Assembly: GCA_002862135.1 (NCBI GenBank)
Contig: PKCI01000038.1
Span: 1 to 64,000 of the forward strand
Origin: Verrucomicrobiota bacterium
GTDB taxonomy: Bacteria; Verrucomicrobiota; Verrucomicrobiia; Verrucomicrobiales; DEV007
Reading direction: 5' to 3'
DNA length: 64,000 nucleotides
The notes beneath the pieces are model-generated. The model worked only from the letters and a program-made list of their open reading frames with translations, did not search any database and was not told the DNA's origin. Below are positions 1 through 64,000 of the stretch, in pieces; position 1 is the stretch's first letter; each line of letters begins with the position of its first letter. Made by a program: the position numbers and the translations under genes.

Positions 1-719
1 GCGGAGGGAGTCATTCCTCGCAGCCTTTTGAACTGATTGGAGAAATGCGACTGATCGTGAAATCCGCATTCGGCCGCGACCGTGCTGAGGTCGTCCTTTG
101 TTTCGACTAATCTTGCGGCAGCATGACGGATGCGAACGCGTAGAAGGTGTTCGATTGCAGAAGTCTTGAAGATCTGTTTAAAGACCCGCTGGAAATGCCG
201 CGGCGAATATCCTGCCACTTCGGCCAGCTCTTCCAGGGTGAGCTTTTCATCAAAGTGCGTCTCTATGTGGGCTGCGACGGCAGTCATGTGCCGGTGATCA
301 GCAGTCAGTTCATCAGTATGTTCGATCGGGCGCATGATTCCTGCAATGCCAATGACGCGACCGTCCCTGGAACGCAAGCAGATCTTGGAGGAACTATACC
401 AGTGGATATCACCGGTTCGAACATTGGGAACCCACCAGGTTTGGTTGAGAACCGGTTCTCCGCTTTCCATGACATTCATGTCTTCCCTGCGATAGGAATC
501 GGCGAGGTCACGATCGAAAAAATCGTAGTCAGTGGCCCCAAGTATCTCTTCCTTTGAGATACCAATCATGCCTAGCAACGGGCTGTTGATGGCGGTGAAT
601 TTTCCTTGCAGATCCTTGGCAAAGAAAAAGACACTAGGGAGGACGTCGAACAGCGGGGCGAGCTGAGAAGGGTCACTGATGCTGGAAAAAAAATCCGCGT
701 CCCATTTTTTGCTGTTCAT
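1..719 (-). CDS. AraC-family transcriptional regulator with N-terminal PAS domain (C-terminus cut by window edge)
   Basis: Reverse-strand reading from ATG at 719 gives MNSKKWDADFFSSISDPSQLAPLFDVLPSVFFFAKDLQGKFTAINSPLLGMIGISKEEILG (PAS), then LTLEELAEVAGYSPRHFQRVFKQIFKTSAIEHLLRVRIRHAAARLVET...VAAECGFHDQSHFSNQFKRLRGMTP (AraC HTH). Open through base 1, so absent from the ORF track. Confidence 0.88.
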   Translation of the reverse strand, partial: MNSKKWDADFFSSISDPSQLAPLFDVLPSVFFFAKDLQGKFTAINSPLLGMIGISKEEILGATDYDFFDRDLADSYRREDMNVMESGEPVLNQTWWVPNVRTGDIHWYSSSKICLRSRDGRVIGIAGIMRPIEHTDELTADHRHMTAVAAHIETHFDEKLTLEELAEVAGYSPRHFQRVFKQIFKTSAIEHLLRVRIRHAAARLVETKDDLSTVAAECGFHDQSHFSNQFKRLRGMTPS

Positions 720-930
720 CACCCAAAAAGCGTTAGATCTCCCGCCGGCGCAAGTTTTGAGATTACTCGATCTTCTCTCGCGGGTTTCGGTTCAGGCCCG
801 GTAATTGAAAGTTGCGAAAGCTGAAGCTATTGATTTTTTTGTTGTGCTAAAGGACGGAAACAATCTTTTCTCCCTCCAAAAAATGAAAAATGTTGGTCTG
901 GATACGAAAAGAGACTGTATAGTTTTTCTT

Positions 931-1068
931 ATGAAGTCGTTAGTTACTATTCTCGTTATCCTCGCCCTTGTTTCGGTCTCGATTCTCTCCTCTTCATGTG
1001 CGACGGCAGTCGGTGTGGGTAAGGATTTGCAAACATTCGGCCAGGCACTCGAGAACGCTGCACGCTAG
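931..1068 (+). CDS. Entericidin-like small lipoprotein
   Basis: MKSLVTILVILALVSVSILSSSCATAVGVGKDLQTFGQALENAAR: signal peptide, lipobox-like SSSC, then the entericidin-like GVGKDLQ..G.A.. pattern. Start re-placed inside ORF 805..1068. Confidence 0.7.
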   Translation: MKSLVTILVILALVSVSILSSSCATAVGVGKDLQTFGQALENAAR

Positions 1069-1638
1069 TGTTGCTCGGTTCGTTTCAGGGCTTGCGATCA
1101 AAGGCGATCAATCCGAGGGGATTGCTCATCCTACCAAGCGCCACCTTCGCCTCGCCGTGAAACAGAACGCTGTGGTTGACAACCTGAAGATCTGGAAGCG
1201 CTAGTCTTCAGCATTCGGATTCTTGAAAATCTCGACGAGCTTTCGTCCATGTAGAGTCTTCTTGCTGTTTTGCATCTTGGTATCTTCACCTGTTCCCTAC
1301 ACTCTTTTGGCGCACAGCCTGATGATTGGAGCTGACCACGCGCAGGCCTTCGGGGAATTCTGTAGCTTGTCGGTTTTGATTCCAATTAGGTTGAGCCCGC
1401 GGTACCCTAGAAGATAACGAGAGCGATCAATGGTAAACGGAGAGACATGGGGTTTTCCGTCGCTGAAGCCGTGTTTCGACAGGGGGCCGGAGGAATAGAA
1501 TTAGCGATCGGAGGATCCAGTCTCTGCGTGAGAATTTTTCATGATCACACCTTTTCTCACCAACGTGAAAAGAATATGAAGATAGTAGGAAATCTTCGTG
1601 AATTGGGCCAGCAAAGCGACAAATAGCTCCCGCGCTGT

Positions 1639-2478
1639 TTAACGCTCAACTTCAAAACCCACTTCGTCGCAGATGGCCCGCATGCGTTCGAGGCCGACTT
1701 TTGCCGTTTCCAGTGGGTCCTTGGACCACCATTCAGCATTGAAGAGTTCCAGGCTGATCCACTTGTCGTAGCCTTTATCCTTGAGGACGGTGAGCTCAGC
1801 TTTGAGATCAATGATGCCGTCACCAACCATGACCCGGTGACTGTCGTTTTGTTCGCCGCTGGGAATTCCAGCGGGAGCATCGTTGATATGATAATGACTG
1901 ATGCGCTCGAGTGGGATGTCGCGGATATCGTCGAGGGTGGTCTTGTTGTTCCAGTTGTGGAAGGCGTCGAGAATCGTTACAGGCCGGCCCCACGTCGCGT
2001 CGTCAGCATGGGAACGATCCAGAACAGTGAGAACATCGGGAAGATTGTTTAGGCTCTTGAAGAAACTGATGTATTCCATCACGGCCTGAACGCCGGTTTC
2101 ACTGCCGATCTGCAGGAGCTCGCTATAGCCTTCGTGGAGATGGTTAAATCCCGTTTGAGCCACCGGCGGGGTGCAGATTAATAGAGGAGCACCGAACCTC
2201 GCTGCCAGTTCAAAGCGGCGGCGTGCTTCTTCCATCGCGACCTTGTAGTCAAGTCCGCTGACATCGCCCCATCCTCGGACAGCGATAAATGCCGGGATAT
2301 CGAGCCCGTGATCAGCGAGCGCTTTCTCAACGTCACGAACTTCACCACCGCGACCGATGTATTCGTAAATTTCGACGGCCCAGAGTTCAATGCCGCTGTA
2401 ACCAGCTTCGCCGGCGACGCGAATTTTTTCGAGAAGCGGAGTCGGCTTGATCGTTGAAGCATTGAGCGAGAGACGCAT
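1639..2478 (-). CDS. Sugar phosphate isomerase/epimerase (xylose isomerase-like TIM barrel)
   Basis: 279 aa; MRLSLNASTIKPTPLLEKIRVAGEAGYSGIELWAVEIYEYIG...HYHINDAP...VMVGDGIIDLKAELTVLKDKGYDKWISLELFN is typical of the family. ATG overlaps the upstream stop (ATGA). Confidence 0.85.
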   Translation of the reverse strand: MRLSLNASTIKPTPLLEKIRVAGEAGYSGIELWAVEIYEYIGRGGEVRDVEKALADHGLDIPAFIAVRGWGDVSGLDYKVAMEEARRRFELAARFGAPLLICTPPVAQTGFNHLHEGYSELLQIGSETGVQAVMEYISFFKSLNNLPDVLTVLDRSHADDATWGRPVTILDAFHNWNNKTTLDDIRDIPLERISHYHINDAPAGIPSGEQNDSHRVMVGDGIIDLKAELTVLKDKGYDKWISLELFNAEWWSKDPLETAKVGLERMRAICDEVGFEVER

Positions 2479-3587
2479 CAGCCGAGGATTTCATTAACTC
2501 GTTCCATTGGCAAGAAATGCCCAACCAGCGGCTGGCAAAGATCAGGCTGACTCTGTTGCCAGTTGGCGAAGATGCCTTCATTGGTGACGAGCGTGGCGAT
2601 GTAGCGCGAACAGCCTGTTCCGCGAGGAGAAACAAAAAGAGGGGCTTCAACGGAAATACTTTCGATCTGCGTCAGGTCACTATCAACCCCGACGGCGATG
2701 CCTCCAATCTCTTCACAAGACCAGCCGCGCGGCCGGGATACGGCGGTGGGGTTTTCGTCGAGCTGACGCAGGCTTTCGCAGCTATCGTAGAAGTAGAGGG
2801 AAAGGTCAGGACCTCCAGCAAACGCTCCGGTCTTGGGGATCGCGAGACGTTCAGTGGCGCGGGCTGCCGCAATGTCCCAGACGGGGCCGCGCTGGAGCAG
2901 ACTGTCAGTGACCTTTTCATAAGTTTCGGACCCTGCTCTGCGGAGCAACATGGCGGTTCCGCTGCTGGACCAGGTGAAGGGGTGAGTGCAATAGCCGAGA
3001 GCGAGGTCTCCGTTGGGGAGATCAAAGACCCAAGGATCCTTGCAATGGAGGCGTTCAGGATTATCGGAGCCGAAGGGAATGATCTCTTCGATGTTTTCAG
3101 GACTCAGGTTCTCTACCTTATCGGCGTGGATTCGATCGATGCTCCAGACACCAGCGCCGGGTTTTTGATAGTTGGCGAGGCGCTCGGGATACTTGGCATC
3201 TTTTTCCGTCGAGATGAACAGTTCAATACCATCATCGGCGAGGTGGAGAGCGACACCCTCGATCGAAACAATCCCCATGCCTCTGTGGGCTAGGTCAGCC
3301 TTGGTAAAAGAAACGATCTTCTCAAACTTACTGTGCGCATCCGGCGCCCGGAAGATTGCGAGTTCGAGTCCGCGAGCTCCAGCGCCGACTCCGGTGCGGG
3401 AATCGCCATAGTTGCGGAAGCGTCCTGCGATTAGAATCGATCCGTCACGGTCTTGAATCACGTTGCCACCTCCAAACCAGAACCCGGTGCTCCGGTCCTG
3501 GGGTTCTACGATGGTGCGGGCATTTTCCTGGTCGATGAGCTCGGTGGCAAGTTGAGTGAGTTTTTGTTTCTGATCGTCGGTTATCAT
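2478..3587 (-). CDS. Conserved hypothetical, predicted beta-propeller glycoside-hydrolase-like protein
   Basis: 369 aa; FWFGGGNVIQDRDGSILIAGRFRNYGDSRTG..., HCKDPWVFDLPNGDLALGYCTHP repeats resemble five-bladed propeller GH43/GH130-like folds; coupled to the isomerase. Confidence 0.55.
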   Translation of the reverse strand: MITDDQKQKLTQLATELIDQENARTIVEPQDRSTGFWFGGGNVIQDRDGSILIAGRFRNYGDSRTGVGAGARGLELAIFRAPDAHSKFEKIVSFTKADLAHRGMGIVSIEGVALHLADDGIELFISTEKDAKYPERLANYQKPGAGVWSIDRIHADKVENLSPENIEEIIPFGSDNPERLHCKDPWVFDLPNGDLALGYCTHPFTWSSSGTAMLLRRAGSETYEKVTDSLLQRGPVWDIAAARATERLAIPKTGAFAGGPDLSLYFYDSCESLRQLDENPTAVSRPRGWSCEEIGGIAVGVDSDLTQIESISVEAPLFVSPRGTGCSRYIATLVTNEGIFANWQQSQPDLCQPLVGHFLPMERVNEILG

Positions 3588-3632
3588 GCTGCGAAATCAG
3601 CGGGGGTTCGTGAGTCGTGAAAAGTGATTCGG

Positions 3633-4514
3633 CTAGGCGCCTCTTCGTGAAACAAAGTCAAAGAGGACCCGTTCCAGCGGTTCATCTGTCGGAACTAATT
3701 GATGGTTGACTCCGTGGCGTCCTGCAAGGTGTATGACAGACTCCTGGTGAGCTTTGAGCCTCTTGAGATAGCTGGCGCGGGCGATGTCCGGGTCGATGAA
3801 CAGATCCTTCCCGGTCTCGGTATCCCGATAGTGGGTGGCTTTGTCGAAATTGAAATCTAGTTCGCGTCGATCCATGATCTGGAAAATGGCGAGGTCGTGA
3901 CCGCCGGCGGCTAGGTATCCGATCTGGCGCTCCAGTTCTTCGAGCGGCGCGAGCAGGTCGGACATCAGGATGATGAGGCTGCGCTTGCGAATGAGTTCGT
4001 GCAGGCCTTTCATCGCGGCACCGAGATCGGTGCCTTCTCCAGCCGGTGCTTTTTCCAACTGCAGCATCAGCCTCCGCAGCTGTCCGGGTCGATTGCGGGC
4101 GGGGATATGCTGATCGACTTTCTGGTCGAAGGTGGTCAGGCCTACTGCATCGTTTTGGCCCATAAGGAAATAGGCGAGCGTAGCGGCGAATGTGGCGGCG
4201 TATTCCTGTTTCGTGTAGCCGGCTGAGCCGTAGATCATGGACTGGCTGCGATCGAGCAGGAGGTGGGCGCGCAGGTTGGTCTCGTCTTCGAATTTCTTGA
4301 TAAATGCACGATCACTGCGCGCCATCACTTTCCAGTCAAGGAAGCGCGGATCATCGCCGCGGGCGTAGGGACGGTATTCGCTAAACTCCACCGAGAATCC
4401 GTGGAAGGGGGAGCGATGAAGCCCCTTCCAGAATCCTTCCATGACCATGCGGGCGCGAAGCTCCAGCGACTTCACCCGCATCAAGGCGGCAGGATCGATG
4501 TAGTTGGCGGTCAT
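3633..4514 (-). CDS. DUF58 domain-containing protein
   Basis: 293 aa; FHGFSVEFSEYRPYARGDDPRFLDWKVMARSDRAFIKKFEDETNLRAHLLLDRSQSM is the DUF58 signature; adjacent to moxR. Confidence 0.92.
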   Translation of the reverse strand: MTANYIDPAALMRVKSLELRARMVMEGFWKGLHRSPFHGFSVEFSEYRPYARGDDPRFLDWKVMARSDRAFIKKFEDETNLRAHLLLDRSQSMIYGSAGYTKQEYAATFAATLAYFLMGQNDAVGLTTFDQKVDQHIPARNRPGQLRRLMLQLEKAPAGEGTDLGAAMKGLHELIRKRSLIILMSDLLAPLEELERQIGYLAAGGHDLAIFQIMDRRELDFNFDKATHYRDTETGKDLFIDPDIARASYLKRLKAHQESVIHLAGRHGVNHQLVPTDEPLERVLFDFVSRRGA

Positions 4515-4590
4515 CTCGGTAGTCAGTAATTAGTGTTCGGCAGTCAATGGGACTGAATACTGACCAGTGATAGCTAGCCACTGCGGCGGG

Positions 4591-5658
4591 CTATGCTCGC
4601 TCGGGGGTAATGTCGATCAGCTTGTCGATGACCTGATCAATCGTGATTCCCTCGGCTTCGGCGCGATAGTTAGTCAGGATCCGGTGACGAAGCACCGGGC
4701 CTGCCATCGAGCGAATATCGTCATAGCTGACATGGGCACGCCCGTCGAGAAGAGCCTTGGTCTTGGCGCCGAGGACGAGGTTTTGCCCGGCTCGCGTACC
4801 AGCTCCCCAGTTGACCCATTCGTTGATGTAGTCGCTGGTGTTGCCCTGGCCTGGACGGGAATTAGCGGCAATGCGAACCGCATAGCGAATGACCTCTTCG
4901 GCGATAGGAACGCGTCGAACGACATCGTGGCATTTCTGGAGGTCGTCGCCGCTGAAGATCGATTCGACTTCTTCGCCGCCGGAACCGGTGGTCTGGGAAA
5001 CCACGGCGACTTCCTCGTCCTCAGAAAGGTAGTCGATCACGATGTTGAACATGAAACGGTCAAGCTGTGCTTCCGGCAGGGGATAGGTGCCTTCCATTTC
5101 GATGGGGTTCTGCGTCGCGAGGACAAAGAAAGGCTTTTCCAGTTCCATGGTCTGGCCGGCTGCGGAAACCTGCTTCTCCTGCATGGCTTCAAGCAGAGCC
5201 GCCTGAGTCTTGGGTGGGGTCCGGTTGATCTCGTCAGCTAGGATGAGGTTGGCAAAGATTGGCCCGCGATTGAAAACGAGCTCACGGTGACCTTCAGAGG
5301 TTTCTTCGAGGATCTCCGTCCCGGTAATGTCAGACGGCATCAGGTCCGGAGTGAACTGAATCCGGTTGAAAGAGAGATCAAAGACCTTGGCGAGGGTGCT
5401 GACGAGAAGGGTTTTCGCCAGACCCGGAGCTCCTGTGATGAGGCAGTGGCCGCCGGAAAGCAGAGCAATAAGCATCTGGTCGACCACATCGTCCTGGCCG
5501 ATGATGACCTTGCGCAGTTCCTTACCGATGGTAATGCGGGCCTGGCCGAGTTTTTCGACCATTTCCTGCTCCAGATCTCCTGATTTCGGGGGCGGAGAGG
5601 TTTCGGGTTTGGTGGGGGGTTCGGTTTCGGCGGCGTCGGGGGAGGAGTCTTCGCTCAT
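4591..5658 (-). CDS. MoxR family AAA+ ATPase
   Basis: GHCLITGAPGLAKTLLVSTLAKVF (Walker A), LADEINRTPPKTQAALLEAMQEKQVS (Walker B), ATQNPIEMEGTYPLPEAQLDRF. Start re-placed to MSEDSSPDA at 5658. Confidence 0.95.
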   Translation of the reverse strand: MSEDSSPDAAETEPPTKPETSPPPKSGDLEQEMVEKLGQARITIGKELRKVIIGQDDVVDQMLIALLSGGHCLITGAPGLAKTLLVSTLAKVFDLSFNRIQFTPDLMPSDITGTEILEETSEGHRELVFNRGPIFANLILADEINRTPPKTQAALLEAMQEKQVSAAGQTMELEKPFFVLATQNPIEMEGTYPLPEAQLDRFMFNIVIDYLSEDEEVAVVSQTTGSGGEEVESIFSGDDLQKCHDVVRRVPIAEEVIRYAVRIAANSRPGQGNTSDYINEWVNWGAGTRAGQNLVLGAKTKALLDGRAHVSYDDIRSMAGPVLRHRILTNYRAEAEGITIDQVIDKLIDITPERA

Positions 5659-5846
5659 ATCTGAGTGGCGAATGTAGCGGGTAGTGTGCCGGGTGTGAAC
5701 CAAATAAAGCCCGCTGAGAGTCCGGTTTCGCGTCCCGCTTTTTGAGGAGGAAACTTCCTGAAATCCCACTGGCTCAGGGTCTGGAGAGGAAAAAGGGTGG
5801 TAATTTCCGTTGCATTCGGCTTATTCGAGCTTAGAATCCGCCCGCT

Positions 5847-6059
5847 ATGGCACGAGTTGCTGGAAAAGCTAAAACACGAAAAGGCGTCGCCAAAAGATTT
5901 AAGGTGACGGGCAGCGGACGTGTTCTTCGTCGGAAACAGGGTAAAAGACACCTGAACCGTCGTAAGAACGCAAAGCGCATGCGTCGCTTGGGTCAAGCTA
6001 CCCTCGCGGCTAAGTGCGACGAGAAGAACATCAAAGCTGATCTTCCGTTCTCCCATTAA
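5847..6059 (+). CDS. rpmI: 50S ribosomal protein L35
   Basis: 70 aa; KAKTRKGVAKRFKVTGSGRVLRRKQGKRHLNRRKNAKRMRRLGQ; directly upstream of rplT. Confidence 0.95.
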   Translation: MARVAGKAKTRKGVAKRFKVTGSGRVLRRKQGKRHLNRRKNAKRMRRLGQATLAAKCDEKNIKADLPFSH

Positions 6060-6207
6060 TTTGTGAGTCTTATTCCGCTAAGGATCGGCCAAATCGATCC
6101 ACGACTGAGTTGACTGGTGGCGCGGCAAAATGCCTACCGCCACCTGACGAGAGGGTGAGTCAGCCAGTTGACGTAAAAACAACAGCCCGCTCGGAGGAAA
6201 ATAAAAA

Positions 6208-6585
6208 ATGCCACGTGCAACAAACGCGCCTGCCAGCCGCAAGCGCAGAAATCGTATCCTGAAGAAAGCGAAGGGGTTCCGCGGTTCACGCTCGAAACTC
6301 TACCGCACCGCTAAAGACTCGGTCTACAAAGCTCAGCAGTGGGCCTACCGCGACCGTAAAAATCGCAAGCGTACCTTCCGTCGCCTCTGGATTGCCCGGA
6401 TCAGCGCAGGTGCCAAGAACAACGGTATGAACTACTCCCGTTTCATGGAGGGACTCGGCGCCGCTGGTATCGAGCTCGATCGTAAGGTCCTCTCCGACCT
6501 TGCCATCCAAGACGAAGCCGCCTTTACCGCTCTGGTAGAGAAGTCCAAAGCAGCCCTGGAGGAAAAAGCCAAGCAGGCTGCCTGA
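6208..6585 (+). CDS. rplT: 50S ribosomal protein L20
   Basis: MPRATNAPASRKRRNRILKKAKGFRGSRSKLYRTAKDSVYKAQQWAYRDRKNRKRTFRRLWIARISAGAKNNGMNYSRFM: canonical L20. Confidence 0.97.
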   Translation: MPRATNAPASRKRRNRILKKAKGFRGSRSKLYRTAKDSVYKAQQWAYRDRKNRKRTFRRLWIARISAGAKNNGMNYSRFMEGLGAAGIELDRKVLSDLAIQDEAAFTALVEKSKAALEEKAKQAA

Positions 6586-6613
6586 TTCACCTCAGGTCAT
6601 TTAACCTTTACCG

Positions 6614-6655
6614 AAAAGCCGGTAGGTCCGCCTGGGTGGACCACCGGCTTTTTTT
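6614..6655 (+). terminator. Rho-independent terminator downstream of rplT
   Basis: AAAAGCCGGTaGGTCC-gcctggg-tGGACCACCGGCTTTTTTT: long GC-rich stem followed by a T-run. Confidence 0.92.
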
Positions 6656-6850
6656 ATCTCTTTTTCCTTTTCTTAATCTTTTTCTTTTTTCGTTCGAACC
6701 TGAGGTGGTCGAATTGCCGTGGAATCCCGAGAAAATGTAAAAGAGAATGAGTAAGAAAAAGACAGAGGGGGAGGGCCCCTTCTTGAAAATCTACCAAACC
6801 CTGTTAGGTCTCGGACTGAATAGTCTCGCACTGAACCCTGTTACATCGAC

Positions 6851-7870
6851 ATGCTTGCAGAACTGGATGCCATTAAGAGCGACGCGCTGAGCGCGATCGC
6901 GGCAATTACTGACGAAGCCGGCCTCGAAGAAGCCCGCGTGGGCTTTCTCGGCAAAAAAGGGCGTCTTACCGCTGCCAGCGCCGGAATGCGTGACGTGCCG
7001 AGGGAGCAGAAAAAGGACGTGGGTCAGAAGCTCAACGAGGTTCGCATGGCCATCACCGCGGCTCTTGAGGGGAAGGGGGCCGTTTTAACTGCCGCCAAGG
7101 ACGCCGCCGCTTTCGCATCCATCGATGCGACCCTCCCGTCTCGGCCGCTTCCGGAGGGTGGGCTTCATCCGCTTACTCACGTTCTCAACGAAGCCGTTTT
7201 CATCTTGCGTCGGATGGGTTTTGCCCTCGCCGAAGGTCCTGAGATCGAGACTGAATGGCATTGCTTTGACGCTCTCAATACGCCTGAGGATCACCCGGCC
7301 CGCAACGAGAGCGATACGTTCTACTTCGAGAACGGCAAATTGCTTCGCACTCACACTTCCTCAGTGCAAATTCGTACGATGGAAAAAGAGATGCCTCCGG
7401 TTCGCATCATCGCCCCCGGCAGTGCTTTTCGCCGCGATGAAATCGATGCCACTCACCTAAGTGTGTTCCACCAACTTGAAGGACTCTACGTCGATAAGAA
7501 TGTGACTCTCGCTGATTTGAAAGGAACATTGGAGTATTTCTTCCGCGAGCTTTTCGGTTCCAGGACGGAAGTGCGCTTCCGTCCTCACTTCTTCCCGTTT
7601 ACCGAGCCAAGCTTCGAAGTGGATTTGAAACTGCACGCCACTGGCAAGGCAGCTAAGTGGATCGAGATCGCCGGCTGCGGAATCGTTGATCCCGCAGTCT
7701 TCACTGAAGTTTCTACCAAACGTGGTGATGCCGCTTACGATCCTTCGGAAATTTCTGGCTTCGCTTTCGGCATGGGATTAGATCGTCTCGCGATGATTAT
7801 GTATGGTATTCCGGATTTACGACTGTTGATCGAAAATGATGTCCGCTTCCTCAGTCAGTTTGCCAAGTAG
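6851..7870 (+). CDS. pheS: Phenylalanyl-tRNA synthetase alpha subunit
   Basis: Class II motifs: HPLTHVLNEAVFILRRMGFALAEGPEIETEWHCFDALNTPEDHPAR, LLRTHTSSVQIRTM, GLYVD, FTEPSFEVD, FAFGMGLDRLAMIMYGIPDLR. Confidence 0.97.
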   Translation: MLAELDAIKSDALSAIAAITDEAGLEEARVGFLGKKGRLTAASAGMRDVPREQKKDVGQKLNEVRMAITAALEGKGAVLTAAKDAAAFASIDATLPSRPLPEGGLHPLTHVLNEAVFILRRMGFALAEGPEIETEWHCFDALNTPEDHPARNESDTFYFENGKLLRTHTSSVQIRTMEKEMPPVRIIAPGSAFRRDEIDATHLSVFHQLEGLYVDKNVTLADLKGTLEYFFRELFGSRTEVRFRPHFFPFTEPSFEVDLKLHATGKAAKWIEIAGCGIVDPAVFTEVSTKRGDAAYDPSEISGFAFGMGLDRLAMIMYGIPDLRLLIENDVRFLSQFAK

Positions 7871-7900
7871 TGTGGCCTAACCTTTTTCGAACTTATTTCC

Positions 7901-10285
7901 ATGAACGTTTCTCTCAAGTGGCTCTCTGATCACGTTGATTTCTCTGAGTATTCGATGGATGAGTTGGATGATCTACTGACCTTCACCGGTATCGAAGTGG
8001 AAGGCATTCAGAGTCTTCCCGACAACTTGGTGGTTGCCGAGGTTCTCTCCTCTGAGAAGCACCCTGATGCTGACAAACTTTCCGTATGCCAGGTCGATGA
8101 TGGTTCCGGAACGCCGCGCCAGATCGTTTGCGGCGCCAGGAATTACAGGGTGGGCGACAAGGTGCCGCTGGCCCGGCCCGGTTGTGTGCTTGACGCTGGT
8201 GACGGCAAAACCTTTGAAATCAGGGAGGGCAAGCTTCGTGGAGTGGAGTCTCTCGGCATGATGTGCGCCGCTTCCGAGATCGGTCTGACCGATGATGCTG
8301 ATGGGCTCATGATCCTGTCTCCCGATCTCAAGTCCGGAACGCCCCTGTCTGAAGTGTATCCGGCAGTCTTTGAACTGGAGATCACCCCGAACCGTCCCGA
8401 CTGCCTTAGTCATCTCGGTGTAGCTCGTGAGCTGGCGGCCCTGGCGAAGAAAGAACTGGCTGGTGCTTCTCACCACGGCGATTCTTCAACGCCGACGCGT
8501 GCAGCGAAAGATAAGGAGATCAAGATTTCGACGGAGTCATGCCCCTATTACACGGCTCGCATTATCCACGGCGTGAAAGTGGGCGAGTCTCCTGCGTGGT
8601 TGAAAGAGAAGCTCGAGTCCATCGGTCTTCGTCCGATCAACAATATCGTCGACATCACCAACTACGTGCTCATGGAAATGGGGCAGCCGCTCCATGCTTT
8701 CGACATGGCCAAGCTAGATGGCGGGATAAACGTGCGCCAGGCCGCGGAAGGCGAAGAGTTCCTCGCCCTCGACGGAGAGACGTATCCGCTGACTGAAGAA
8801 GACATGGTCATCGCTGATAGCTCCAAGGCAGTCGCAATTGGGGGTGTCATGGGCGGAGAAGACTCCGGCGTGACCGAGACGACGACCGATGTCCTGCTTG
8901 AGTCTGCCTACTTCGTGACTTCCAAGATTCGCCGCACGGCGCGTCGCCTCAACCTGCACTCGGATTCCAGCTACCGCTTCGAGCGGGGAGTCGATCCTTA
9001 CCAGGTGAATGGCGCGTCCGACCTGGCTATTAAGCTGATCCTCGAATTGGCTGGCGGAAAGGCCGAAGAAGAAATGGTGACCTGCGGCGAAATTCCGGCG
9101 GCCCCTGCATCGGTAGCTTTGGACAATGACTATTGCCGTTCCGTGATCGGTGCGGAAGTGCCCGATGAAGCGATCGAGGCGATTCTCACTTCACTCGGTT
9201 TGAGCAAAGGCGCTGATGCTTGGGACATTCCAACCTACCGTCTCGACTTGATTCGTCCAATTGATCTCGTCGAGGAAGTGGCTCGCGTTTACGGACTCGA
9301 TAATGTGCCGTCCAACCAGGGCGCCTGGTTTTCGCCGGCCTCCCAGGCGGACCACTACTTTGACTTTGCTTCCGGTATTCAAAGCACGCTGAGCAGTCTC
9401 GGCTTTTTCGAAGCCCGCAATCTAAAGCTGATCTCTGATCAACAGCTAACTGACGATCTGGCGACCTCGCACCGCGGCATGAGTCCGATCCGCCTGAAGA
9501 ATCCGCTCAATGACGAACAGGATTACCTGCGCCCGGGACTGGTGCCCGGCCTTCTTGCAACGGCGTCACGCAACCAGCGTTTCGGTAACGCCGATGTGCG
9601 CTTCTTCGAAATGGGGCGCGTTTTTACCGCGACGCCAAAGGGCGGGGAAGTGGAGCATGAGCATCTTGCTTTGCTCATGACTGGTGAACGCACGGCTCGC
9701 AGTTGGGCCGATGGCAAGCCGTCCAATCTCGACATTCACGATCTCCGTGCTGCCCTCGAAGAGATTTGCCCGAAGGGATTAAACCTGGTTCCGGTCGATG
9801 ACGATCGTATGCTTTGCGCCTGTAGCATTGAGATCGGGCGAGGCAAGAAAGCTACCAAGCTTGGGCTGGCGGGTATTGTGCCTCTGGCTCGCGCCCGTGA
9901 ACTGGATCTTGAAGCTCCGGTGATGGTGGCCGAAATCAATCTCAAGAAGCTGGCTTCAGCGGCTGGTGCCGACCTAAAATATAAAGAGCTTCCCAAGTTC
10001 CCCAGTAGCTCGCGTGACGTCGCCATGCTGGTTTCAGCTGATCTGGCGGCGGGAATAGTGGCGGACTTCTTTGCCAATCATGAGGAGCCTTTGCTCGAAT
10101 CTGTTGAGTTATTCGATGTTTTTCAGGACCCAAGTGGAGAAAAACTGCCCGCCGATAAAAAATCGCTGGCCTACTCTATTTCCTATCGTAGCGGGGATCG
10201 TACGCTCGAAGCAGCCGAGGTTGAGACTGCCCACGCCAAACTTTTAGATTCCCTAAAATCAGGTTTGCACGTAGAGTTTAGGTAA
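7901..10285 (+). CDS. pheT: Phenylalanyl-tRNA synthetase beta subunit
   Basis: 794 aa; N-terminal MNVSLKWLSDHVDF, tRNA-binding domain, B3/B4 region, ITNYVLMEMGQPLHAFD and C-terminal anticodon-binding-like domain. Confidence 0.97.
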   Translation: MNVSLKWLSDHVDFSEYSMDELDDLLTFTGIEVEGIQSLPDNLVVAEVLSSEKHPDADKLSVCQVDDGSGTPRQIVCGARNYRVGDKVPLARPGCVLDAGDGKTFEIREGKLRGVESLGMMCAASEIGLTDDADGLMILSPDLKSGTPLSEVYPAVFELEITPNRPDCLSHLGVARELAALAKKELAGASHHGDSSTPTRAAKDKEIKISTESCPYYTARIIHGVKVGESPAWLKEKLESIGLRPINNIVDITNYVLMEMGQPLHAFDMAKLDGGINVRQAAEGEEFLALDGETYPLTEEDMVIADSSKAVAIGGVMGGEDSGVTETTTDVLLESAYFVTSKIRRTARRLNLHSDSSYRFERGVDPYQVNGASDLAIKLILELAGGKAEEEMVTCGEIPAAPASVALDNDYCRSVIGAEVPDEAIEAILTSLGLSKGADAWDIPTYRLDLIRPIDLVEEVARVYGLDNVPSNQGAWFSPASQADHYFDFASGIQSTLSSLGFFEARNLKLISDQQLTDDLATSHRGMSPIRLKNPLNDEQDYLRPGLVPGLLATASRNQRFGNADVRFFEMGRVFTATPKGGEVEHEHLALLMTGERTARSWADGKPSNLDIHDLRAALEEICPKGLNLVPVDDDRMLCACSIEIGRGKKATKLGLAGIVPLARARELDLEAPVMVAEINLKKLASAAGADLKYKELPKFPSSSRDVAMLVSADLAAGIVADFFANHEEPLLESVELFDVFQDPSGEKLPADKKSLAYSISYRSGDRTLEAAEVETAHAKLLDSLKSGLHVEFR

Positions 10286-10330
10286 GTGACAAACAGAGAG
10301 AATTTACTGATTTTCCTGCTGTGCACGCCC

Positions 10331-10536
10331 TTGACCGATCATAATAAGTCCGGACCGTTAATACGTTAATGGGAGCTAAGCGAATCTTCGGCTGTCAGGC
10401 CTTCACTGGAAGGCAAAAGTCGATGAGCGGCACCCAACCTGTAGAGAGACGGGAACGTGACTTCACCATCGGCGACGGCACAAGTGGGTCTCCAAAGCGC
10501 TCCGATCCTGCCAATAGAGATTCGGGGCGCTTTTTT
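10331..10536 (+). ncRNA. Candidate structured RNA (6S-like RNA or cis-regulatory leader/attenuator) ending in an intrinsic terminator
   Basis: Intergenic block between pheT and the fatty-acid-like operon with a perfect hairpin GCCTTC-ACTG-GAAGGC, a longer-range pairing ACCCaACCTGT...ACAAGTGGGT, possible closing GGAG/CTCC, and the terminator AAAGCGCtCCGA...TCGGgGCGCTTTTTT. Family not proven; 5' end is a guess. Confidence 0.45.
10494..10536 (+). terminator. Rho-independent terminator 53 nt upstream of ORF 10589
   Basis: AAAGCGCTCCGA-tcctgccaatagagat-TCGGGGCGCTTTTTTG; about 12 bp stem followed by T6. Confidence 0.85.
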
Positions 10537-10588
10537 GTTTCGCAATTGAACTATCTTCAGCGATGGTCTACCTACTTGGCCTCGTATC

Positions 10589-10846
10589 ATGTCTGAAGTC
10601 TTATCAGGGAAAGTCGCTAACATCTCCGGTGGAACCCGTGGAATCGGATCTGCCATGGGCATGAGGCTGAAGCACTTTCCTAAGTGTGAACACCTGCTTG
10701 AAAAATATGAGGAGCGAACTCCCCTCGGGGCAACGCTCACGCCTGAGCAGGTTGCCGATGCGATCTACCTCCTGTGCCTCTCCGAGTCGAGCATGGTAGC
10801 GGGGCCCACCCTGTTTGTTGACAGTGGTTACGCTATTTCCGGATGA
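10589..10846 (+). pseudogene. Internally deleted FabL-like enoyl-ACP reductase (SDR) remnant
   Basis: 85 aa joining an SDR N-terminus (SGKVANISGGTRGIGSAMGMRL) directly to a FabL-type C-terminus (LKHFPKCEHLLEKYEERTPLGATLTPEQVADAIYLLCLSESSMVAGPTLFVDSGYAISG). The middle ~170 aa, including the catalytic region, is missing. Reading frame is intact; 4-nt overlap with fabG. Confidence 0.75.
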
Positions 10847-11607
10847 GTGATTCCATTTCCCAACCTGATCCTGGCCTGGCCGGAAAGAATGCGATCGTCA
10901 CGGGCGGAAGCCGCGGTATCGGGCGGGCTATTGTCGAGCGCCTCGCTGCATCCGGTATGGATGTGACCTTCACATACGTGAGCAACGAAGCGGCTGCGAA
11001 AGGGGTGGTTGATGAGAACCCGGATTTAGCGATTACACCGATGAGAGTGGATGTCCGCGATTCGGCAGCGGCCCGGGCTTGTGTCGAGGCAATGGTAGAA
11101 CGGGTTGGGTCAATCGATGTGCTGGTGAATAACGCCGGTGTGATTCGCGACAATCTACTGCCGATGCTAGAGGACGACGATCTTACGACCGTTTTTGAGA
11201 CCAATATCGAAGGAGTCTTTAATTTTTGCCGTGCGGCCGTGCCTTACATGATGTCGAAGCGCTCCGGGCGAATCATCAACATCAGCTCTGTATCCGGAGA
11301 GAAAGGGGGACGGGGACAGACAAACTACGCAGCCAGCAAGGGTGCGGTTAATGCCTTTACCAAGTCTCTGGCCGTCGAGGTGGGTCGCCGTAAGATTCTC
11401 GTCAATGCGGTAGCTCCGGGAGTCATCGAAACAGAAATGTCTGAACAGGTGCGTGACCTGGCGGGTGATGAAATCACTTCCAATATCGTTCTGAAACGTT
11501 ATGGTCTACCGTCTGAAATTGCGAACGCTGTCTGGTTTCTCAGTTCCGACCTGGCTTCATACATCACGGGTCAGGTACTGAGCGTTGACGGCGGCTTCAA
11601 GTTTTAA
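10843..11607 (+). CDS. fabG: 3-oxoacyl-ACP reductase, FabG-like SDR
   Basis: GKNAIVTGGSRGIGRAIVERL, LVNNAGVIRDNLL, INISSVSGEKGGRGQTNYAASKGAVNAFTKSLAVEVGRRKILVNAVAPGVIETEM. Confidence 0.93.
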   Translation: MSDSISQPDPGLAGKNAIVTGGSRGIGRAIVERLAASGMDVTFTYVSNEAAAKGVVDENPDLAITPMRVDVRDSAAARACVEAMVERVGSIDVLVNNAGVIRDNLLPMLEDDDLTTVFETNIEGVFNFCRAAVPYMMSKRSGRIINISSVSGEKGGRGQTNYAASKGAVNAFTKSLAVEVGRRKILVNAVAPGVIETEMSEQVRDLAGDEITSNIVLKRYGLPSEIANAVWFLSSDLASYITGQVLSVDGGFKF

Positions 11608-11611
11608 AAAT

Positions 11612-12022
11612 ATGAGCACAGAAATTAGTCAGGAAGATATCAATGCGATCTACCCACAGGTAGCCGAAATTGTCGCAGATGCCCTCGGTTGTGACGAGGA
11701 CGAGGTGAAGCCCGATTCCTCTCTTATTGGGGATTTAGATGCTGAGTCAATCGACTTTCTTGATATCGTTTTTCGCCTCGAGCAGGAGTTCAAAGTCAAG
11801 ATTCCTCGTGGAAAAGCGATGGAGGAAGCTCGCGGTGAGCTGAGCGAAGAGGAGTTTGAACAGGGGGGAGTTGTAACCCCGGCTGGGCTCGAGAAAATCA
11901 AAGCCTACTTAACCGAGATACCTGTTGAAAGAATCTCGGATCCTCTCAAATCAGCTGAAATCCCCAAGCTTTTCACGACCGAAACCTTCTGCAAGATGGT
12001 GCTTCGTGAAACTAAGGGGTGA
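11612..12022 (+). CDS. Acyl carrier protein with C-terminal extension
   Basis: LGCDEDEVKPDSSLIGDLDAESIDFLDIVFRLEQEFKVKIP: ACP fold with ESID in place of DSLD; about 55 extra C-terminal residues. Start re-placed to MSTEIS at 11612. Confidence 0.88.
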   Translation: MSTEISQEDINAIYPQVAEIVADALGCDEDEVKPDSSLIGDLDAESIDFLDIVFRLEQEFKVKIPRGKAMEEARGELSEEEFEQGGVVTPAGLEKIKAYLTEIPVERISDPLKSAEIPKLFTTETFCKMVLRETKG

Positions 12023-12079
12023 TCACTTTTTCCCTCGGTTGGGTAACCGCGGAGATCTGGCTCCTTATGTGTTGTCTGA

Positions 12080-12907
12080 ATGAGTGAGCACTTCCGAGCC
12101 TTTTCCTTCGTCGATCGCATTGTCAGCGATGAACCGGGCACGGGAATTGTCGGGGAGTATCATATCCCTGATACACTGGAGAATTTTTCTCTCTCTCTTG
12201 TGGCCGAGTCGATCGGGCAGTGCGCCGCTATGTCTTCGATGGCGTCAGTAGATTTTTGCTTTCGTCCTGTGGCGGGCATTGCAGGAGAGGTGAGATTCTG
12301 TGGTAGAGTCAACCCTGGTGACACCTTGCAGTTGCATGCTGAGTTGGTAAAGTCTGACCGAGAAGCTGTTGGCTACCATGGAAAAGCCCTTGTTGATGGG
12401 GAGCCAGTCGTGAAGCTTTTAAATTGTCTCGGGCCAATGGTTCCGATAGATGACTTCGATGATGCGGAAGCGGTGCGGGCGCGTTATAAACTGCTCCAGG
12501 AAAGGGGAGCAGAACCGGATGCATTCACAGGGGTGCCGGTGATCGACTTCGAAATCTCTCGATTGGTATCGGGAAGTGAACTAGAGGGGCGGTTCGTAAT
12601 TCCTGTTGAGGCTGCTTTTTTTGGAGATCATTTTGCAAGACGCCCCGTATTTCCCGGAACCCTCTTGATGGACTTAAACCTCCGTTTTCTCTCCAGCCTG
12701 ATCGATACGCTGGATGGTGGCCCGTGGGGGGTCGAGGGTATGCGGGACGTCAAGTTGCGCTCCTTCATGCCGCCGGGAGAAGAGCTGAGCCTGTATGGCA
12801 AACTGGAGAATATTGAAGGTGACCGAGCTACGATTCTCGTGCAGAGTCGTCGTGGAAAGCGATTGAACAGCAGTGCTCGGGTGCAGCTGAGTCGGACACC
12901 GAAATGA
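12080..12907 (+). CDS. Tandem hotdog (FabA/FabZ-like) dehydratase
   Basis: Two hotdog halves; the second has FFGDHFARRPVFPGTLLMD, matching the HFxxRPxxPG active-site region. Overlaps the next ketosynthase by 4 nt. Confidence 0.82.
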   Translation: MSEHFRAFSFVDRIVSDEPGTGIVGEYHIPDTLENFSLSLVAESIGQCAAMSSMASVDFCFRPVAGIAGEVRFCGRVNPGDTLQLHAELVKSDREAVGYHGKALVDGEPVVKLLNCLGPMVPIDDFDDAEAVRARYKLLQERGAEPDAFTGVPVIDFEISRLVSGSELEGRFVIPVEAAFFGDHFARRPVFPGTLLMDLNLRFLSSLIDTLDGGPWGVEGMRDVKLRSFMPPGEELSLYGKLENIEGDRATILVQSRRGKRLNSSARVQLSRTPK

Positions 12908-14205
12908 GTTTGATTGATAAACGCCGCATTGCCGTAACCGGAATTGGACTAGTGACTCCGGTGGGGAATGATCGAGAATCGACCTGGGAAGCCCTCCTGG
13001 CCGGAAGGAGCGGTGGAGCGCAGATTGAGAACTTTGATGCCAGCGGTTTTTCGACTACGATCGGCGCCGAAGTAAAAGGCTTCGAACGTGAAAACGCCGC
13101 GCCCTGTCGAAAGTTGTTGAAGGGTGCTTCTCGGGCTGATGGATTTGCGCTGGCAGCAGCGAACGAAGCCCTCTCTGATGCCGGGATCGCTCCCACTGAT
13201 GAGGACTCACACCGATGGGGGCTGGCAGTCGGAGCCGGTATGATGACAGTGGACTACGACGATCTCAAGGTGGTCTATGATTACGCGACCGAGGAAGGAG
13301 AGTTTCAACCGAACGGATTGCTGAGGCAGGATTATCCGGCTGACCCGATCAGCTTCTGCCGCTGGCAATCCAACTCCGGATTGAGCATGTTGACAAAAGC
13401 ATTCGGGATTCGAGGATACGCTACCTCAGTTCACACTGCTTGCGCTTCTGGCGGTCAGGCGATTGGATCTGCCCTAAAGGCTTTGAGACGAGGGCAGTGT
13501 GACAGGGTTCTTGCTGGCGGTTTCGATTCCATGTTAAATCCAGTCGGGATTTCCGGATTCTGCCTGCTTGGAGCTCTCTCTACCGACAATGATAACCCGG
13601 CTGGCGCAAGCCGGCCGTTTGATGAGACTCGAAATGGATTCTTGTTAGGAGAAGGTGCTGGATTTCTGGTTCTGGAGGACTGGGATGCTGCAATAGAGCG
13701 TGAAGCAAAAATATATGCGGAGCTGGGCGGAGATGGTAACTCACTTAGTTGCTATCGCATAACTGATTCACCACCAGATGGCAATGGCCCTATCCAGGCG
13801 ATCGAGCAAGCCCTGGCAGATGCCGGGATCAGCGCTGGTGAGATTGATTATGTGAATGCTCATGGCACGTCTACCCAGATGAATGACCGCAGCGAATGTG
13901 CCGCTTTGAAAGCTGTTTTCGGAGATCGAGTTAATGATGTGAGTGTGAGTTCTACAAAGAGTTGTATGGGGCACTTAATTGCTGCCGCAGGAGCTGTAGA
14001 GGCGGCTGTCTGTTGCCTTGCGATTCGCGACAGCACTGCACCGGTGAATGCTAATCATCAGAATCCTGATCCCAACTGTGATGTGAATCTGGTCATTGGG
14101 GAATCGAGGGCACTTGAAATTCGCGCGGCCCTCTCGAATTCACTCGGCTTTGGAGGATCAAACAGTTCGCTGGTATTTCTCAATCCGGAAAGGGGACAAC
14201 TATGA
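12904..14205 (+). CDS. Beta-ketoacyl-ACP synthase, KAS II/FabF-like
   Basis: VTGIGLVTPVGN; Cys in VHTACASGGQAIGSAL; His in VNAHGTSTQMND; KSCMGHLIAAAG. Confidence 0.93.
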   Translation: MSLIDKRRIAVTGIGLVTPVGNDRESTWEALLAGRSGGAQIENFDASGFSTTIGAEVKGFERENAAPCRKLLKGASRADGFALAAANEALSDAGIAPTDEDSHRWGLAVGAGMMTVDYDDLKVVYDYATEEGEFQPNGLLRQDYPADPISFCRWQSNSGLSMLTKAFGIRGYATSVHTACASGGQAIGSALKALRRGQCDRVLAGGFDSMLNPVGISGFCLLGALSTDNDNPAGASRPFDETRNGFLLGEGAGFLVLEDWDAAIEREAKIYAELGGDGNSLSCYRITDSPPDGNGPIQAIEQALADAGISAGEIDYVNAHGTSTQMNDRSECAALKAVFGDRVNDVSVSSTKSCMGHLIAAAGAVEAAVCCLAIRDSTAPVNANHQNPDPNCDVNLVIGESRALEIRAALSNSLGFGGSNSSLVFLNPERGQL

Positions 14206-15512
14206 AGAACGCCCCCGGTAAAATTGTTTTCACGGGAAGCGGGATTGTTTGTGGATCCGGTTCAAGCGTTGCAGAGGTTTGGGAAAATCTCGCTGCCGGG
14301 AAAACTTCAATCGCAGAGTTTCACTGGGAGCGCGGCCGAGTTCGCCGATATGAATGGGGCAATGAGGGTTGGCCTTGCAGGGTGGCTTCCGAGGTAAAGG
14401 AAGATAATCGGACGCTGGTTCCAGATCGTAAGCTGCACAAGACGATTTCACGTAAGGACATGTATGGGATCTACGCGGCTGAGCAGGCAATCGAAGATTC
14501 GGGTGTCTTGAAGTGTCGAGACAATATGGATGCGGCAAGTCGAGAAGCATTCAATGATCGCACAGGACTGATAGTTGGGTCAGGCGGCGGGAACTATCAG
14601 GACAACTACGACTTCTTTCCCCTGATATATGAGGCGAACGAGGAAATGCCGGGATTTGGAAGGGAATTGAATAACCGCGTTACTCCAATGTGGTTGTTGC
14701 GTATTCTCCCAAACAATGTGTTGTGTCACGTTGGTATCCGAGGGCAACTCAAAGGAACAAATGCCTGCATCACGAATCAATGTGCGAGCAGTCCGATGGC
14801 GGTGGCAGAAGCCGCCTCCGCGATCTGGAATCAAGAGGCTGACCGTATCGTGGCGGTGGGTCATGATTCCGTTTTGGAGCCTGAGCATATGCTGTATTAC
14901 CACAACCTTGGCCTTCTTTCCAAAGAGGTGCCGAAGCCTTTTGATGCTGCACGCTCCGGAACCGTTTTTGGAGAAGGAGGTGGTGCTGTAGTTATGGAAA
15001 GAGAAGAAGAGGCTCTTTCCCGCGGAGCCTCAATTCTTGGAGAGTTCCTTGGATTCGGTTCTACCTGTGAAGCAAGAGGGACAACGGACCTTGATCCAAC
15101 TGGTGACGGAGTGATGCGGGCAATCAAGCAGGCTCTCGATGATGCTGAGTTGAAACCGGAGGATGTGGGGATGATCTGCGCCCACGGCAACGGGACAAGA
15201 GCGTCTGATTTGACTGAGGGGCTGGGGATTCAGTCAGTTTTTGGTAGTGATATCCCTCCGGTGACTGCTTTCAAGTGGGCATACGGTCACTTGATTGGGG
15301 CTGCAGGTATTGTTGATTTGGTGATGACGCTGGAAGTATTAAAACGAGGTAGAGTCCCCGCTATCTCATCCTTGAATAAAGTTGATGATCAGTTGGTGGG
15401 TTTCCCGGCGCAGCTCAAGTCATTGGCTCCGAGAAGTGATGTAGCCCTCGTGATTTGTCGTGCGTTTGGTGGATTGAACATCGTACTGGCAGTTCGTGGT
15501 CTTTTGGGTTAG
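14202..15512 (+). CDS. Second beta-ketoacyl synthase
   Basis: GSGIVCGSGSSVAEVW; Cys in NACITNQCASSPMAVAEA; ICAHGNGTRASD; FKWAYGHLIGAAG. All three active-site residues appear retained. Confidence 0.9.
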   Translation: MKNAPGKIVFTGSGIVCGSGSSVAEVWENLAAGKTSIAEFHWERGRVRRYEWGNEGWPCRVASEVKEDNRTLVPDRKLHKTISRKDMYGIYAAEQAIEDSGVLKCRDNMDAASREAFNDRTGLIVGSGGGNYQDNYDFFPLIYEANEEMPGFGRELNNRVTPMWLLRILPNNVLCHVGIRGQLKGTNACITNQCASSPMAVAEAASAIWNQEADRIVAVGHDSVLEPEHMLYYHNLGLLSKEVPKPFDAARSGTVFGEGGGAVVMEREEEALSRGASILGEFLGFGSTCEARGTTDLDPTGDGVMRAIKQALDDAELKPEDVGMICAHGNGTRASDLTEGLGIQSVFGSDIPPVTAFKWAYGHLIGAAGIVDLVMTLEVLKRGRVPAISSLNKVDDQLVGFPAQLKSLAPRSDVALVICRAFGGLNIVLAVRGLLG

Positions 15513-15551
15513 TGGGGGACTGCACCTGTTCGGTGAAAAGATCTGGTAGAG

Positions 15552-16793
15552 ATGCGTCAGGGAATTGATACCGTTGAGATCTCGAGGATAGAGAAACTAT
15601 TAAGTGATCTCGACGAGGAAGGGCTTCGCCGGTTCTTTTCTGAATACGAACTTTCAGAAGCCGGCAACGGGAAAGGGCGAGCTCAGCGCCTCGCGGCAAG
15701 ATTTGCGGCCAAGGAAGCCTGCTGCAAATTGTTTCCGAAGGAGATTTGTTTCGGGAAAATCGAGCCGGTCGATTTTGCTGTTGAGCGAAGTGGTTATGGC
15801 GATCCGAAAGTTATCCCGAGCGAAGTAGCGCGTGCGGTCATGAATCATCATCGAGTAGGAGATATCCAGCTTTCGATGACTCACACAGATATAAGTGCGA
15901 CTGCAATTGCTTCGGCTGTTCCTGCCCCGATTTTAGTCCCATGGTATGGGAGGTTAGCTTACCGGATAATTCCACTTCGTCGCTCTGTGGTGATGCACAA
16001 TTTGAAGCTCGTATTTGGAAAGACGCTTACGCCAGATCAGATCGAAGATATGGCCAAGGCGTTTTATGCTCATCACTTAAAGAGCCTTGGTGAGGTGATG
16101 AAACTTCCGTTCCTAACAGAGAAACAAAAGTCGCAGTTGGTGGAGGTGCGAGGCGGCGAGAACTTGACCAGTGCTCTCGAGGAGGGTAACGGGGTTCTCT
16201 TGCTTACGGGGCATTTCGGGAACTGGGAGCTTTCCACAGTCGTGGGATTGAAACAGTTCAGCGAGTTCTCCGGGCGCTTTCACTTCATTCGTCGACCATT
16301 GAAACCGAAGTGGGTGAATAACTGGGTTATGGGACGCTTTCGGAAAGCTGGCTTCGGAACGCTGGAAAAGGAGGGGTCACTTGATGAAATCCTCGATCTC
16401 CTGGACCAGAACCACATCGTCGTCTCGGTCTTTGATCAGTATACAATCTTAAAATACGGTGTTGTCTCTCAGTTTTTCGGCAGGGCTGCGAGAACGTTCA
16501 AGAGTCTGGCGATGTTGGCTCAATGCACAAATGCGGTTGTGGTTCCTGCCTCCAGCTGGCGCGAACCTAACGGCACCCATGTAGTGCAGTTTGAACCGCG
16601 TATAGAGGTCGCAAAGAAAGGGCGAAGTCGCGACAATGTTTTGACCAACACTCGACGATTTAACGAAGCGTTGGAGAGAATTATTTTGCGGCATCCTGAG
16701 CAGTGGATCTGGATGCACAAGCGTTGGAAGAACGAAGGAGACGACCTGACTGTCGACAGGAAGCGGGCAACACGGGATTCCTCAGCTGCCTGA
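15552..16793 (+). CDS. Fusion: AcpS-type 4'-phosphopantetheinyl transferase + LpxL/HtrB-type acyltransferase
   Basis: N-term MRQGIDTVEISRIEKLLSDL...RLAARFAAKEACCKLF...DIQLSMTHTDISATAIA (AcpS). From about aa 128 YGRLAYRIIPLRRSVVMHNLKLVFG...LLTGHFGNWELSTVVG (lauroyl acyltransferase HFGNWE motif). Confidence 0.88.
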   Translation: MRQGIDTVEISRIEKLLSDLDEEGLRRFFSEYELSEAGNGKGRAQRLAARFAAKEACCKLFPKEICFGKIEPVDFAVERSGYGDPKVIPSEVARAVMNHHRVGDIQLSMTHTDISATAIASAVPAPILVPWYGRLAYRIIPLRRSVVMHNLKLVFGKTLTPDQIEDMAKAFYAHHLKSLGEVMKLPFLTEKQKSQLVEVRGGENLTSALEEGNGVLLLTGHFGNWELSTVVGLKQFSEFSGRFHFIRRPLKPKWVNNWVMGRFRKAGFGTLEKEGSLDEILDLLDQNHIVVSVFDQYTILKYGVVSQFFGRAARTFKSLAMLAQCTNAVVVPASSWREPNGTHVVQFEPRIEVAKKGRSRDNVLTNTRRFNEALERIILRHPEQWIWMHKRWKNEGDDLTVDRKRATRDSSAA

Positions 16794-17540
16794 TCAGCGT
16801 TCGACTATCTGCTGAGACTGGCGTGTTTTGACAATGGACCCGGACTTTAACACGCCCTGCCAGCTGGTGCATGGGTAGACGATGGAATCACGCCCAAGGA
16901 TTGATCCGGGGCTCAGGACGCTGTTGCAACCAACCTCGGTGTGGTCGCCGACAATAGCGCCGAATTTTCGAAGCCCGGTATTGATTAAGCCACCTTCGCC
17001 GTCGCGGACGACGACATTGTTCCGGTCGAGACGGACGTTGGAACAGATCACACCGGCGCCGAAGTGGGCTTTGTGACCCAGGATGGAGTCACCCACATAG
17101 TTGAAGTGGGGGACCTCGCAATGATTGAAAAGAAGACAGTTTTTAAACTCGCAGGAATTGCCGAGCACGCAGTCGTCGCCGGCGATGACGTTGGCACGGA
17201 TGTAGGCTCCGCTGCGGACGGTGCACCCTGAACCGATCCAGGCGGGGCCTTTGATGACCGCGTTGGCCTCGACCGTTGCGTCGGGTGCGATATAGACCCG
17301 ATCACCGAGGACGGCGCGTTCGTGAACGGTGCCTTGGATAAGGTCACCTTCGACGGAATCGAGAAGCTGCTCGAGGTAGCTGCCAATCCTGCCCAGTGCC
17401 GACCAGACAGGCTCGTCTTCAGAAAAGATCGACGCGTGGTCGGTCTGGCTGAAATCGAGGTAGTCAGTTGATGTTAACATGATTGCCGCTGGCTTCGGAA
17501 CTTCGGCAAGTTCCGCTACGGGATTCTGCGGAGGCTCCAC
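16794..17540 (-). CDS. Left-handed beta-helix (GlmU C-terminal-like) acyltransferase-type protein, no nucleotidyltransferase domain
   Basis: Hexapeptide-type repeats: VYIAPDATVEANAVIKGPAWIGSGCTVRSGAYIRANVIAGDDCVLGNSCEFKNCLLFNHCEVPHFNYVGDSILG. Start may be at 17480 (MLTSTDY). Confidence 0.82.
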   Translation of the reverse strand: MEPPQNPVAELAEVPKPAAIMLTSTDYLDFSQTDHASIFSEDEPVWSALGRIGSYLEQLLDSVEGDLIQGTVHERAVLGDRVYIAPDATVEANAVIKGPAWIGSGCTVRSGAYIRANVIAGDDCVLGNSCEFKNCLLFNHCEVPHFNYVGDSILGHKAHFGAGVICSNVRLDRNNVVVRDGEGGLINTGLRKFGAIVGDHTEVGCNSVLSPGSILGRDSIVYPCTSWQGVLKSGSIVKTRQSQQIVER

Positions 17541-17564
17541 GGGAAAAAGAAAAAGAGGTGAGTT

Positions 17565-18131
17565 TTACACGGTCATCACGTCTTCCTCCTTCGCGGCAAG
17601 GTGCTCGTCGATAGATTTGACATGCTTATCGGTGAGGTCCTGAACTTCCTTCTCCATGTCATGGAAAGAGTCTTCAGTAATGGAGCTGTCCTTGAGGGCG
17701 GTCTTAAGTTTATCCATGCCGTCCTTTCGGGAGGAGCGGATCCTGACGCGACCTTGCTCGGCCATGTCCTTAATGATCTTAACGAGATCTTTGCGGCGCT
17801 CTTCGGAGAGTTCAGGGATAGGCAGGCGGATGAGGCGCCCATCGGCTGCCGGATTGATGCCGAGCTTGGATTCGCGGAGAGCCCGCTCGACGTCGGCCAT
17901 GATGGACGGATCGTGAGGCTGGACGGTGAGAAGTCGTGGCTCGGGTGTGGACACGAGGGCAAGCTGCTTGATCGGCATACTGGATCCGTAGGCCTCGACG
18001 TGGACGTTGATATTGTCGAGCAGGGCGGGACTTGCCTTGCCGGTGCGGATGCTCGACATTTCAGACGACACGAAGTCGGCTGCTTTCTGCATTGCTTCAT
18101 CTAGTTCGAGGAGGAAAGTTTCGGTATCCAT
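17565..18131 (-). CDS. frr: Ribosome recycling factor
   Basis: MSSIRTGKASPALLDNINVHVEAYGSSMPIKQLALVSTPEPRLLTVQPHDPS...IPELSEERRKDLVKIIKDMAEQGRVRIRSSRKDGMDKLK. Start re-placed to MDTETF at 18131. Confidence 0.97.
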   Translation of the reverse strand: MDTETFLLELDEAMQKAADFVSSEMSSIRTGKASPALLDNINVHVEAYGSSMPIKQLALVSTPEPRLLTVQPHDPSIMADVERALRESKLGINPAADGRLIRLPIPELSEERRKDLVKIIKDMAEQGRVRIRSSRKDGMDKLKTALKDSSITEDSFHDMEKEVQDLTDKHVKSIDEHLAAKEEDVMTV

Positions 18132-18225
18132 AGGTCTCAGGTGAGTGGCGAAGACAATCTTAAAGGGAGATTGCGGTGAAATCAACCGGACCGAAGGAAA
18201 GAGCCGGGTTGGTCTCAAGAGTCAT

Positions 18226-18942
18226 TCAGCCGCTGACAATGGTGCCGATTTCTTCACCGCTGAGCGCGCGGCGAATGTTGTCACCCTCGTTCATATTGAA
18301 GACAACGATGGGTATGTTGTTGTCCTGGCAAAGTGTAAAAGCGGTGCCGTCCATGACCTTGAGGTTGCGCGACAGGGCCTCGTTGTAGGTGATGGTTTCA
18401 AAGCGTGCGGCATCATCATGCTGGCGCGGATCCTTGTTGTAGACTCCGTCGACGTTGGTCGCTTTGAAAATGATGTCTGCTCCGATCTCACTGGCGCGAA
18501 GGGCAGCGGTGGTATCAGTGGTGAAAAAGGGGTTTCCGGTTCCACCACCGAGAATGAGCACGCGACCTTTCTCAAGGTGGCGAATCGCGAGGCGGCGAAT
18601 GAAGGGCTCGGCCACGTTCTTCATTTCGATCGCAGTCTGGACGCGAGAGGGGACTCCTACTGCTTCCAGCATGCTCTGGACAGCGAGGGCATTCATGACG
18701 GTGGCCAGCATGCCCACATAGTCGGCCGTGGCGCGATCCATGCCACGTCCTGCCGCCGCGGCGCCGCGCCAGAAGTTTCCACCGCCCACGACGATGGCAA
18801 TTTCCATGCCGGTCTGGTGAGCGGCTTTGATCTGGTTAGCAATGCCTTCGACGATCTCAGGTGAGATGTTGTCCTGGCTGCCCGATTCCCGGAGGGCTTC
18901 TCCGCTGAGCTTGAGGATGACGCGCTTGAATTCTCTCGACAT
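18226..18942 (-). CDS. pyrH: UMP kinase
   Basis: [14 protein letters not shown]...[40 protein letters not shown]...[22 protein letters not shown]. Confidence 0.97.
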
Positions 18943-19003
18943 AACAGGGCAGGAATAAACTCAGTCATCCTCCACTAACTGAGCCGAATTTCAAAGATCA
19001 ATA

Positions 19004-19957
19004 TCAGCCTGGGCTGAGAATCGTTCCAACCGGGATTTCGACACCGCGAAGCAGGTTGCCGGCACTCATTCGATTGCGACCTTCGAGTTGAAGGTCTCCC
19101 CTGAGAATCAGGCTGTCGTCACCGCAGGAAACGACCAGGTCCTGACCCGATCCGATCACGGTGCCGGGAGGTTCATCAGAGTCCGGCCCGATTTCAACGT
19201 AGGGATAAATCTTCAACTTTCGCCTTTCGCCGCCGAGGTCAACTGTCGCGTAAGTTCCGGGCCAGGGATCGTAGGCACGAATAAGCCGTTCGAGCGTGTC
19301 AGCTGATTGACTCCAGTCGATCTTTCCGTGGTCGCGTTTGAGCTTGCCGGAGTAAGTCACGAGAGATTCTTCCTGAGCTTCGGCGGCGATGGTATCACTT
19401 TCGAGCACCGGCAGCGCCTTTTCGAGCAGGGCGGGACCAATATTGGCAAGTCGATCGTGGAGAATTCCGCCGGTGTCCTCTGCTGCGATCGGTGTGCTTT
19501 CTTTTAGGATCATGTCGCCGGCATCCAGCTCCGAAGCAATATGCATCAGGGTGATACCGGTTTCTTTGTCTCCGTCGCGAATGGCAGCCTGAATCGGCGA
19601 AGCTCCGCGGTGGCGGGGGAGAAGCGAGGCATGCAGATTGATGCACGCTTTCTTTGGCGCTTCAATCACAGCGCGCGGAAGAATCTGTCCGTAAGCTATC
19701 ACGATGGCAATGTCGCAGTCGAGACCGCGGAGTTCTTCGATCGCGCTTTCGTTTTTGCGAAAGGTATCGGGCTGAAAAACGGAAACCCCGGCTTCTTGGG
19801 CCATCACTTTAACAGCGGGCGGTGTCAGAACCTGCTTCCGACCAATCTTTTTATCGGGCTGCGTGTAGACGCCGACCAACTCATGGTCGGCCAGGTCCAG
19901 CATCCAGCGAAGGGAAGGAAGGCCGATTTCTCCGGCACCCATGAGAACGAATCGCAT
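19004..19957 (-). CDS. fmt: Methionyl-tRNA formyltransferase
   Basis: MRFVLMGAGEIGLPSLRWML...YGQILPRAVIEAPKKACINLHASLLPRHRGASPIQAAIRDGDKETGITLMHIASELDAGDM. Confidence 0.96.
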   Translation of the reverse strand: MRFVLMGAGEIGLPSLRWMLDLADHELVGVYTQPDKKIGRKQVLTPPAVKVMAQEAGVSVFQPDTFRKNESAIEELRGLDCDIAIVIAYGQILPRAVIEAPKKACINLHASLLPRHRGASPIQAAIRDGDKETGITLMHIASELDAGDMILKESTPIAAEDTGGILHDRLANIGPALLEKALPVLESDTIAAEAQEESLVTYSGKLKRDHGKIDWSQSADTLERLIRAYDPWPGTYATVDLGGERRKLKIYPYVEIGPDSDEPPGTVIGSGQDLVVSCGDDSLILRGDLQLEGRNRMSAGNLLRGVEIPVGTILSPG

Positions 19958-20071
19958 ATAGGGTAATCACCGCTGAAAGAGCACGGCGTCAAAAGAAATG
20001 TGAGGATATGACGTGGCTTGCATTTGAGCGTTGAAGGTTATATGGCTTTGCTTCATTCCTTCCCCGATACC

Positions 20072-21034
20072 ATGAGACGTTTCTTTTTGACTGTTTTGAT
20101 TCTCGGCGGCCTTGGCGCTGCCGGCTATTTTTTTTGGGAGCCCTACATCCAGCCGATGCTGGAAGGCGACAAACCCAGTTTGAATGATAATTCTGCTATC
20201 GGAACGGGTGAGGAGACGAAGGAGCCCGCTTCCTCGACGTCAAAGACGCCCTCCGCCACGCCGAAAACTTCCGGGAGCGCTACGACAACTTCAGCGAAAT
20301 CAAAGGCCCCGTCAGCAAAGCCGAAGTCTGAAATTGACATGCTCCTGGAAAAGCGCTACCCGATGCCGGAGATTAAGCCTCTCATGGAAATCGTGAACAA
20401 CTGGGCCAACGTGCCGGTGAATGCTTTTCCTCCCCAGGTTTTCTGCGCTGAGCCGGTATCATTCGAACTGGTCGTGAACGGTCAGGTTCTTGGGTCTTCA
20501 AACGTAGCTCCGGGAACCCCATTAAAGCCGGTCGGACTGGTCGGTGATCAACTTCAGATCGCCAACGTCAGCAATCCGAATCAGAGCAAGCAGGTCCAGG
20601 TCGACAAAACCGATTTCAAGCAACGTATTACTAAGCGCTACGACGACTTCGTGCAGATGAAGACTTCGCAGGTTGAGGAAATGCGGGCAAGGGTGAAGAA
20701 AGTTGTTGAGAATGATCCCGCCAAGCTTGCGCTTCTGAAAGGCGAGAAACCTCCGGCGGTTGCCGCCTCATTTGCTAACGATCCACGATTTGGGCCGGTT
20801 AAGCAGAGTCTCCTCAACGGAGATGTTGCAAGTGTGAAACCGGAAGAGGCCCAGTCATTTGCTTGGAATGGATCGGAGACGGTGGGTGGTGCCTATCCCG
20901 GTACTTATGATACCGTGACGGTTGCTTTCATGGTTGAGACGATTTTTGGCCGTTTCCCAGTCGAATACAAAGCTCTGCTCAAGGGAAACCGGGTCGTTGG
21001 CTGGATTGATCCAATTACCGAAGACCGCGTCTGA
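20072..21034 (+). CDS. Hypothetical membrane-anchored protein
   Basis: N-terminal TM MRRFFLTVLILGGLGAAGYFFW, then a Ser/Thr/Pro/Lys-rich linker and a globular region; start re-placed within ORF 20018..21034. Confidence 0.6.
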   Translation: MRRFFLTVLILGGLGAAGYFFWEPYIQPMLEGDKPSLNDNSAIGTGEETKEPASSTSKTPSATPKTSGSATTTSAKSKAPSAKPKSEIDMLLEKRYPMPEIKPLMEIVNNWANVPVNAFPPQVFCAEPVSFELVVNGQVLGSSNVAPGTPLKPVGLVGDQLQIANVSNPNQSKQVQVDKTDFKQRITKRYDDFVQMKTSQVEEMRARVKKVVENDPAKLALLKGEKPPAVAASFANDPRFGPVKQSLLNGDVASVKPEEAQSFAWNGSETVGGAYPGTYDTVTVAFMVETIFGRFPVEYKALLKGNRVVGWIDPITEDRV

Positions 21035-23016
21035 TGAAATTCCGCCCGGCCACCCTTGCTCTCCTGATGGTGGCTTCGGGCATCACCTGTCTCGGACAAG
21101 ATGAAGCCGCGCTGCCGGAAATCCTTCCGCTTGACCGTCGCATCCCGCCGCTGGGAGGTGTTGAGCTTGGTGCCGCTCTTGAGGCAGAATTGAAGGAGCG
21201 GGCCGGGAAGCTTGGTGAACGAATCTGGGAGATTGATTTCAAGAGTCACATCGCCGATGCCGGCGTGCTGGTGAAGGCGGTTGAGTTTGCCCTGAAACAC
21301 GGAGAGTTTTATTCGGAAAAAGAGATTCCTGTCGCCACGGAGATGCTCGATCTCGCGGAGGCTCGCGTCGCTGCGCTGGATGCCGGAGAGGAACTGACCT
21401 GGCTGTCGGAGCGCGGAAACATCGTCAGGGGTTACCGATCCTCGATCGATGATTCCTATCAGCCCTACGGTCTGTTCGTGCCCGAGAATCTCGACCTGTC
21501 GAAGCCAGTGCCTTTGCTGGTCTGGTTGCATGGACGAGGTGACAAGATTACCGACCTCCACTTTCTCAAACGTTGCCTAACAAAGAGCCAGGCTTTCGGA
21601 GGATTTGTTGAGGACCAGCATGATGCCATCATTCTCTACCCCTTCGGCCGCCAGTGCGTTGGTTGGAAACATGCCGGGGAGATTGATGTCTTCAAAGCTA
21701 TCGATTCCGTGAAGAACGACTATCCGATCGATGAGGATTGCATTGCCCTGGCAGGATTTTCAATGGGAGGAGCCGGGGCCTGGCATATTGGGGCTCACTA
21801 CCGTGATCGTTTCTGCGCCGTTCATGCCGGAGCCGGATTTGCCGAAACGAAGGAATACCAGAAACTCCAACCGGAAGATTATCCGCCGGAGATTGAGCAA
21901 ACCCTTTGGCAGGTCTACGACACGCCATTCTATGTCCACAACTTCCTCAATGGCCCGGTGCTTGCCTACTCAGGAGGAGAGGACAAGCAGAAGCAAGCGG
22001 CAGACCTGATGGAGAGAGAGCTGAAAAGAGTTGGCTATGACCTGCATCACGTTGTTGGGGAAGGAATAGGCCACAAATACAACCAGGAGTCGGTCGATGA
22101 AATCTGGGCCTGGTTGCGAGAAGCCTGGGAGCGCGGTCGCAATCCTCGTCCTTCCCGGGTGATTTGGGAGACGCCAACACTTCGTTATTCCGGCTATTCC
22201 TGGCTGCAGATCCTCGGCCTCGAACAGCATTGGGACGGGGCGCTTGTGGAAGGGCGATGGGACAAGGACGAAAAGGTCATCGAGCTCGATCTCGAAAAGG
22301 TCACGGCGATTGCGGTGAAAGGCGCTGAGTCGGAAAGTTTGTCCGGTTATCAACTCAAGCTTGGTGAGCAGACGATTGATGTGACGGATCCGGGATTTGC
22401 AGTTGAAGGTGTCAGCCTGATTCGGAAAGACGGCACGTGGGAACTGGGAGAACCCGTTGAGAAGAGAAAATGCCCTGGATTGCAGGGGCCTATCGACGAT
22501 GCCTTCATGAGCCGTTTCGTGGTCGTCCCGCCGACGAGGGATCCGTCGAACGCCAAGCTGGCTCGCTGGGTGGATTTTGAACTCGATCATTTTCGGGATC
22601 GTTGGTCGTCTCTTTTGCGTGGTGAATTGATCGTCCGACGGGCCAGTTCGCTGGATTCGAAAGACGTTGCAGAGTCCAACCTGATCCTCTGGGGAGATCC
22701 TGATTCAAATCCGGTAATCGCAGAAATGGTGGAAGGGCTGCCGGTGGAGTGGGGAGACGGCGAATTCACTTTCAGGGGCAAGACATATGCTGCTGGAGAG
22801 TTTGTTCCGGCTTTCATCTTTCCGAATCCACTGAATCCAGAACGCTATGTTGTCATTAACAGTGGTCTGACGTTTCGCGAAGGGCATGATCGGACCAATT
22901 CACTTCAAAATCCGAAGTTGGGCGATTGGGTTGTCATTGGGCTCGATGAAGATCCAAACGATCTGGCTCCCGGGCGCATCGAGGCATCGGGGTTCTTTGA
23001 TGAAGAGTGGCAGTAA
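21034..23016 (+). CDS. Secreted alpha/beta-hydrolase (esterase/PHB-depolymerase-like)
   Basis: Signal peptide; LLVWLHGRGDKITD oxyanion region; IALAGFSMGGAGAWHIGAHYRDRF nucleophile elbow GFSMG. Confidence 0.8.
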   Translation: MKFRPATLALLMVASGITCLGQDEAALPEILPLDRRIPPLGGVELGAALEAELKERAGKLGERIWEIDFKSHIADAGVLVKAVEFALKHGEFYSEKEIPVATEMLDLAEARVAALDAGEELTWLSERGNIVRGYRSSIDDSYQPYGLFVPENLDLSKPVPLLVWLHGRGDKITDLHFLKRCLTKSQAFGGFVEDQHDAIILYPFGRQCVGWKHAGEIDVFKAIDSVKNDYPIDEDCIALAGFSMGGAGAWHIGAHYRDRFCAVHAGAGFAETKEYQKLQPEDYPPEIEQTLWQVYDTPFYVHNFLNGPVLAYSGGEDKQKQAADLMERELKRVGYDLHHVVGEGIGHKYNQESVDEIWAWLREAWERGRNPRPSRVIWETPTLRYSGYSWLQILGLEQHWDGALVEGRWDKDEKVIELDLEKVTAIAVKGAESESLSGYQLKLGEQTIDVTDPGFAVEGVSLIRKDGTWELGEPVEKRKCPGLQGPIDDAFMSRFVVVPPTRDPSNAKLARWVDFELDHFRDRWSSLLRGELIVRRASSLDSKDVAESNLILWGDPDSNPVIAEMVEGLPVEWGDGEFTFRGKTYAAGEFVPAFIFPNPLNPERYVVINSGLTFREGHDRTNSLQNPKLGDWVVIGLDEDPNDLAPGRIEASGFFDEEWQ

Positions 23017-23019
23017 CTG

Positions 23020-23784
23020 ATGGCTAAACTGGGACATTCCGGTCATGACTATGGTCAACTCGAGGCGCGCTGGAAGGACCTCGCTAAACGTGTTGGCTGG
23101 AAATTGACCATCTTTTCTGAGGAGAGCGGATATTCTGTGCTCGCCCTTGAGAATGCCGCGGCTGTCGAAAAGGTAGTCGGTGGATCTTACCTGTCTGCCG
23201 GGGTTCACGGAGATGAATGTGCACCTGTATGGGGGCTGCTCGACTGGGCCGAGGAGAAGTTATCGAAACTTGACGATAAGCCCGTCGTGATCTTTCCGTG
23301 CCTCAATCCCTACGGATTGATTGAGAATACGAGACGGGATGGAAACGGCATCGACCTGAATCGTCACTTCCAGGATCCAAATATTCCACTGATCGCGGCC
23401 TGGCAGGGATTTCTCGAAGAGCGTTGCTTTGATATCGCCGTTAACCTGCACGAGGACTTTGATGCGGGTGGTATTTACCTTTACGAGCTGGCCAGGAGTG
23501 AGAGCCCCGGCCACCGTCTTTTGGCAGCATGTGAGGATCTGATTTCCCGTGAAACTGCGGCCGTGGTAGACGGATCTGAATTCGCGAACGGCTTGCTGCG
23601 CCGAAAGGCCAGCGAAGAGGAGATGCGCCGAGTGGTCGATCAAGATCTCGATGGTTGGCCCGAAGCGATTTATCTTTATCTCGAGCGCGCCAAGGATTCG
23701 TTCACCTTTGAAACTCCCAGCGAAATGGATCTCGATAAACGCATCGCCACTCACCGGAGATTTCTCGAGGCGGTGATTGGCTGA
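23020..23784 (+). CDS. M14-type zinc carboxypeptidase / succinylglutamate desuccinylase-like protein
   Basis: LSAGVHGDECAPVWGLLDW, FPCLNPYGLIENTRRDGNGIDLNRHF, VNLHEDFDAGGIYLYE: HxxE...H zinc-binding pattern. Confidence 0.82.
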   Translation: MAKLGHSGHDYGQLEARWKDLAKRVGWKLTIFSEESGYSVLALENAAAVEKVVGGSYLSAGVHGDECAPVWGLLDWAEEKLSKLDDKPVVIFPCLNPYGLIENTRRDGNGIDLNRHFQDPNIPLIAAWQGFLEERCFDIAVNLHEDFDAGGIYLYELARSESPGHRLLAACEDLISRETAAVVDGSEFANGLLRRKASEEEMRRVVDQDLDGWPEAIYLYLERAKDSFTFETPSEMDLDKRIATHRRFLEAVIG

Positions 23785-23882
23785 TTTCGGTTCAGGGGCA
23801 CCAAGCTGCAGCGTCGTTGCCGGTTGTTTCCGTCGGAATGACGTGATTGACCGAAATCTCAATCGCTGGTTCGATCGGCGGA

Positions 23883-24587
23883 ATGAAATCGACTTTAGCA
23901 ATCTCGTTTGTTTTTCTGTTCAGCCTGCTGATTCCCACGGTCGACGCCGGCGACGGGAAGAAGCATCTATTTATTCTCTCGGGCCAGTCCAATATGGCGG
24001 GGCACAGGCCGAATGAAGCGTTCATTCCGGCCGTGGAGGAGGCTTTCGGCAAGGAGAGCGTTATCGTGGTCCAGGACGCGTTGGGAGGACAGCCCATCCA
24101 GCGCTGGTACAAGGACTGGAAAGACCCTCAGGGCGCCGCTCCCGAAACAACCGGTGATCTCTACGATCGGCTCATGAGCAAGGTGGAGCCCGCGATTGAA
24201 GGGGAGGAGTTGGCATCGGTCAGCTTCTTCTGGATGCAGGGAGAGCGCGACGCAAAGATGGAGTGGGCGGCCGTTTACGAAGAGAGCCTGTTGGGTTTGT
24301 ACAGGCAACTCAGTGCGGACCTGGGGCGCAATGACATGATCTTTGTGATTGGTCGTCTCAGCGACTGGGGCAATGGAAAAGAGCAATGGGACCAGATCCG
24401 GACGATCCAGGTCAAGGTGGCCGATTCCGACGGAAAATTTGCCTGGGTCGACACCGACGACCTCAACGACGGCAAGAACCGCAGGGGCAAGGAGATCAAG
24501 GACGACCTCCACTACAGCGGGGAGGGCTACAAGATTTTCGGCGAGCGAATGGCGGCCGAAGCGATCAAGCGCATCAAAGGCGAGTGA
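23883..24587 (+). CDS. Sialate O-acetylesterase (SASA) domain protein
   Basis: Signal peptide MKSTLAISFVFLFSLLIPTVDA; HLFILSGQSNMAGHRP (GQSNM motif); FFWMQGERDA. Confidence 0.88.
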   Translation: MKSTLAISFVFLFSLLIPTVDAGDGKKHLFILSGQSNMAGHRPNEAFIPAVEEAFGKESVIVVQDALGGQPIQRWYKDWKDPQGAAPETTGDLYDRLMSKVEPAIEGEELASVSFFWMQGERDAKMEWAAVYEESLLGLYRQLSADLGRNDMIFVIGRLSDWGNGKEQWDQIRTIQVKVADSDGKFAWVDTDDLNDGKNRRGKEIKDDLHYSGEGYKIFGERMAAEAIKRIKGE

Positions 24588-24681
24588 AGAAATAGGGAAT
24601 GGTCCCGGCATCGACAAACACGATAATCATGCGGAGATGCGGTGAGTATTCATAGAAACATGGGGTCCTAAACCGTTTTTT

Positions 24682-25845
24682 TCAGGACTCGTTGAAGAAG
24701 ATCGTGAGATTCTTTGTCTGGCGGGCTGCTGCTACGATTTCCGGTTTTCCGTCCCCGTTGAGGTCGCCGGCCTTGATATCTTCGACGGCGATTTCGGCGC
24801 CTGAGAGTTTTTGGCTGGTCCATTCGGATCCGTCTTGATTGGGGATGAATAGCTTGATGCCCGGATCTCCGGGAATGTCCTTCGGGTGCATTGCACGCCA
24901 GCCGACCACAACCTGGTCCGAGCCGATTCCGAGGAAGTCATCAATCGCTACGGCGTGACCGTCCTTGATGGCTCCGTCGAGGACCTTGAGTTGTGGCCAG
25001 AGACTTTCTCCGCTTTCAGGCTCGACGTAGGCAGCGGCAGTATTGCCGTGCATGGGCTCGACGCAGGCGATGAATCGTTTACCGTTGGGGAGCTTGCCGT
25101 CTCGAATTTCGCCGGAGAAGTTTTTGGTTAGCTGGGTGGCTTCCCAGGGCTGTCCTTTCTCCCCCCGGTCGAAATGCCACGATCCTTCCTTCGCGGCGAT
25201 GATTAGTTCCTCCTCCGGATCGTCGTCCCAGTTTACGGGGTGAAAGTTGTGGGATTGGTGCAGGTCCTGATTGATCACGGAAAGTGTCCATTCGCCGGTT
25301 GGATCCCGCGGCATGATGTATTCCAACACGCGCAGACCAGGGCCGATTCCGCCGATAGTTCCTTTACCGCGAAGCGGTTTCACAACGAGGGAATAGCTCC
25401 CGTTGGGACCGAGTATCCAGTGCATGCGATGAACGCTCGGATCGTTGGGCAATTGAACCGGTGACCAGGCTTGGCTCCTGTCTTTCGGGGGCGCCAGGTA
25501 GAAGACCGCTCCGTCCTTGTTTGTCTCGAGAAAGTTCCATTGTCCACCGACCGCAATCTCGGCTTTGCCGTCGCCGTTAATATCACGGGCTGCAATGCAG
25601 ACGTTGTCGCGCTCGGTCAGGTCACTGGCGATGACATGTTTCTCCCAAGAGGGATTTTCATACCACTGGATCGTTTTCTTGTCGGCTAAAAGAATGTCGG
25701 TTCTGCCGTCGCCATTGATGTCGGACAACTGAAGACCGTAGCCGATGGTGATCTGGTCGATTTCCTGGGTGCTCCATTTGAATTCGGGAGCCGCCTGGAG
25801 AGAAGCGGTGACAAAGCTGAGAAGGAGCAGAGTGTTGAGTTTCAT
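24682..25845 (-). CDS. FG-GAP/VCBS repeat protein
   Basis: Repeated LSDINGDGRTDILLADK, ARDINGDGKAEIAVGG, AGDLNGDGKPEIVAAAR. Start re-placed to MKLNTLLLLSFV. Confidence 0.88.
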   Translation of the reverse strand: MKLNTLLLLSFVTASLQAAPEFKWSTQEIDQITIGYGLQLSDINGDGRTDILLADKKTIQWYENPSWEKHVIASDLTERDNVCIAARDINGDGKAEIAVGGQWNFLETNKDGAVFYLAPPKDRSQAWSPVQLPNDPSVHRMHWILGPNGSYSLVVKPLRGKGTIGGIGPGLRVLEYIMPRDPTGEWTLSVINQDLHQSHNFHPVNWDDDPEEELIIAAKEGSWHFDRGEKGQPWEATQLTKNFSGEIRDGKLPNGKRFIACVEPMHGNTAAAYVEPESGESLWPQLKVLDGAIKDGHAVAIDDFLGIGSDQVVVGWRAMHPKDIPGDPGIKLFIPNQDGSEWTSQKLSGAEIAVEDIKAGDLNGDGKPEIVAAARQTKNLTIFFNES

Positions 25846-25911
25846 GTCAGGCAAAAAAGGGGGCAATCCACGAGGGTAAAGACCTCCTTTTGCCCGGTCA
25901 ATCGTGAAACC

Positions 25912-26163
25912 CTACAGCATCGGGGAGCTAAAGACCGTATTGCGGCAGCGCGGCTTTTCGGGGCGCAGCGCGCTGATACCACAGAAGACGGTCAGGCTAA
26001 GCAGCAGCATGCTGATGAAGATTCCGGAAACCAGTTCCACTGATGCGGAACTTAAGTTAATGCCGGCTGAGTTCAGCATGGAATGCATGCTGGAGAACAG
26101 CAGGAGGAAGGTGAAGTAAGCCACTGGCGTAACGACGGCCAGGAAAGCCGGAGCGAAGGTCAT
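25912..26163 (-). CDS. Small membrane protein, hypothetical
   Basis: 83 aa with two hydrophobic segments (VAYFTFLLLFSSMHSML; FISMLLLSLTVFCGISAL). Confidence 0.4.
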   Translation of the reverse strand: MTFAPAFLAVVTPVAYFTFLLLFSSMHSMLNSAGINLSSASVELVSGIFISMLLLSLTVFCGISALRPEKPRCRNTVFSSPML

Positions 26164-26386
26164 GGTGATCAGCGCTGGGCGCCATCTACTGATTAGCTAG
26201 CGCAAGGTGATCAGCAGCGTGACAAGGGATAGAAAAATGAAAGCGGGACCAAATATTATGATTGGATCATTCCATGACTCGACTGGAATCGCAGTTGCAA
26301 GCGAAGGCCGAGTTTGTAACGTTCCCTGGCAGTGAAACAGCTTCTGTGTCAGAAACGGCTGGAAATGACCCGGTCCTTTCTCAGGA

Positions 26387-27310
26387 TCAGTCTTTCGAGC
26401 TTTTAGGGTCCAGCGCATCGCGGAGGCCGTCGCCAAGGAAGTTGAGACCGAACAGGGTAAGCCCAAAGATGATGGCCGGATAGACAAGTAGGCCGGGATC
26501 ACTGGCCATGCGGTCAGCGCCCTCCTTGATGAGCGCACCCCAACTGGCATCTGGTGGCTGAACTCCGAGTCCAAGAAAGGAAAGGATTGCCTCGAGTCGC
26601 ATCACCGCTGGAACAGTCAGGGTTGTGTAGACTATGACCGGTCCGATCGTATTAGGGATGAGGTGACGGAACACAATTCGCCATTGTGACAGTCCGAGGC
26701 TTCGGGCTGCTTCGACGAACTCCTGGCTTTTAAGTGATATGACCTGACCGCGGACGATTCGAGCCATAGTAAGCCATTCAACCGCTCCGATACAAACGAA
26801 GAGCAACCAGAGATTATTACCGAAGTAGGTCGTAAGAATGATCACGATGATCATGAACGGCAGTGCGTATAGGATATCGACGACACGCATCATGGCGGCA
26901 TCAATCTTGCCGCCAACGTAGCCTGAGAGAGCGCCATAGATCACTCCGATAGTCAGTGAAACTGCGGTCGCAAGGAAACCGACGGCGAGCGAGACACGTC
27001 CCCCGTAGAGGATGCGTGAGAAGATATCGCGTCCGAGGTGATCACTGCCAAGCAGGTAGTAGACTTCGTCTCCACCTACGGAGGTGGCCTTGGAAAAGGC
27101 AGGTTGTGATTGCAGTTCGGGGAAGGTGGCGTTGGGATCGGGAACGAAGGAAAAGAGTGGCAGCAGGAAGCAGGTCAAAACGACTGTGACGAAGAACCAA
27201 AGACTCGTCATGGCGAGGTGATTCTTGCGCAGGCGCAGCCACGCATCACGACCGAGAGAAGATCCCCTCTCGATGGCTTTTGATTCGCGCTGATGGATGC
27301 CTGAAATCAT
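26387..27310 (-). CDS. oppC: Oligopeptide/dipeptide ABC transporter permease, OppC/DppC type
   Basis: LGSDHLGRDIFSRILYGGRVSLAVGFLAT...EAARSLGLSQWRIVFRHLIPNTIGPVIVYTTLTVPAVMRLEAILSFLGLGVQPPDASWGALI. Confidence 0.93.
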   Translation of the reverse strand: MISGIHQRESKAIERGSSLGRDAWLRLRKNHLAMTSLWFFVTVVLTCFLLPLFSFVPDPNATFPELQSQPAFSKATSVGGDEVYYLLGSDHLGRDIFSRILYGGRVSLAVGFLATAVSLTIGVIYGALSGYVGGKIDAAMMRVVDILYALPFMIIVIILTTYFGNNLWLLFVCIGAVEWLTMARIVRGQVISLKSQEFVEAARSLGLSQWRIVFRHLIPNTIGPVIVYTTLTVPAVMRLEAILSFLGLGVQPPDASWGALIKEGADRMASDPGLLVYPAIIFGLTLFGLNFLGDGLRDALDPKSSKD

Positions 27311-27319
27311 GGGGCGGGA

Positions 27320-28249
27320 TTAATTCCGTGTCTTGGTCCGCGGATCGAGCCACGCCTGGAGGACGTCGACAAGGAAATTCATGACGAGAATGAGGATGGC
27401 GAACACGGTAACTGTTCCGTTAATGAGCGTGTAGTCGCGGTTGGAAGCGGCCTTAATAAAGTGTTGTCCGAGGCCGGGGATTCCAAAGACAGTTTCAACG
27501 ACGAAGGAACCACCAATGAGCCCGGCTAGGGCTGGGCCGAGGTAGGCGACCACCGGCATGATGCCGCCGCGGAAAGCGTGCTTGAAGAGGATCTTGCCGG
27601 GAGCGACTCCCTTGGCTCTGGCGGTGCGGATAAAATCCTCGCTCAGCACATCGAGCATGCTGCCGCGAGTGAGTCGGGCGATGTAGGCCGAGTAGTAGAG
27701 CCCAAGGGTCATGGCGCCAAGGAACCAAGCCGTGCTGTTTTCCCATCCGGCGACATCGAACCACCCTAATTTCAGGGCAAAGATTTCTCCCAGCAGCGGG
27801 GCGATGACGAAAGTCGGTAAACAGATACCAATCATGGCCACGGTCATGAGGCCATAGTCGACTGAAGTGTTCCGTTTCGCCGCGGCGAAGACCCCGATAG
27901 GAACTCCGATGATGAGCGCAATGATGAGACCGATAAACCCAAGAATAAACGAGACGGGCAGGCCTTCAGAAATAACTTGTTTGACTGTGAAGCCCTTGTT
28001 GCCCAGTGAGGGGCCGAGGTCGCCCTGAATCAGTTGACCGAGGTAGAGTCCGTATTGAACCGCGAGCGGCTTATCAAATCCGTATTTTTTGTTCATCTGC
28101 TCGAGCAGGTGCTCCGGAATCGCCTTCTCATCGAGGAATGGCCCCCCCGGAGCTAGCCGGGCAAGGAAGAAAGTCAACGTGATGATACAGAGCAGGGCGA
28201 AGAGCGACTGCAGGAAACGATAAAGGACATAACGGGCAGTTTTCATCAA
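27320..28249 (-). CDS. oppB: Oligopeptide ABC transporter permease, OppB type
   Basis: RYVLYRFLQSLFALLCIITLTFFLARLAPGGPF...YGFDKPLAVQYGLYLGQLIQGDLGPSL...RLTRGSMLDVLSEDFIRTARAKGV. Confidence 0.93.
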   Translation of the reverse strand: MMKTARYVLYRFLQSLFALLCIITLTFFLARLAPGGPFLDEKAIPEHLLEQMNKKYGFDKPLAVQYGLYLGQLIQGDLGPSLGNKGFTVKQVISEGLPVSFILGFIGLIIALIIGVPIGVFAAAKRNTSVDYGLMTVAMIGICLPTFVIAPLLGEIFALKLGWFDVAGWENSTAWFLGAMTLGLYYSAYIARLTRGSMLDVLSEDFIRTARAKGVAPGKILFKHAFRGGIMPVVAYLGPALAGLIGGSFVVETVFGIPGLGQHFIKAASNRDYTLINGTVTVFAILILVMNFLVDVLQAWLDPRTKTRN

Positions 28250-29931
28250 GGCGCTGCCTCCTTGTCTGCTTCAGCGATCAGGTCGATGTGCTTGTAGGGA
28301 TGGTTATCCAGTAGAAGCGGATGCCAGTTTTTTACGTCGGGATGAATCAGGTAGGTTCGCGTGTACCAATAGATGGGGAGGATCGGCACTTCGTCGAGTA
28401 GGACCATCTCAGCTTCCCGAAGCTTTTCGTAGCGTTTCTTTGGATCGCTGATCAGTCCGCTTTCGGCCATTAGTCGATCATATTCTGCGTTCGACCAGCC
28501 GGTATTGTTGTTGGAGTCACCGCTGACCCACATGCTGAGAAAAGTATTCGGATCGACGTAGTCGCCGATCCAACCGGCCCGGGAAACTTCGTAGTCAATG
28601 TCGTGAACGGTCTGCTGGAAGACTTTCCATTCTTGGTTTTCAATCTTCACCTTCTTAATGCCGAGATGCTTCTTCCACATATCCTGAATTGCGACGGCTA
28701 TGGACTTGTGCGCTTCGGACGTGTTTATTATCACGGTGAACTCCGGAACTTCGGTCCCGGTTTCGTATCCGGCTTCGTTCAAATATTGGCGCGCCTTTTC
28801 GGGATCGAAAGCGATGACGTGGGGAGGATCGTAACCCGCCTCCGAAGGTGGAGTGAATCCGTAGGCGGGCTGCTGGCCGCCGCGTGTGACGAACTCTACG
28901 ATGGTCTTCTGGTCGATCGCATAGGCGAGCGCACGACGTAAATTTACGTTGTCGGTAGGCGTCTGCTCAACATTGCAGCGGTAGAAGTAGGAGCCGGCAT
29001 AGGTCTCTGTGCGGAGCCGCGGATCCCCGGACTCTTGGTATTTAGCGATGAGATTCTCCGGCAAAACGTAGGTGTAGTGAAGAAGTCCGTTGCGGAACGC
29101 TTTCTCTTCTGTGAAGACGTTGTCGATCGGCATGAAGTCGATGCCGTTGGGCTTCACATTGTCGGCGTCCCAGTAACGGGGGTTGCGGCGTACTTTCACG
29201 TAAGCATTGATCCGCCAGGCTTCGAGTTGGAAGGCTCCATTGCTGACATGATTACCGGGTTTCTGCCACTCGGTGTAGGGATCAGTAATTTTGCCGAATT
29301 TCTCGATGGTGGGGCCGTGAACCGGCAGCCAGGTGGTATGCTTGACAACATCCGGGAAATACGGTGTCGGTCCCTTCAAGGTGCAGATTAACTTGTAGTC
29401 CCCCTCTGCTCGCACACCGACTTTGCTGAAGTCTTCGATTTCGCCCCGATTAAAAGCTTCTGCATTCTTCAGAAAATAAAGCATCGACGAATACGGCGCG
29501 GCCATTTCGGGATGAAGGATGCGGTTGTAGGAATAGACAAAGTCATTGGCCGTGACGGGATCCCCATTTGACCAACGCGCGTCTTTCCTGAGGAAGAACG
29601 TCCATTCGGAGAAATCCTCGTTGGGCTCCCAGCGTTCCGCTACGCCGGGTTCGTGGAGCATGTCGTTCGTGGGGTGATAGGCCACCAGGCCTTCAAACAA
29701 GGCGCGGAGAATGTTAGAGTCACCCACCGAAGACACGATGTGCGGATCGAGAGCCTTGGGTTCGGCTCCATTGCCCATAATGAGAATCTTCTCGCGGGTT
29801 GCAATGTCGACCTTCGACTCCCTGCCGCATCCACCAGCGGTGAAAAGAAGCGTAATGCCGAAAGCAGGACCTAGCAGGGTTAGGTGCTTGGGATAACCCT
29901 GTTGGGTTCTGTCCTTCGATTGGCGACTCAT
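28246..29931 (-). CDS. oppA: Oligopeptide ABC transporter substrate-binding lipoprotein (SBP_bac_5)
   Basis: Lipobox LLFTAGGCG; GAEPKALDPHIVSSVGDSNILRALFEGLVAY...WTFFLRKDARWSNGDPVTANDFVYSYNRI; overlaps oppB by 4 nt. Confidence 0.93.
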   Translation of the reverse strand: MSRQSKDRTQQGYPKHLTLLGPAFGITLLFTAGGCGRESKVDIATREKILIMGNGAEPKALDPHIVSSVGDSNILRALFEGLVAYHPTNDMLHEPGVAERWEPNEDFSEWTFFLRKDARWSNGDPVTANDFVYSYNRILHPEMAAPYSSMLYFLKNAEAFNRGEIEDFSKVGVRAEGDYKLICTLKGPTPYFPDVVKHTTWLPVHGPTIEKFGKITDPYTEWQKPGNHVSNGAFQLEAWRINAYVKVRRNPRYWDADNVKPNGIDFMPIDNVFTEEKAFRNGLLHYTYVLPENLIAKYQESGDPRLRTETYAGSYFYRCNVEQTPTDNVNLRRALAYAIDQKTIVEFVTRGGQQPAYGFTPPSEAGYDPPHVIAFDPEKARQYLNEAGYETGTEVPEFTVIINTSEAHKSIAVAIQDMWKKHLGIKKVKIENQEWKVFQQTVHDIDYEVSRAGWIGDYVDPNTFLSMWVSGDSNNNTGWSNAEYDRLMAESGLISDPKKRYEKLREAEMVLLDEVPILPIYWYTRTYLIHPDVKNWHPLLLDNHPYKHIDLIAEADKEAAP

Positions 29932-30163
29932 GCGGCAAGCTAGTGTTTGCTAGGGCGGCTCGCCTTGCAACGCAGAAATGGGCGTGAAAGGGGGGGGATG
30001 ACCCGACTACAGACAAACGGTGAATCTGTAATTCTTCATGCGTTGACCCTCATGCTATCTCCTTGGGCCTCACTTAAAATTTCTATGAACAACTGGCATT
30101 ATGTGAATTCTGCTGATAATCAGAACCAGGCACTGTGATATTGGCGAGTGTGTTAGGGAAAAG

Positions 30164-31324
30164 TCAGTTTCCACCACCGGCGGTAATGGTAACGCCGGCG
30201 CGGCCGGCTCCCCTGGCCGCGTTGATACCTTCTTGGATCGCCACAGCTTGGCCGGCGGTGACGAGGACGCCTTCGGTATATTCCTTGAGTTTGGTCCACA
30301 CGGTGCGTGGCACCCAGACTATGTCGCCGCCCTCAAGCGACAAGTCGGGTTCCCTGCCCCTCATGACGGTATCAATATTGACGACAGCGACCTTTGGGTC
30401 GCGGGTGCCGCCCCGTAGAATGAGTGCCTTGGATTTGACAGCATCCTTGTCAACGCCACCGGCAGAAGCGACAGCAGTCAGCAGAGTAATGCCTTCCTCA
30501 TACAAAACCGGACCCGGGGCGATGACCTCGCCAAGCACATAGATGGAGCGCGAGGTGAGGGAGGGGATAAAAAGGTAATCGCCCGGCTGGATGTAGACAT
30601 TCTGAGACATGTCCCCGTTCCGAATGAGGGCGTCGAAATCAACCGGGACGAGGTTGCCGTTGCGGATCAGAATGGAACGTTTCAGGTCGGCTGCCTCGGG
30701 GTTGCCGACTTCGTTGTTCTGATCGTAGGAGAGAAGGCCACCACTTTGGGAAATCGCATCGATTACGGTGGTAGGTTTCTGTATGGGGAAGGCGCCCGGG
30801 GTGCGGACCTGGCCCAGCAGCCAGAAGCGCTGGCTGTCGGCGTTTGCCACATTCACCGAGACAACCGGATTGACGTAGTCATTGACGAGCCGTTCGGATA
30901 GAATTTTGGAAATCTCGGTGATCGTCATGCCCTTCACGTTGACGCCGTCAGCAACGTCATAGTAGAGCATACCGTCGGGGAGTACCCGGGTGGTTCTGCG
31001 TGTGTCAGCGAGTTCGGCCACTTCAATATCAAGGGTGTCGCCAGGGCCCACCTGATAGGATCCGGAAGGCTTTTGAAGGCAGGCCGGGTCAATCTTCTTA
31101 TCGAAGTGAAGTTGCTGGAAATCTGGCTCGGCCGGGATGCGGTTGATTGCTTCGTCAACGGACAGGATTTCATCGATGGTTTCCTGATCCTCGTCATAGA
31201 GTGCGGCATGGGTTTGGAACTCACGATCAGCCGGCCAGGTCTGGACGCAGCCGGTCATGCCTGCAGCCAGCAGTAGCAGTCCAAGTTGGAATAAAACGCC
31301 AAAACGGAATTTCATGAGAAACAA
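30164..31324 (-). CDS. Polysaccharide export (Wza-like, SLBB) lipoprotein
   Basis: Lipobox LLAAGMTGC; YQVGPGDTLDIEVAELADTRRTTRVLPDGMLYY...VYIQPGDYLFIPS. Confidence 0.9.
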   Translation of the reverse strand: MFLMKFRFGVLFQLGLLLLAAGMTGCVQTWPADREFQTHAALYDEDQETIDEILSVDEAINRIPAEPDFQQLHFDKKIDPACLQKPSGSYQVGPGDTLDIEVAELADTRRTTRVLPDGMLYYDVADGVNVKGMTITEISKILSERLVNDYVNPVVSVNVANADSQRFWLLGQVRTPGAFPIQKPTTVIDAISQSGGLLSYDQNNEVGNPEAADLKRSILIRNGNLVPVDFDALIRNGDMSQNVYIQPGDYLFIPSLTSRSIYVLGEVIAPGPVLYEEGITLLTAVASAGGVDKDAVKSKALILRGGTRDPKVAVVNIDTVMRGREPDLSLEGGDIVWVPRTVWTKLKEYTEGVLVTAGQAVAIQEGINAARGAGRAGVTITAGGGN

Positions 31325-31341
31325 AACCGAAAATCGGCGGA

Positions 31342-32445
31342 TCAGTCAGTCAGTGGCACGAAGTTATTCACGATGCTCTCGGTGGTAACGGTCTGTAGGA
31401 AGACAAAGATGGCACTGTCGAGGGCGCGCTCGACCAGTTCAAAAGGACGCTCATTAACGAAAACGATATCGCGATTCTCAAGGGTGATGTCCTTGGTGCG
31501 TCCGGCGAGAATGTCTTTAATGTTGACGATATGAGTTTCGGGCTCATGGATGCTGCCACGTATCACGAGCACTTTGATCTGGTAGGCGTTGCGGTCAAAG
31601 CCTCCGGCTTCGGCAATGGCCTGAGCTACCGTGAGGCGCACGGGCATCTTGAAACGACCGGGGCGGGCCACAGCTCCGAGAACGTAGATCTCGTTTTTCA
31701 GGTTCGAGGCAACGTAGATATAATCGTCGGGCTCCAGATAAGCGTTCTGGCTGAGATCGCCACGATAATAGAGACTGGCAAGGTCGATATCCAGCTTTCG
31801 GCCGTTTCGAGCGACGAAAGAACGCTGTAAGTCAGCAAGTTCGAACGCGGAGCCGCGGACGTTGTTGGTTTCGATGCCCTTGGCCAGAGAGATCGCTTCG
31901 AGGACGGAGGTGGGTCGATCGAGGGGATAGCTCCCAGGACTGCGAACGCGGCCAATGATGGAAAATTCCTTACTCGCCACGTCGAAGGGGGAAACGATGA
32001 CTTTGACGTCTTTATGGAACATAGAGAGTTCCTGCTCTATTAGATCGCGAAGTTCATCCGGAGTAAGACCGTCCGCCTGTACGGCCACTGCCTGCAGAAA
32101 GCTGACGGTTCCGTCCGGAGCGATCTGAACGTTTTCGCGGCTCAGGTCAGGGCGATCATAGACCGAAAAATTCAAGGTATCCCCGGGCCCGAGAGTATAG
32201 CGGGTTTGCCAGGCGGGAATGCCGGTTCCGAAGATGCGCGGGCGTTCGACTTTAGCCAGGATTGTCGCCGGAACAGGGGAGGCTGAAGGATCCTCTACAG
32301 GAGAAAGGTCCTCCCAATAATCAGAAGCCTGATTGGTGAGGCTTCTACCACGCAAACGCTGGTCCTGAGCCTGCAGATAGAGGCACAGAAAAATTGCGAA
32401 CACGGAGATTGAAATGAAGCGGAACATCGCGTGATATTTCACCAT
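31342..32445 (-). CDS. Second polysaccharide export (SLBB) protein
   Basis: YTLGPGDTLNFSVYDRPDLSRENVQIAPDGTVSFLQA...AYLEPDDYIYVASNLKNEIYVLGAVARPG. Confidence 0.9.
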   Translation of the reverse strand: MVKYHAMFRFISISVFAIFLCLYLQAQDQRLRGRSLTNQASDYWEDLSPVEDPSASPVPATILAKVERPRIFGTGIPAWQTRYTLGPGDTLNFSVYDRPDLSRENVQIAPDGTVSFLQAVAVQADGLTPDELRDLIEQELSMFHKDVKVIVSPFDVASKEFSIIGRVRSPGSYPLDRPTSVLEAISLAKGIETNNVRGSAFELADLQRSFVARNGRKLDIDLASLYYRGDLSQNAYLEPDDYIYVASNLKNEIYVLGAVARPGRFKMPVRLTVAQAIAEAGGFDRNAYQIKVLVIRGSIHEPETHIVNIKDILAGRTKDITLENRDIVFVNERPFELVERALDSAIFVFLQTVTTESIVNNFVPLTD

Positions 32446-32662
32446 TCTTAATTATTAATTGTTCGATTTTATTATAAAAATTATAATAATCAAGTGTATT
32501 GGTTTTGAATTTCTGCAAGGGATACATTGGACTGCGAGAATCGCTTGTGCGTGAAAGCGAAAGCAGGGAATGAAAATCGGTTGATTTTTTGGAAAAAAAT
32601 GAAACAATGGCTCGAAACATGCTAAGGTCCGCGAGAACCCCCCGTAAGCCGGGTCACCTAGC

Positions 32663-34072
32663 ATGGCGGAACAGCGATTTGACCAGTTTCAGTCTCTTCA
32701 GCAGCAGCAGACCATTGCGCCGCAGATGCAGCAAAGTTTGCAATTGCTGCAAACTCCTACCCTCGAACTTCGCCACTTGGTTCAACAGGAGATGGTGGAA
32801 AACCCCACTCTGGAGGAGGAATCGACAGAGGTTTCACTTGAAGATGCCAGTTCTCCGTCGGAGGACGACGATTTTGAAAAGGAATTCGCTGAGCTGTCCC
32901 AGCTTGACGAGGAGTGGCGCGAGTACATGGCCCAGTCCCGCATGTCGGCGCCTCGCCGTGACGATGCGGAGGCGAAGCATCAGTTCGTCATGGACTCGAT
33001 CGTCGAGCCGATTACGCTTCAGGAGCACCTCCTCAACCAGCTCAGCACTTCAGACACTTTCGGCGATAAACGGGAGCTAGCAGCGACGCTGATCGGTAAT
33101 ATTGACGAGAACGGATTTCTCCAGGTCGACCTCGAAGACATGAGCTTCGACATGGGTATTCCCTACGGTGATCTAACTGATGCCCGTAAAATCATTCAGG
33201 GGTTTGATCCGGTTGGAGTCGGGGCAGTGGATCTTCGGGAATGCCTGCTGATCCAGTTGGAGCGTCTTGGAAAACATCACAGCCTCGAATATCGCGTGGT
33301 GGATCATCACCTCGACGATCTGGCCCGAAAGCGATATCCGCAGATTGCGAAGCGCCTCAGCGTGGCGCCTGAACAGATCACCAAAGCGGCGGGATTTATC
33401 GCGACTTTAGATCCGCGCCCGGGAAGCAGGTTCGGTGGAGATACTAACACCTATGTCAGTCCGGACGTGAACGTGGAACGAATCGGTGGCAAATGGATCG
33501 TGACAATGAACAATGATCAAGTTCCGCGCCTGCGAATCAGTAACGCCTACAAAGATCTCATGGCAAGTGGTGATGGACGCGAAGCTCGTTCCTACATTCG
33601 GGAAAAGATCCGGGCCGGAAGGTTTCTCATCAAGAGTATTCATCAGCGTCAGCAGACAATCCAGTCGATCGCGACGGAGATCGTGAAGCGACAACAGGAG
33701 TTTCTCGAATACGGTCCCTCCAAGCTCAAGCCGATGAACATGGCCCAAGTAGCCGACGAGGTTGGCGTTCACGAAACGACGGTGAGTCGCGCCGTCTCAG
33801 GCAAATACATGTCGACGCCCCACGGGGTATTCGAAATGAAGTATTTCTTCACCACCGGATACGAAACAGAGGACGGAGAGTCGATGAGTAATACTAGTGT
33901 GAAGCAATCGCTGGCTGACCTAGTGGCGGATGAGGACCCGAAGAAGCCCTTCAGTGATCAGAAGATCGTAGAAGAGTTGGGCAAAAAGGGAATCAAGATT
34001 GCGCGGCGCACGGTGGCAAAATATCGGGAGGAGCTCAATATCCTACCCAGTCACATGCGCCGGAGTTACTGA
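32663..34072 (+). CDS. rpoN: RNA polymerase sigma-54 factor
   Basis: Q-rich N-terminus QQQQTIAPQMQQSLQLLQTPTLELRHLVQQEMVENPTLEE; MAQVADEVGVHETTVSRAVSGKYMSTPHGVFEMKYFF; RpoN box ARRTVAKYREELNI. Confidence 0.97.
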   Translation: MAEQRFDQFQSLQQQQTIAPQMQQSLQLLQTPTLELRHLVQQEMVENPTLEEESTEVSLEDASSPSEDDDFEKEFAELSQLDEEWREYMAQSRMSAPRRDDAEAKHQFVMDSIVEPITLQEHLLNQLSTSDTFGDKRELAATLIGNIDENGFLQVDLEDMSFDMGIPYGDLTDARKIIQGFDPVGVGAVDLRECLLIQLERLGKHHSLEYRVVDHHLDDLARKRYPQIAKRLSVAPEQITKAAGFIATLDPRPGSRFGGDTNTYVSPDVNVERIGGKWIVTMNNDQVPRLRISNAYKDLMASGDGREARSYIREKIRAGRFLIKSIHQRQQTIQSIATEIVKRQQEFLEYGPSKLKPMNMAQVADEVGVHETTVSRAVSGKYMSTPHGVFEMKYFFTTGYETEDGESMSNTSVKQSLADLVADEDPKKPFSDQKIVEELGKKGIKIARRTVAKYREELNILPSHMRRSY

Positions 34073-34155
34073 GTAAAGCTCGGCTGCGGCGGAATCGGGC
34101 ATTCCTTAACTGGCGCGATTGTTGCAAGTTGGGTGATTGAAAAGGGGAGAGCCCT

Positions 34156-35511
34156 TTGGCAGATTTCGTCCGAATGAATTTCCCAATCGCTTTTTTCGCC
34201 CTCACCGTAGTCCTCGGAGCTAACCTCCAAGCGGAAGACTGGCCCAATTTCCAGGGGCCCTCTCGAACCGGTGTCTCCGCTGAAACTGGGCTCAATCTGT
34301 CCGGTTGGGATATGAAAGCACCCGAGATCTTCTGGGAAAAGGAGCTCAACGAAGGTTTTGGCGGTGCGGCTATTGCGGGCGATGAGGTTTTCCTGGTTGA
34401 TCGTGACCTCGGCGAGCGGGACCATGTCCTCTGCCTTTCTCTCGAAGACGGTTCAGAGAAGTGGCGTTTCACTTTTGACTACGCCGGTAAGCTGTCTTTC
34501 CATGGCAGCCGTGGCACTCCCCTGGTTGAGAACGATGCCGTCTACTATGTGAGTGGTTTCGGCCAGGTGTTCCGCATCAACCGCAAAACACAGCAGCGGG
34601 ATTGGATGGTTTCGATCCAGGATGAATACGGCTCACCTCCGCCGAAGTGGGGTTGGGCTCAAAGTGTGGTTTCGGTAGGGAATGTCCTTGTTGTTCCGGC
34701 CATGAGCGACGAAGTTGGCCTTATCGGTCTCGACAAGAAGACTGGTAAGGAGCTCTGGAAGACCGAAGGTTTTGGTGACTCTCACTCTACACCCACTGTT
34801 TTGAATCTCCACGGAGTTGAGCAGGTCGTTTTTGTGGCTACGATGCGCGACGGCGATGACGGAACCGGCATAACCCTGAGTGTGCTTCCCGAAACGGGTG
34901 AGGTGCTCTGGAAGACGGACATCTACTTCAACAAAATCCCGATTCCGTTTGCGACCAAGGTCACTGAAGAGCTTGTTTGGCTGACCGGTGGCTACGATTG
35001 CGGCAGTTGCATGGTTAAGGTTCGAAATGATGGCGGTTACTGGACCGTGGAGAAAGTTTTCGACAAGATTGAGGGAACTCAGATTCATCCGCCCTTCGTG
35101 ATCGGGGAGCACATCTATTTCCTTGCCAACGAAAACAGCAATCACAAAGGCGAAGCTCGCCAGAAGGGTGGACTGGCTTGCATGGATTTTAATGGCAAGA
35201 TTCTCTGGCACACCGGCGAGGAACCATTCATGGGGCGCGGTAACATGATCCTCGTCGACGGACATCTTCTCATCCAGGACGGTGAAGTTGGCTATCTCCG
35301 TTCCGTGGCGCCTTCTCCGGATGGTTACCAGGAAGAGGGCATGTTGGATGTTTTCGGCAAGAAAGCCGAGGTCGACGAGCAGATCGCCAAACAGGAAGGT
35401 CGTGCCGTCATCAAGATGCCCGAATTCAAGTTCTGGAGTCCCATGGCTCTCAGCGACGGCCGCCTCATTATGCGTGGGCAAACTGTTCTGAAGTGTGTCG
35501 ATCTTCGCTGA
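34156..35511 (+). CDS. PQQ-like beta-propeller (BamB-like) secreted protein
   Basis: Signal peptide; DWPNFQGPSRTGVSAETGL; propeller strands SEKWRFTFDYAGKL, KTGKELWKTEGFGDSHSTPTVL. Start may be at 34174. Confidence 0.87.
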   Translation: MADFVRMNFPIAFFALTVVLGANLQAEDWPNFQGPSRTGVSAETGLNLSGWDMKAPEIFWEKELNEGFGGAAIAGDEVFLVDRDLGERDHVLCLSLEDGSEKWRFTFDYAGKLSFHGSRGTPLVENDAVYYVSGFGQVFRINRKTQQRDWMVSIQDEYGSPPPKWGWAQSVVSVGNVLVVPAMSDEVGLIGLDKKTGKELWKTEGFGDSHSTPTVLNLHGVEQVVFVATMRDGDDGTGITLSVLPETGEVLWKTDIYFNKIPIPFATKVTEELVWLTGGYDCGSCMVKVRNDGGYWTVEKVFDKIEGTQIHPPFVIGEHIYFLANENSNHKGEARQKGGLACMDFNGKILWHTGEEPFMGRGNMILVDGHLLIQDGEVGYLRSVAPSPDGYQEEGMLDVFGKKAEVDEQIAKQEGRAVIKMPEFKFWSPMALSDGRLIMRGQTVLKCVDLR

Positions 35512-35942
35512 GCCGCTGCTTGATGTGAATTGTCGATCAGGCTCTTCCCCTCCGGATGGCGGGTGCTCTCTCTCTGTCGCCGAAAGCGGGCTAGCTCTTC
35601 GGGGAGCGGTATATTAAAGCGAGAGGAATTCCGGATCTAGAATTCCCCATTTCATCGATATAAACTGATGCCATGTTCTGGCTCCGTGCGCTTCTCTTTA
35701 CCGCACTTCCACACGAAAGAATTTCTCAAATGCGTTCCGGACTTGTCCACCCATCTGAAGGAATTGCCAGGTATCAGTCGTGAGGCGACCCACGAGGCGG
35801 AGAATTCGATTCACGGTCGTGAAGCCGCTGATGCCACGATACGGGCAGCGGATTGAGGGGTAGATGAATGGAAAATCGACCTGTGGACCAATTGTGATGC
35901 CTCAAAATTGGACTTCTGTCCGTATTAGCCTATCGAGACAAT

Positions 35943-37007
35943 TTGTCGGACGAAAACATGATAACAGAGGACCTCATTCGCGAAAAACTTGGAGAAGTCA
36001 GCTACCCGGGCTTTAGCCGGGATATTGTGTCATTCGGATTGGTGAAAGGTGTCGTCATCGACGGAGATGACGTGACGGTTCAGATCAGTCTCGCCACGCG
36101 CGATCCCAACATTCCGCGCGGGATCCATGAAGGGATCGAATCTGTGCTCAATGCAGTCGAGGGTATCGGCAAGGTGTCGATCGACTTTGATATCCAAGAC
36201 CCACCCGAGCCCGTGACGGGTGGTGATCCGTCGGCCGGTCAGTCCAGCATCCCCGGCGTGAAGAAGATCATCGCCGTAGCCAGCGGAAAAGGTGGTGTTG
36301 GGAAATCAACGGTGTCCACCAACCTGGCCATCGCGTTGAGTAAAGCTGGGGCCAAGGTGGGGCTGTGCGATTGTGACCTTTACGGGCCTTCAGTGGCTTT
36401 GATGTTGGGTGCTGCAGACATGCAGCCCATGGCCACGGAACAGAATGAGATCATTCCCATCGAGGCCCATGGGATTAAGGCGATCTCAATGGGATTTCTT
36501 CTCAGTGATGACTCTCCGGTGATTGTGCGCGGTCCGCTCGCGACCCGCTACACTCAGCAGTTTCTCCGCCAGTGTGTCTGGGGTGAACTGGACTATCTCA
36601 TTCTCGACCTTCCTCCCGGGACTGGTGATATCCAGCTGACCATTTCCCAGACTGTGGCCGTGGACGCAGCGGTAGTGGTGACCACGCCCCAAGAGGTTGC
36701 TTTGATCGATGCCCGAAAGGCTGCCAGCATGTTTGAGAAGGTTAATGTGCCAATCGCCGGAATTGTCGAAAACATGGCCTGGTTTGAGTGCGATCTGGGA
36801 ACTCGTTACTACATTTTCGGCGAAGGGGGAGGCACCCGTGAAGCGGATCGTCTTGGAGTGCCGCTTCTCGGGCAGATTCCCCTCGATCCGCCTACACGCC
36901 AGCACGCCGATGAAGGACAACCGGTTGCGACTCTCGACTCGAAAGAGAGTTCGATTTCGGCTGCGTTCGCCGATCTTGCCGGGATGGTGAAGACGTTGTT
37001 GAACTAA
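35943..37007 (+). CDS. Mrp/NBP35-family iron-sulfur cluster carrier ATPase
   Basis: KKIIAVASGKGGVGKSTVSTNLAIALSKAGAKVGLCDCDLYGPSVALMLG; LILDLPPGTGDIQLTISQTV; N-terminal DUF59-like domain. TTG start, or ATG at 35958. Confidence 0.95.
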   Translation: MSDENMITEDLIREKLGEVSYPGFSRDIVSFGLVKGVVIDGDDVTVQISLATRDPNIPRGIHEGIESVLNAVEGIGKVSIDFDIQDPPEPVTGGDPSAGQSSIPGVKKIIAVASGKGGVGKSTVSTNLAIALSKAGAKVGLCDCDLYGPSVALMLGAADMQPMATEQNEIIPIEAHGIKAISMGFLLSDDSPVIVRGPLATRYTQQFLRQCVWGELDYLILDLPPGTGDIQLTISQTVAVDAAVVVTTPQEVALIDARKAASMFEKVNVPIAGIVENMAWFECDLGTRYYIFGEGGGTREADRLGVPLLGQIPLDPPTRQHADEGQPVATLDSKESSISAAFADLAGMVKTLLN

Positions 37008-37094
37008 GAGAGTGAGATTTACGCTTCTCAATTTGTTCGATTTTTTCGCAGAGTTGTCGCTGAAGCCTCGAAAATTCTTTCGAAACCTACAGCC

Positions 37095-38124
37095 ATGATA
37101 AAAAAGCCCATTCTTATCGCGACAGCTTGAGCCGTGCTGATCGGCGGCCTCCACATCTTGGCACAGCAGGGTCCCAAGGCAGCTGCCTCTCAACTCATTT
37201 CTTTATCACACGAGGAAATCCCCGCTCGGGTTCCGGAAGTGGAGCGCTAGATCGAAGAGCGTGAGATTCGTGCCTCTGAATTGACACTAGACATTGTCCA
37301 ACTCGATCAACGGATCGAACGGCGGATCGACCGCATTCTCAAGCAACTTAAGGGGCATGAAGGATTCGAAAGAGTCCGGCGCTCGTGTCGTTCGAATGAA
37401 AGAGGAAACAATTGAAGGACACCGCGAGTCGATCCGTCTCTACGGTTCCAAGCGTCGTGAACTGAAGCTCGAAGTCTATTCCCGGGACCCTTCAATCAAC
37501 CGGGATACGTTTTTCTCGGCAATGGACAAGTATGATACCCTTATCGAGAAGCGTGTTGATCAAATCCCTGAACTGGCCGAGACCTCTGCCGCTGACAAGG
37601 ATTTACTCAACTACGAGTATTCGCGTTCCAGCGGATGGCGCGGCTGGAGCTGGGAGACCACGTGAAACAACCCCGAATACCAGCAGAGCCGAAAGCAGAC
37701 CGTTCATACCGATCAAACCCGTCAGGAGTTGATCGATGCATTGGACAAAAGCATCGAGGGTCTCGAGAGGCGCAACCGCGAGATTGGAGAGATCATGAAA
37801 AAGGAGATCACCTCCCAGTATCGCGAACTCCTGCAGCACGAACTTGATTAGAATAACAATCTCATTGTGATGCGTGAGGAGCAGGTTGGCCTGATGCGGA
37901 ATCCACCTGAAGACCGTGGAACCACTACCTCAACCGATCCTGCGATGAAAGTGGGCCACTGGGTCGAAGATCTTGTTGGCGGTATCCAGGCCGACATGGA
38001 CGAAATGTTTGCTGACATCAACGAACTGAAGCAGGAGAAAGGATCCCTGACCTACCTTCGCGAACGAGTTAAGGTCGCCAGGGGGAAGTCCTGGTGGATG
38101 TTATCAAGGTGGAATAGAACCTAA
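37095..38124 (+). pseudogene. Decayed gene for a secreted/membrane coiled-coil protein
   Basis: From ATG 37095: MIKKPILIATA*AVLIGGLHILAQQ...VPEVER*IEEREIRASELTLDIVQLDQRIERRIDRILKQL, then a shift to the frame MKDSKESGARVVRMKEETIEGHRESIRLYG...SWETT*NNPEYQQSRKQ...LLQHELD*NNNLIVMREEQVGLMRNPPEDRG. In-frame stops at 37128, 37248, 37663, 37849. Confidence 0.8.
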
Positions 38125-38140
38125 GTGACCGGTTACTCTT

Positions 38141-38400
38141 TTATTTTATCAGGGGGGAGAGGCTAATCTCCAACTCCTCCAGGTCTTTGTCTGCCAGCAC
38201 CTTCTGAACCCCGTCGATGTAGTAGAGCGGATCCTCTGATTTGGTATTCGGTTGGACGTCGTGACGTGCCGCGAAGTTGAGCATCGTGCCAAATGCGGCC
38301 GGGCTAACAACTAGAGGTCCGGAAACGCTGCTTTGCCTGGACAGCATTGGCATTGCGCCGATGTTGAGCGGTTCAAGAACCGCTCCGGAAAAGAGCTTCG
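38141..38400 (-). pseudogene. C-terminal remnant of a zinc-dependent (cinnamyl-type) alcohol dehydrogenase
   Basis: Reverse-strand LEPLNIGAMPMLSRQSSVSGPLVVSPAAFGTMLNFAARHDVQPNTKSEDPLYYIDGVQKVLADKDLEELEISL resembles the end of CAD/YahK-type ADHs (S(V/I)xGS...MLxFxARHxIxP...vNeAlexLrsGkaRyRIVL). N-terminal domains absent. Confidence 0.6.
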
Positions 38401-38573
38401 TGTCTTTTGAATCAACTTTACTGGAAATCGAGTCTCGAATTAATGATATTTTTCGCAGGCGGTTCTTGGGATTGAATGAGGTGATGGCGTTGGTTTTGAA
38501 GCGCCTAGAGGAGCATTTTGTGTATAACAAGAAGTAACGGGTTCGGCGAGACTTGCGTCACGCCTGTTGAATT

Positions 38574-40229
38574 TTGATCAATTGGATGATTTCAAACCAG
38601 GCAAAACGCTTTCATGACTTTGATGCCCTTCGGGGCTACGCCATGTTGTTGGGTATCGTCCTGCATGGATTAATGTCGTTCATGGTCATCCCGTTCTGGC
38701 CGGCGCAGGACCGCAACCAGAATACGGAAGTTTGTGGAACGGTCCTCAACTTCATTCACGGCTTCCGGCTGCCCCTGTTCTTTCTCATTAGCGGGTTTTT
38801 CACGGCGATGCTGTGGAGGAAGCGGGGGCTCAAGGGATTGCTTAAGCAAAGAGCCATTAGAATCCTAATTCCTCTGGCGGTGGGAACGATCGTGACCTGG
38901 GTGCTGGTGCTCCCTCTGACTTTCTGGGGGAATGCCAAGAAGGCGGTAGTGGCGGAGCAGCGCGAGACGGGCCAAGGTAGCGACGGAGTATTGGCGGACG
39001 CGGAAAAGAAAGAGGCTTTGTGGCAACTGGTAAGAAGTGGCGACGGCGATCAGGTCCGCGCTTTGGTGGCGGAGGGTGCAGACGTCAATGCGAAAGACTC
39101 AGGGTTTCAATTGTCTCCACTGGCCTGGGCGGTGATAGAGGGTAAGCCGGAACTGGTATCCCTCCTGATCAAAGCCGGGGCTAATGTGGACGCTCGCGAT
39201 GGCGAAGGTTCATCAGCCTTGCATGCGGCCTCGTTTCTTGGCCGGGGAGAAGAGGGGGCGCTCCTTATCGCAGCGGGAGCCGATGTGAATGCGAGGAATA
39301 ACGATGGCGAGACTCCTTTGGATACTCAGCGCCACGGGATGGACACAGTGAATTGGGTCAGTGGGATGCTCGGGATCGAGATTAAGAGAGTCGAGCTCTA
39401 CAAGGGGAGAAAGCAGATCAAAGAGCTCTTGGTTGAGAATGGAGGTGAATCCGGGATTCTGAACCCCTTGTTGCAGCAACTCCTTGATCTCTGGAAGCTG
39501 GGTGCCCAGTTGCCTGTGTTTCAGCACCTCTGGTTTCTCTACTATCTTTGCTGGCTGGTGGTGATGTTCGCGACGCTTGTGTTGGTTCGAAAATTGATCC
39601 CATTCCATATTCCCAAATGGATGAGTGCTTCCCCCCGAAGCTGGCTCTGGGTCCTGTCTGCCACCGTGTTGTGCCAATTGTTCATGAGGGAAGGTGTTGG
39701 AGCCGATACTGCCCCGGGAATCCTGCTATGGCCACCTAAGCTGCTCTACTATGCAGTTTTCTTTGCCGTCGGCGCTCTGAGTTATGGAAATGAGTCCTTT
39801 GAAACGAACGCTGGTCGTTTCTGGATTATCTGGGCTCTGCTGGGTGTCCCTGCTTTTGTTGTCGCCTCGACCTGGCTGAGTAGCGGTGGGGAGCGGTTCG
39901 GATGGCAGCATTGGGCCGGCAGCTTGAGTGCTGCGGTTTTCACCTGGTTGATGATTTACGCACACCTTGGGTTTTTCCGGCGTTTCTTCAGCGGGGAAAG
40001 CCGATTGGTTAGATATCTTTCCGACTCTGCTTATTGGCTTTATCTCGCGCACTTGCCCGTGGTGACGGGCCTGCAAATCTGGATCAGTGATCTGGACTGG
40101 CCCATCATCGTGAAGTTTACCCTCGTCTTCACGGTGACGACGGGGGTCTTACTAGTAGTCTATGAATGGCTGGTGCGTTACACCTTCATCGGAGCCGTTT
40201 TGAACGGTCGAAAGAAAAGGCCGGTTTAA
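38574..40229 (+). CDS. Acyltransferase-3/OpgC-like membrane protein with inserted ankyrin repeats
   Basis: RFHDFDALRGYAMLLGIVLHGLMSF (acyltransferase-3 start), multiple TMs; inserted VRALVAEGADVNAKDSGFQLSPLAWAVIEGKPELVSLLIKAGANVDARDGEGSSALHAASFLGRGEEGALLIAAGADVNARNNDGETPLD (about 39009-39338), then further TMs. Confidence 0.9.
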   Translation: MINWMISNQAKRFHDFDALRGYAMLLGIVLHGLMSFMVIPFWPAQDRNQNTEVCGTVLNFIHGFRLPLFFLISGFFTAMLWRKRGLKGLLKQRAIRILIPLAVGTIVTWVLVLPLTFWGNAKKAVVAEQRETGQGSDGVLADAEKKEALWQLVRSGDGDQVRALVAEGADVNAKDSGFQLSPLAWAVIEGKPELVSLLIKAGANVDARDGEGSSALHAASFLGRGEEGALLIAAGADVNARNNDGETPLDTQRHGMDTVNWVSGMLGIEIKRVELYKGRKQIKELLVENGGESGILNPLLQQLLDLWKLGAQLPVFQHLWFLYYLCWLVVMFATLVLVRKLIPFHIPKWMSASPRSWLWVLSATVLCQLFMREGVGADTAPGILLWPPKLLYYAVFFAVGALSYGNESFETNAGRFWIIWALLGVPAFVVASTWLSSGGERFGWQHWAGSLSAAVFTWLMIYAHLGFFRRFFSGESRLVRYLSDSAYWLYLAHLPVVTGLQIWISDLDWPIIVKFTLVFTVTTGVLLVVYEWLVRYTFIGAVLNGRKKRPV

Positions 40230-40560
40230 AGCTCGGCAACTTCCATCGTCAGCATTTCAAGACTGTTGTCGTAGGTGTCAATGTAGAACTTGTGATCCTC
40301 AAGATCGTAGGTGCTCCAGGTTGACCTGTCTTTTTCAAGCCTTGCCAGAACCCAGCTGGTGTGTCCGAAGTTGTCCGTCATGAAAAAGTGATGTCGTCAC
40401 GAAGAATGGGCTCTTGGGTGTGATCGTTAGGGACAAGCCGGGAAGATTGATCCAACCCGTCGGGGTGCCATAGCGCTTGGTGCATTTTTCAAAAGATTCA
40501 CCTAGGCGTGCCTCAGCGGAGGTCACAAACAAGGTGATGAGGGGAAGCAGCAGGGCTGCC
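40226..40560 (-). pseudogene. Frameshifted small secreted protein gene
   Basis: Reverse strand: VVLAALLLPLITLFVTSAEARLGESFEKCTKRYGTPTGWINLPGLSLTITPKSPFFVTTSLFH, then in another frame FFMTDNFGHTSWVLARLEKDRSTWSTYDLEDHKFYIDTYDNSLEMLTMEVAEL*. No ATG before the signal-peptide-like segment. Confidence 0.6.
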
Positions 40561-41097
40561 AGGACAACGGACGGTCAGGATATGGCCAAGGCTATTTCAG
40601 AGGTATACCTGCATAATTTGGTGTTGTTGTTCATCAGGATTTCCTAGGTGTTTGGTTAACAATGCCCCAGTGGATGAGCTTTTCATCGGATTCAGAAGTT
40701 TCTTTGGAAACGGTTTAGACGGAGCCGGGCCTTGGGAATGGAGGGCATGGAATTCGAACGAAAAGTTTGAAGGATGATCATCGAATGTTGGGTGGTCTTT
40801 CATGGATGGGTGGAATCAATCCAACTGCCACCCAATGTGAGAGATTTATTGCACGCTGTGAAATTGAAACCGGGCCACCTGCAATCTTGAATCGGTACAA
40901 GAATTCACAAAAGGTCCCGGCGTAACCGGCGATACCTCCGCGGCGTTCCATGTCGGGCGGGGCATCAAGGCTACCTGAGATCGTTGAAATCAGGGCGAGA
41001 CCAATGGGATGAGGAGTAATCAGCGACGTGGAAATGACGAGCGTCTTTCAGATGGGGAGTCGCTTTGAGGAGGATTCGGAGATGGTTTGGCGTAAGC

Positions 41098-41880
41098 TTA
41101 CCACAGGCCCCACCATTGAGTGGAAATGATGAAAAGTCCAAGAATGAGGTTGGCAACAGCGTGCATGATGACGGCGGCCCACATGTTTCCGGTTTTGATC
41201 GATACCCATCCGGTGAGTGCCCCGTAAACTAGCGCAACGGCGAAATCAGGTCCAAGGTGAACGAGTGCGAAGGCCAACGCAGTCATCGCAACAGCCTGAG
41301 GGGTGCTGTCACTGAGACGACGCTCTTTCCAGTCTCCATCCGGATTGCTGAGGAAGGGCATGAGAAAGCCGCGCCAAAAGATCTCTTCGACGAGAGAGAC
41401 GGCGATGATGAGACGCAGGAAACGCAGGAAAACTATCAGACCGAGTTGCAGCGCAGTCGTTTCTTCTCCGAACAGGTAGGGGTTGAAGCCATTGAGGCGA
41501 GACTGAAATCCCAGCCATTTCAACCAGGGCAGTGAGACTCCTTCGCCAATTCCGAAAGCAGCGTGAATTAACGGGGGAAGAAGCCAGACAGCAATGCCGA
41601 CAATACCCATGAGAACCGCAAGGCCACTGCCTTTTAATGAAAATCTGGGATAGTGCTTTCGCCAGAAAAAAACAAGCCCAATGCAGAGAATGGCCTGAAG
41701 GGGATACCCCCAATGTTCGGGATGCTGGCGCCACCACGAAGCGGAGGCGTCCTTGGTCCCAAGCTGTTGGACGAGCGTGAGGATGACCAGGAAGGCGACG
41801 AATGGACCGATGAAAGCGGTGGCAGTGGCCCGATACCAAGGGGTTGGAGATGAAACTGGAGCGTCGGATTCGTTTGGCAT
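41098..41880 (-). CDS. CPBP-family intramembrane metalloprotease
   Basis: Multiple TMs; ISLVEEIFWRGFLM-type EExxxR motif (SLVEEIFWRGFLMPFL), FALVHLGPDFAVALVYGALTGWV, MWAAVIMHAVANL. Confidence 0.9.
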   Translation of the reverse strand: MPNESDAPVSSPTPWYRATATAFIGPFVAFLVILTLVQQLGTKDASASWWRQHPEHWGYPLQAILCIGLVFFWRKHYPRFSLKGSGLAVLMGIVGIAVWLLPPLIHAAFGIGEGVSLPWLKWLGFQSRLNGFNPYLFGEETTALQLGLIVFLRFLRLIIAVSLVEEIFWRGFLMPFLSNPDGDWKERRLSDSTPQAVAMTALAFALVHLGPDFAVALVYGALTGWVSIKTGNMWAAVIMHAVANLILGLFIISTQWWGLW

Positions 41881-42186
41881 CAGAGAAGAGCTATGGTGAT
41901 TAGAGCTTGTCCATGACTTCCTTCAATAGCAACCTGTAAGGCGAGAGGAATGGGACGGCGATACGTGTTGAAGTGTCTTGAACTGGTGGGGGAATATCCC
42001 TGCACCCATTCCACTGCGAAACCCCTTTTGTCGCCTTTGTCTGCTCGGTTGAATCTTGTGCTTGGCTTGCCGATTCAAGCTGACGGGAATGAGCAGGTGC
42101 GTGAGGTGGGTTTTGAATTGATTGGTAAACAGGTGGCGTCGCGAATTGAAGCTGCGCTGAAGCAATAGACGGGAGACTGGACGACG

Positions 42187-43593
42187 ATGAAATCGATTCT
42201 ACTTACTATTTCTATTCTGGCGCTTCTTTCAGGTTCCCGTGCTGATGATCGCCCAAATATTCTGTTGGTGATGGCGGATGACCAGGGCTGGGGGGATGCT
42301 GGATTCATGGGGCATCCTTTTGTCCAGACTCCGGGCATGGATGAAATGGCCGGGAACAGCGTCGTCTTCGAACGTTTCTACGCTTCCGCCCCGGTGTGCT
42401 CACCGACGAGAGCCAGTGTGATGACGGGACGCCATCCCTTCCGAACCAATGTGCCCAATCATGGGCACTACATGCGCCCGAATGAAGTCACTATTGCAGA
42501 GGTGCTTCGTGAATCCGGCTATGTGACCGGCCACTTCGGAAAGTGGCATATCGGCTCGGTTCAGCCTGACAGTCCCACCAACCCAGGCGGTGCCGGTTTT
42601 GATGAATGGTTTTCGGCGCTCAATTTCTTCGATGTTGATCCCTACTTAAGTCGCAGCGGGAACTACGAGAATCCGAAGGGGCAGGGCTCCGTCATCTCAA
42701 TGGATGCGACGATTGAGTTTCTCGAAAAGCACAAGGACGGCGACAAGCCCATGTTTACGGTGACATGGTTTCCGGCACCTCATGGCCCTTTTGCTGAAGT
42801 GCCAGTCGACTTTCGGGGCGAAGACGAGCTTTATGCCAGTGAGAAGAGCAAGGGCTACTTCCTTGAAATTACCTTGATTGATCAGCAGATTGCCCGATTG
42901 CGGGCGAGTCTCCGTGACATGGGGATTGAGGACAACACGATTCTTTGGTACACCAGTGACAACGGGGGGCTGGTCGAGGCCTCTTCCGGCGGACGGAAAA
43001 AGAAGGGGAGTATTTACGAAGGGGGATTGCGAGTGCTTTCGATCGTTGAGTGGCCGGCGAAATTGAAACCTGCCAGGATCTCGTTGCCATCCTCGTCCTC
43101 TGATATTTATCCCACTCTCGTCAGCATCGCCGGTGCTGTGGTGTCGCATCAGCCACAACTGGACGGGGTCGACCTGTCACCGGCCCTTATCGGTAGGGAG
43201 CAGGAGCATCCACCGATGGGCTTCTGGCATGATCACACAGGAGGTCAGTCGACCCACAGTGATCGGATCATCAAGGCTCTGATGGAAGCTCAGCAAGCGG
43301 GGCAACCGACGCCGCACCCGGAAAGAATTCTCAAGAATGTGAAGGAATTTCCGACCTTTGATCGCGGAGATTACAAAGGGCATGCCGCCTGGAACGACTG
43401 GCCCTGGAAGTTGCACCGCATTCAGAAAGGGGATGAGGTAAGGGTAGAGCTCTACAACCTGGAGTTAGATCCCATGGAGGCTACCGATCTCGCTGGAAGC
43501 GAAAAAGGGCGTGCTACGGAAATGCTGAAAGAACTCGAGGAATGGCAGAGCTCGGTTTACGATAGCTGGGAAGGTAAAGACTACACAAACTGA
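42187..43593 (+). CDS. Arylsulfatase (type I, formylglycine-dependent)
   Basis: RPNILLVMADDQGWGDAGFMGHPFVQTPGMD; CSPTRASVMTGRHPFRT (CxPxR maturation motif); GHFGKWHIG. Confidence 0.95.
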   Translation: MKSILLTISILALLSGSRADDRPNILLVMADDQGWGDAGFMGHPFVQTPGMDEMAGNSVVFERFYASAPVCSPTRASVMTGRHPFRTNVPNHGHYMRPNEVTIAEVLRESGYVTGHFGKWHIGSVQPDSPTNPGGAGFDEWFSALNFFDVDPYLSRSGNYENPKGQGSVISMDATIEFLEKHKDGDKPMFTVTWFPAPHGPFAEVPVDFRGEDELYASEKSKGYFLEITLIDQQIARLRASLRDMGIEDNTILWYTSDNGGLVEASSGGRKKKGSIYEGGLRVLSIVEWPAKLKPARISLPSSSSDIYPTLVSIAGAVVSHQPQLDGVDLSPALIGREQEHPPMGFWHDHTGGQSTHSDRIIKALMEAQQAGQPTPHPERILKNVKEFPTFDRGDYKGHAAWNDWPWKLHRIQKGDEVRVELYNLELDPMEATDLAGSEKGRATEMLKELEEWQSSVYDSWEGKDYTN

Positions 43594-43596
43594 GAA

Positions 43597-44424
43597 ATGC
43601 GCATCGACAGTCATCATCATTTCTGGAACTACGATCCTGTTGAATACGGGTGGATTGGCGAGGGAATGGACGTTCTTAAGCGGGACTTTGGTCCGGCTGA
43701 CCTGGGTAAGGTTGCGAAAGCGACAAAGATGGACGGATTCGTTTCCGTTCAGGCGAGGCAGACGATTGAGGAGACCGAATGGCTGTGTGGGTTGGCAGAG
43801 AAGAGCCCGTTGATCAGGGGCGTTGTTGGATGGGTGCCCCTGGCGGACTTTGAGGTGGAGAAGATCCTTGATTCTGTCTCAACGCCCTCGCTGAAAGGGA
43901 TTCGCCATGTGGTGCAGGGCGAGCCGGATCCGGAGTTCATTCTTGGCGAAGAGTATAATCGAGGAGTCAGCCTGTTAGGCCGTTTCGGGCTGGTATACGA
44001 CATTCTGATTTTCGGCAAGCAGCTGCCGTCGTCAATTCGGTTTGTTGATCAACACCCGGATTTGCCGATGGTCCTGGATCACATTGCCAAACCCGTGATC
44101 AGTGAAGCTTCGTTTGATCAGCAGTGGGAGAAAGATTTTCGTGAAATCGCGCAGCGAGAGAACCTGGTTTGCAAATTTTCCGGCGTCGTCACTGAGGTTC
44201 GTGATAAAGGCTGGTCGACCGATTTGATTCGCCCCTACTGGGAGGTGGCCCTGGAATCGTTTGGTCCACGCCGTCTGATGTTTGGCAGTGATTGGCCGGT
44301 TTGCCTATTGAAAACTGATTACGAAGCCTGGGTCGCTGCGATCGGGTCATTGATGAACGAGTTGTCGGCCGACGAGCAGGCTGATATCATGGGACGAAAT
44401 GCGATGAGAGTCTATGCCTTGTAG
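43597..44424 (+). CDS. Amidohydrolase family 2, L-fuconolactonase-like
   Basis: MRIDSHHHFWNYDPVEYGWIGEGMDVLKRDFGPADL...LDHIAKP...CKFSGVVTE...RLMFGSDWPVCLL. Confidence 0.88.
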   Translation: MRIDSHHHFWNYDPVEYGWIGEGMDVLKRDFGPADLGKVAKATKMDGFVSVQARQTIEETEWLCGLAEKSPLIRGVVGWVPLADFEVEKILDSVSTPSLKGIRHVVQGEPDPEFILGEEYNRGVSLLGRFGLVYDILIFGKQLPSSIRFVDQHPDLPMVLDHIAKPVISEASFDQQWEKDFREIAQRENLVCKFSGVVTEVRDKGWSTDLIRPYWEVALESFGPRRLMFGSDWPVCLLKTDYEAWVAAIGSLMNELSADEQADIMGRNAMRVYAL

Positions 44425-44430
44425 AGTGCC

Positions 44431-44880
44431 ATGCTGAAACACCAATTGATTCATCCGAAGATCAACGAAGTGCTGGGGCGGGCAGGTCACGGCAGCAAAG
44501 TTCTTATTGCTGACGGCAACTATCCGGCTTCGTCAGCGCTGGGATCTAGGGCGGAACTGGTCAGCTTGAACCTTTCACCCGGGATTCCGACCTGCAGCCA
44601 GGTCCTGGCGGCCCTGGTCACCGCTGTCCCGATCGAAGCGGCGGACTTGATGATGTATCAGACGACCGGACCGTATGCACTTACCGAAGAGCCGCCGGTG
44701 TGGGAAGAGTTTCGCCAGGTCTTTCGTGATTCGAACCTCGAAGTCGATTTTGGAACGATCGAACGCTTCGCGTTCTACGAAGCGGCTGGCCAACCCGATC
44801 AGGTTTTGACCATCCAGACGGCGGACCAGCAGAAATTTGCCAACATCCTCGTGACTATTGGCGTGCGAGGAGTTGACTGA
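44431..44880 (+). CDS. fucU: RbsD/FucU family, L-fucose mutarotase-like
   Basis: MLKHQLIHPKINEVLGRAGHGSKVLIADGNYPASSALG...FAFYEAAGQPDQVLTIQTADQQKFANILVTIGV. Confidence 0.82.
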   Translation: MLKHQLIHPKINEVLGRAGHGSKVLIADGNYPASSALGSRAELVSLNLSPGIPTCSQVLAALVTAVPIEAADLMMYQTTGPYALTEEPPVWEEFRQVFRDSNLEVDFGTIERFAFYEAAGQPDQVLTIQTADQQKFANILVTIGVRGVD

Positions 44881-44979
44881 GTGACCAATTGGTGCCTTGA
44901 ATTCACTTTGAGGTGTTTCATAATGGGACATCCTTCGCAGCGTTGCTGGAAGGGCTGCTCTCGGCAGACTGTGGATGAT

Positions 44980-46830
44980 ATGCACGACCGTTACGAGAAG
45001 ATCCCCGTTCAGGTGTATCCGGAGGCTGGAGAAGCGGCCCGTCGGGTCGCTGCTGCAATAGCCGGTTTGATTCGATCACGCCAGGAGGAAGGCCGCGATG
45101 CTGTTCTCGGGCTGGCCACAGGTTCGACCCCGATTCCGGTGTATCGGGAATTGATCCGTTTGCACCATGAGAAAGGGCTCAGTTTTTGTAACGTCACCAC
45201 CTTTAATCTCGACGAATACAGTGGGCTCGATACGAATCACCCCGAGAGTTACACGCGGTTCATGCGTGAGCAGTTGTTTGATCACGTCGACATCGGCGAG
45301 GGGCGGACCAATATCCCCAATGCCTCTGGTGATTCGGCAGAGGAACTTGAGAACAAGTGTGCTGCCTACGAGCAGAAGATTCGTGATGCGGGCGGTATTG
45401 ACATCCAGTTGCTCGGTATCGGTCGAAGCGGTCACATCGGTTTCAACGAACCCGGTTCCCCAGTGACCTCACGGACTCGCGTGGTGACTTTAGATCGTAT
45501 CACGCGACTCGATGCGTCGGCCGACTTCCAGGGATTCCACAACGTTCCGCGAACGGCGGTGACAATGGGTGTCGGGACCATCCTCGAAGCAGACAAGGTC
45601 TTCCTGCTCGCCTGGGGCAAGGGCAAGGCTGACGTGGTTCGCATCGCGGCTGAAGAGCCGGAAAGTGAGGTGGTGTCGGCCAGTTTCCTGCAACGTCATT
45701 CCAACGCGGAGTTTGTTCTTGATAAGGCGGCTGCGGGCGATCTGACCCGACTGCGATACCCGTGGCTAGTGGATTCGATTTCCTGGACCCGACGGATGAA
45801 GCGTCGGGCTATTTCGTGGGCTTCCGGCAAGACTGAGAAGCCTATCCTCAAGCTGGTGGACGATGATTACAACGAATCTGGCCTCGGTGACCTGATCGTC
45901 GAAGGGGAGAACTCCTATTCGCTCAATATCGCGACGTTTAATGATTTTCAGCACACCATCACCGGTTGGCCGGGGGGTAAGCCGGATGCGAATGAAGAGA
46001 CCCGACCGGAGAAGTCGACCCCCCATCCCAAGCACGCCGTAATCTTTTCGGCGGAACCGCAGGATGCCCTCGTGGGGATGGGAGCGACTATCAATCGCCT
46101 CAAGGAGCAGGGCCATCACGTTACCCTCGTTGCACTGACGTCAGGGAATCTGCGGGTGCGCGACCAAGAAGCTCTCAAGTTGATTCGCTGCCTCAAGACA
46201 TTGGGGCAGTCGGAGCAAGTTTCTCATCAACTGGGTGATCACGTGGAGCGTCTCCAGGTCAGTCATGCCGAAGCGGCTTTAAATCCGGAGGTGAGGAAAC
46301 TGAAATCTGCGATTCTCCGGGCTGAGGTGGTCGATAGTGCTTCCGCGCTGGGGGTTGATGAAGAAGCGCTTCAATTTCTCAACCTGCCATTTTACGAATC
46401 AGGTAGGTTTCGCCAGTTTCATGTCACTGATGCTGACCATGAAGCGGTCGCAAAGTTGCTGGAAATGTTGAATCCGAATCTCGTTTTTGTCTCCGGCTCG
46501 GTTGCCGATCCGATGAGTCCGCAGGGAATCGCTTTTCAACTGGTGGCTGCCGCCATCCGTAAGTTTCCGATCACAGCGGATCACATCTGGTGTTACCGCC
46601 ATCGTGAAGAGGCACTGAAGCCTTACGAAATCGACATGTCTGTTCCGATCAGTCCGCTACAGCATGAATTGAAGGGGAACGCCCTGCAGCGACTGCGTGC
46701 GGTCGTTGACCTTCGGAATGAGGAGTCACTCAACGATGATCGTTCCGTCGCGGCCGCCTACGACGAGCTAGGGCTCGCGGAATACGAGGCCATGGAAGTC
46801 TTTCAACGCGTGAAGGTGGAAAAGTTATGA
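44980..46830 (+). CDS. Glucosamine-6-phosphate deaminase (NagB) fused to a PIG-L/LmbE-like domain
   Basis: NagB: LGLATGSTPIPVYRELIRLH, FNLDEYSGL, GIGRSGHIGFNEPGSP; C-terminal KHAVIFSAEPQDALVGMGATINRLKEQGHHVTLVALTSGN resembles PIG-L. Start re-placed from the GTG at 44881 to MHDRYEK. Confidence 0.88.
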   Translation: MHDRYEKIPVQVYPEAGEAARRVAAAIAGLIRSRQEEGRDAVLGLATGSTPIPVYRELIRLHHEKGLSFCNVTTFNLDEYSGLDTNHPESYTRFMREQLFDHVDIGEGRTNIPNASGDSAEELENKCAAYEQKIRDAGGIDIQLLGIGRSGHIGFNEPGSPVTSRTRVVTLDRITRLDASADFQGFHNVPRTAVTMGVGTILEADKVFLLAWGKGKADVVRIAAEEPESEVVSASFLQRHSNAEFVLDKAAAGDLTRLRYPWLVDSISWTRRMKRRAISWASGKTEKPILKLVDDDYNESGLGDLIVEGENSYSLNIATFNDFQHTITGWPGGKPDANEETRPEKSTPHPKHAVIFSAEPQDALVGMGATINRLKEQGHHVTLVALTSGNLRVRDQEALKLIRCLKTLGQSEQVSHQLGDHVERLQVSHAEAALNPEVRKLKSAILRAEVVDSASALGVDEEALQFLNLPFYESGRFRQFHVTDADHEAVAKLLEMLNPNLVFVSGSVADPMSPQGIAFQLVAAAIRKFPITADHIWCYRHREEALKPYEIDMSVPISPLQHELKGNALQRLRAVVDLRNEESLNDDRSVAAAYDELGLAEYEAMEVFQRVKVEKL

Positions 46831-47696
46831 TCGCCCTTGAAGAATTCTCCCTGTCGAACGCCGGCGCTGATATTTTTGTTCCGGATGGTGTGACAGTCAA
46901 GGAAGCGCTGGCGCGGACGACGCATCTTGCTATCGGGGCTCATCACGACGACCTCGAGATCGCAGCTTACCCCGCGATCGAGAGTTGCTTCGAAAACCCG
47001 GATGCTTGGTTTGCCGGTGTCGTCGTCACTGATGGGCGAGGCAGTTCGAGGACTGGTCCTTACGAAAACTATTCTGATGAGGAGATGCGTGAAATTCGTA
47101 GGCGTGAACAGATTCGTGCAGCGATGTTGGGGGATTACAGCGTGGTGATTCAACTCGATTACCAGAGCAGCGAAATCAAAGAAGGGATCAATGAAGGTCT
47201 GGTTGCTGACTTGCAAGCCGTCCTAGTCGCAGCCGGAGCAGGGGAGGTGACATCTCACCAGCCGCTGGATCGTCACGCGACCCATATCGCTGTGTTCTAT
47301 CATGTCCTTGAGGCACTCCGGCAACTTCCCAAGGAACAAAAGCCGGAGACCTTTCTCGGAGCTGAAGTCTGGGGCAAGCTCGACTGGTTGTCTTCGACTC
47401 AGAAGCTGACCCTGGATAGCGGTCGACGCGAGCATCTCGCTCAGGCTCTAATCGGAGTGTTCGACTCCCAGATTGCCGGGGGAAAGCGATACGACTTGGG
47501 AGAAATTGGTCATCGCCATGCTAACGCCACCTACGGTGAATCCCACTCCAGTGATGAGTTTTCCCAGGCATCTCTGGCAGTGGACTTGTCAGGATTGCTG
47601 GATGATCCTGCAAGATCTGCGAGGCAGTTTGCATTGAATGCCGTTGAACGTTTTCGCGATGAAACTGAGCAGCGACTAGCGGCCTGGGAGAACTGA
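46827..47696 (+). CDS. PIG-L (LmbE-like) deacetylase
   Basis: HLAIGAHHDDLEIAAYPAIESCF (HxDD motif), VVVTDGRGSSRTGPY, HQPLDRHATHIAVFYHVLEALR. Confidence 0.87.
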   Translation: MIALEEFSLSNAGADIFVPDGVTVKEALARTTHLAIGAHHDDLEIAAYPAIESCFENPDAWFAGVVVTDGRGSSRTGPYENYSDEEMREIRRREQIRAAMLGDYSVVIQLDYQSSEIKEGINEGLVADLQAVLVAAGAGEVTSHQPLDRHATHIAVFYHVLEALRQLPKEQKPETFLGAEVWGKLDWLSSTQKLTLDSGRREHLAQALIGVFDSQIAGGKRYDLGEIGHRHANATYGESHSSDEFSQASLAVDLSGLLDDPARSARQFALNAVERFRDETEQRLAAWEN

Positions 47697-47708
47697 TTTC
47701 AAAAAATT

Positions 47709-48785
47709 ATGGATAACAATCAACCCGTAAGAGTTCTCGTAGTCGGCTGCGGCCACATGGGGAAATCCCACGCCAAGGCCTACCAGAAACTTGATGGATT
47801 TGAAATTGTCGGCGTCGTTAGTCGTACCAGTGTCAGTCGGGAAGCCATGTTCGCAGAACTTGGAGAGACCTGGCCCGGCTTCGATAGCTACGAACAAGCC
47901 CTCGAAGAACTGAAGCCTGACGCTGTTTCAATCAATACCTTCCCGGACACACACGCCGACTACGCGATCAAAGCCATGAAAGCGGGGGCACATGTCTTTC
48001 TCGAGAAGCCGATTGCCGAGACGGTGGCGGAGGCTGAAGAGGTGGTTCGTGTGGCAAGAGAAACGGGCAAAGCGATCACGATCGGCTACATCCTGCGGGT
48101 TCATCCTTCCTGGATGGAATTCGTGAACCAGGCTCGTCAACTTGGGAAGCCGCTTGTGATGCGGATGAACCTGAACCAGCAGAGTCACGGGGACAACTGG
48201 CAAACCCACAAGAATATCATGTCATCTCTTCCGCCGATGGTAGACTGCGGCGTCCATTACGTTGATGTGATGTGCCAGATGACCGAATCGAAGCCGGTGC
48301 GTGTCAGTGCGATTCAGGCTCACCTCTCTGATGAGGTGGGTGACCAGTGCAACTACGGACAGATGCAGATCACTTTCGAAGACGGTTCCGTCGGCTGGTA
48401 TGAGGCAGGCTGGGGGCCAATGATGAGCACAATGGCGCACTTTGTGAAAGACGTGGTCGGGCCGAAAGGTTCCGTCAGCATCGCTGCTAAGGAAGGCGAA
48501 GGAAAGGAAAGCGATAACGTGGATTCCCACACCCGTACTGAAAGCCTGCTGGTGCATCGTGGAACTCTCGATGGAAAAGGCGCCTTCGTGGAGCAAGACC
48601 GTTACATCGATCTTGAAGACGAGCCTGGGCACGATGATCTTTGCGAACGGGAACAGGATTTGTTTCTCAGGGCGATTCGGGGCGAGGTTGATATGACCCG
48701 CCACATCCAAGACGCGCTGAACAGCCTGCGAATTGTTCTGGCAGCGCAGGAAGCCGCCGAGCAGGGCAAATCTATTGAATTGTGA
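47709..48785 (+). CDS. Gfo/Idh/MocA family oxidoreductase
   Basis: VRVLVVGCGHMGKSHAKAYQKL...HVFLEKPIAETVAEAEEVV; WMEFVNQARQLGKPLVMRMN. Confidence 0.93.
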   Translation: MDNNQPVRVLVVGCGHMGKSHAKAYQKLDGFEIVGVVSRTSVSREAMFAELGETWPGFDSYEQALEELKPDAVSINTFPDTHADYAIKAMKAGAHVFLEKPIAETVAEAEEVVRVARETGKAITIGYILRVHPSWMEFVNQARQLGKPLVMRMNLNQQSHGDNWQTHKNIMSSLPPMVDCGVHYVDVMCQMTESKPVRVSAIQAHLSDEVGDQCNYGQMQITFEDGSVGWYEAGWGPMMSTMAHFVKDVVGPKGSVSIAAKEGEGKESDNVDSHTRTESLLVHRGTLDGKGAFVEQDRYIDLEDEPGHDDLCEREQDLFLRAIRGEVDMTRHIQDALNSLRIVLAAQEAAEQGKSIEL

Positions 48786-49897
48786 GCGGGGCCAACCACA
48801 CCATTTCGCGCCAGCCGCTTTGGAGAAAGGTGGCCGATGCAATTCAAGTTGACATTGCCAGCGGGCAGTGGGCCGGCACCTTACCTGGTGAACATCAGCT
48901 GACCAACCACTATGGTGTGGGGCGCCGTTCCATTCGTTCCGCCCTGCAGAGGCTGGAGGAAAATGGCGTCATCGGAACCAGTCCCGGAAAGCCCCGCCAG
49001 ATTCTTGCCAAAGCCGAAGGAGTAACAGCAGCCTCCGAGGTCCCTGATCATGTGATGCTGATCAGTCCTTACGCCGAGGAACAGGGAATCACGAGGTCAC
49101 GCATTCTTTTTAATCGAACTTTTCAGGAGTTGAGTAAACGAGGTATTCAGCTGGTGCCGAGGCGGATTGAAGTCAAAACAGCCAAGGCGCTCAATCGCAA
49201 TCTGGGCCAGTTGAAAGAACAATTTCCCCGTTCAGTCTGGCTGTTACACGATTGCTCAGGAGCGGTGCAGCGATGGTGCTACGAGAACGGTGAGCGGGCT
49301 CTCGTCCTCGGCGGGCGTGATCCGAAAGTGTTATTCACTTCGGTAGACATGGATGTCGAGGTGGTCATTGATCAGGCCATCCAACGCTTTGAAGCTGCCG
49401 GGCATGATGCTTCCAATATCATGATGCTGATGCGTCGCGATCCGGGCAAACTGAACCGGCGAGCCTGCGACCTCTTTGTGGAGACTCTCAAACAGCGAAC
49501 GCTCGAAAAAGCATCAGATGTGAAGAAACGGATTCTGCTGCACGACAAGGCCAACCTGATTGATCTACTGCGAGACCGTCTCGGTCGCAGTAATCCACCC
49601 ACGGCCCTGCTTTGTTGGCGAACCCATGATGCGATTCGCACGGTGACCTTCCTGACTCACCAGGGGGTCTCGATTCCAGAGAATTTATCTGTGATCAGCT
49701 GCGGCAGTTCTCCCACGATGGAGTTCATTCATCCGGCTATCACCCGGTTCCTGAGCCCGACTGGAGACTACGAACGCTGTTTTCTTCGCCAGTTGATCCG
49801 GCTGCTGGAAGGGGATGGCGCAAGCGATCGGGATTATCGGTTCGTTCCAGAGTTTCTCGACGGGATGACAGTGACTCGCCCTCAGTTGTTGAAGTGA
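48782..49897 (+). CDS. GntR-type HTH regulator with LacI-like sugar-binding C-terminal domain
   Basis: WRKVADAIQVDIASGQWAGTLPGEHQLTNHYGVGRRSIRSALQRLEENGVI (wHTH); C-term AVQRWCYENGERALVLGG...ALLCWRTHDAIRTVTFLTHQGVSIPENLSVISCG (periplasmic-binding-like). GTG start. Confidence 0.88.
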   Translation: MSGANHTISRQPLWRKVADAIQVDIASGQWAGTLPGEHQLTNHYGVGRRSIRSALQRLEENGVIGTSPGKPRQILAKAEGVTAASEVPDHVMLISPYAEEQGITRSRILFNRTFQELSKRGIQLVPRRIEVKTAKALNRNLGQLKEQFPRSVWLLHDCSGAVQRWCYENGERALVLGGRDPKVLFTSVDMDVEVVIDQAIQRFEAAGHDASNIMMLMRRDPGKLNRRACDLFVETLKQRTLEKASDVKKRILLHDKANLIDLLRDRLGRSNPPTALLCWRTHDAIRTVTFLTHQGVSIPENLSVISCGSSPTMEFIHPAITRFLSPTGDYERCFLRQLIRLLEGDGASDRDYRFVPEFLDGMTVTRPQLLK

Positions 49898-49996
49898 TTT
49901 TCCGGTGGGGTGTGCCAAAGAGGGACAAGCGCAGGCGTGTTGTGATTTGGCGGCCGACGCGGTTTCATTTTCGGTAACACTTAAGCCTGAAGTCAT

Positions 49997-51379
49997 ATGA
50001 TCACGCCTGTCCTTGATCCCGGATTTGTTCCTGCAGCTCTATGGAATCGAGACTTTCTCGAGAAAGTGAAAGAAGATTCTGACTCCGTGGAACTAGCGAT
50101 ATCAATTTCGCGCCCGGACGGAGTGACGTTTCGCTACGACACGAAAATCCTCAGCCCGGTGAAAGATAATGTGGCGCTCAACTTTCGTTATGTTGAGCGC
50201 CTATTGAAGTTTCTGCTGTGGGCCAAGGGAGGAAGTCGTGTCTTGATCTACGGTGATGATGCACTGACCACTAGCCTGGCGGGATCCTACTCCGGCGACG
50301 GAGCCCGACAGTTTGATAGCGACACTCTCGGGCAGAAGGTCTTCGGTGAGGCGATCACCATTTTACCTGCCAGGAAAGAAGAGCTGCCGGATGAGAGCCA
50401 GAGCACGGTAGCCCTGGGCCGCAATCTGAACGGCTGCCGGATCGGGTTTGATCTCGGCGGATCGGATCGTAAGTGTGCGGCTTTGATTGACGGTGAGGTG
50501 GTGTATTCAGAAGAAGTGGAGTGGGATCCGTATTTCCAGAAAGACCCCCGTTATCACTATTGCGGCGTCTTGGATTCGCTAATGACTGCGGCGGGACACC
50601 TCCCCCAGGTTGACGCGATCGGTGGGTCAGCAGCCGGTGTCTATATTAATAATCAGGTTCGGCTGGCGTCGCTGTTTCGCGGGGTGACCGATCACGATAC
50701 CTTCAAGTCCAGTGTCGAGCCGATGTTCACTGACCTGATAGGCAAGCACTTTCCAGGAACACCGTTTGAAATTGTGAATGATGGAGACGTCACGGCGCTG
50801 GCAGGGGCCATGAGTCTCGGCACACACGGCGTCATGGGAATCGCCATGGGTACGTCCGAGGCGGTGGGTTATGTCGATTTGAACGGCCAGGTCACCCCGT
50901 GGTTGAACGAGTTGGCCTTCGCTCCGGTGGATTATCGTGACGGCGGTCCCGTTGACGAATGGTCAGGAGATGAAGGATGCGGCGCCCAATTCTGCTCGCA
51001 GCAGGCTGTGGCCCGGCTCACCGGGAAGGCCGGACTTGACTATGGAGAGCTTTCGTTTCCTGAGCAATTGATCGAAGTGCAGAGAGCGATGGAAGTCGGT
51101 GATGAGCGGGCGGTGAAAATCTACGAAACGCTCGGGACCTGCTTCGGATACAATCTGGCGCACTACGCGGAGTTCTACGACATCAACACGCTTATCATCA
51201 TGGGACGGGTGACTTCCGGCTCGGGAGGTGATTTGCTGATCGACCGGGCTCGCGAAGTGTTGCGGTCTGAGTTTCCCGAATTGGCTGAGACAATTCAGCT
51301 CACTATTCCTAATGAAAAAATGAAACGGCATGGTCAGGCTATTGCAGCGGCGTCCCTGCCGGCATTGAATCCCAACTGA
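49997..51379 (+). CDS. ROK family sugar kinase-like protein with about 150-aa N-terminal extension
   Basis: CRIGFDLGGSDRKCAALIDGEVVYSEE; AIGGSAAGVYINN; VNDGDVTALAGAMSLGTHGVMGIAMGTSEAVGYVD. Confidence 0.83.
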   Translation: MITPVLDPGFVPAALWNRDFLEKVKEDSDSVELAISISRPDGVTFRYDTKILSPVKDNVALNFRYVERLLKFLLWAKGGSRVLIYGDDALTTSLAGSYSGDGARQFDSDTLGQKVFGEAITILPARKEELPDESQSTVALGRNLNGCRIGFDLGGSDRKCAALIDGEVVYSEEVEWDPYFQKDPRYHYCGVLDSLMTAAGHLPQVDAIGGSAAGVYINNQVRLASLFRGVTDHDTFKSSVEPMFTDLIGKHFPGTPFEIVNDGDVTALAGAMSLGTHGVMGIAMGTSEAVGYVDLNGQVTPWLNELAFAPVDYRDGGPVDEWSGDEGCGAQFCSQQAVARLTGKAGLDYGELSFPEQLIEVQRAMEVGDERAVKIYETLGTCFGYNLAHYAEFYDINTLIIMGRVTSGSGGDLLIDRAREVLRSEFPELAETIQLTIPNEKMKRHGQAIAAASLPALNPN

Positions 51380-51383
51380 TTTT

Positions 51384-52121
51384 ATGAATTTTCGATTTCG
51401 AATTTTTCTGAGCCTCGGCGTCGCCTTGTCGCTTCATGTTCCCGCCGGTGCTGAAGATGTCCCAGAAGGATTTACGCCTTTGTTTAACGGAAAGGATCTC
51501 TCCGGCTGGTTTGGTCGCAAAACTGAAGATCCAGTGAAGCTCACGGAGATGGCTACCGAGGAACTCAAGGCACACAAAGAATCAACTCTTGAGGATATCC
51601 ACGCTCATTGGACTGTCGTCGACGGAGTGCTTCACAACGACGGCAAAGGCCTTTATTTGACGACAGACAAGAACTATGCCGACTTCGAGCTCCGGCTTGA
51701 GTACAAAACGGTGCCGTTGGCGGATAGCGGGATCTATCTTCGGGGAGTACCCCAGGTCCAGATCTGGGATTCAACGGAGGAAAAGAAATTCAAACTTGGT
51801 GCCAACAAGGGTTCCGGTGGGCTTTGGAACAACAAAGATATGCCGGGAAAGGATCCACTGGTTCTCGCTGACAAGCCGTTTGGAGAGTGGAACCAGATGA
51901 ATATCACCATGGTGGGCGAGTATGTGACGGTCTATCTGAACGGCAAGTTGGTCGTCGATCATGCCAAGATGCGGAACTACTTCAAGCCGAGGGAGCCGAT
52001 CTACGAGTCAGGTCCTATCCAACTGCAAACCCACGGCGGTGAGATTTCGTGGCGGAACATCTACATTCGTGAGTATTCGGAGATGGAAGCGAAGGCTTAT
52101 CTCGCACTGAAGGGCGAGTGA
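51384..52121 (+). CDS. DUF1080 (3-keto-disaccharide hydrolase) domain protein
   Basis: Signal peptide; GFTPLFNGKDLSGWFGR; YADFELRLEYKTVPLADSGIYLRGVPQVQIWDS; PIQLQTHGGEISWRNIYIREY. Confidence 0.93.
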   Translation: MNFRFRIFLSLGVALSLHVPAGAEDVPEGFTPLFNGKDLSGWFGRKTEDPVKLTEMATEELKAHKESTLEDIHAHWTVVDGVLHNDGKGLYLTTDKNYADFELRLEYKTVPLADSGIYLRGVPQVQIWDSTEEKKFKLGANKGSGGLWNNKDMPGKDPLVLADKPFGEWNQMNITMVGEYVTVYLNGKLVVDHAKMRNYFKPREPIYESGPIQLQTHGGEISWRNIYIREYSEMEAKAYLALKGE

Positions 52122-52163
52122 GCGGCAAGGATGCAAAGACGTTCCCTCGATCTAGACAGGATT

Positions 52164-53057
52164 TTAATCCACTGGCACGCTGACTTCAGTGCGCTCGTTG
52201 TCCGGGAGCCGTTTAACGCTCACGTGCACCTGCATACCGCTGCGACCGATACCATTGTAAACGCCGGTGACGGGTGCAACATCCCTGTAGTCCCGCCCCC
52301 TCGCTAAAATAATGTATGTCTCATCGGTTACTTTGTTGTTGGTGGGGTCCAGGCCAATCCAGCCGACACCATCGATAAAGACCTCAACCCAGGCATGTGA
52401 GGCTTGCGAGCCGCGCATGCTGTTATCGCGGGTGGCATCAAAAAAGTAGCCACTCACATAGCGGGCAGGGATGCCGATGGCGCGGCAGAAAGAAACCATC
52501 GCGTGAGCGAAATCCTGACAAACACCTTGCTGTTTTTTGATGACTTCGGAAGCGTGGGTCGAAACAGTGGTGGCACCTGACTGGTAGTCGTAGTTCTCAA
52601 AGATGTACTCCATGATGCAATAGCTTGTTTGGAAGACATCTTCGGAGAAGCCTTGGATATCGAGCGCCTCTTTCCAGATCTCCGGTGTTCGTTCGACGTA
52701 GGCGCTGTTCTGAATGTAGGTATAGCACTCTTCCATTGAGCGGCATTTACCGAGGTGGCCGTGATGAAAACCAAAGGGCAGGTTGTCAAAGTTGACCTTG
52801 TTGCGCGTGGTGACGACGGCGCGACTTTCAATCGTGAGACGGCTATGAGGCTCAGATATCTCAAAGTGATTCACCTTGTTACCATTAAGATCGATGTAGT
52901 GGGTTAGCTTTCCTGTCGGAAGGACTGAAATAAAACTCGACTCACAGGTTTGAAAGGTATTGTCCGGTGGACAGAGGCGAACCTCATTCACGCTGTCGAT
53001 GACAGGTGCCGTGTAGACGTATTCAGTTCGGTGGTGTACGCGAAGGCGCATCTGCAT
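52164..53057 (-). CDS. Transglutaminase-like family protein
   Basis: MQMRLRVHHRTEYVYTAPVIDSVNEVRLCPPDN; QGVCQDFAHAMVSFCRAIGIPARYVSGYFF; SHAWVEVFIDGVGWIGLDPTNN. Start re-placed inside ORF 52164..53168. Confidence 0.93.
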   Translation of the reverse strand: MQMRLRVHHRTEYVYTAPVIDSVNEVRLCPPDNTFQTCESSFISVLPTGKLTHYIDLNGNKVNHFEISEPHSRLTIESRAVVTTRNKVNFDNLPFGFHHGHLGKCRSMEECYTYIQNSAYVERTPEIWKEALDIQGFSEDVFQTSYCIMEYIFENYDYQSGATTVSTHASEVIKKQQGVCQDFAHAMVSFCRAIGIPARYVSGYFFDATRDNSMRGSQASHAWVEVFIDGVGWIGLDPTNNKVTDETYIILARGRDYRDVAPVTGVYNGIGRSGMQVHVSVKRLPDNERTEVSVPVD

Positions 53058-53079
53058 TTCCTGGGGTGAGCCTTTGCAC

Positions 53080-54069
53080 TTATTGCTGTTGTTGCTGCCA
53101 TTGCAACTGCCAGTTTTCCGTTCCTGCAATGTTCTGCACCTCAGAAGGAAGGAGCACGTAAGTCTCAAAAACCCGCTGACCGATTTCGTTAACCTGACTT
53201 TGAAGATCGTCGATGTACTGATGCAACCCGATGCTGAGCACGTTCTCGACGTTGGAGAAGTTCATCTGGGCGAGGACACTTCCAGTGACTCGCTCGGCTT
53301 CGTTGGCGAACGACCCGCCCGGCATGCCGGAAATAGCGTGGAGAAGATTGTCCGTCTGCCTCAGGCAGAACCTGACTGAACGGGGGAATGAGTTTGAGAA
53401 GAGGAGAAAAGCAAAAACATTCTCCAGCGTGACATCGCTTCGAAACTCACTGCGGAAAGCAGCGAGACCTGAGCAGGACCTGAGAACAGAGATGAGCATG
53501 GCCCGGTCGTTTTCGGACTCATAGGTCAGCATGTCGAGGATTCGGCTGGTCTTGTCAGCTCGTTCGAGAAACTTGCCAACCTGGATAAAATGCCAGCCTT
53601 CATCGTGGAGTATGGTGCCTTCAATGAGCCCTTCAAAGAGCAGGCAGAATTTAACAACTTCGCGGTAAAGAGAGCCCGGATGCTGCAGCCAAAGTGTTTC
53701 GGCCTGCTCCGACTTCATAAAAAGATGCGCGCTGTTGAGTTCCAGCCACATTTCCTCTGAAATCTGGTCGCGGACCATGCGTGCGTTTTCGCGGGCGAGC
53801 GCGAAACAACGTCGAATCGAGTCGGGGTTGGAGGACGAAAAGGTGATGAAACGCCCCACATCGAGGTCGTTGCCTTCGATACCCGTGGCCTCTTCGTAGC
53901 TCTCGGTCGAGCAGATCGCATAGAGAGCGGACTGCCAGGTTTCGGCGTTATTGCTGAGACCCGTTTCGAGGACACGGTCGTGAGCGACATCGACGAGGCG
54001 GGTCAGGTTTTCGGCCCGCTCTACGTAACGGCTGAGCCAGTATAAGCTGTTGGCAACTCGGGAAAGCAT
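53080..54069 (-). CDS. Alpha-E domain protein (DUF403)
   Basis: MLSRVANSLYWLSRYVERAENLTRLVDVAHDRVLE is the family N-terminus; WHFIQVGKFLERADKTSRILDM. Confidence 0.93.
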   Translation of the reverse strand: MLSRVANSLYWLSRYVERAENLTRLVDVAHDRVLETGLSNNAETWQSALYAICSTESYEEATGIEGNDLDVGRFITFSSSNPDSIRRCFALARENARMVRDQISEEMWLELNSAHLFMKSEQAETLWLQHPGSLYREVVKFCLLFEGLIEGTILHDEGWHFIQVGKFLERADKTSRILDMLTYESENDRAMLISVLRSCSGLAAFRSEFRSDVTLENVFAFLLFSNSFPRSVRFCLRQTDNLLHAISGMPGGSFANEAERVTGSVLAQMNFSNVENVLSIGLHQYIDDLQSQVNEIGQRVFETYVLLPSEVQNIAGTENWQLQWQQQQQ

Positions 54070-54079
54070 GCGGTTTTGA

Positions 54080-55537
54080 TCAGGTTTTCAGGACCCACGT
54101 GTCTTTACTGCCGCCACCCTGGGAGGAATTTACCACTAGGGAACCCTTCTTGAGCGCGACACGGGTGAGTCCACCCGGAATGATTTCGATGTCATCGCCG
54201 TAGAGGATGAAAGGGCGCAAATCGACATGGCGGCCCTCGATCTGGTGCTCATCGCAGATGGTTGGGTGGCGGGAGAGCGATACCACAGGTTGTCCGATGA
54301 AGTTTCTCGGGCACTCCTTGATCTTCTCGGCAAATTCTTCGCGTTCCTTCTTCGTGGAGGTCGGCCCCATCAGCATGCCATAACCGCCTGACTCGTTGGC
54401 GGCCTTGACGACGAGTGATTCAAGATTTCCGAGCATGAACTTCATGTCTTCTTCGCGCCAGGCAAGGTAGGTGGGAACATTTTCAAGGATGGGGTCTTGG
54501 TCGAGATAGTAACGGATCATGTCTGGAACGTAGGCGTAGGTCACCTTATCGTCCGCCACTCCCGTTCCGACGGCATTGGCAAGGGCCACGTTTCCGCGAA
54601 GATAGCAGTCCATGAGTCCCGGGACACCGAGGACAGAGTCCGTTCGGAAAACAGTGGGGTCGAGAAAGTCATCGTCGAGTCGTCGGTAGATCACATCGAC
54701 CTGGACCAGGCCCTTGGTGGTACGCATGTAAACGAATCCGTCGACCGTGATTAGATCGCGGCCTTCCACGATTTCGATCCCCATTTTGTGGGCGAGAAAA
54801 GTGTGTTCGAAGTAGGCGCTGTTGTAAACGCCGGGTGTAAGCAGGACGCAGACGGGCGTCTGGCCCGCGCGGGGGGAAAGGTGTCGAAGCGTTTTTAGCA
54901 GCAGTTCGGGATACTGGTCCACAGGGCGCACGGCGCTGTTCCGGTAAAGAGTCGGGAACGCGCGTTTCATCGCTTCCCGATTTTCCAGTAAGTAAGACAC
55001 GCCTGAGGGGCATCGACCGTTGTCCTCAAGGACGAGATACTTGCCGTCGCCATCTCTAATCAGATCGGAGCCACAGATGTGAACGTAGATGTCCTTAGCC
55101 ACATCCACGCCGACCATTTCGGGGCGATAGTGGACGGCAGTTTTGACGACATCCCCAGGTATGATGCCGTCTTTGATGATCTTCTCTTCGTGGTAGATGT
55201 CATGCAGGAAGAGGTTGAGCGCGAGAATGCGTTGAGTCAGTCCACGCTCCAGTAGCTGCCATTCGGAATCCGGAATAATTCTGGGGATCAGGTCAAAGGG
55301 AAAAATGCGCTCGGTGCCTTCGTCATCCCCATAGACGGTGAAGGTGATGCCTTGCTCAAGAAATCCGTGGTCGACACGGCGCTGTTTTTTTTCGAGCTCA
55401 TCGATCGACAGGGTTTCGAACCGGGTCTTCAGATTCCGATAATGACCGAACACCGAACCTTTAGATTCGGCGAACATTTCATCGAAGAAATCATCCTTCT
55501 GGTAGTGTTGAAACATTTTGAAAAGGGTCAGAGACAA
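54080..55537 (-). CDS. Circularly permuted ATP-grasp type 2 protein (DUF404/DUF407)
   Basis: [120 protein letters not shown]. Confidence 0.95.
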
Positions 55538-55703
55538 CGAGTAGCAGGGGGCGTGCCAACTTCCCGGACAAGCCGTTCAAACAGAGTTGGGTCGGTGAGG
55601 TAACCCTGCTGAATGTGAACAATCCGCCTTGCGACTGCGGCAGTCGTGATCGTGTCGTCCGAGCGTATTGACGCTGCCGTCGAAACTCGGTAAGTGACTG
55701 TGC

Positions 55704-57053
55704 ATGAACCGAATTCTCACTCTGCTCCTTCTGGCCTCGTTGGCTGGCTTTGCCAATGCTGAAGACCGTCCCAATGTCCTTTTTATCGCGATTGACGATC
55801 TCAATCACTGGGTGGGTCATCTAGGACGCAACGCCCAAGCAAAGACGCCGAATATTGACCGCCTTGCCGAGATGGGAGTCGCCTTTACCAATGCCCACAC
55901 CGCGGTCCCGGCTTGCGAGCCTTCACGGTGCGCCCTGATGGGGGGGCGTCGTCCGTGGACGAGTGGCTGTTATTACAACGGCCACAAGTGGAGGGAGCAC
56001 CAGGCGCCCGGTGAAGGCTTGAGCGCTCAGTTTTTAAAGGCCGGATATTACGTGGCCGGTGCCGGTAAGATCTACCACAGCATGGCCACCTACCCGGAAG
56101 AGTGGAGCGAATACATGGATAGTAAGGGCATGCACGGCAACGGCCCCGGAGTCGACAAATATGCCGGCTACCATGTCGAGAAAACGTTTCCTGACCTGAA
56201 AGACGAAGACATCGTCGACTGGCACTCAGCGGATTATTGCATCGAGCGATTGGAGAAAGACAGCGACGAACCGTTTTTTCTCGCCTGCGGCCTCTACAAG
56301 CCCCACCTCGCCTTTGTCGCTCCGCGGAAATATTACGAAAACTTTCCGCTCGAAGAAATCGATTTGCCGCCGCACCGCGAGGATGATCTTGATGACATCC
56401 CCGGGGCAGGTGTGAAAATGGCCGGGCCGGACAAAGATCACGCCAAGTTTCTCAAGAGTGGGCGCTGGAAGGCGGCGATTCAATCCTATCTCGCGACCTG
56501 TGCCTACACCGATATGAACGTGGGTCGCGTTCTCGATGCGCTGGAGAACGGCCCGCATAAGGAGGACACCATCATCGTTTTGTGGACCGATCACGGGTGG
56601 TCACTGGGAGAAAAGCAGCACTGGCGCAAATTTGCTCTCTGGGAAGAAACGACCCGGACACCTCTGATCTGGGTCGTGCCCGGCATGACTGAAGCGGGAA
56701 GCAAGTCCGCTCGCCCGGTAGACTTGATGAGTATCTATCCAACCCTTTGCGAGTTGGCAGGGCTAGAGATCCCTTCGCACGTTGAAGGCACCAGCATCGT
56801 ACCGCTGCTGAAGGATCCCGGGGCGAAATGGAATCTCCCGGCAATCACAACTCATGGTCGTGGAAACCATGCGGTGCGAACAGAAACCCATCGCTACATT
56901 CGCTATGCCGACGGCAGCGAGGAGCTCTATCATAATGCCGAGGATCCCTACGAATGGACCAACCTGGCTTTCAACCCTGAGTATGCTTCGGTGAAGGCGA
57001 AAATGGCGGAATGGTTGCCAAAGGAAGAAGTTCCGCAGAAGAAGGCTAAGTAA
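55704..57053 (+). CDS. Sulfatase (iduronate-2-sulfatase-like)
   Basis: RPNVLFIAIDDLNHWVGHLGRNAQAKTPNIDRLAEMGVAFTNAHTAVPACEPSRCALMGGRRPWTSG (CxPSR), WTDHGWSLGEKQHWRKFALWEETTRTPLIW. Confidence 0.95.
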   Translation: MNRILTLLLLASLAGFANAEDRPNVLFIAIDDLNHWVGHLGRNAQAKTPNIDRLAEMGVAFTNAHTAVPACEPSRCALMGGRRPWTSGCYYNGHKWREHQAPGEGLSAQFLKAGYYVAGAGKIYHSMATYPEEWSEYMDSKGMHGNGPGVDKYAGYHVEKTFPDLKDEDIVDWHSADYCIERLEKDSDEPFFLACGLYKPHLAFVAPRKYYENFPLEEIDLPPHREDDLDDIPGAGVKMAGPDKDHAKFLKSGRWKAAIQSYLATCAYTDMNVGRVLDALENGPHKEDTIIVLWTDHGWSLGEKQHWRKFALWEETTRTPLIWVVPGMTEAGSKSARPVDLMSIYPTLCELAGLEIPSHVEGTSIVPLLKDPGAKWNLPAITTHGRGNHAVRTETHRYIRYADGSEELYHNAEDPYEWTNLAFNPEYASVKAKMAEWLPKEEVPQKKAK

Positions 57054-57124
57054 ATCCGGCCATAATTTAAGCCGTGACCGAGACTAAAACGGTGTCGCCC
57101 GCTTGTTGACCAGCAGCTCAGCAG

Positions 57125-59386
57125 CTATTCGCTGATGATTTTGATGTAGCTCCAGTAGCCGAATTCGTTCTTCCAGTCATTGGCGCTGTTTTCGATACTG
57201 AGTTCGGCGTGCTGACCCGCGTATTTGGTGAGGTCATATTCAAGTTCCAGCCATTCGTCGCTCACGTTGGCGTAGCTGATGATGCGATCATCGAGAACTT
57301 CGTCACCGACGAGAACCCTGAGCTGCCAATCACCATGAGGATGATAGCTGACTCGAATCTTGAGCTTGGTGGTTTTACCCCTTGGAACGTCGAGGTGTTG
57401 AGAGAAAACCGCGGGCGCCTCTTGGTTCAAGGGGTGAGTCTGAAGAACCGTTTCATTTCGAAACTCCTCCTGCAAGCGAGGTTGAAGCTGAGTCATGGTG
57501 GAAACGTTGGAAAGACGAAAACCGGGAGCGATTTTTTGCACGTCCTTGAGCCACGGTTGGATGACACCGCCTCTTTTCGGTCCGGCCGGGGCGACTGATC
57601 CGCTGACAAGGCGGCGGGTGGTGTGAGTCAGGAGTTGAGGGATTTTCCCTGCCATTGCCACCTCCAATGCTTTCTCGGGGTGTTTCGGCACCATCGGTTC
57701 TAGAGCAAACCAGAGCATTCTCGGGATGTTGTTGTCCTCAGCGTCTTCCTCGTGCATGGCTAGGGATGAGAGAATATCCCAGCGTTTCGCGAAAGGAATT
57801 CGCTGAAGGGCGGATGCCAGGTAAAGCCGAACGACGGGGGAAGGATCACTCTCTGCTAGTCCCGCGAACCAGGCTAACGCTTCGTCATGCGGATTGCGAT
57901 CTTCGCAGAGAAACTGAATGGCCCATGCCCGGACGTATTCGTCGTCGTGGGTCAGCAAGCTGGTCAGGTTTGCTTTGTTTTGCCCGCCCGTAACGTGGAG
58001 GGCCCAGAGGGCACGGAGTCGTTTGCCTGAAGTGGTGGCAGAGTCAAGTTGCCGGAGAAGTTCTCCGTAGACGGCGGTCCGATCGAGATCTCCGGAATGA
58101 GCGCGGTATTGCAACTCGGTTCGGGCCTGACGCACATACCAATCGTTTCGGTGGGTCTGTAGCCTTGCGAGTTCGATGTCGGAGAGCGAGGGAATGTCAG
58201 GCCGTTCAATGGGTTTTGCCCCCTTGGGCATGATCTGATAGATTCGCCCGCTATCTGGAAAGTTAATGGCGTTGCCGCAGATATCAGTGTCATGCCAGTC
58301 GAGAATGTAGACGCCACCTTCCGGTCCCGTCAGCACACTGAAACCCACCCAGGCCAGATCATTGGTGGTGACAAAATCGAAACCGTGGCTGCCGATGAAA
58401 CTGGAGCCCTTCCGCGGCATGTAATCTGTCAGAACCTGGTGTTGGTGGATGTTACACATGAAGAGGTGATTGTGATACTCCTCGGGAAACGTGTCGGCGA
58501 GGTAGAAGCGGGCACCCCCGTGCGCTGAGCGGTGAGTGTGATCACGGATCGTGGTGATGTAGTCGTAAACGTAAGGGTTGATGTGAGGTTTGCTTTGTTT
58601 GTGGTAGTATCCTCCCTGGACCACGTGAAAGAGGTGGGGGATAACGCAGCAGGTCGCAAAGCCCTGGCCTTCATCGTTGAAATCGAAACCCCAAGGGTTG
58701 GAGAGGCCTCGCGCAAACACCTCGAATTCGTCCTTGGTCGGATGATAGCGCCAGATGCCGCCATCGATAAATTGCCGTTTGTCTTCCTTGTCACCCGGCT
58801 TGCCGACCATTGAAGTGGTGAAGACACCGTGGCATCCGTAAAGCCAGCCATCGGGTCCCCAAATGAAACTGTTAAGAGTTTCATGGCGATCCTGGATACC
58901 CCAACCGTCGAGTAAAACTTCAGGAGGGCCATCCGGCTTGTCATCGCCGTCGGCATCGGGAATGAAAGCGAGGTAGGGGGGCATGCCGACGTAGACACCA
59001 CCGAAGCCGATTGCGATGCCTGAGCTGAAGGTGAGTTCGTCTGTGAACAGTTTCTTGGTATCGTGGACGCCGTCTCCGTCGGTATCTTCAAAGATTTGGA
59101 TACGAGTTAGCTCCTCGCCTTCCTTATGGCTGCGGCGGTCTACGTAGTTGTAGTTTTCCACCACCCAGATCCGTCCCTTCCCGTCAAAAGTGAAAGCAAT
59201 TGGCTCACCGATATCGGGCTCGGCGGCATAGATGGAGATGTCGAATTCGTCGTCGATTTCCATCTTTGCGACAGCTTCTTCCGGAGTGAGAAAGGGCGCA
59301 TTACTCGTTTTAAGTTCCTTGCCGAAAACGAAGGTCGTAGTCAGCGAAAGGCAGGATAGCAGGAATTTGGCAGAGGTGAGCTTCAT
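57125..59386 (-). CDS. PVC-type membrane-bound dehydrogenase domain protein (glucose/sorbosone dehydrogenase-like propeller)
   Basis: FLTPEEAVAKMEIDDEFDISIYAAEPDIGEPIAFTFDGKGRIWVVENYNYVDRRS; IQIFEDTDGDGVHDTKKLFTDELTFSSGIAIGFGGVYVGMPPYLAFIPDADGDDKPDGPPEVLLDGWG; EGGVYILDWHDTDICG. Confidence 0.92.
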   Translation of the reverse strand: MKLTSAKFLLSCLSLTTTFVFGKELKTSNAPFLTPEEAVAKMEIDDEFDISIYAAEPDIGEPIAFTFDGKGRIWVVENYNYVDRRSHKEGEELTRIQIFEDTDGDGVHDTKKLFTDELTFSSGIAIGFGGVYVGMPPYLAFIPDADGDDKPDGPPEVLLDGWGIQDRHETLNSFIWGPDGWLYGCHGVFTTSMVGKPGDKEDKRQFIDGGIWRYHPTKDEFEVFARGLSNPWGFDFNDEGQGFATCCVIPHLFHVVQGGYYHKQSKPHINPYVYDYITTIRDHTHRSAHGGARFYLADTFPEEYHNHLFMCNIHQHQVLTDYMPRKGSSFIGSHGFDFVTTNDLAWVGFSVLTGPEGGVYILDWHDTDICGNAINFPDSGRIYQIMPKGAKPIERPDIPSLSDIELARLQTHRNDWYVRQARTELQYRAHSGDLDRTAVYGELLRQLDSATTSGKRLRALWALHVTGGQNKANLTSLLTHDDEYVRAWAIQFLCEDRNPHDEALAWFAGLAESDPSPVVRLYLASALQRIPFAKRWDILSSLAMHEEDAEDNNIPRMLWFALEPMVPKHPEKALEVAMAGKIPQLLTHTTRRLVSGSVAPAGPKRGGVIQPWLKDVQKIAPGFRLSNVSTMTQLQPRLQEEFRNETVLQTHPLNQEAPAVFSQHLDVPRGKTTKLKIRVSYHPHGDWQLRVLVGDEVLDDRIISYANVSDEWLELEYDLTKYAGQHAELSIENSANDWKNEFGYWSYIKIISE

Positions 59387-60654
59387 GGCTTTGTGGCAAC
59401 GGGTTCACTAGTGCGGAGATATTTAACAAGATCGATGACGTCTTTGTCAGCAAGAGTCAGTAGCAGTCCTTCCGGCATCATCGAGTAGGGGCTGGTTGCG
59501 CGTTCCTTGATATCTGATTTGAGCACGGTATTCTGCAGGCCGACGCTGTTGAGAATGAGCCTCTGGTGATCTTCGTCAGAGACGGTTCCGGCAATTATCT
59601 GGCCGTCGTTCTTGGTGACTGTGACCAGCTGGTATGCTTCCGGAATATCACCACTGGGGTCGAGCATGTTGAGAAGAATATAATTGAGGTCTGCGCGATT
59701 GGATCCCGTGAGGTCAGGACCAATCTTGCCACCCTTGCCGTAGAGGACGTGACAGGCGGAGCAGGTGCGGTCATAGATTGCCTTTCCGGCATGAATGTCT
59801 CCTTTTGAAACGGCTTCGTTGGTGAGCAGCTTTTTGTATTCAGCGATGAGCTGTTTCTTGTCGGAAGACAAGTCGTTCATGTCACCGTAAACGTCGGTGA
59901 ACGGTTGCCCCAGCATCTCGCTTAGTGATCGAGCGGTGTAGGTGGGTATCGCCTTCTTGTCAATTTGTCCTTCCCGGAGCGCGGTAAGAAGTGGTTTGGC
60001 ATATTCCTTTCTGCTGGCAAGGGTCTCGACGATGGCCCGTTGCAGGTTAGGGGCGAGATCCGGATAAGCCGTGAGAAGTTGGTGGGCTCCTTGATCAACC
60101 CGAATGCCAGCATAGGCGCGAATAGCATCAAGCTGCATGGCGGGGTGCTGTAGCAACTGAGGGAGGATGCGGGAAAGCTCCGGATTTTGCTGCGCAACCA
60201 GCGAGCGAAGGGCGGCTCGTCGTTCTGGTCCCGGAGCTGACCTGTTTTGAAGGCGCTCGAGGGCTAATTGAGTGGCAGCCTTGTCTCCGAAAATCTGGCC
60301 GAGCTCTCGGGTCAAAGCGGAAATATCCCGGCTGGGATTTTGTGAAAGCTCCCGGCTGATTTCGGACCAGCCTTCCGGGGCGTCCACATTGCGCTGGCCC
60401 TCAAGTCCGGATTTCATTCCCCGCAGCAGAGAGGCCCGGATTTCGTCGGAGTCGGCTTTAGCCAGTGCCCCTGTTACGAGGTCGAGCGATTGGTTGGCAT
60501 TGAGCGGCTCGAGTTGACCATTGCGCAAGCGTTGGAATAAGGCCGCTGCTTCGTTCCGGTCAGAGGCTGCTTTTGGAAACGATGGCTCCTGCGATTGAAG
60601 GGCTGTCGATATCCCTAAGAAATCGACGATAATGGTGAGGATTAGGAGCTTCAT
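59383..60654 (-). CDS. HEAT-like repeat protein with PVC-type heme-binding (cytochrome c) domain
   Basis: AGKAIYDRTCSACHVLYGKGGKIGPDLTGSNRADLNYILLNMLDPSGDIPEAYQLVTVTKNDGQIIAGTVSDEDHQRLIL: CxxCH plus the Planctomycete/Verrucomicrobial heme domain pattern. Overlaps the next gene by 4 nt. Confidence 0.92.
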   Translation of the reverse strand: MKLLILTIIVDFLGISTALQSQEPSFPKAASDRNEAAALFQRLRNGQLEPLNANQSLDLVTGALAKADSDEIRASLLRGMKSGLEGQRNVDAPEGWSEISRELSQNPSRDISALTRELGQIFGDKAATQLALERLQNRSAPGPERRAALRSLVAQQNPELSRILPQLLQHPAMQLDAIRAYAGIRVDQGAHQLLTAYPDLAPNLQRAIVETLASRKEYAKPLLTALREGQIDKKAIPTYTARSLSEMLGQPFTDVYGDMNDLSSDKKQLIAEYKKLLTNEAVSKGDIHAGKAIYDRTCSACHVLYGKGGKIGPDLTGSNRADLNYILLNMLDPSGDIPEAYQLVTVTKNDGQIIAGTVSDEDHQRLILNSVGLQNTVLKSDIKERATSPYSMMPEGLLLTLADKDVIDLVKYLRTSEPVATKP

Positions 60655-60776
60655 TTCTAAAATTGTTACTGATAGACAGGTTCCCGGTGTGGGTATTGAC
60701 CGTCGCGGTCCCCACTATATAATACTCCGGTTTGCTTTGATTTTGCGCTTCCCGCAGTTGCGCCAGAGACAGACCG

Positions 60777-61037
60777 CTATTTAGGTAGACGCAGCCTGAT
60801 CGGACCCGCGATAGCCAGATCAGAGCCAATGGTTTCGCCATTTTGGCAAATTTCGATCGTGCCTTCACGGTGCAGCTTGATGGCGGTCTCTCGCGTCACA
60901 ATCATGTAGTCCCGCCAGGCTTCAGGAAAAAGCTTTCGAGGCGCTTCGCTGGGGCACATTGACGCTCCTTCCCGGAGCTTGGACAGCAGCTCGAGAATTG
61001 CTACCTCGATCTCTCTCTCGATATTGGCTGGCGGCAT
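60777..61037 (-). CDS. DUF3253-like small protein
   Basis: 86 aa; AILELLSKLREGASMCPSEAPRKLFPEAWRDYMIVTRETAIKLHREGTIEICQNGETIGSDLAIAGPIRLRLPK. Confidence 0.7.
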   Translation of the reverse strand: MPPANIEREIEVAILELLSKLREGASMCPSEAPRKLFPEAWRDYMIVTRETAIKLHREGTIEICQNGETIGSDLAIAGPIRLRLPK

Positions 61038-61066
61038 TTGAATACCTTTCTGCTACTCGAGCCTTC

Positions 61067-62338
61067 TCACTCAATGCAAAAGAGATGGCTCTCTCCGCGA
61101 AGCAGCAGCTTGCCGTCGAATGGAACGGGGGAGGCGAGAATCTGCTCTCCCATTTGATTTTCACCGAGGAGTTCAAACTGATCACCAATCCTGGCGGCGA
61201 ACACGGCTCCGTCTTCCCGAGCGGCGTATAGAATGCCACCGGCAACGACGGGTGAAGCGTAGTAGGCATCAGCGGCGCGTGGGAAGGCTTCTTCCCAATG
61301 TGGTTTGCCTGTCCCTGGGTCGATCGCTACGAGACCGCCCCTGTGGCGGAGGAGGTAGACTTTGCCGCCGTAGGCAACGGGACTGGCGACGTAAACGCCG
61401 AAGTCGTCGGTATCCCAGAGCCGATGGGTTTCTGTCACATCTCCACTGCCTCCGAGGCGGAGCGCCGAAACGGAGGCTTGTTTGCGATCGTCGCGGCCGA
61501 CGGGGATGACGGCGATGTCATCGACAACGACTGGGGTGGCGATGTGGGGCCACAGCTTCATGCCTTCGGGATTGAAGCCGCCACTGGACCAGAGAAGTTC
61601 TCCGGTATCTGCCGCATAAGTGGTGACATGATCCGAACACCAGACAAGAACGGCGTTTCGATCGCCGTGACGGATCGGGACGGGAGTGGTGTAACCATTG
61701 TCGTTCTCCGCGGGAACCTGATAGTTACGTTCGGTTCTCCAGACGATTTCACCGGAAGTAACATCGAATCCGGCCACCCACGAGTTGCCGGCATGGAGGC
61801 GTGGCAGAATGAGGTGGTCTCCTACGATCACGGGAGAACTGCCCTGATCCCAGTATAATTCCTGTTGGCCAAATTCTTCAGCGAGATTTCTTTTCCATCG
61901 AATCGTGCCATCCATCTCGAGTCCTGCGAGGGTGCCACTTTTGAAATAGACGAAGAGACCCTTCCCATCCGTGACCGGAGATGAATTGCTGCTCGTGCCG
62001 AGGGTTTTGTGTTTGCCGGGGCGCTCTTTGCCAAACTTGGTCTCCCAGACTTTTTTGCCCTCGAGATCAAAGGCAATGACGGTGTCGATGCTATCGTCAG
62101 GCGTGGTGACATAGATTCTGTCTCCGTATACGGCAGGCACCGAAGCTCCCTTTCCAGGAAGAGGAACTTTCCACTTTACTCTATCCGGCGCCCATTGGGT
62201 CGGGTAGCTTGCACCGGCACGGCTTCCGGAATATTCCGGTCCCCGCCAGTTGGGCCAGTCTTCGGCGATGAGGCCGTTTGCTGTGAGCGAGATCAGGATA
62301 GAAGTGACAACAGACGCGGCAAAGGGGAAAGTTCTCAT
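61067..62338 (-). CDS. PQQ-like beta-propeller (BamB-like) secreted protein
   Basis: MRTFPFAASVVTSILISLTANGLIAEDWPNWRGPEYSGSRAGASYPTQWAPDRVKWKVPLPGKGASVPAVYGDRIYVTTP. Start re-placed to 62338. Confidence 0.9.
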   Translation of the reverse strand: MRTFPFAASVVTSILISLTANGLIAEDWPNWRGPEYSGSRAGASYPTQWAPDRVKWKVPLPGKGASVPAVYGDRIYVTTPDDSIDTVIAFDLEGKKVWETKFGKERPGKHKTLGTSSNSSPVTDGKGLFVYFKSGTLAGLEMDGTIRWKRNLAEEFGQQELYWDQGSSPVIVGDHLILPRLHAGNSWVAGFDVTSGEIVWRTERNYQVPAENDNGYTTPVPIRHGDRNAVLVWCSDHVTTYAADTGELLWSSGGFNPEGMKLWPHIATPVVVDDIAVIPVGRDDRKQASVSALRLGGSGDVTETHRLWDTDDFGVYVASPVAYGGKVYLLRHRGGLVAIDPGTGKPHWEEAFPRAADAYYASPVVAGGILYAAREDGAVFAARIGDQFELLGENQMGEQILASPVPFDGKLLLRGESHLFCIE

Positions 62339-62521
62339 ATTGCAGGAGATTAGCACAGTGGGGCAAATACCCAACCTACGTCTGCGCGCCTTGACGAGGT
62401 ATATCTCTACTCTGCGATGAATCTGCCGCAATTTAGGACGCGCAAAACAGGGAGACGAAAAGCATTGATCCTTCAGCTCGGTAGGCTGTAACTTCCCACA
62501 CAAATCTTTTTCAAGAGCAAT

Positions 62522-63808
62522 ATGAAGACCCCATCAAATCGTCGTAAATTCCTCAAGCAGGCAGCCCTCTTTGGCGGAGCCCCCATGATCGTCCCTTCCT
62601 CGGTCCTCGGACTGGGGGATAAAGTGGCACCAAGCAATCGGATTACGGTTGGTGGTATTGGGCTCGGACCTCGCGGGCGGAAAGTGCTTTCGTCATTTCT
62701 CGTTCAGGAAGATTGTCAGTTTGTCGGAATCGCAGACCCTCAGAAAGAGCGCCGCGAAATTATCAAGAGGCTGACAGACCGCGAATACAAAAACACGGAC
62801 TGCGTGACTTATGACGACATGGCCGGCGTTCTCGAGCGCGACGATATCGATGCCGTCATCATCGCCACCGGTGACCGATGGCATACTACCGCTTCGGTCT
62901 ATGCGGCCCGCGCTGGCAAGGATATTTACTGCGAAAAACCCTGCGCCATGAACATGCAGGAGTGCCGTGAACTGGACGAAGAGGTTACCAAGCACGGCCG
63001 CGTTTTCCAAGCTGGAACTCAGCGTCGTAACGTCGGGAATTTCGGACTGGCAAAAGACCTTGCCAAAACCGGCAAACTTGGCAACGTCACTGCAGTGCAT
63101 GCCGGGATCCTCGCGCTACAGGATTATCTCGAGCCGCTGCCTGAGCAGCCGCTGCCTGACCCTGCTGATGTCAACTGGGATAAATGGGTGGGCCCGGCAC
63201 CGATGAAACCGTTCAACGAGGAATACTGCAAAGGCCGGTGGCGCAACCATTCCGGATTCTACGCCGCTTGGCGGCTGCCTGAGTGGGGAGCCCACACGAT
63301 CGACCTTTGCCAATGGGCGGCAGGTGCTGATGATACCGCTCCGATCGAATATGAGGCGGTTGATGACAACACGATCCACGCCACTTACGAAAACGGAGTC
63401 AAGTTGGTGATGCGCCTCTCCGGATTCAGAGATGAAGGCGAGTGGACACCCGGACTCGGTTCATGCCCGGTGAAGTTCGAAGGTGATGAAGGTTGGGTCG
63501 AAGCTGGTGATTTCGAAGTGCTGGCTGTCAGTGATGACAAGCTTCTTGAGGGAAGAGACTATGAGAAACTGGCCGGAACCGATCCGATCAATCACGTGCG
63601 TGACTTCCTCGATTCCGTGAAGACCCGCGAGCAACCGAAGTGTAACTCCAAAGTGACTCGAAACGGACACCTTGCCTGCTTTGCAGCGGCTACCAGCTGG
63701 AAGCTGGGACGGAAGGTGACGTTCGATCCGGTCAAAGAGGAATTCATCAACGATGATGAAGCGAACTCTTACCGCAGCTACGAGCGTCGCGGCCCCTACA
63801 CCATCTAA
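62522..63808 (+). CDS. Gfo/Idh/MocA family oxidoreductase with Tat-type N-terminus
   Basis: NRRKFLKQAALFGGAPMIVPSSVLGLG; RITVGGIGLGPRGRKVL...DIYCEKPCAMNMQECRELDEEVTKHGRVFQAGTQRRN. Confidence 0.94.
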   Translation: MKTPSNRRKFLKQAALFGGAPMIVPSSVLGLGDKVAPSNRITVGGIGLGPRGRKVLSSFLVQEDCQFVGIADPQKERREIIKRLTDREYKNTDCVTYDDMAGVLERDDIDAVIIATGDRWHTTASVYAARAGKDIYCEKPCAMNMQECRELDEEVTKHGRVFQAGTQRRNVGNFGLAKDLAKTGKLGNVTAVHAGILALQDYLEPLPEQPLPDPADVNWDKWVGPAPMKPFNEEYCKGRWRNHSGFYAAWRLPEWGAHTIDLCQWAAGADDTAPIEYEAVDDNTIHATYENGVKLVMRLSGFRDEGEWTPGLGSCPVKFEGDEGWVEAGDFEVLAVSDDKLLEGRDYEKLAGTDPINHVRDFLDSVKTREQPKCNSKVTRNGHLACFAAATSWKLGRKVTFDPVKEEFINDDEANSYRSYERRGPYTI

Positions 63809-63819
63809 GGCCGCTTTAA

Positions 63820-63862
63820 GAACACAACCTGCCCGGCTTCCCGGCCGGCAGGCTGTGTTTAT
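63820..63862. terminator. Bidirectional intrinsic terminator between convergent genes
   Basis: AACACAaCCTGCCcGGcttcccGGCCGGCAGGcTGTGTTTATTT: nearly perfect inverted repeat just after the stop at 63808. Confidence 0.8.
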
Positions 63863-64000
63863 TTCTTGATGCAGTAGAGGTGACTGCGGCTCCGGAGATA
63901 GAGAGAGTCTCCGCTGACCGCAGGTGAGGCCATGAAGCCGTCGCCGATCGTGTTCTCGGCGAGCACTTTGTATTCGTTGGGATTGGCTTCTATCACTGTG
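63859..64000 (-). CDS. C-terminal end of a PQQ-like beta-propeller protein (truncated by window edge)
   Basis: Reverse-strand VIEANPNEYKVLAENTIGDGFMASPAVSGDSLYLRSRSHLYCIKK*, typical PQQ-repeat C-terminus. Confidence 0.75.
   Translation of the reverse strand, partial: TVIEANPNEYKVLAENTIGDGFMASPAVSGDSLYLRSRSHLYCIKK

Follow-up and report, generated by a model that had tools for sequence, protein, structure and literature searches.

In rhizobia, the acpXL-fabZXL-fabF2XL-fabF1XL-(adh2XL)-lpxXL cluster is responsible for placing a very long acyl chain on lipid A (PMC5613085, PMC11901934), the product being an omega-1-hydroxy C26-C30 chain. Aryl-polyene (APE) clusters, in which the chain is likewise attached to a lipid, harbor two ACPs, an acyl-ACP synthetase, a thioesterase, a glycosyltransferase/acyltransferase, a transporter and LolA/LolB-like genes, together with a KR, a DH, a PPTase, an LPLAT and a KS-CLF pair (PMC8253772, PMC8358021). 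Here we describe a cassette at positions 10589-16793 of the 64,000-nucleotide stretch of DNA under analysis (the window), for which the acpXL-lpxXL cluster is the closest known analogue. No paper describing the cassette was found in the open-access full-text literature, and this real and conserved unit is apparently undescribed. The reading we favor, with fair rather than high confidence, is that of a self-contained type II FAS line making one special membrane-lipid acyl chain, which is most likely one of the secondary chains of lipid A.

Gene content and comparison with described clusters

All seven frames of the cassette lie on the plus strand and have significant family matches (Pfam, NCBIfam):

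10589..10846, + strand: enoyl reductase (ER) remnant of 85 aa, a C-terminal adh_short_C2 piece (family match); intact homologues in loci L025, L027 and L028
10843..11607, + strand: KR, a FabG-like 3-oxoacyl-ACP reductase with the motif YAASK (family match)
11612..12022, + strand: ACP of 136 aa with start ATG at 11612 (family match); phosphopantetheine Ser in DAESIDFLD
12080..12907, + strand: DH, a double-hotdog FabZ-type dehydratase (FabA/FabZ) (family match); E43 and H184 conserved
12904..14205, + strand: KS1, a ketosynthase with a complete Cys-His-His site (family match, tree)
14202..15512, + strand: KS2, a ketosynthase-like partner that keeps His and Lys (family match, tree, alignment)
15552..16793, + strand: AcpS-type PPTase and LpxL-type acyltransferase (AT) in one frame (ACPS + Lip_A_acyltrans; family match), with HX4E as GHFGNWE

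Stop and start codons, read directly from the sequence, overlap as ATGA at 10843, 12904 and 14202. The preliminary description had listed the same overlaps and a same-strand set of FabL-like remnant, FabG, ACP, tandem hotdog, two ketosynthases and AcpS-LpxL fusion, with which both the coordinates and the family matches agree. The cassette harbors neither FabH nor FabD, and no thioesterase, transporter or aryl-starter ligase.

The acpXL-lpxXL analogue does not appear in the preliminary description; the reference clusters used here came from Pseudomonadota genomes and were picked with the AcpXL model. Like the acpXL-lpxXL cluster, the cassette is collinear on one strand in the order ACP-DH-KS-KS-AT, and has its own specialized ACP, a dehydratase, a lipid A-type acyltransferase and a pair of ketosynthases, one of which (in the cassette, the KS2 of Pseudomonadota) departs from the usual motif at the active site. 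In FabF2XL, as in the KS2 of Pseudomonadota, a simple pattern search did not find the typical Cys motif. The nearest neighbor of KS1 is FabF1XL, its sister at 94/93, with alternatives not rejected (p-AU about 0.2), and KS2 and FabF2XL form separate groups in the KS tree. Unlike the acpXL-lpxXL cluster, the cassette adds a KR, an ER and, in fusion with the AT, an AcpS; its DH is a double hotdog, its ACP spans 136 aa versus about 92, and its ketosynthases stand in reversed order, with KS2 not closely related to FabF2XL. The ACP scores 51.4 bits against the AcpXL family NF005079, below the cut-off of 83, and the AT scores 101.9 bits against NF005120, the model taken for LpxXL, below the cut-off of 273. 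With both proteins below the family cut-offs, membership in the acpXL family was rejected; the cassette, though not a member, would work in the manner of the acpXL system.

The cassette shares with APE clusters the KR, DH, ACP, PPTase, LPLAT and a putative KS-CLF pair, and probably the attachment of the chain to a lipid, but lacks the second ACP, acyl-ACP synthetase, thioesterase, glycosyltransferase/acyltransferase, transporter and LolA/LolB-like genes. It also differs in that an ER is usually present and is absent from the window genome only through loss. Because the gene list of PMC8253772 is unmatched and the ER is intact in most loci (see below), membership among APE clusters was rejected, in line with the earlier statement that the genes do not match a standard aryl-polyene cluster.

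Distribution and separation from housekeeping fatty acid synthesis

Scanning a KS2 alignment against 84,980 genomes gave 121 stretches, the best 80 of which were kept, comprising 42 Verrucomicrobiota, 35 Pseudomonadota (mainly Burkholderiales) and 3 Methylomirabilota loci. These come mainly from metagenome bins, whose names may be wrong; the isolates among them are Jezberella montanilacus and three Zwartia species. The synteny of the gene set, put forward for checking in the preliminary description, extends across three phyla: the order ER-KR-ACP-DH-KS1-KS2-PPTase/AT recurs in the best 80 of the 121 loci, and recurrence on this scale, about 80 loci in all, places the cassette far beyond chance. 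All eight domains are nearly complete in 50 of the best 80, a count that is perhaps slightly high since ER cross-hits were left unfiltered, and the PPTase and AT share one frame in 72 of 75 loci among the best 80 of 121. In a few of the Verrucomicrobiota loci, L056 and L107 among them, the cassette is only partial. The KS1 sequences group in a single clade, as do those of KS2, and each tree parts Verrucomicrobiota from Pseudomonadota plus Methylomirabilota, which is the pattern that a jointly inherited unit should show. Among 388 genomes across the phylum, a KS2 match far above ordinary FabF-like scores occurs only in the window's own genome, and the distribution is thus patchy. Comparison of the neighbors of the cassette loci revealed no flanking gene common to all; about 20 loci have neighboring genes for a condensation-like acyltransferase, a lipoprotein hydrolase and an ICMT-like protein, and the lipoprotein hydrolase was not found in the window's genus.

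The presence of KR, ACP, DH and KS in one operon would also suit a housekeeping fatty-acid operon, and the enzyme classes are those of housekeeping type II FAS (FabF, FabG, FabZ, ACP, FabI/FabL). However, the cassette goes beyond these classes with KS2, a PPTase-AT fusion and an ACP that is extended at its C terminus, and when the window genome (3.48 Mb in 239 contigs, about 92% complete) was searched family by family, separate housekeeping genes were found for FabF (contig C7), FabZ (C136), AcpS (C3) and FabI (C220), the last 45% identical to E. coli FabI and with the motif YNVMGVAK. The preliminary description would have accepted a housekeeping operon had the ketosynthases and FabG grouped tightly with primary FAS enzymes and no other fabF, fabG or acpS existed; instead, in the KS tree both KS1 and KS2 fall into clades separate from that of housekeeping FabF, and other FabF and AcpS genes exist. 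Moreover, in a search of 28 relatives, the full-length AcpS-LpxL fusion was present in most same-genus genomes and absent from those other families of the order that the search covered. As the cassette copies of FabF, FabZ, AcpS and ENR are not the sole ones in the genome, housekeeping identity was rejected, and we give it next to no credence. The original proposal of a dedicated pathway for a specialized acyl chain, equipped with a carrier, a PPTase and an LpxL-like acyltransferase of its own, is supported.

Active-site residues and the enoyl reductase

In the alignment of cassette loci, KS1 keeps Cys180, His320 and His357, and KS2 keeps His328, Lys358 and His363. Among the best 80 of 121 loci, the KS2 nucleophile site holds Cys in 41 of 42 Verrucomicrobiota loci, the window included, while all 35 Pseudomonadota loci have Ser, Thr or Ala and none has Cys; the three Methylomirabilota have one Cys, one Ser and one Thr. 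Since the nucleophilic Cys is replaced, the KS2 of Pseudomonadota should be unable to condense in the usual way. In the window the two ketosynthases are translationally coupled through their ATGA overlap, and the simplest reading is that KS2 serves the neighboring KS1 as a partner resembling a chain-length factor. The KS-CLF pattern of a coupled pair with one Cys-less partner is seen in Pseudomonadota, whereas Verrucomicrobiota KS2 retains Cys and could be an active ketosynthase there. The Cys/Ser/Thr/Ala switch in KS2 is a natural experiment in the passage from ketosynthase to chain-length factor.

In sequence the DH is similar to FabZ, whereas its fold is like that of double-hotdog enzymes; the predicted structure is a double hotdog with a pLDDT of 94. 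FabA/FabZ active sites combine residues from two hotdogs; as the conserved Glu43 and His184 of the DH lie in its first and second halves, respectively, each chain would have one complete active site. At its C terminus the ACP has a conserved extension of about 50 aa, for which a fold search gave no informative match. In the fusion protein, the AcpS half scores 34 bits against PF01648 (cut-off 25), with D6, E55 and K59 as invariant columns, and the LpxL half scores 142.3 bits against PF03279 (cut-off 22.3), with the HX4D/E motif present and H221/E226 invariant in the genus.

Most relatives have the ER intact, as a 251-residue FabL-like enoyl reductase of the YX6K type; the copy in L025, for example, reaches 327.3 bits against the FabL model NF005975 (cut-off 328) and has the YX6K motif YTFIGASK. 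The window copy scores 62.6 bits and consists of the first ~26 and last 59 residues, the catalytic YX6K region having been deleted in-frame. The FabL-like remnant of the preliminary description is therefore present, but is more exactly an internal deletion of an enzyme that relatives keep whole. Among the best 80 of 121 loci, the ER is intact in 50 of the 56 with the region present, being complete in all 32 from Pseudomonadota and Methylomirabilota and in 18 of 24 from Verrucomicrobiota. Only scraps remain in L041 and L042, relatives of the window locus; different internal deletions are seen in L045 and L046, L054 has a decayed copy, and in L056 the ER is gone together with the adjoining KR and ACP genes. 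The losses require at least three changes on the KS1+KS2 tree, in which some forks are weakly supported, and among loci with the region present they are confined to the window's genus. The stop of the window remnant still overlaps the KR start (ATGA), and the remnant is perhaps kept for translational coupling to KR.

Since most loci encode a FabL-type ER, the usual product is probably reduced, and the label of a polyene pathway, offered as one option in the preliminary description, is not supported in general for a cassette in which the ER is so widely intact; a polyene is possible only in the few species without ER, the window species included, where the loss could change the product. That these species make a polyunsaturated (polyene) chain, an aryl-polyene-like pigment lipid arising through ER loss, would suit both the recurrence of ER deletion or truncation (the window genome, L041, L042, L045, L046 and L054) and the retention of KR, DH and KS under purifying selection. 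We nevertheless consider it unlikely, as the genome has a FabI that could act in trans, and the cassette lacks an aryl-starter ligase, a thioesterase and a transporter. A wider variant, to which we attach slightly less belief, has an outer-membrane lipid, lipid A or another, receiving a polyketide-like chain from a KS-CLF-type iterative synthase directly from the PPTase-acyltransferase fusion, the chain being a polyene in ER-less species such as that of the window. The repeated ER deletions in the genus, and a decaying acyltransferase fragment that adjoins the cassette in L027, might alternatively mean that the operon is dying in the window lineage, with gene loss beginning at the ER. All six remaining genes are, however, intact, and cassette genes compared between the window genome and another ER-less genome have pN/pS of 0.07-0.31, with synonymous sites saturated; genes other than ER thus appear to be under purifying selection and the pathway to be maintained without it, which makes a dying operon improbable. 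The repeated ER losses constitute a second natural experiment, on the passage from a saturated to an unsaturated product.

Proposed pathway and lipid acceptor

In the pathway that we propose, the AcpS half of the fusion would load phosphopantetheine onto the dedicated ACP. KS1 would elongate with malonyl units in a heterodimer with the coupled KS2, which would set the chain length. Each round would then be processed by KR and the double-hotdog DH and, in most species, also by the FabL-like ER. As the cassette lacks FabH and FabD, priming and malonyl loading are assigned to the housekeeping system. In the window species, either the housekeeping FabI would reduce in trans or the chain would stay partly unsaturated. 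The LpxL half would transfer the finished chain from the dedicated ACP directly to the lipid acceptor, so that a thioesterase would not be needed.

The acceptor is probably lipid A, as suggested by two lines of evidence. LpxK is present in the window genome, which therefore probably makes lipid A, and an LpxO-like gene follows the AT on the same strand at 21-133 nt in nine Pseudomonadota loci, and farther off in a tenth, an adjacency limited to that subset of Pseudomonadota. The LpxO-like gene scores 452 bits against the LpxO lipid A hydroxylase model (cut-off 500). Alternatively, the same dedicated pathway may serve another lipid, be it a glycolipid, an aminolipid or a phospholipid. The LpxL superfamily includes other acyltransferases, a PIM acyltransferase model, for example, matching at 80 bits, and in the AT tree, of which only the coarse grouping was used because very long branches misplace two APE rows, the cassette AT forms its own group, nested in neither LpxL/LpxM nor LpxXL. 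In about 20 loci, moreover, genes for a condensation-like acyltransferase and a lipoprotein hydrolase lie upstream and suggest extra lipid chemistry; together with the separate grouping, they make another acceptor possible. We rate it a real but lesser possibility, given the LpxO-like neighbors in nine loci and the fact that the best-scoring models for the AT are those of lipid A acyltransferases.

If lipid A or another outer-membrane lipid is indeed the acceptor, the cassette would constitute a second system for giving such a lipid a custom long acyl chain, widespread and outside the alphaproteobacteria where acpXL is known. Carrying most of what it needs, including a PPTase fused to the acyltransferase, it could be transferred to E. 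coli K-12 and its product read by mass spectrometry; Zwartia and Jezberella are cultured carriers.

Changes within the cassette

Internal deletions of the FabL-like enoyl reductase recur in the genus, being found in the window (10589-10846) and at two loci of related genomes, L045 and L046 (the latter identical with L030). The junction of the deletion at L046, in genome G007, is a short LKHF repeat, a motif present twice in the intact protein. In the second ketosynthase-like gene (window 14202-15512), a nine-residue insertion at residues ~42-50 is common to the window and locus L022 and is absent from nearly all other homologues.

Genes flanking the cassette

The following features lie on the 5' and 3' sides of the cassette:

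10310-10494, + strand: 6S RNA gene (Rfam RF00013, 48.1 bits versus a gathering threshold of 46.4)
16794-17540, - strand: GlmU-like hexapeptide protein, adjoining the cassette

The 6S RNA gene is placed between pheT and the cassette and is strongly conserved within the genus; by eye, it seems to be followed by a GC-rich inverted repeat and a T-run (~10495-10535). The GlmU-like gene is kept together with frr-pyrH-fmt within the genus and probably belongs to the neighbouring operon.

At loci L062, L069, L074, L084 and L095 and at many Burkholderiales loci, genes for a condensation-domain-like acyltransferase, an alpha/beta-hydrolase-like lipoprotein and an ICMT-like methyltransferase lie upstream of the cassette; they are found in two phyla but in differing order. 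Five genomes of the same genus carry related condensation-like genes at other places.

Related domains outside the cassette

Ketosynthase and acyltransferase sequences were also found as follows:

L039 and L040 (contigs C19 and C206 of the window's own genome): large open frames with ketosynthase domains, 4029 and 1147 aa
L027, 8245-8397, - strand: decayed second-acyltransferase fragment beside the cassette

The ketosynthase-bearing frames are probably type I polyketide synthases. LpxL-like domains without the AcpS half occur in open frames of ~550-760 aa at G026:C28 and G005:C71 (L192 and L193) and in other families of the order.
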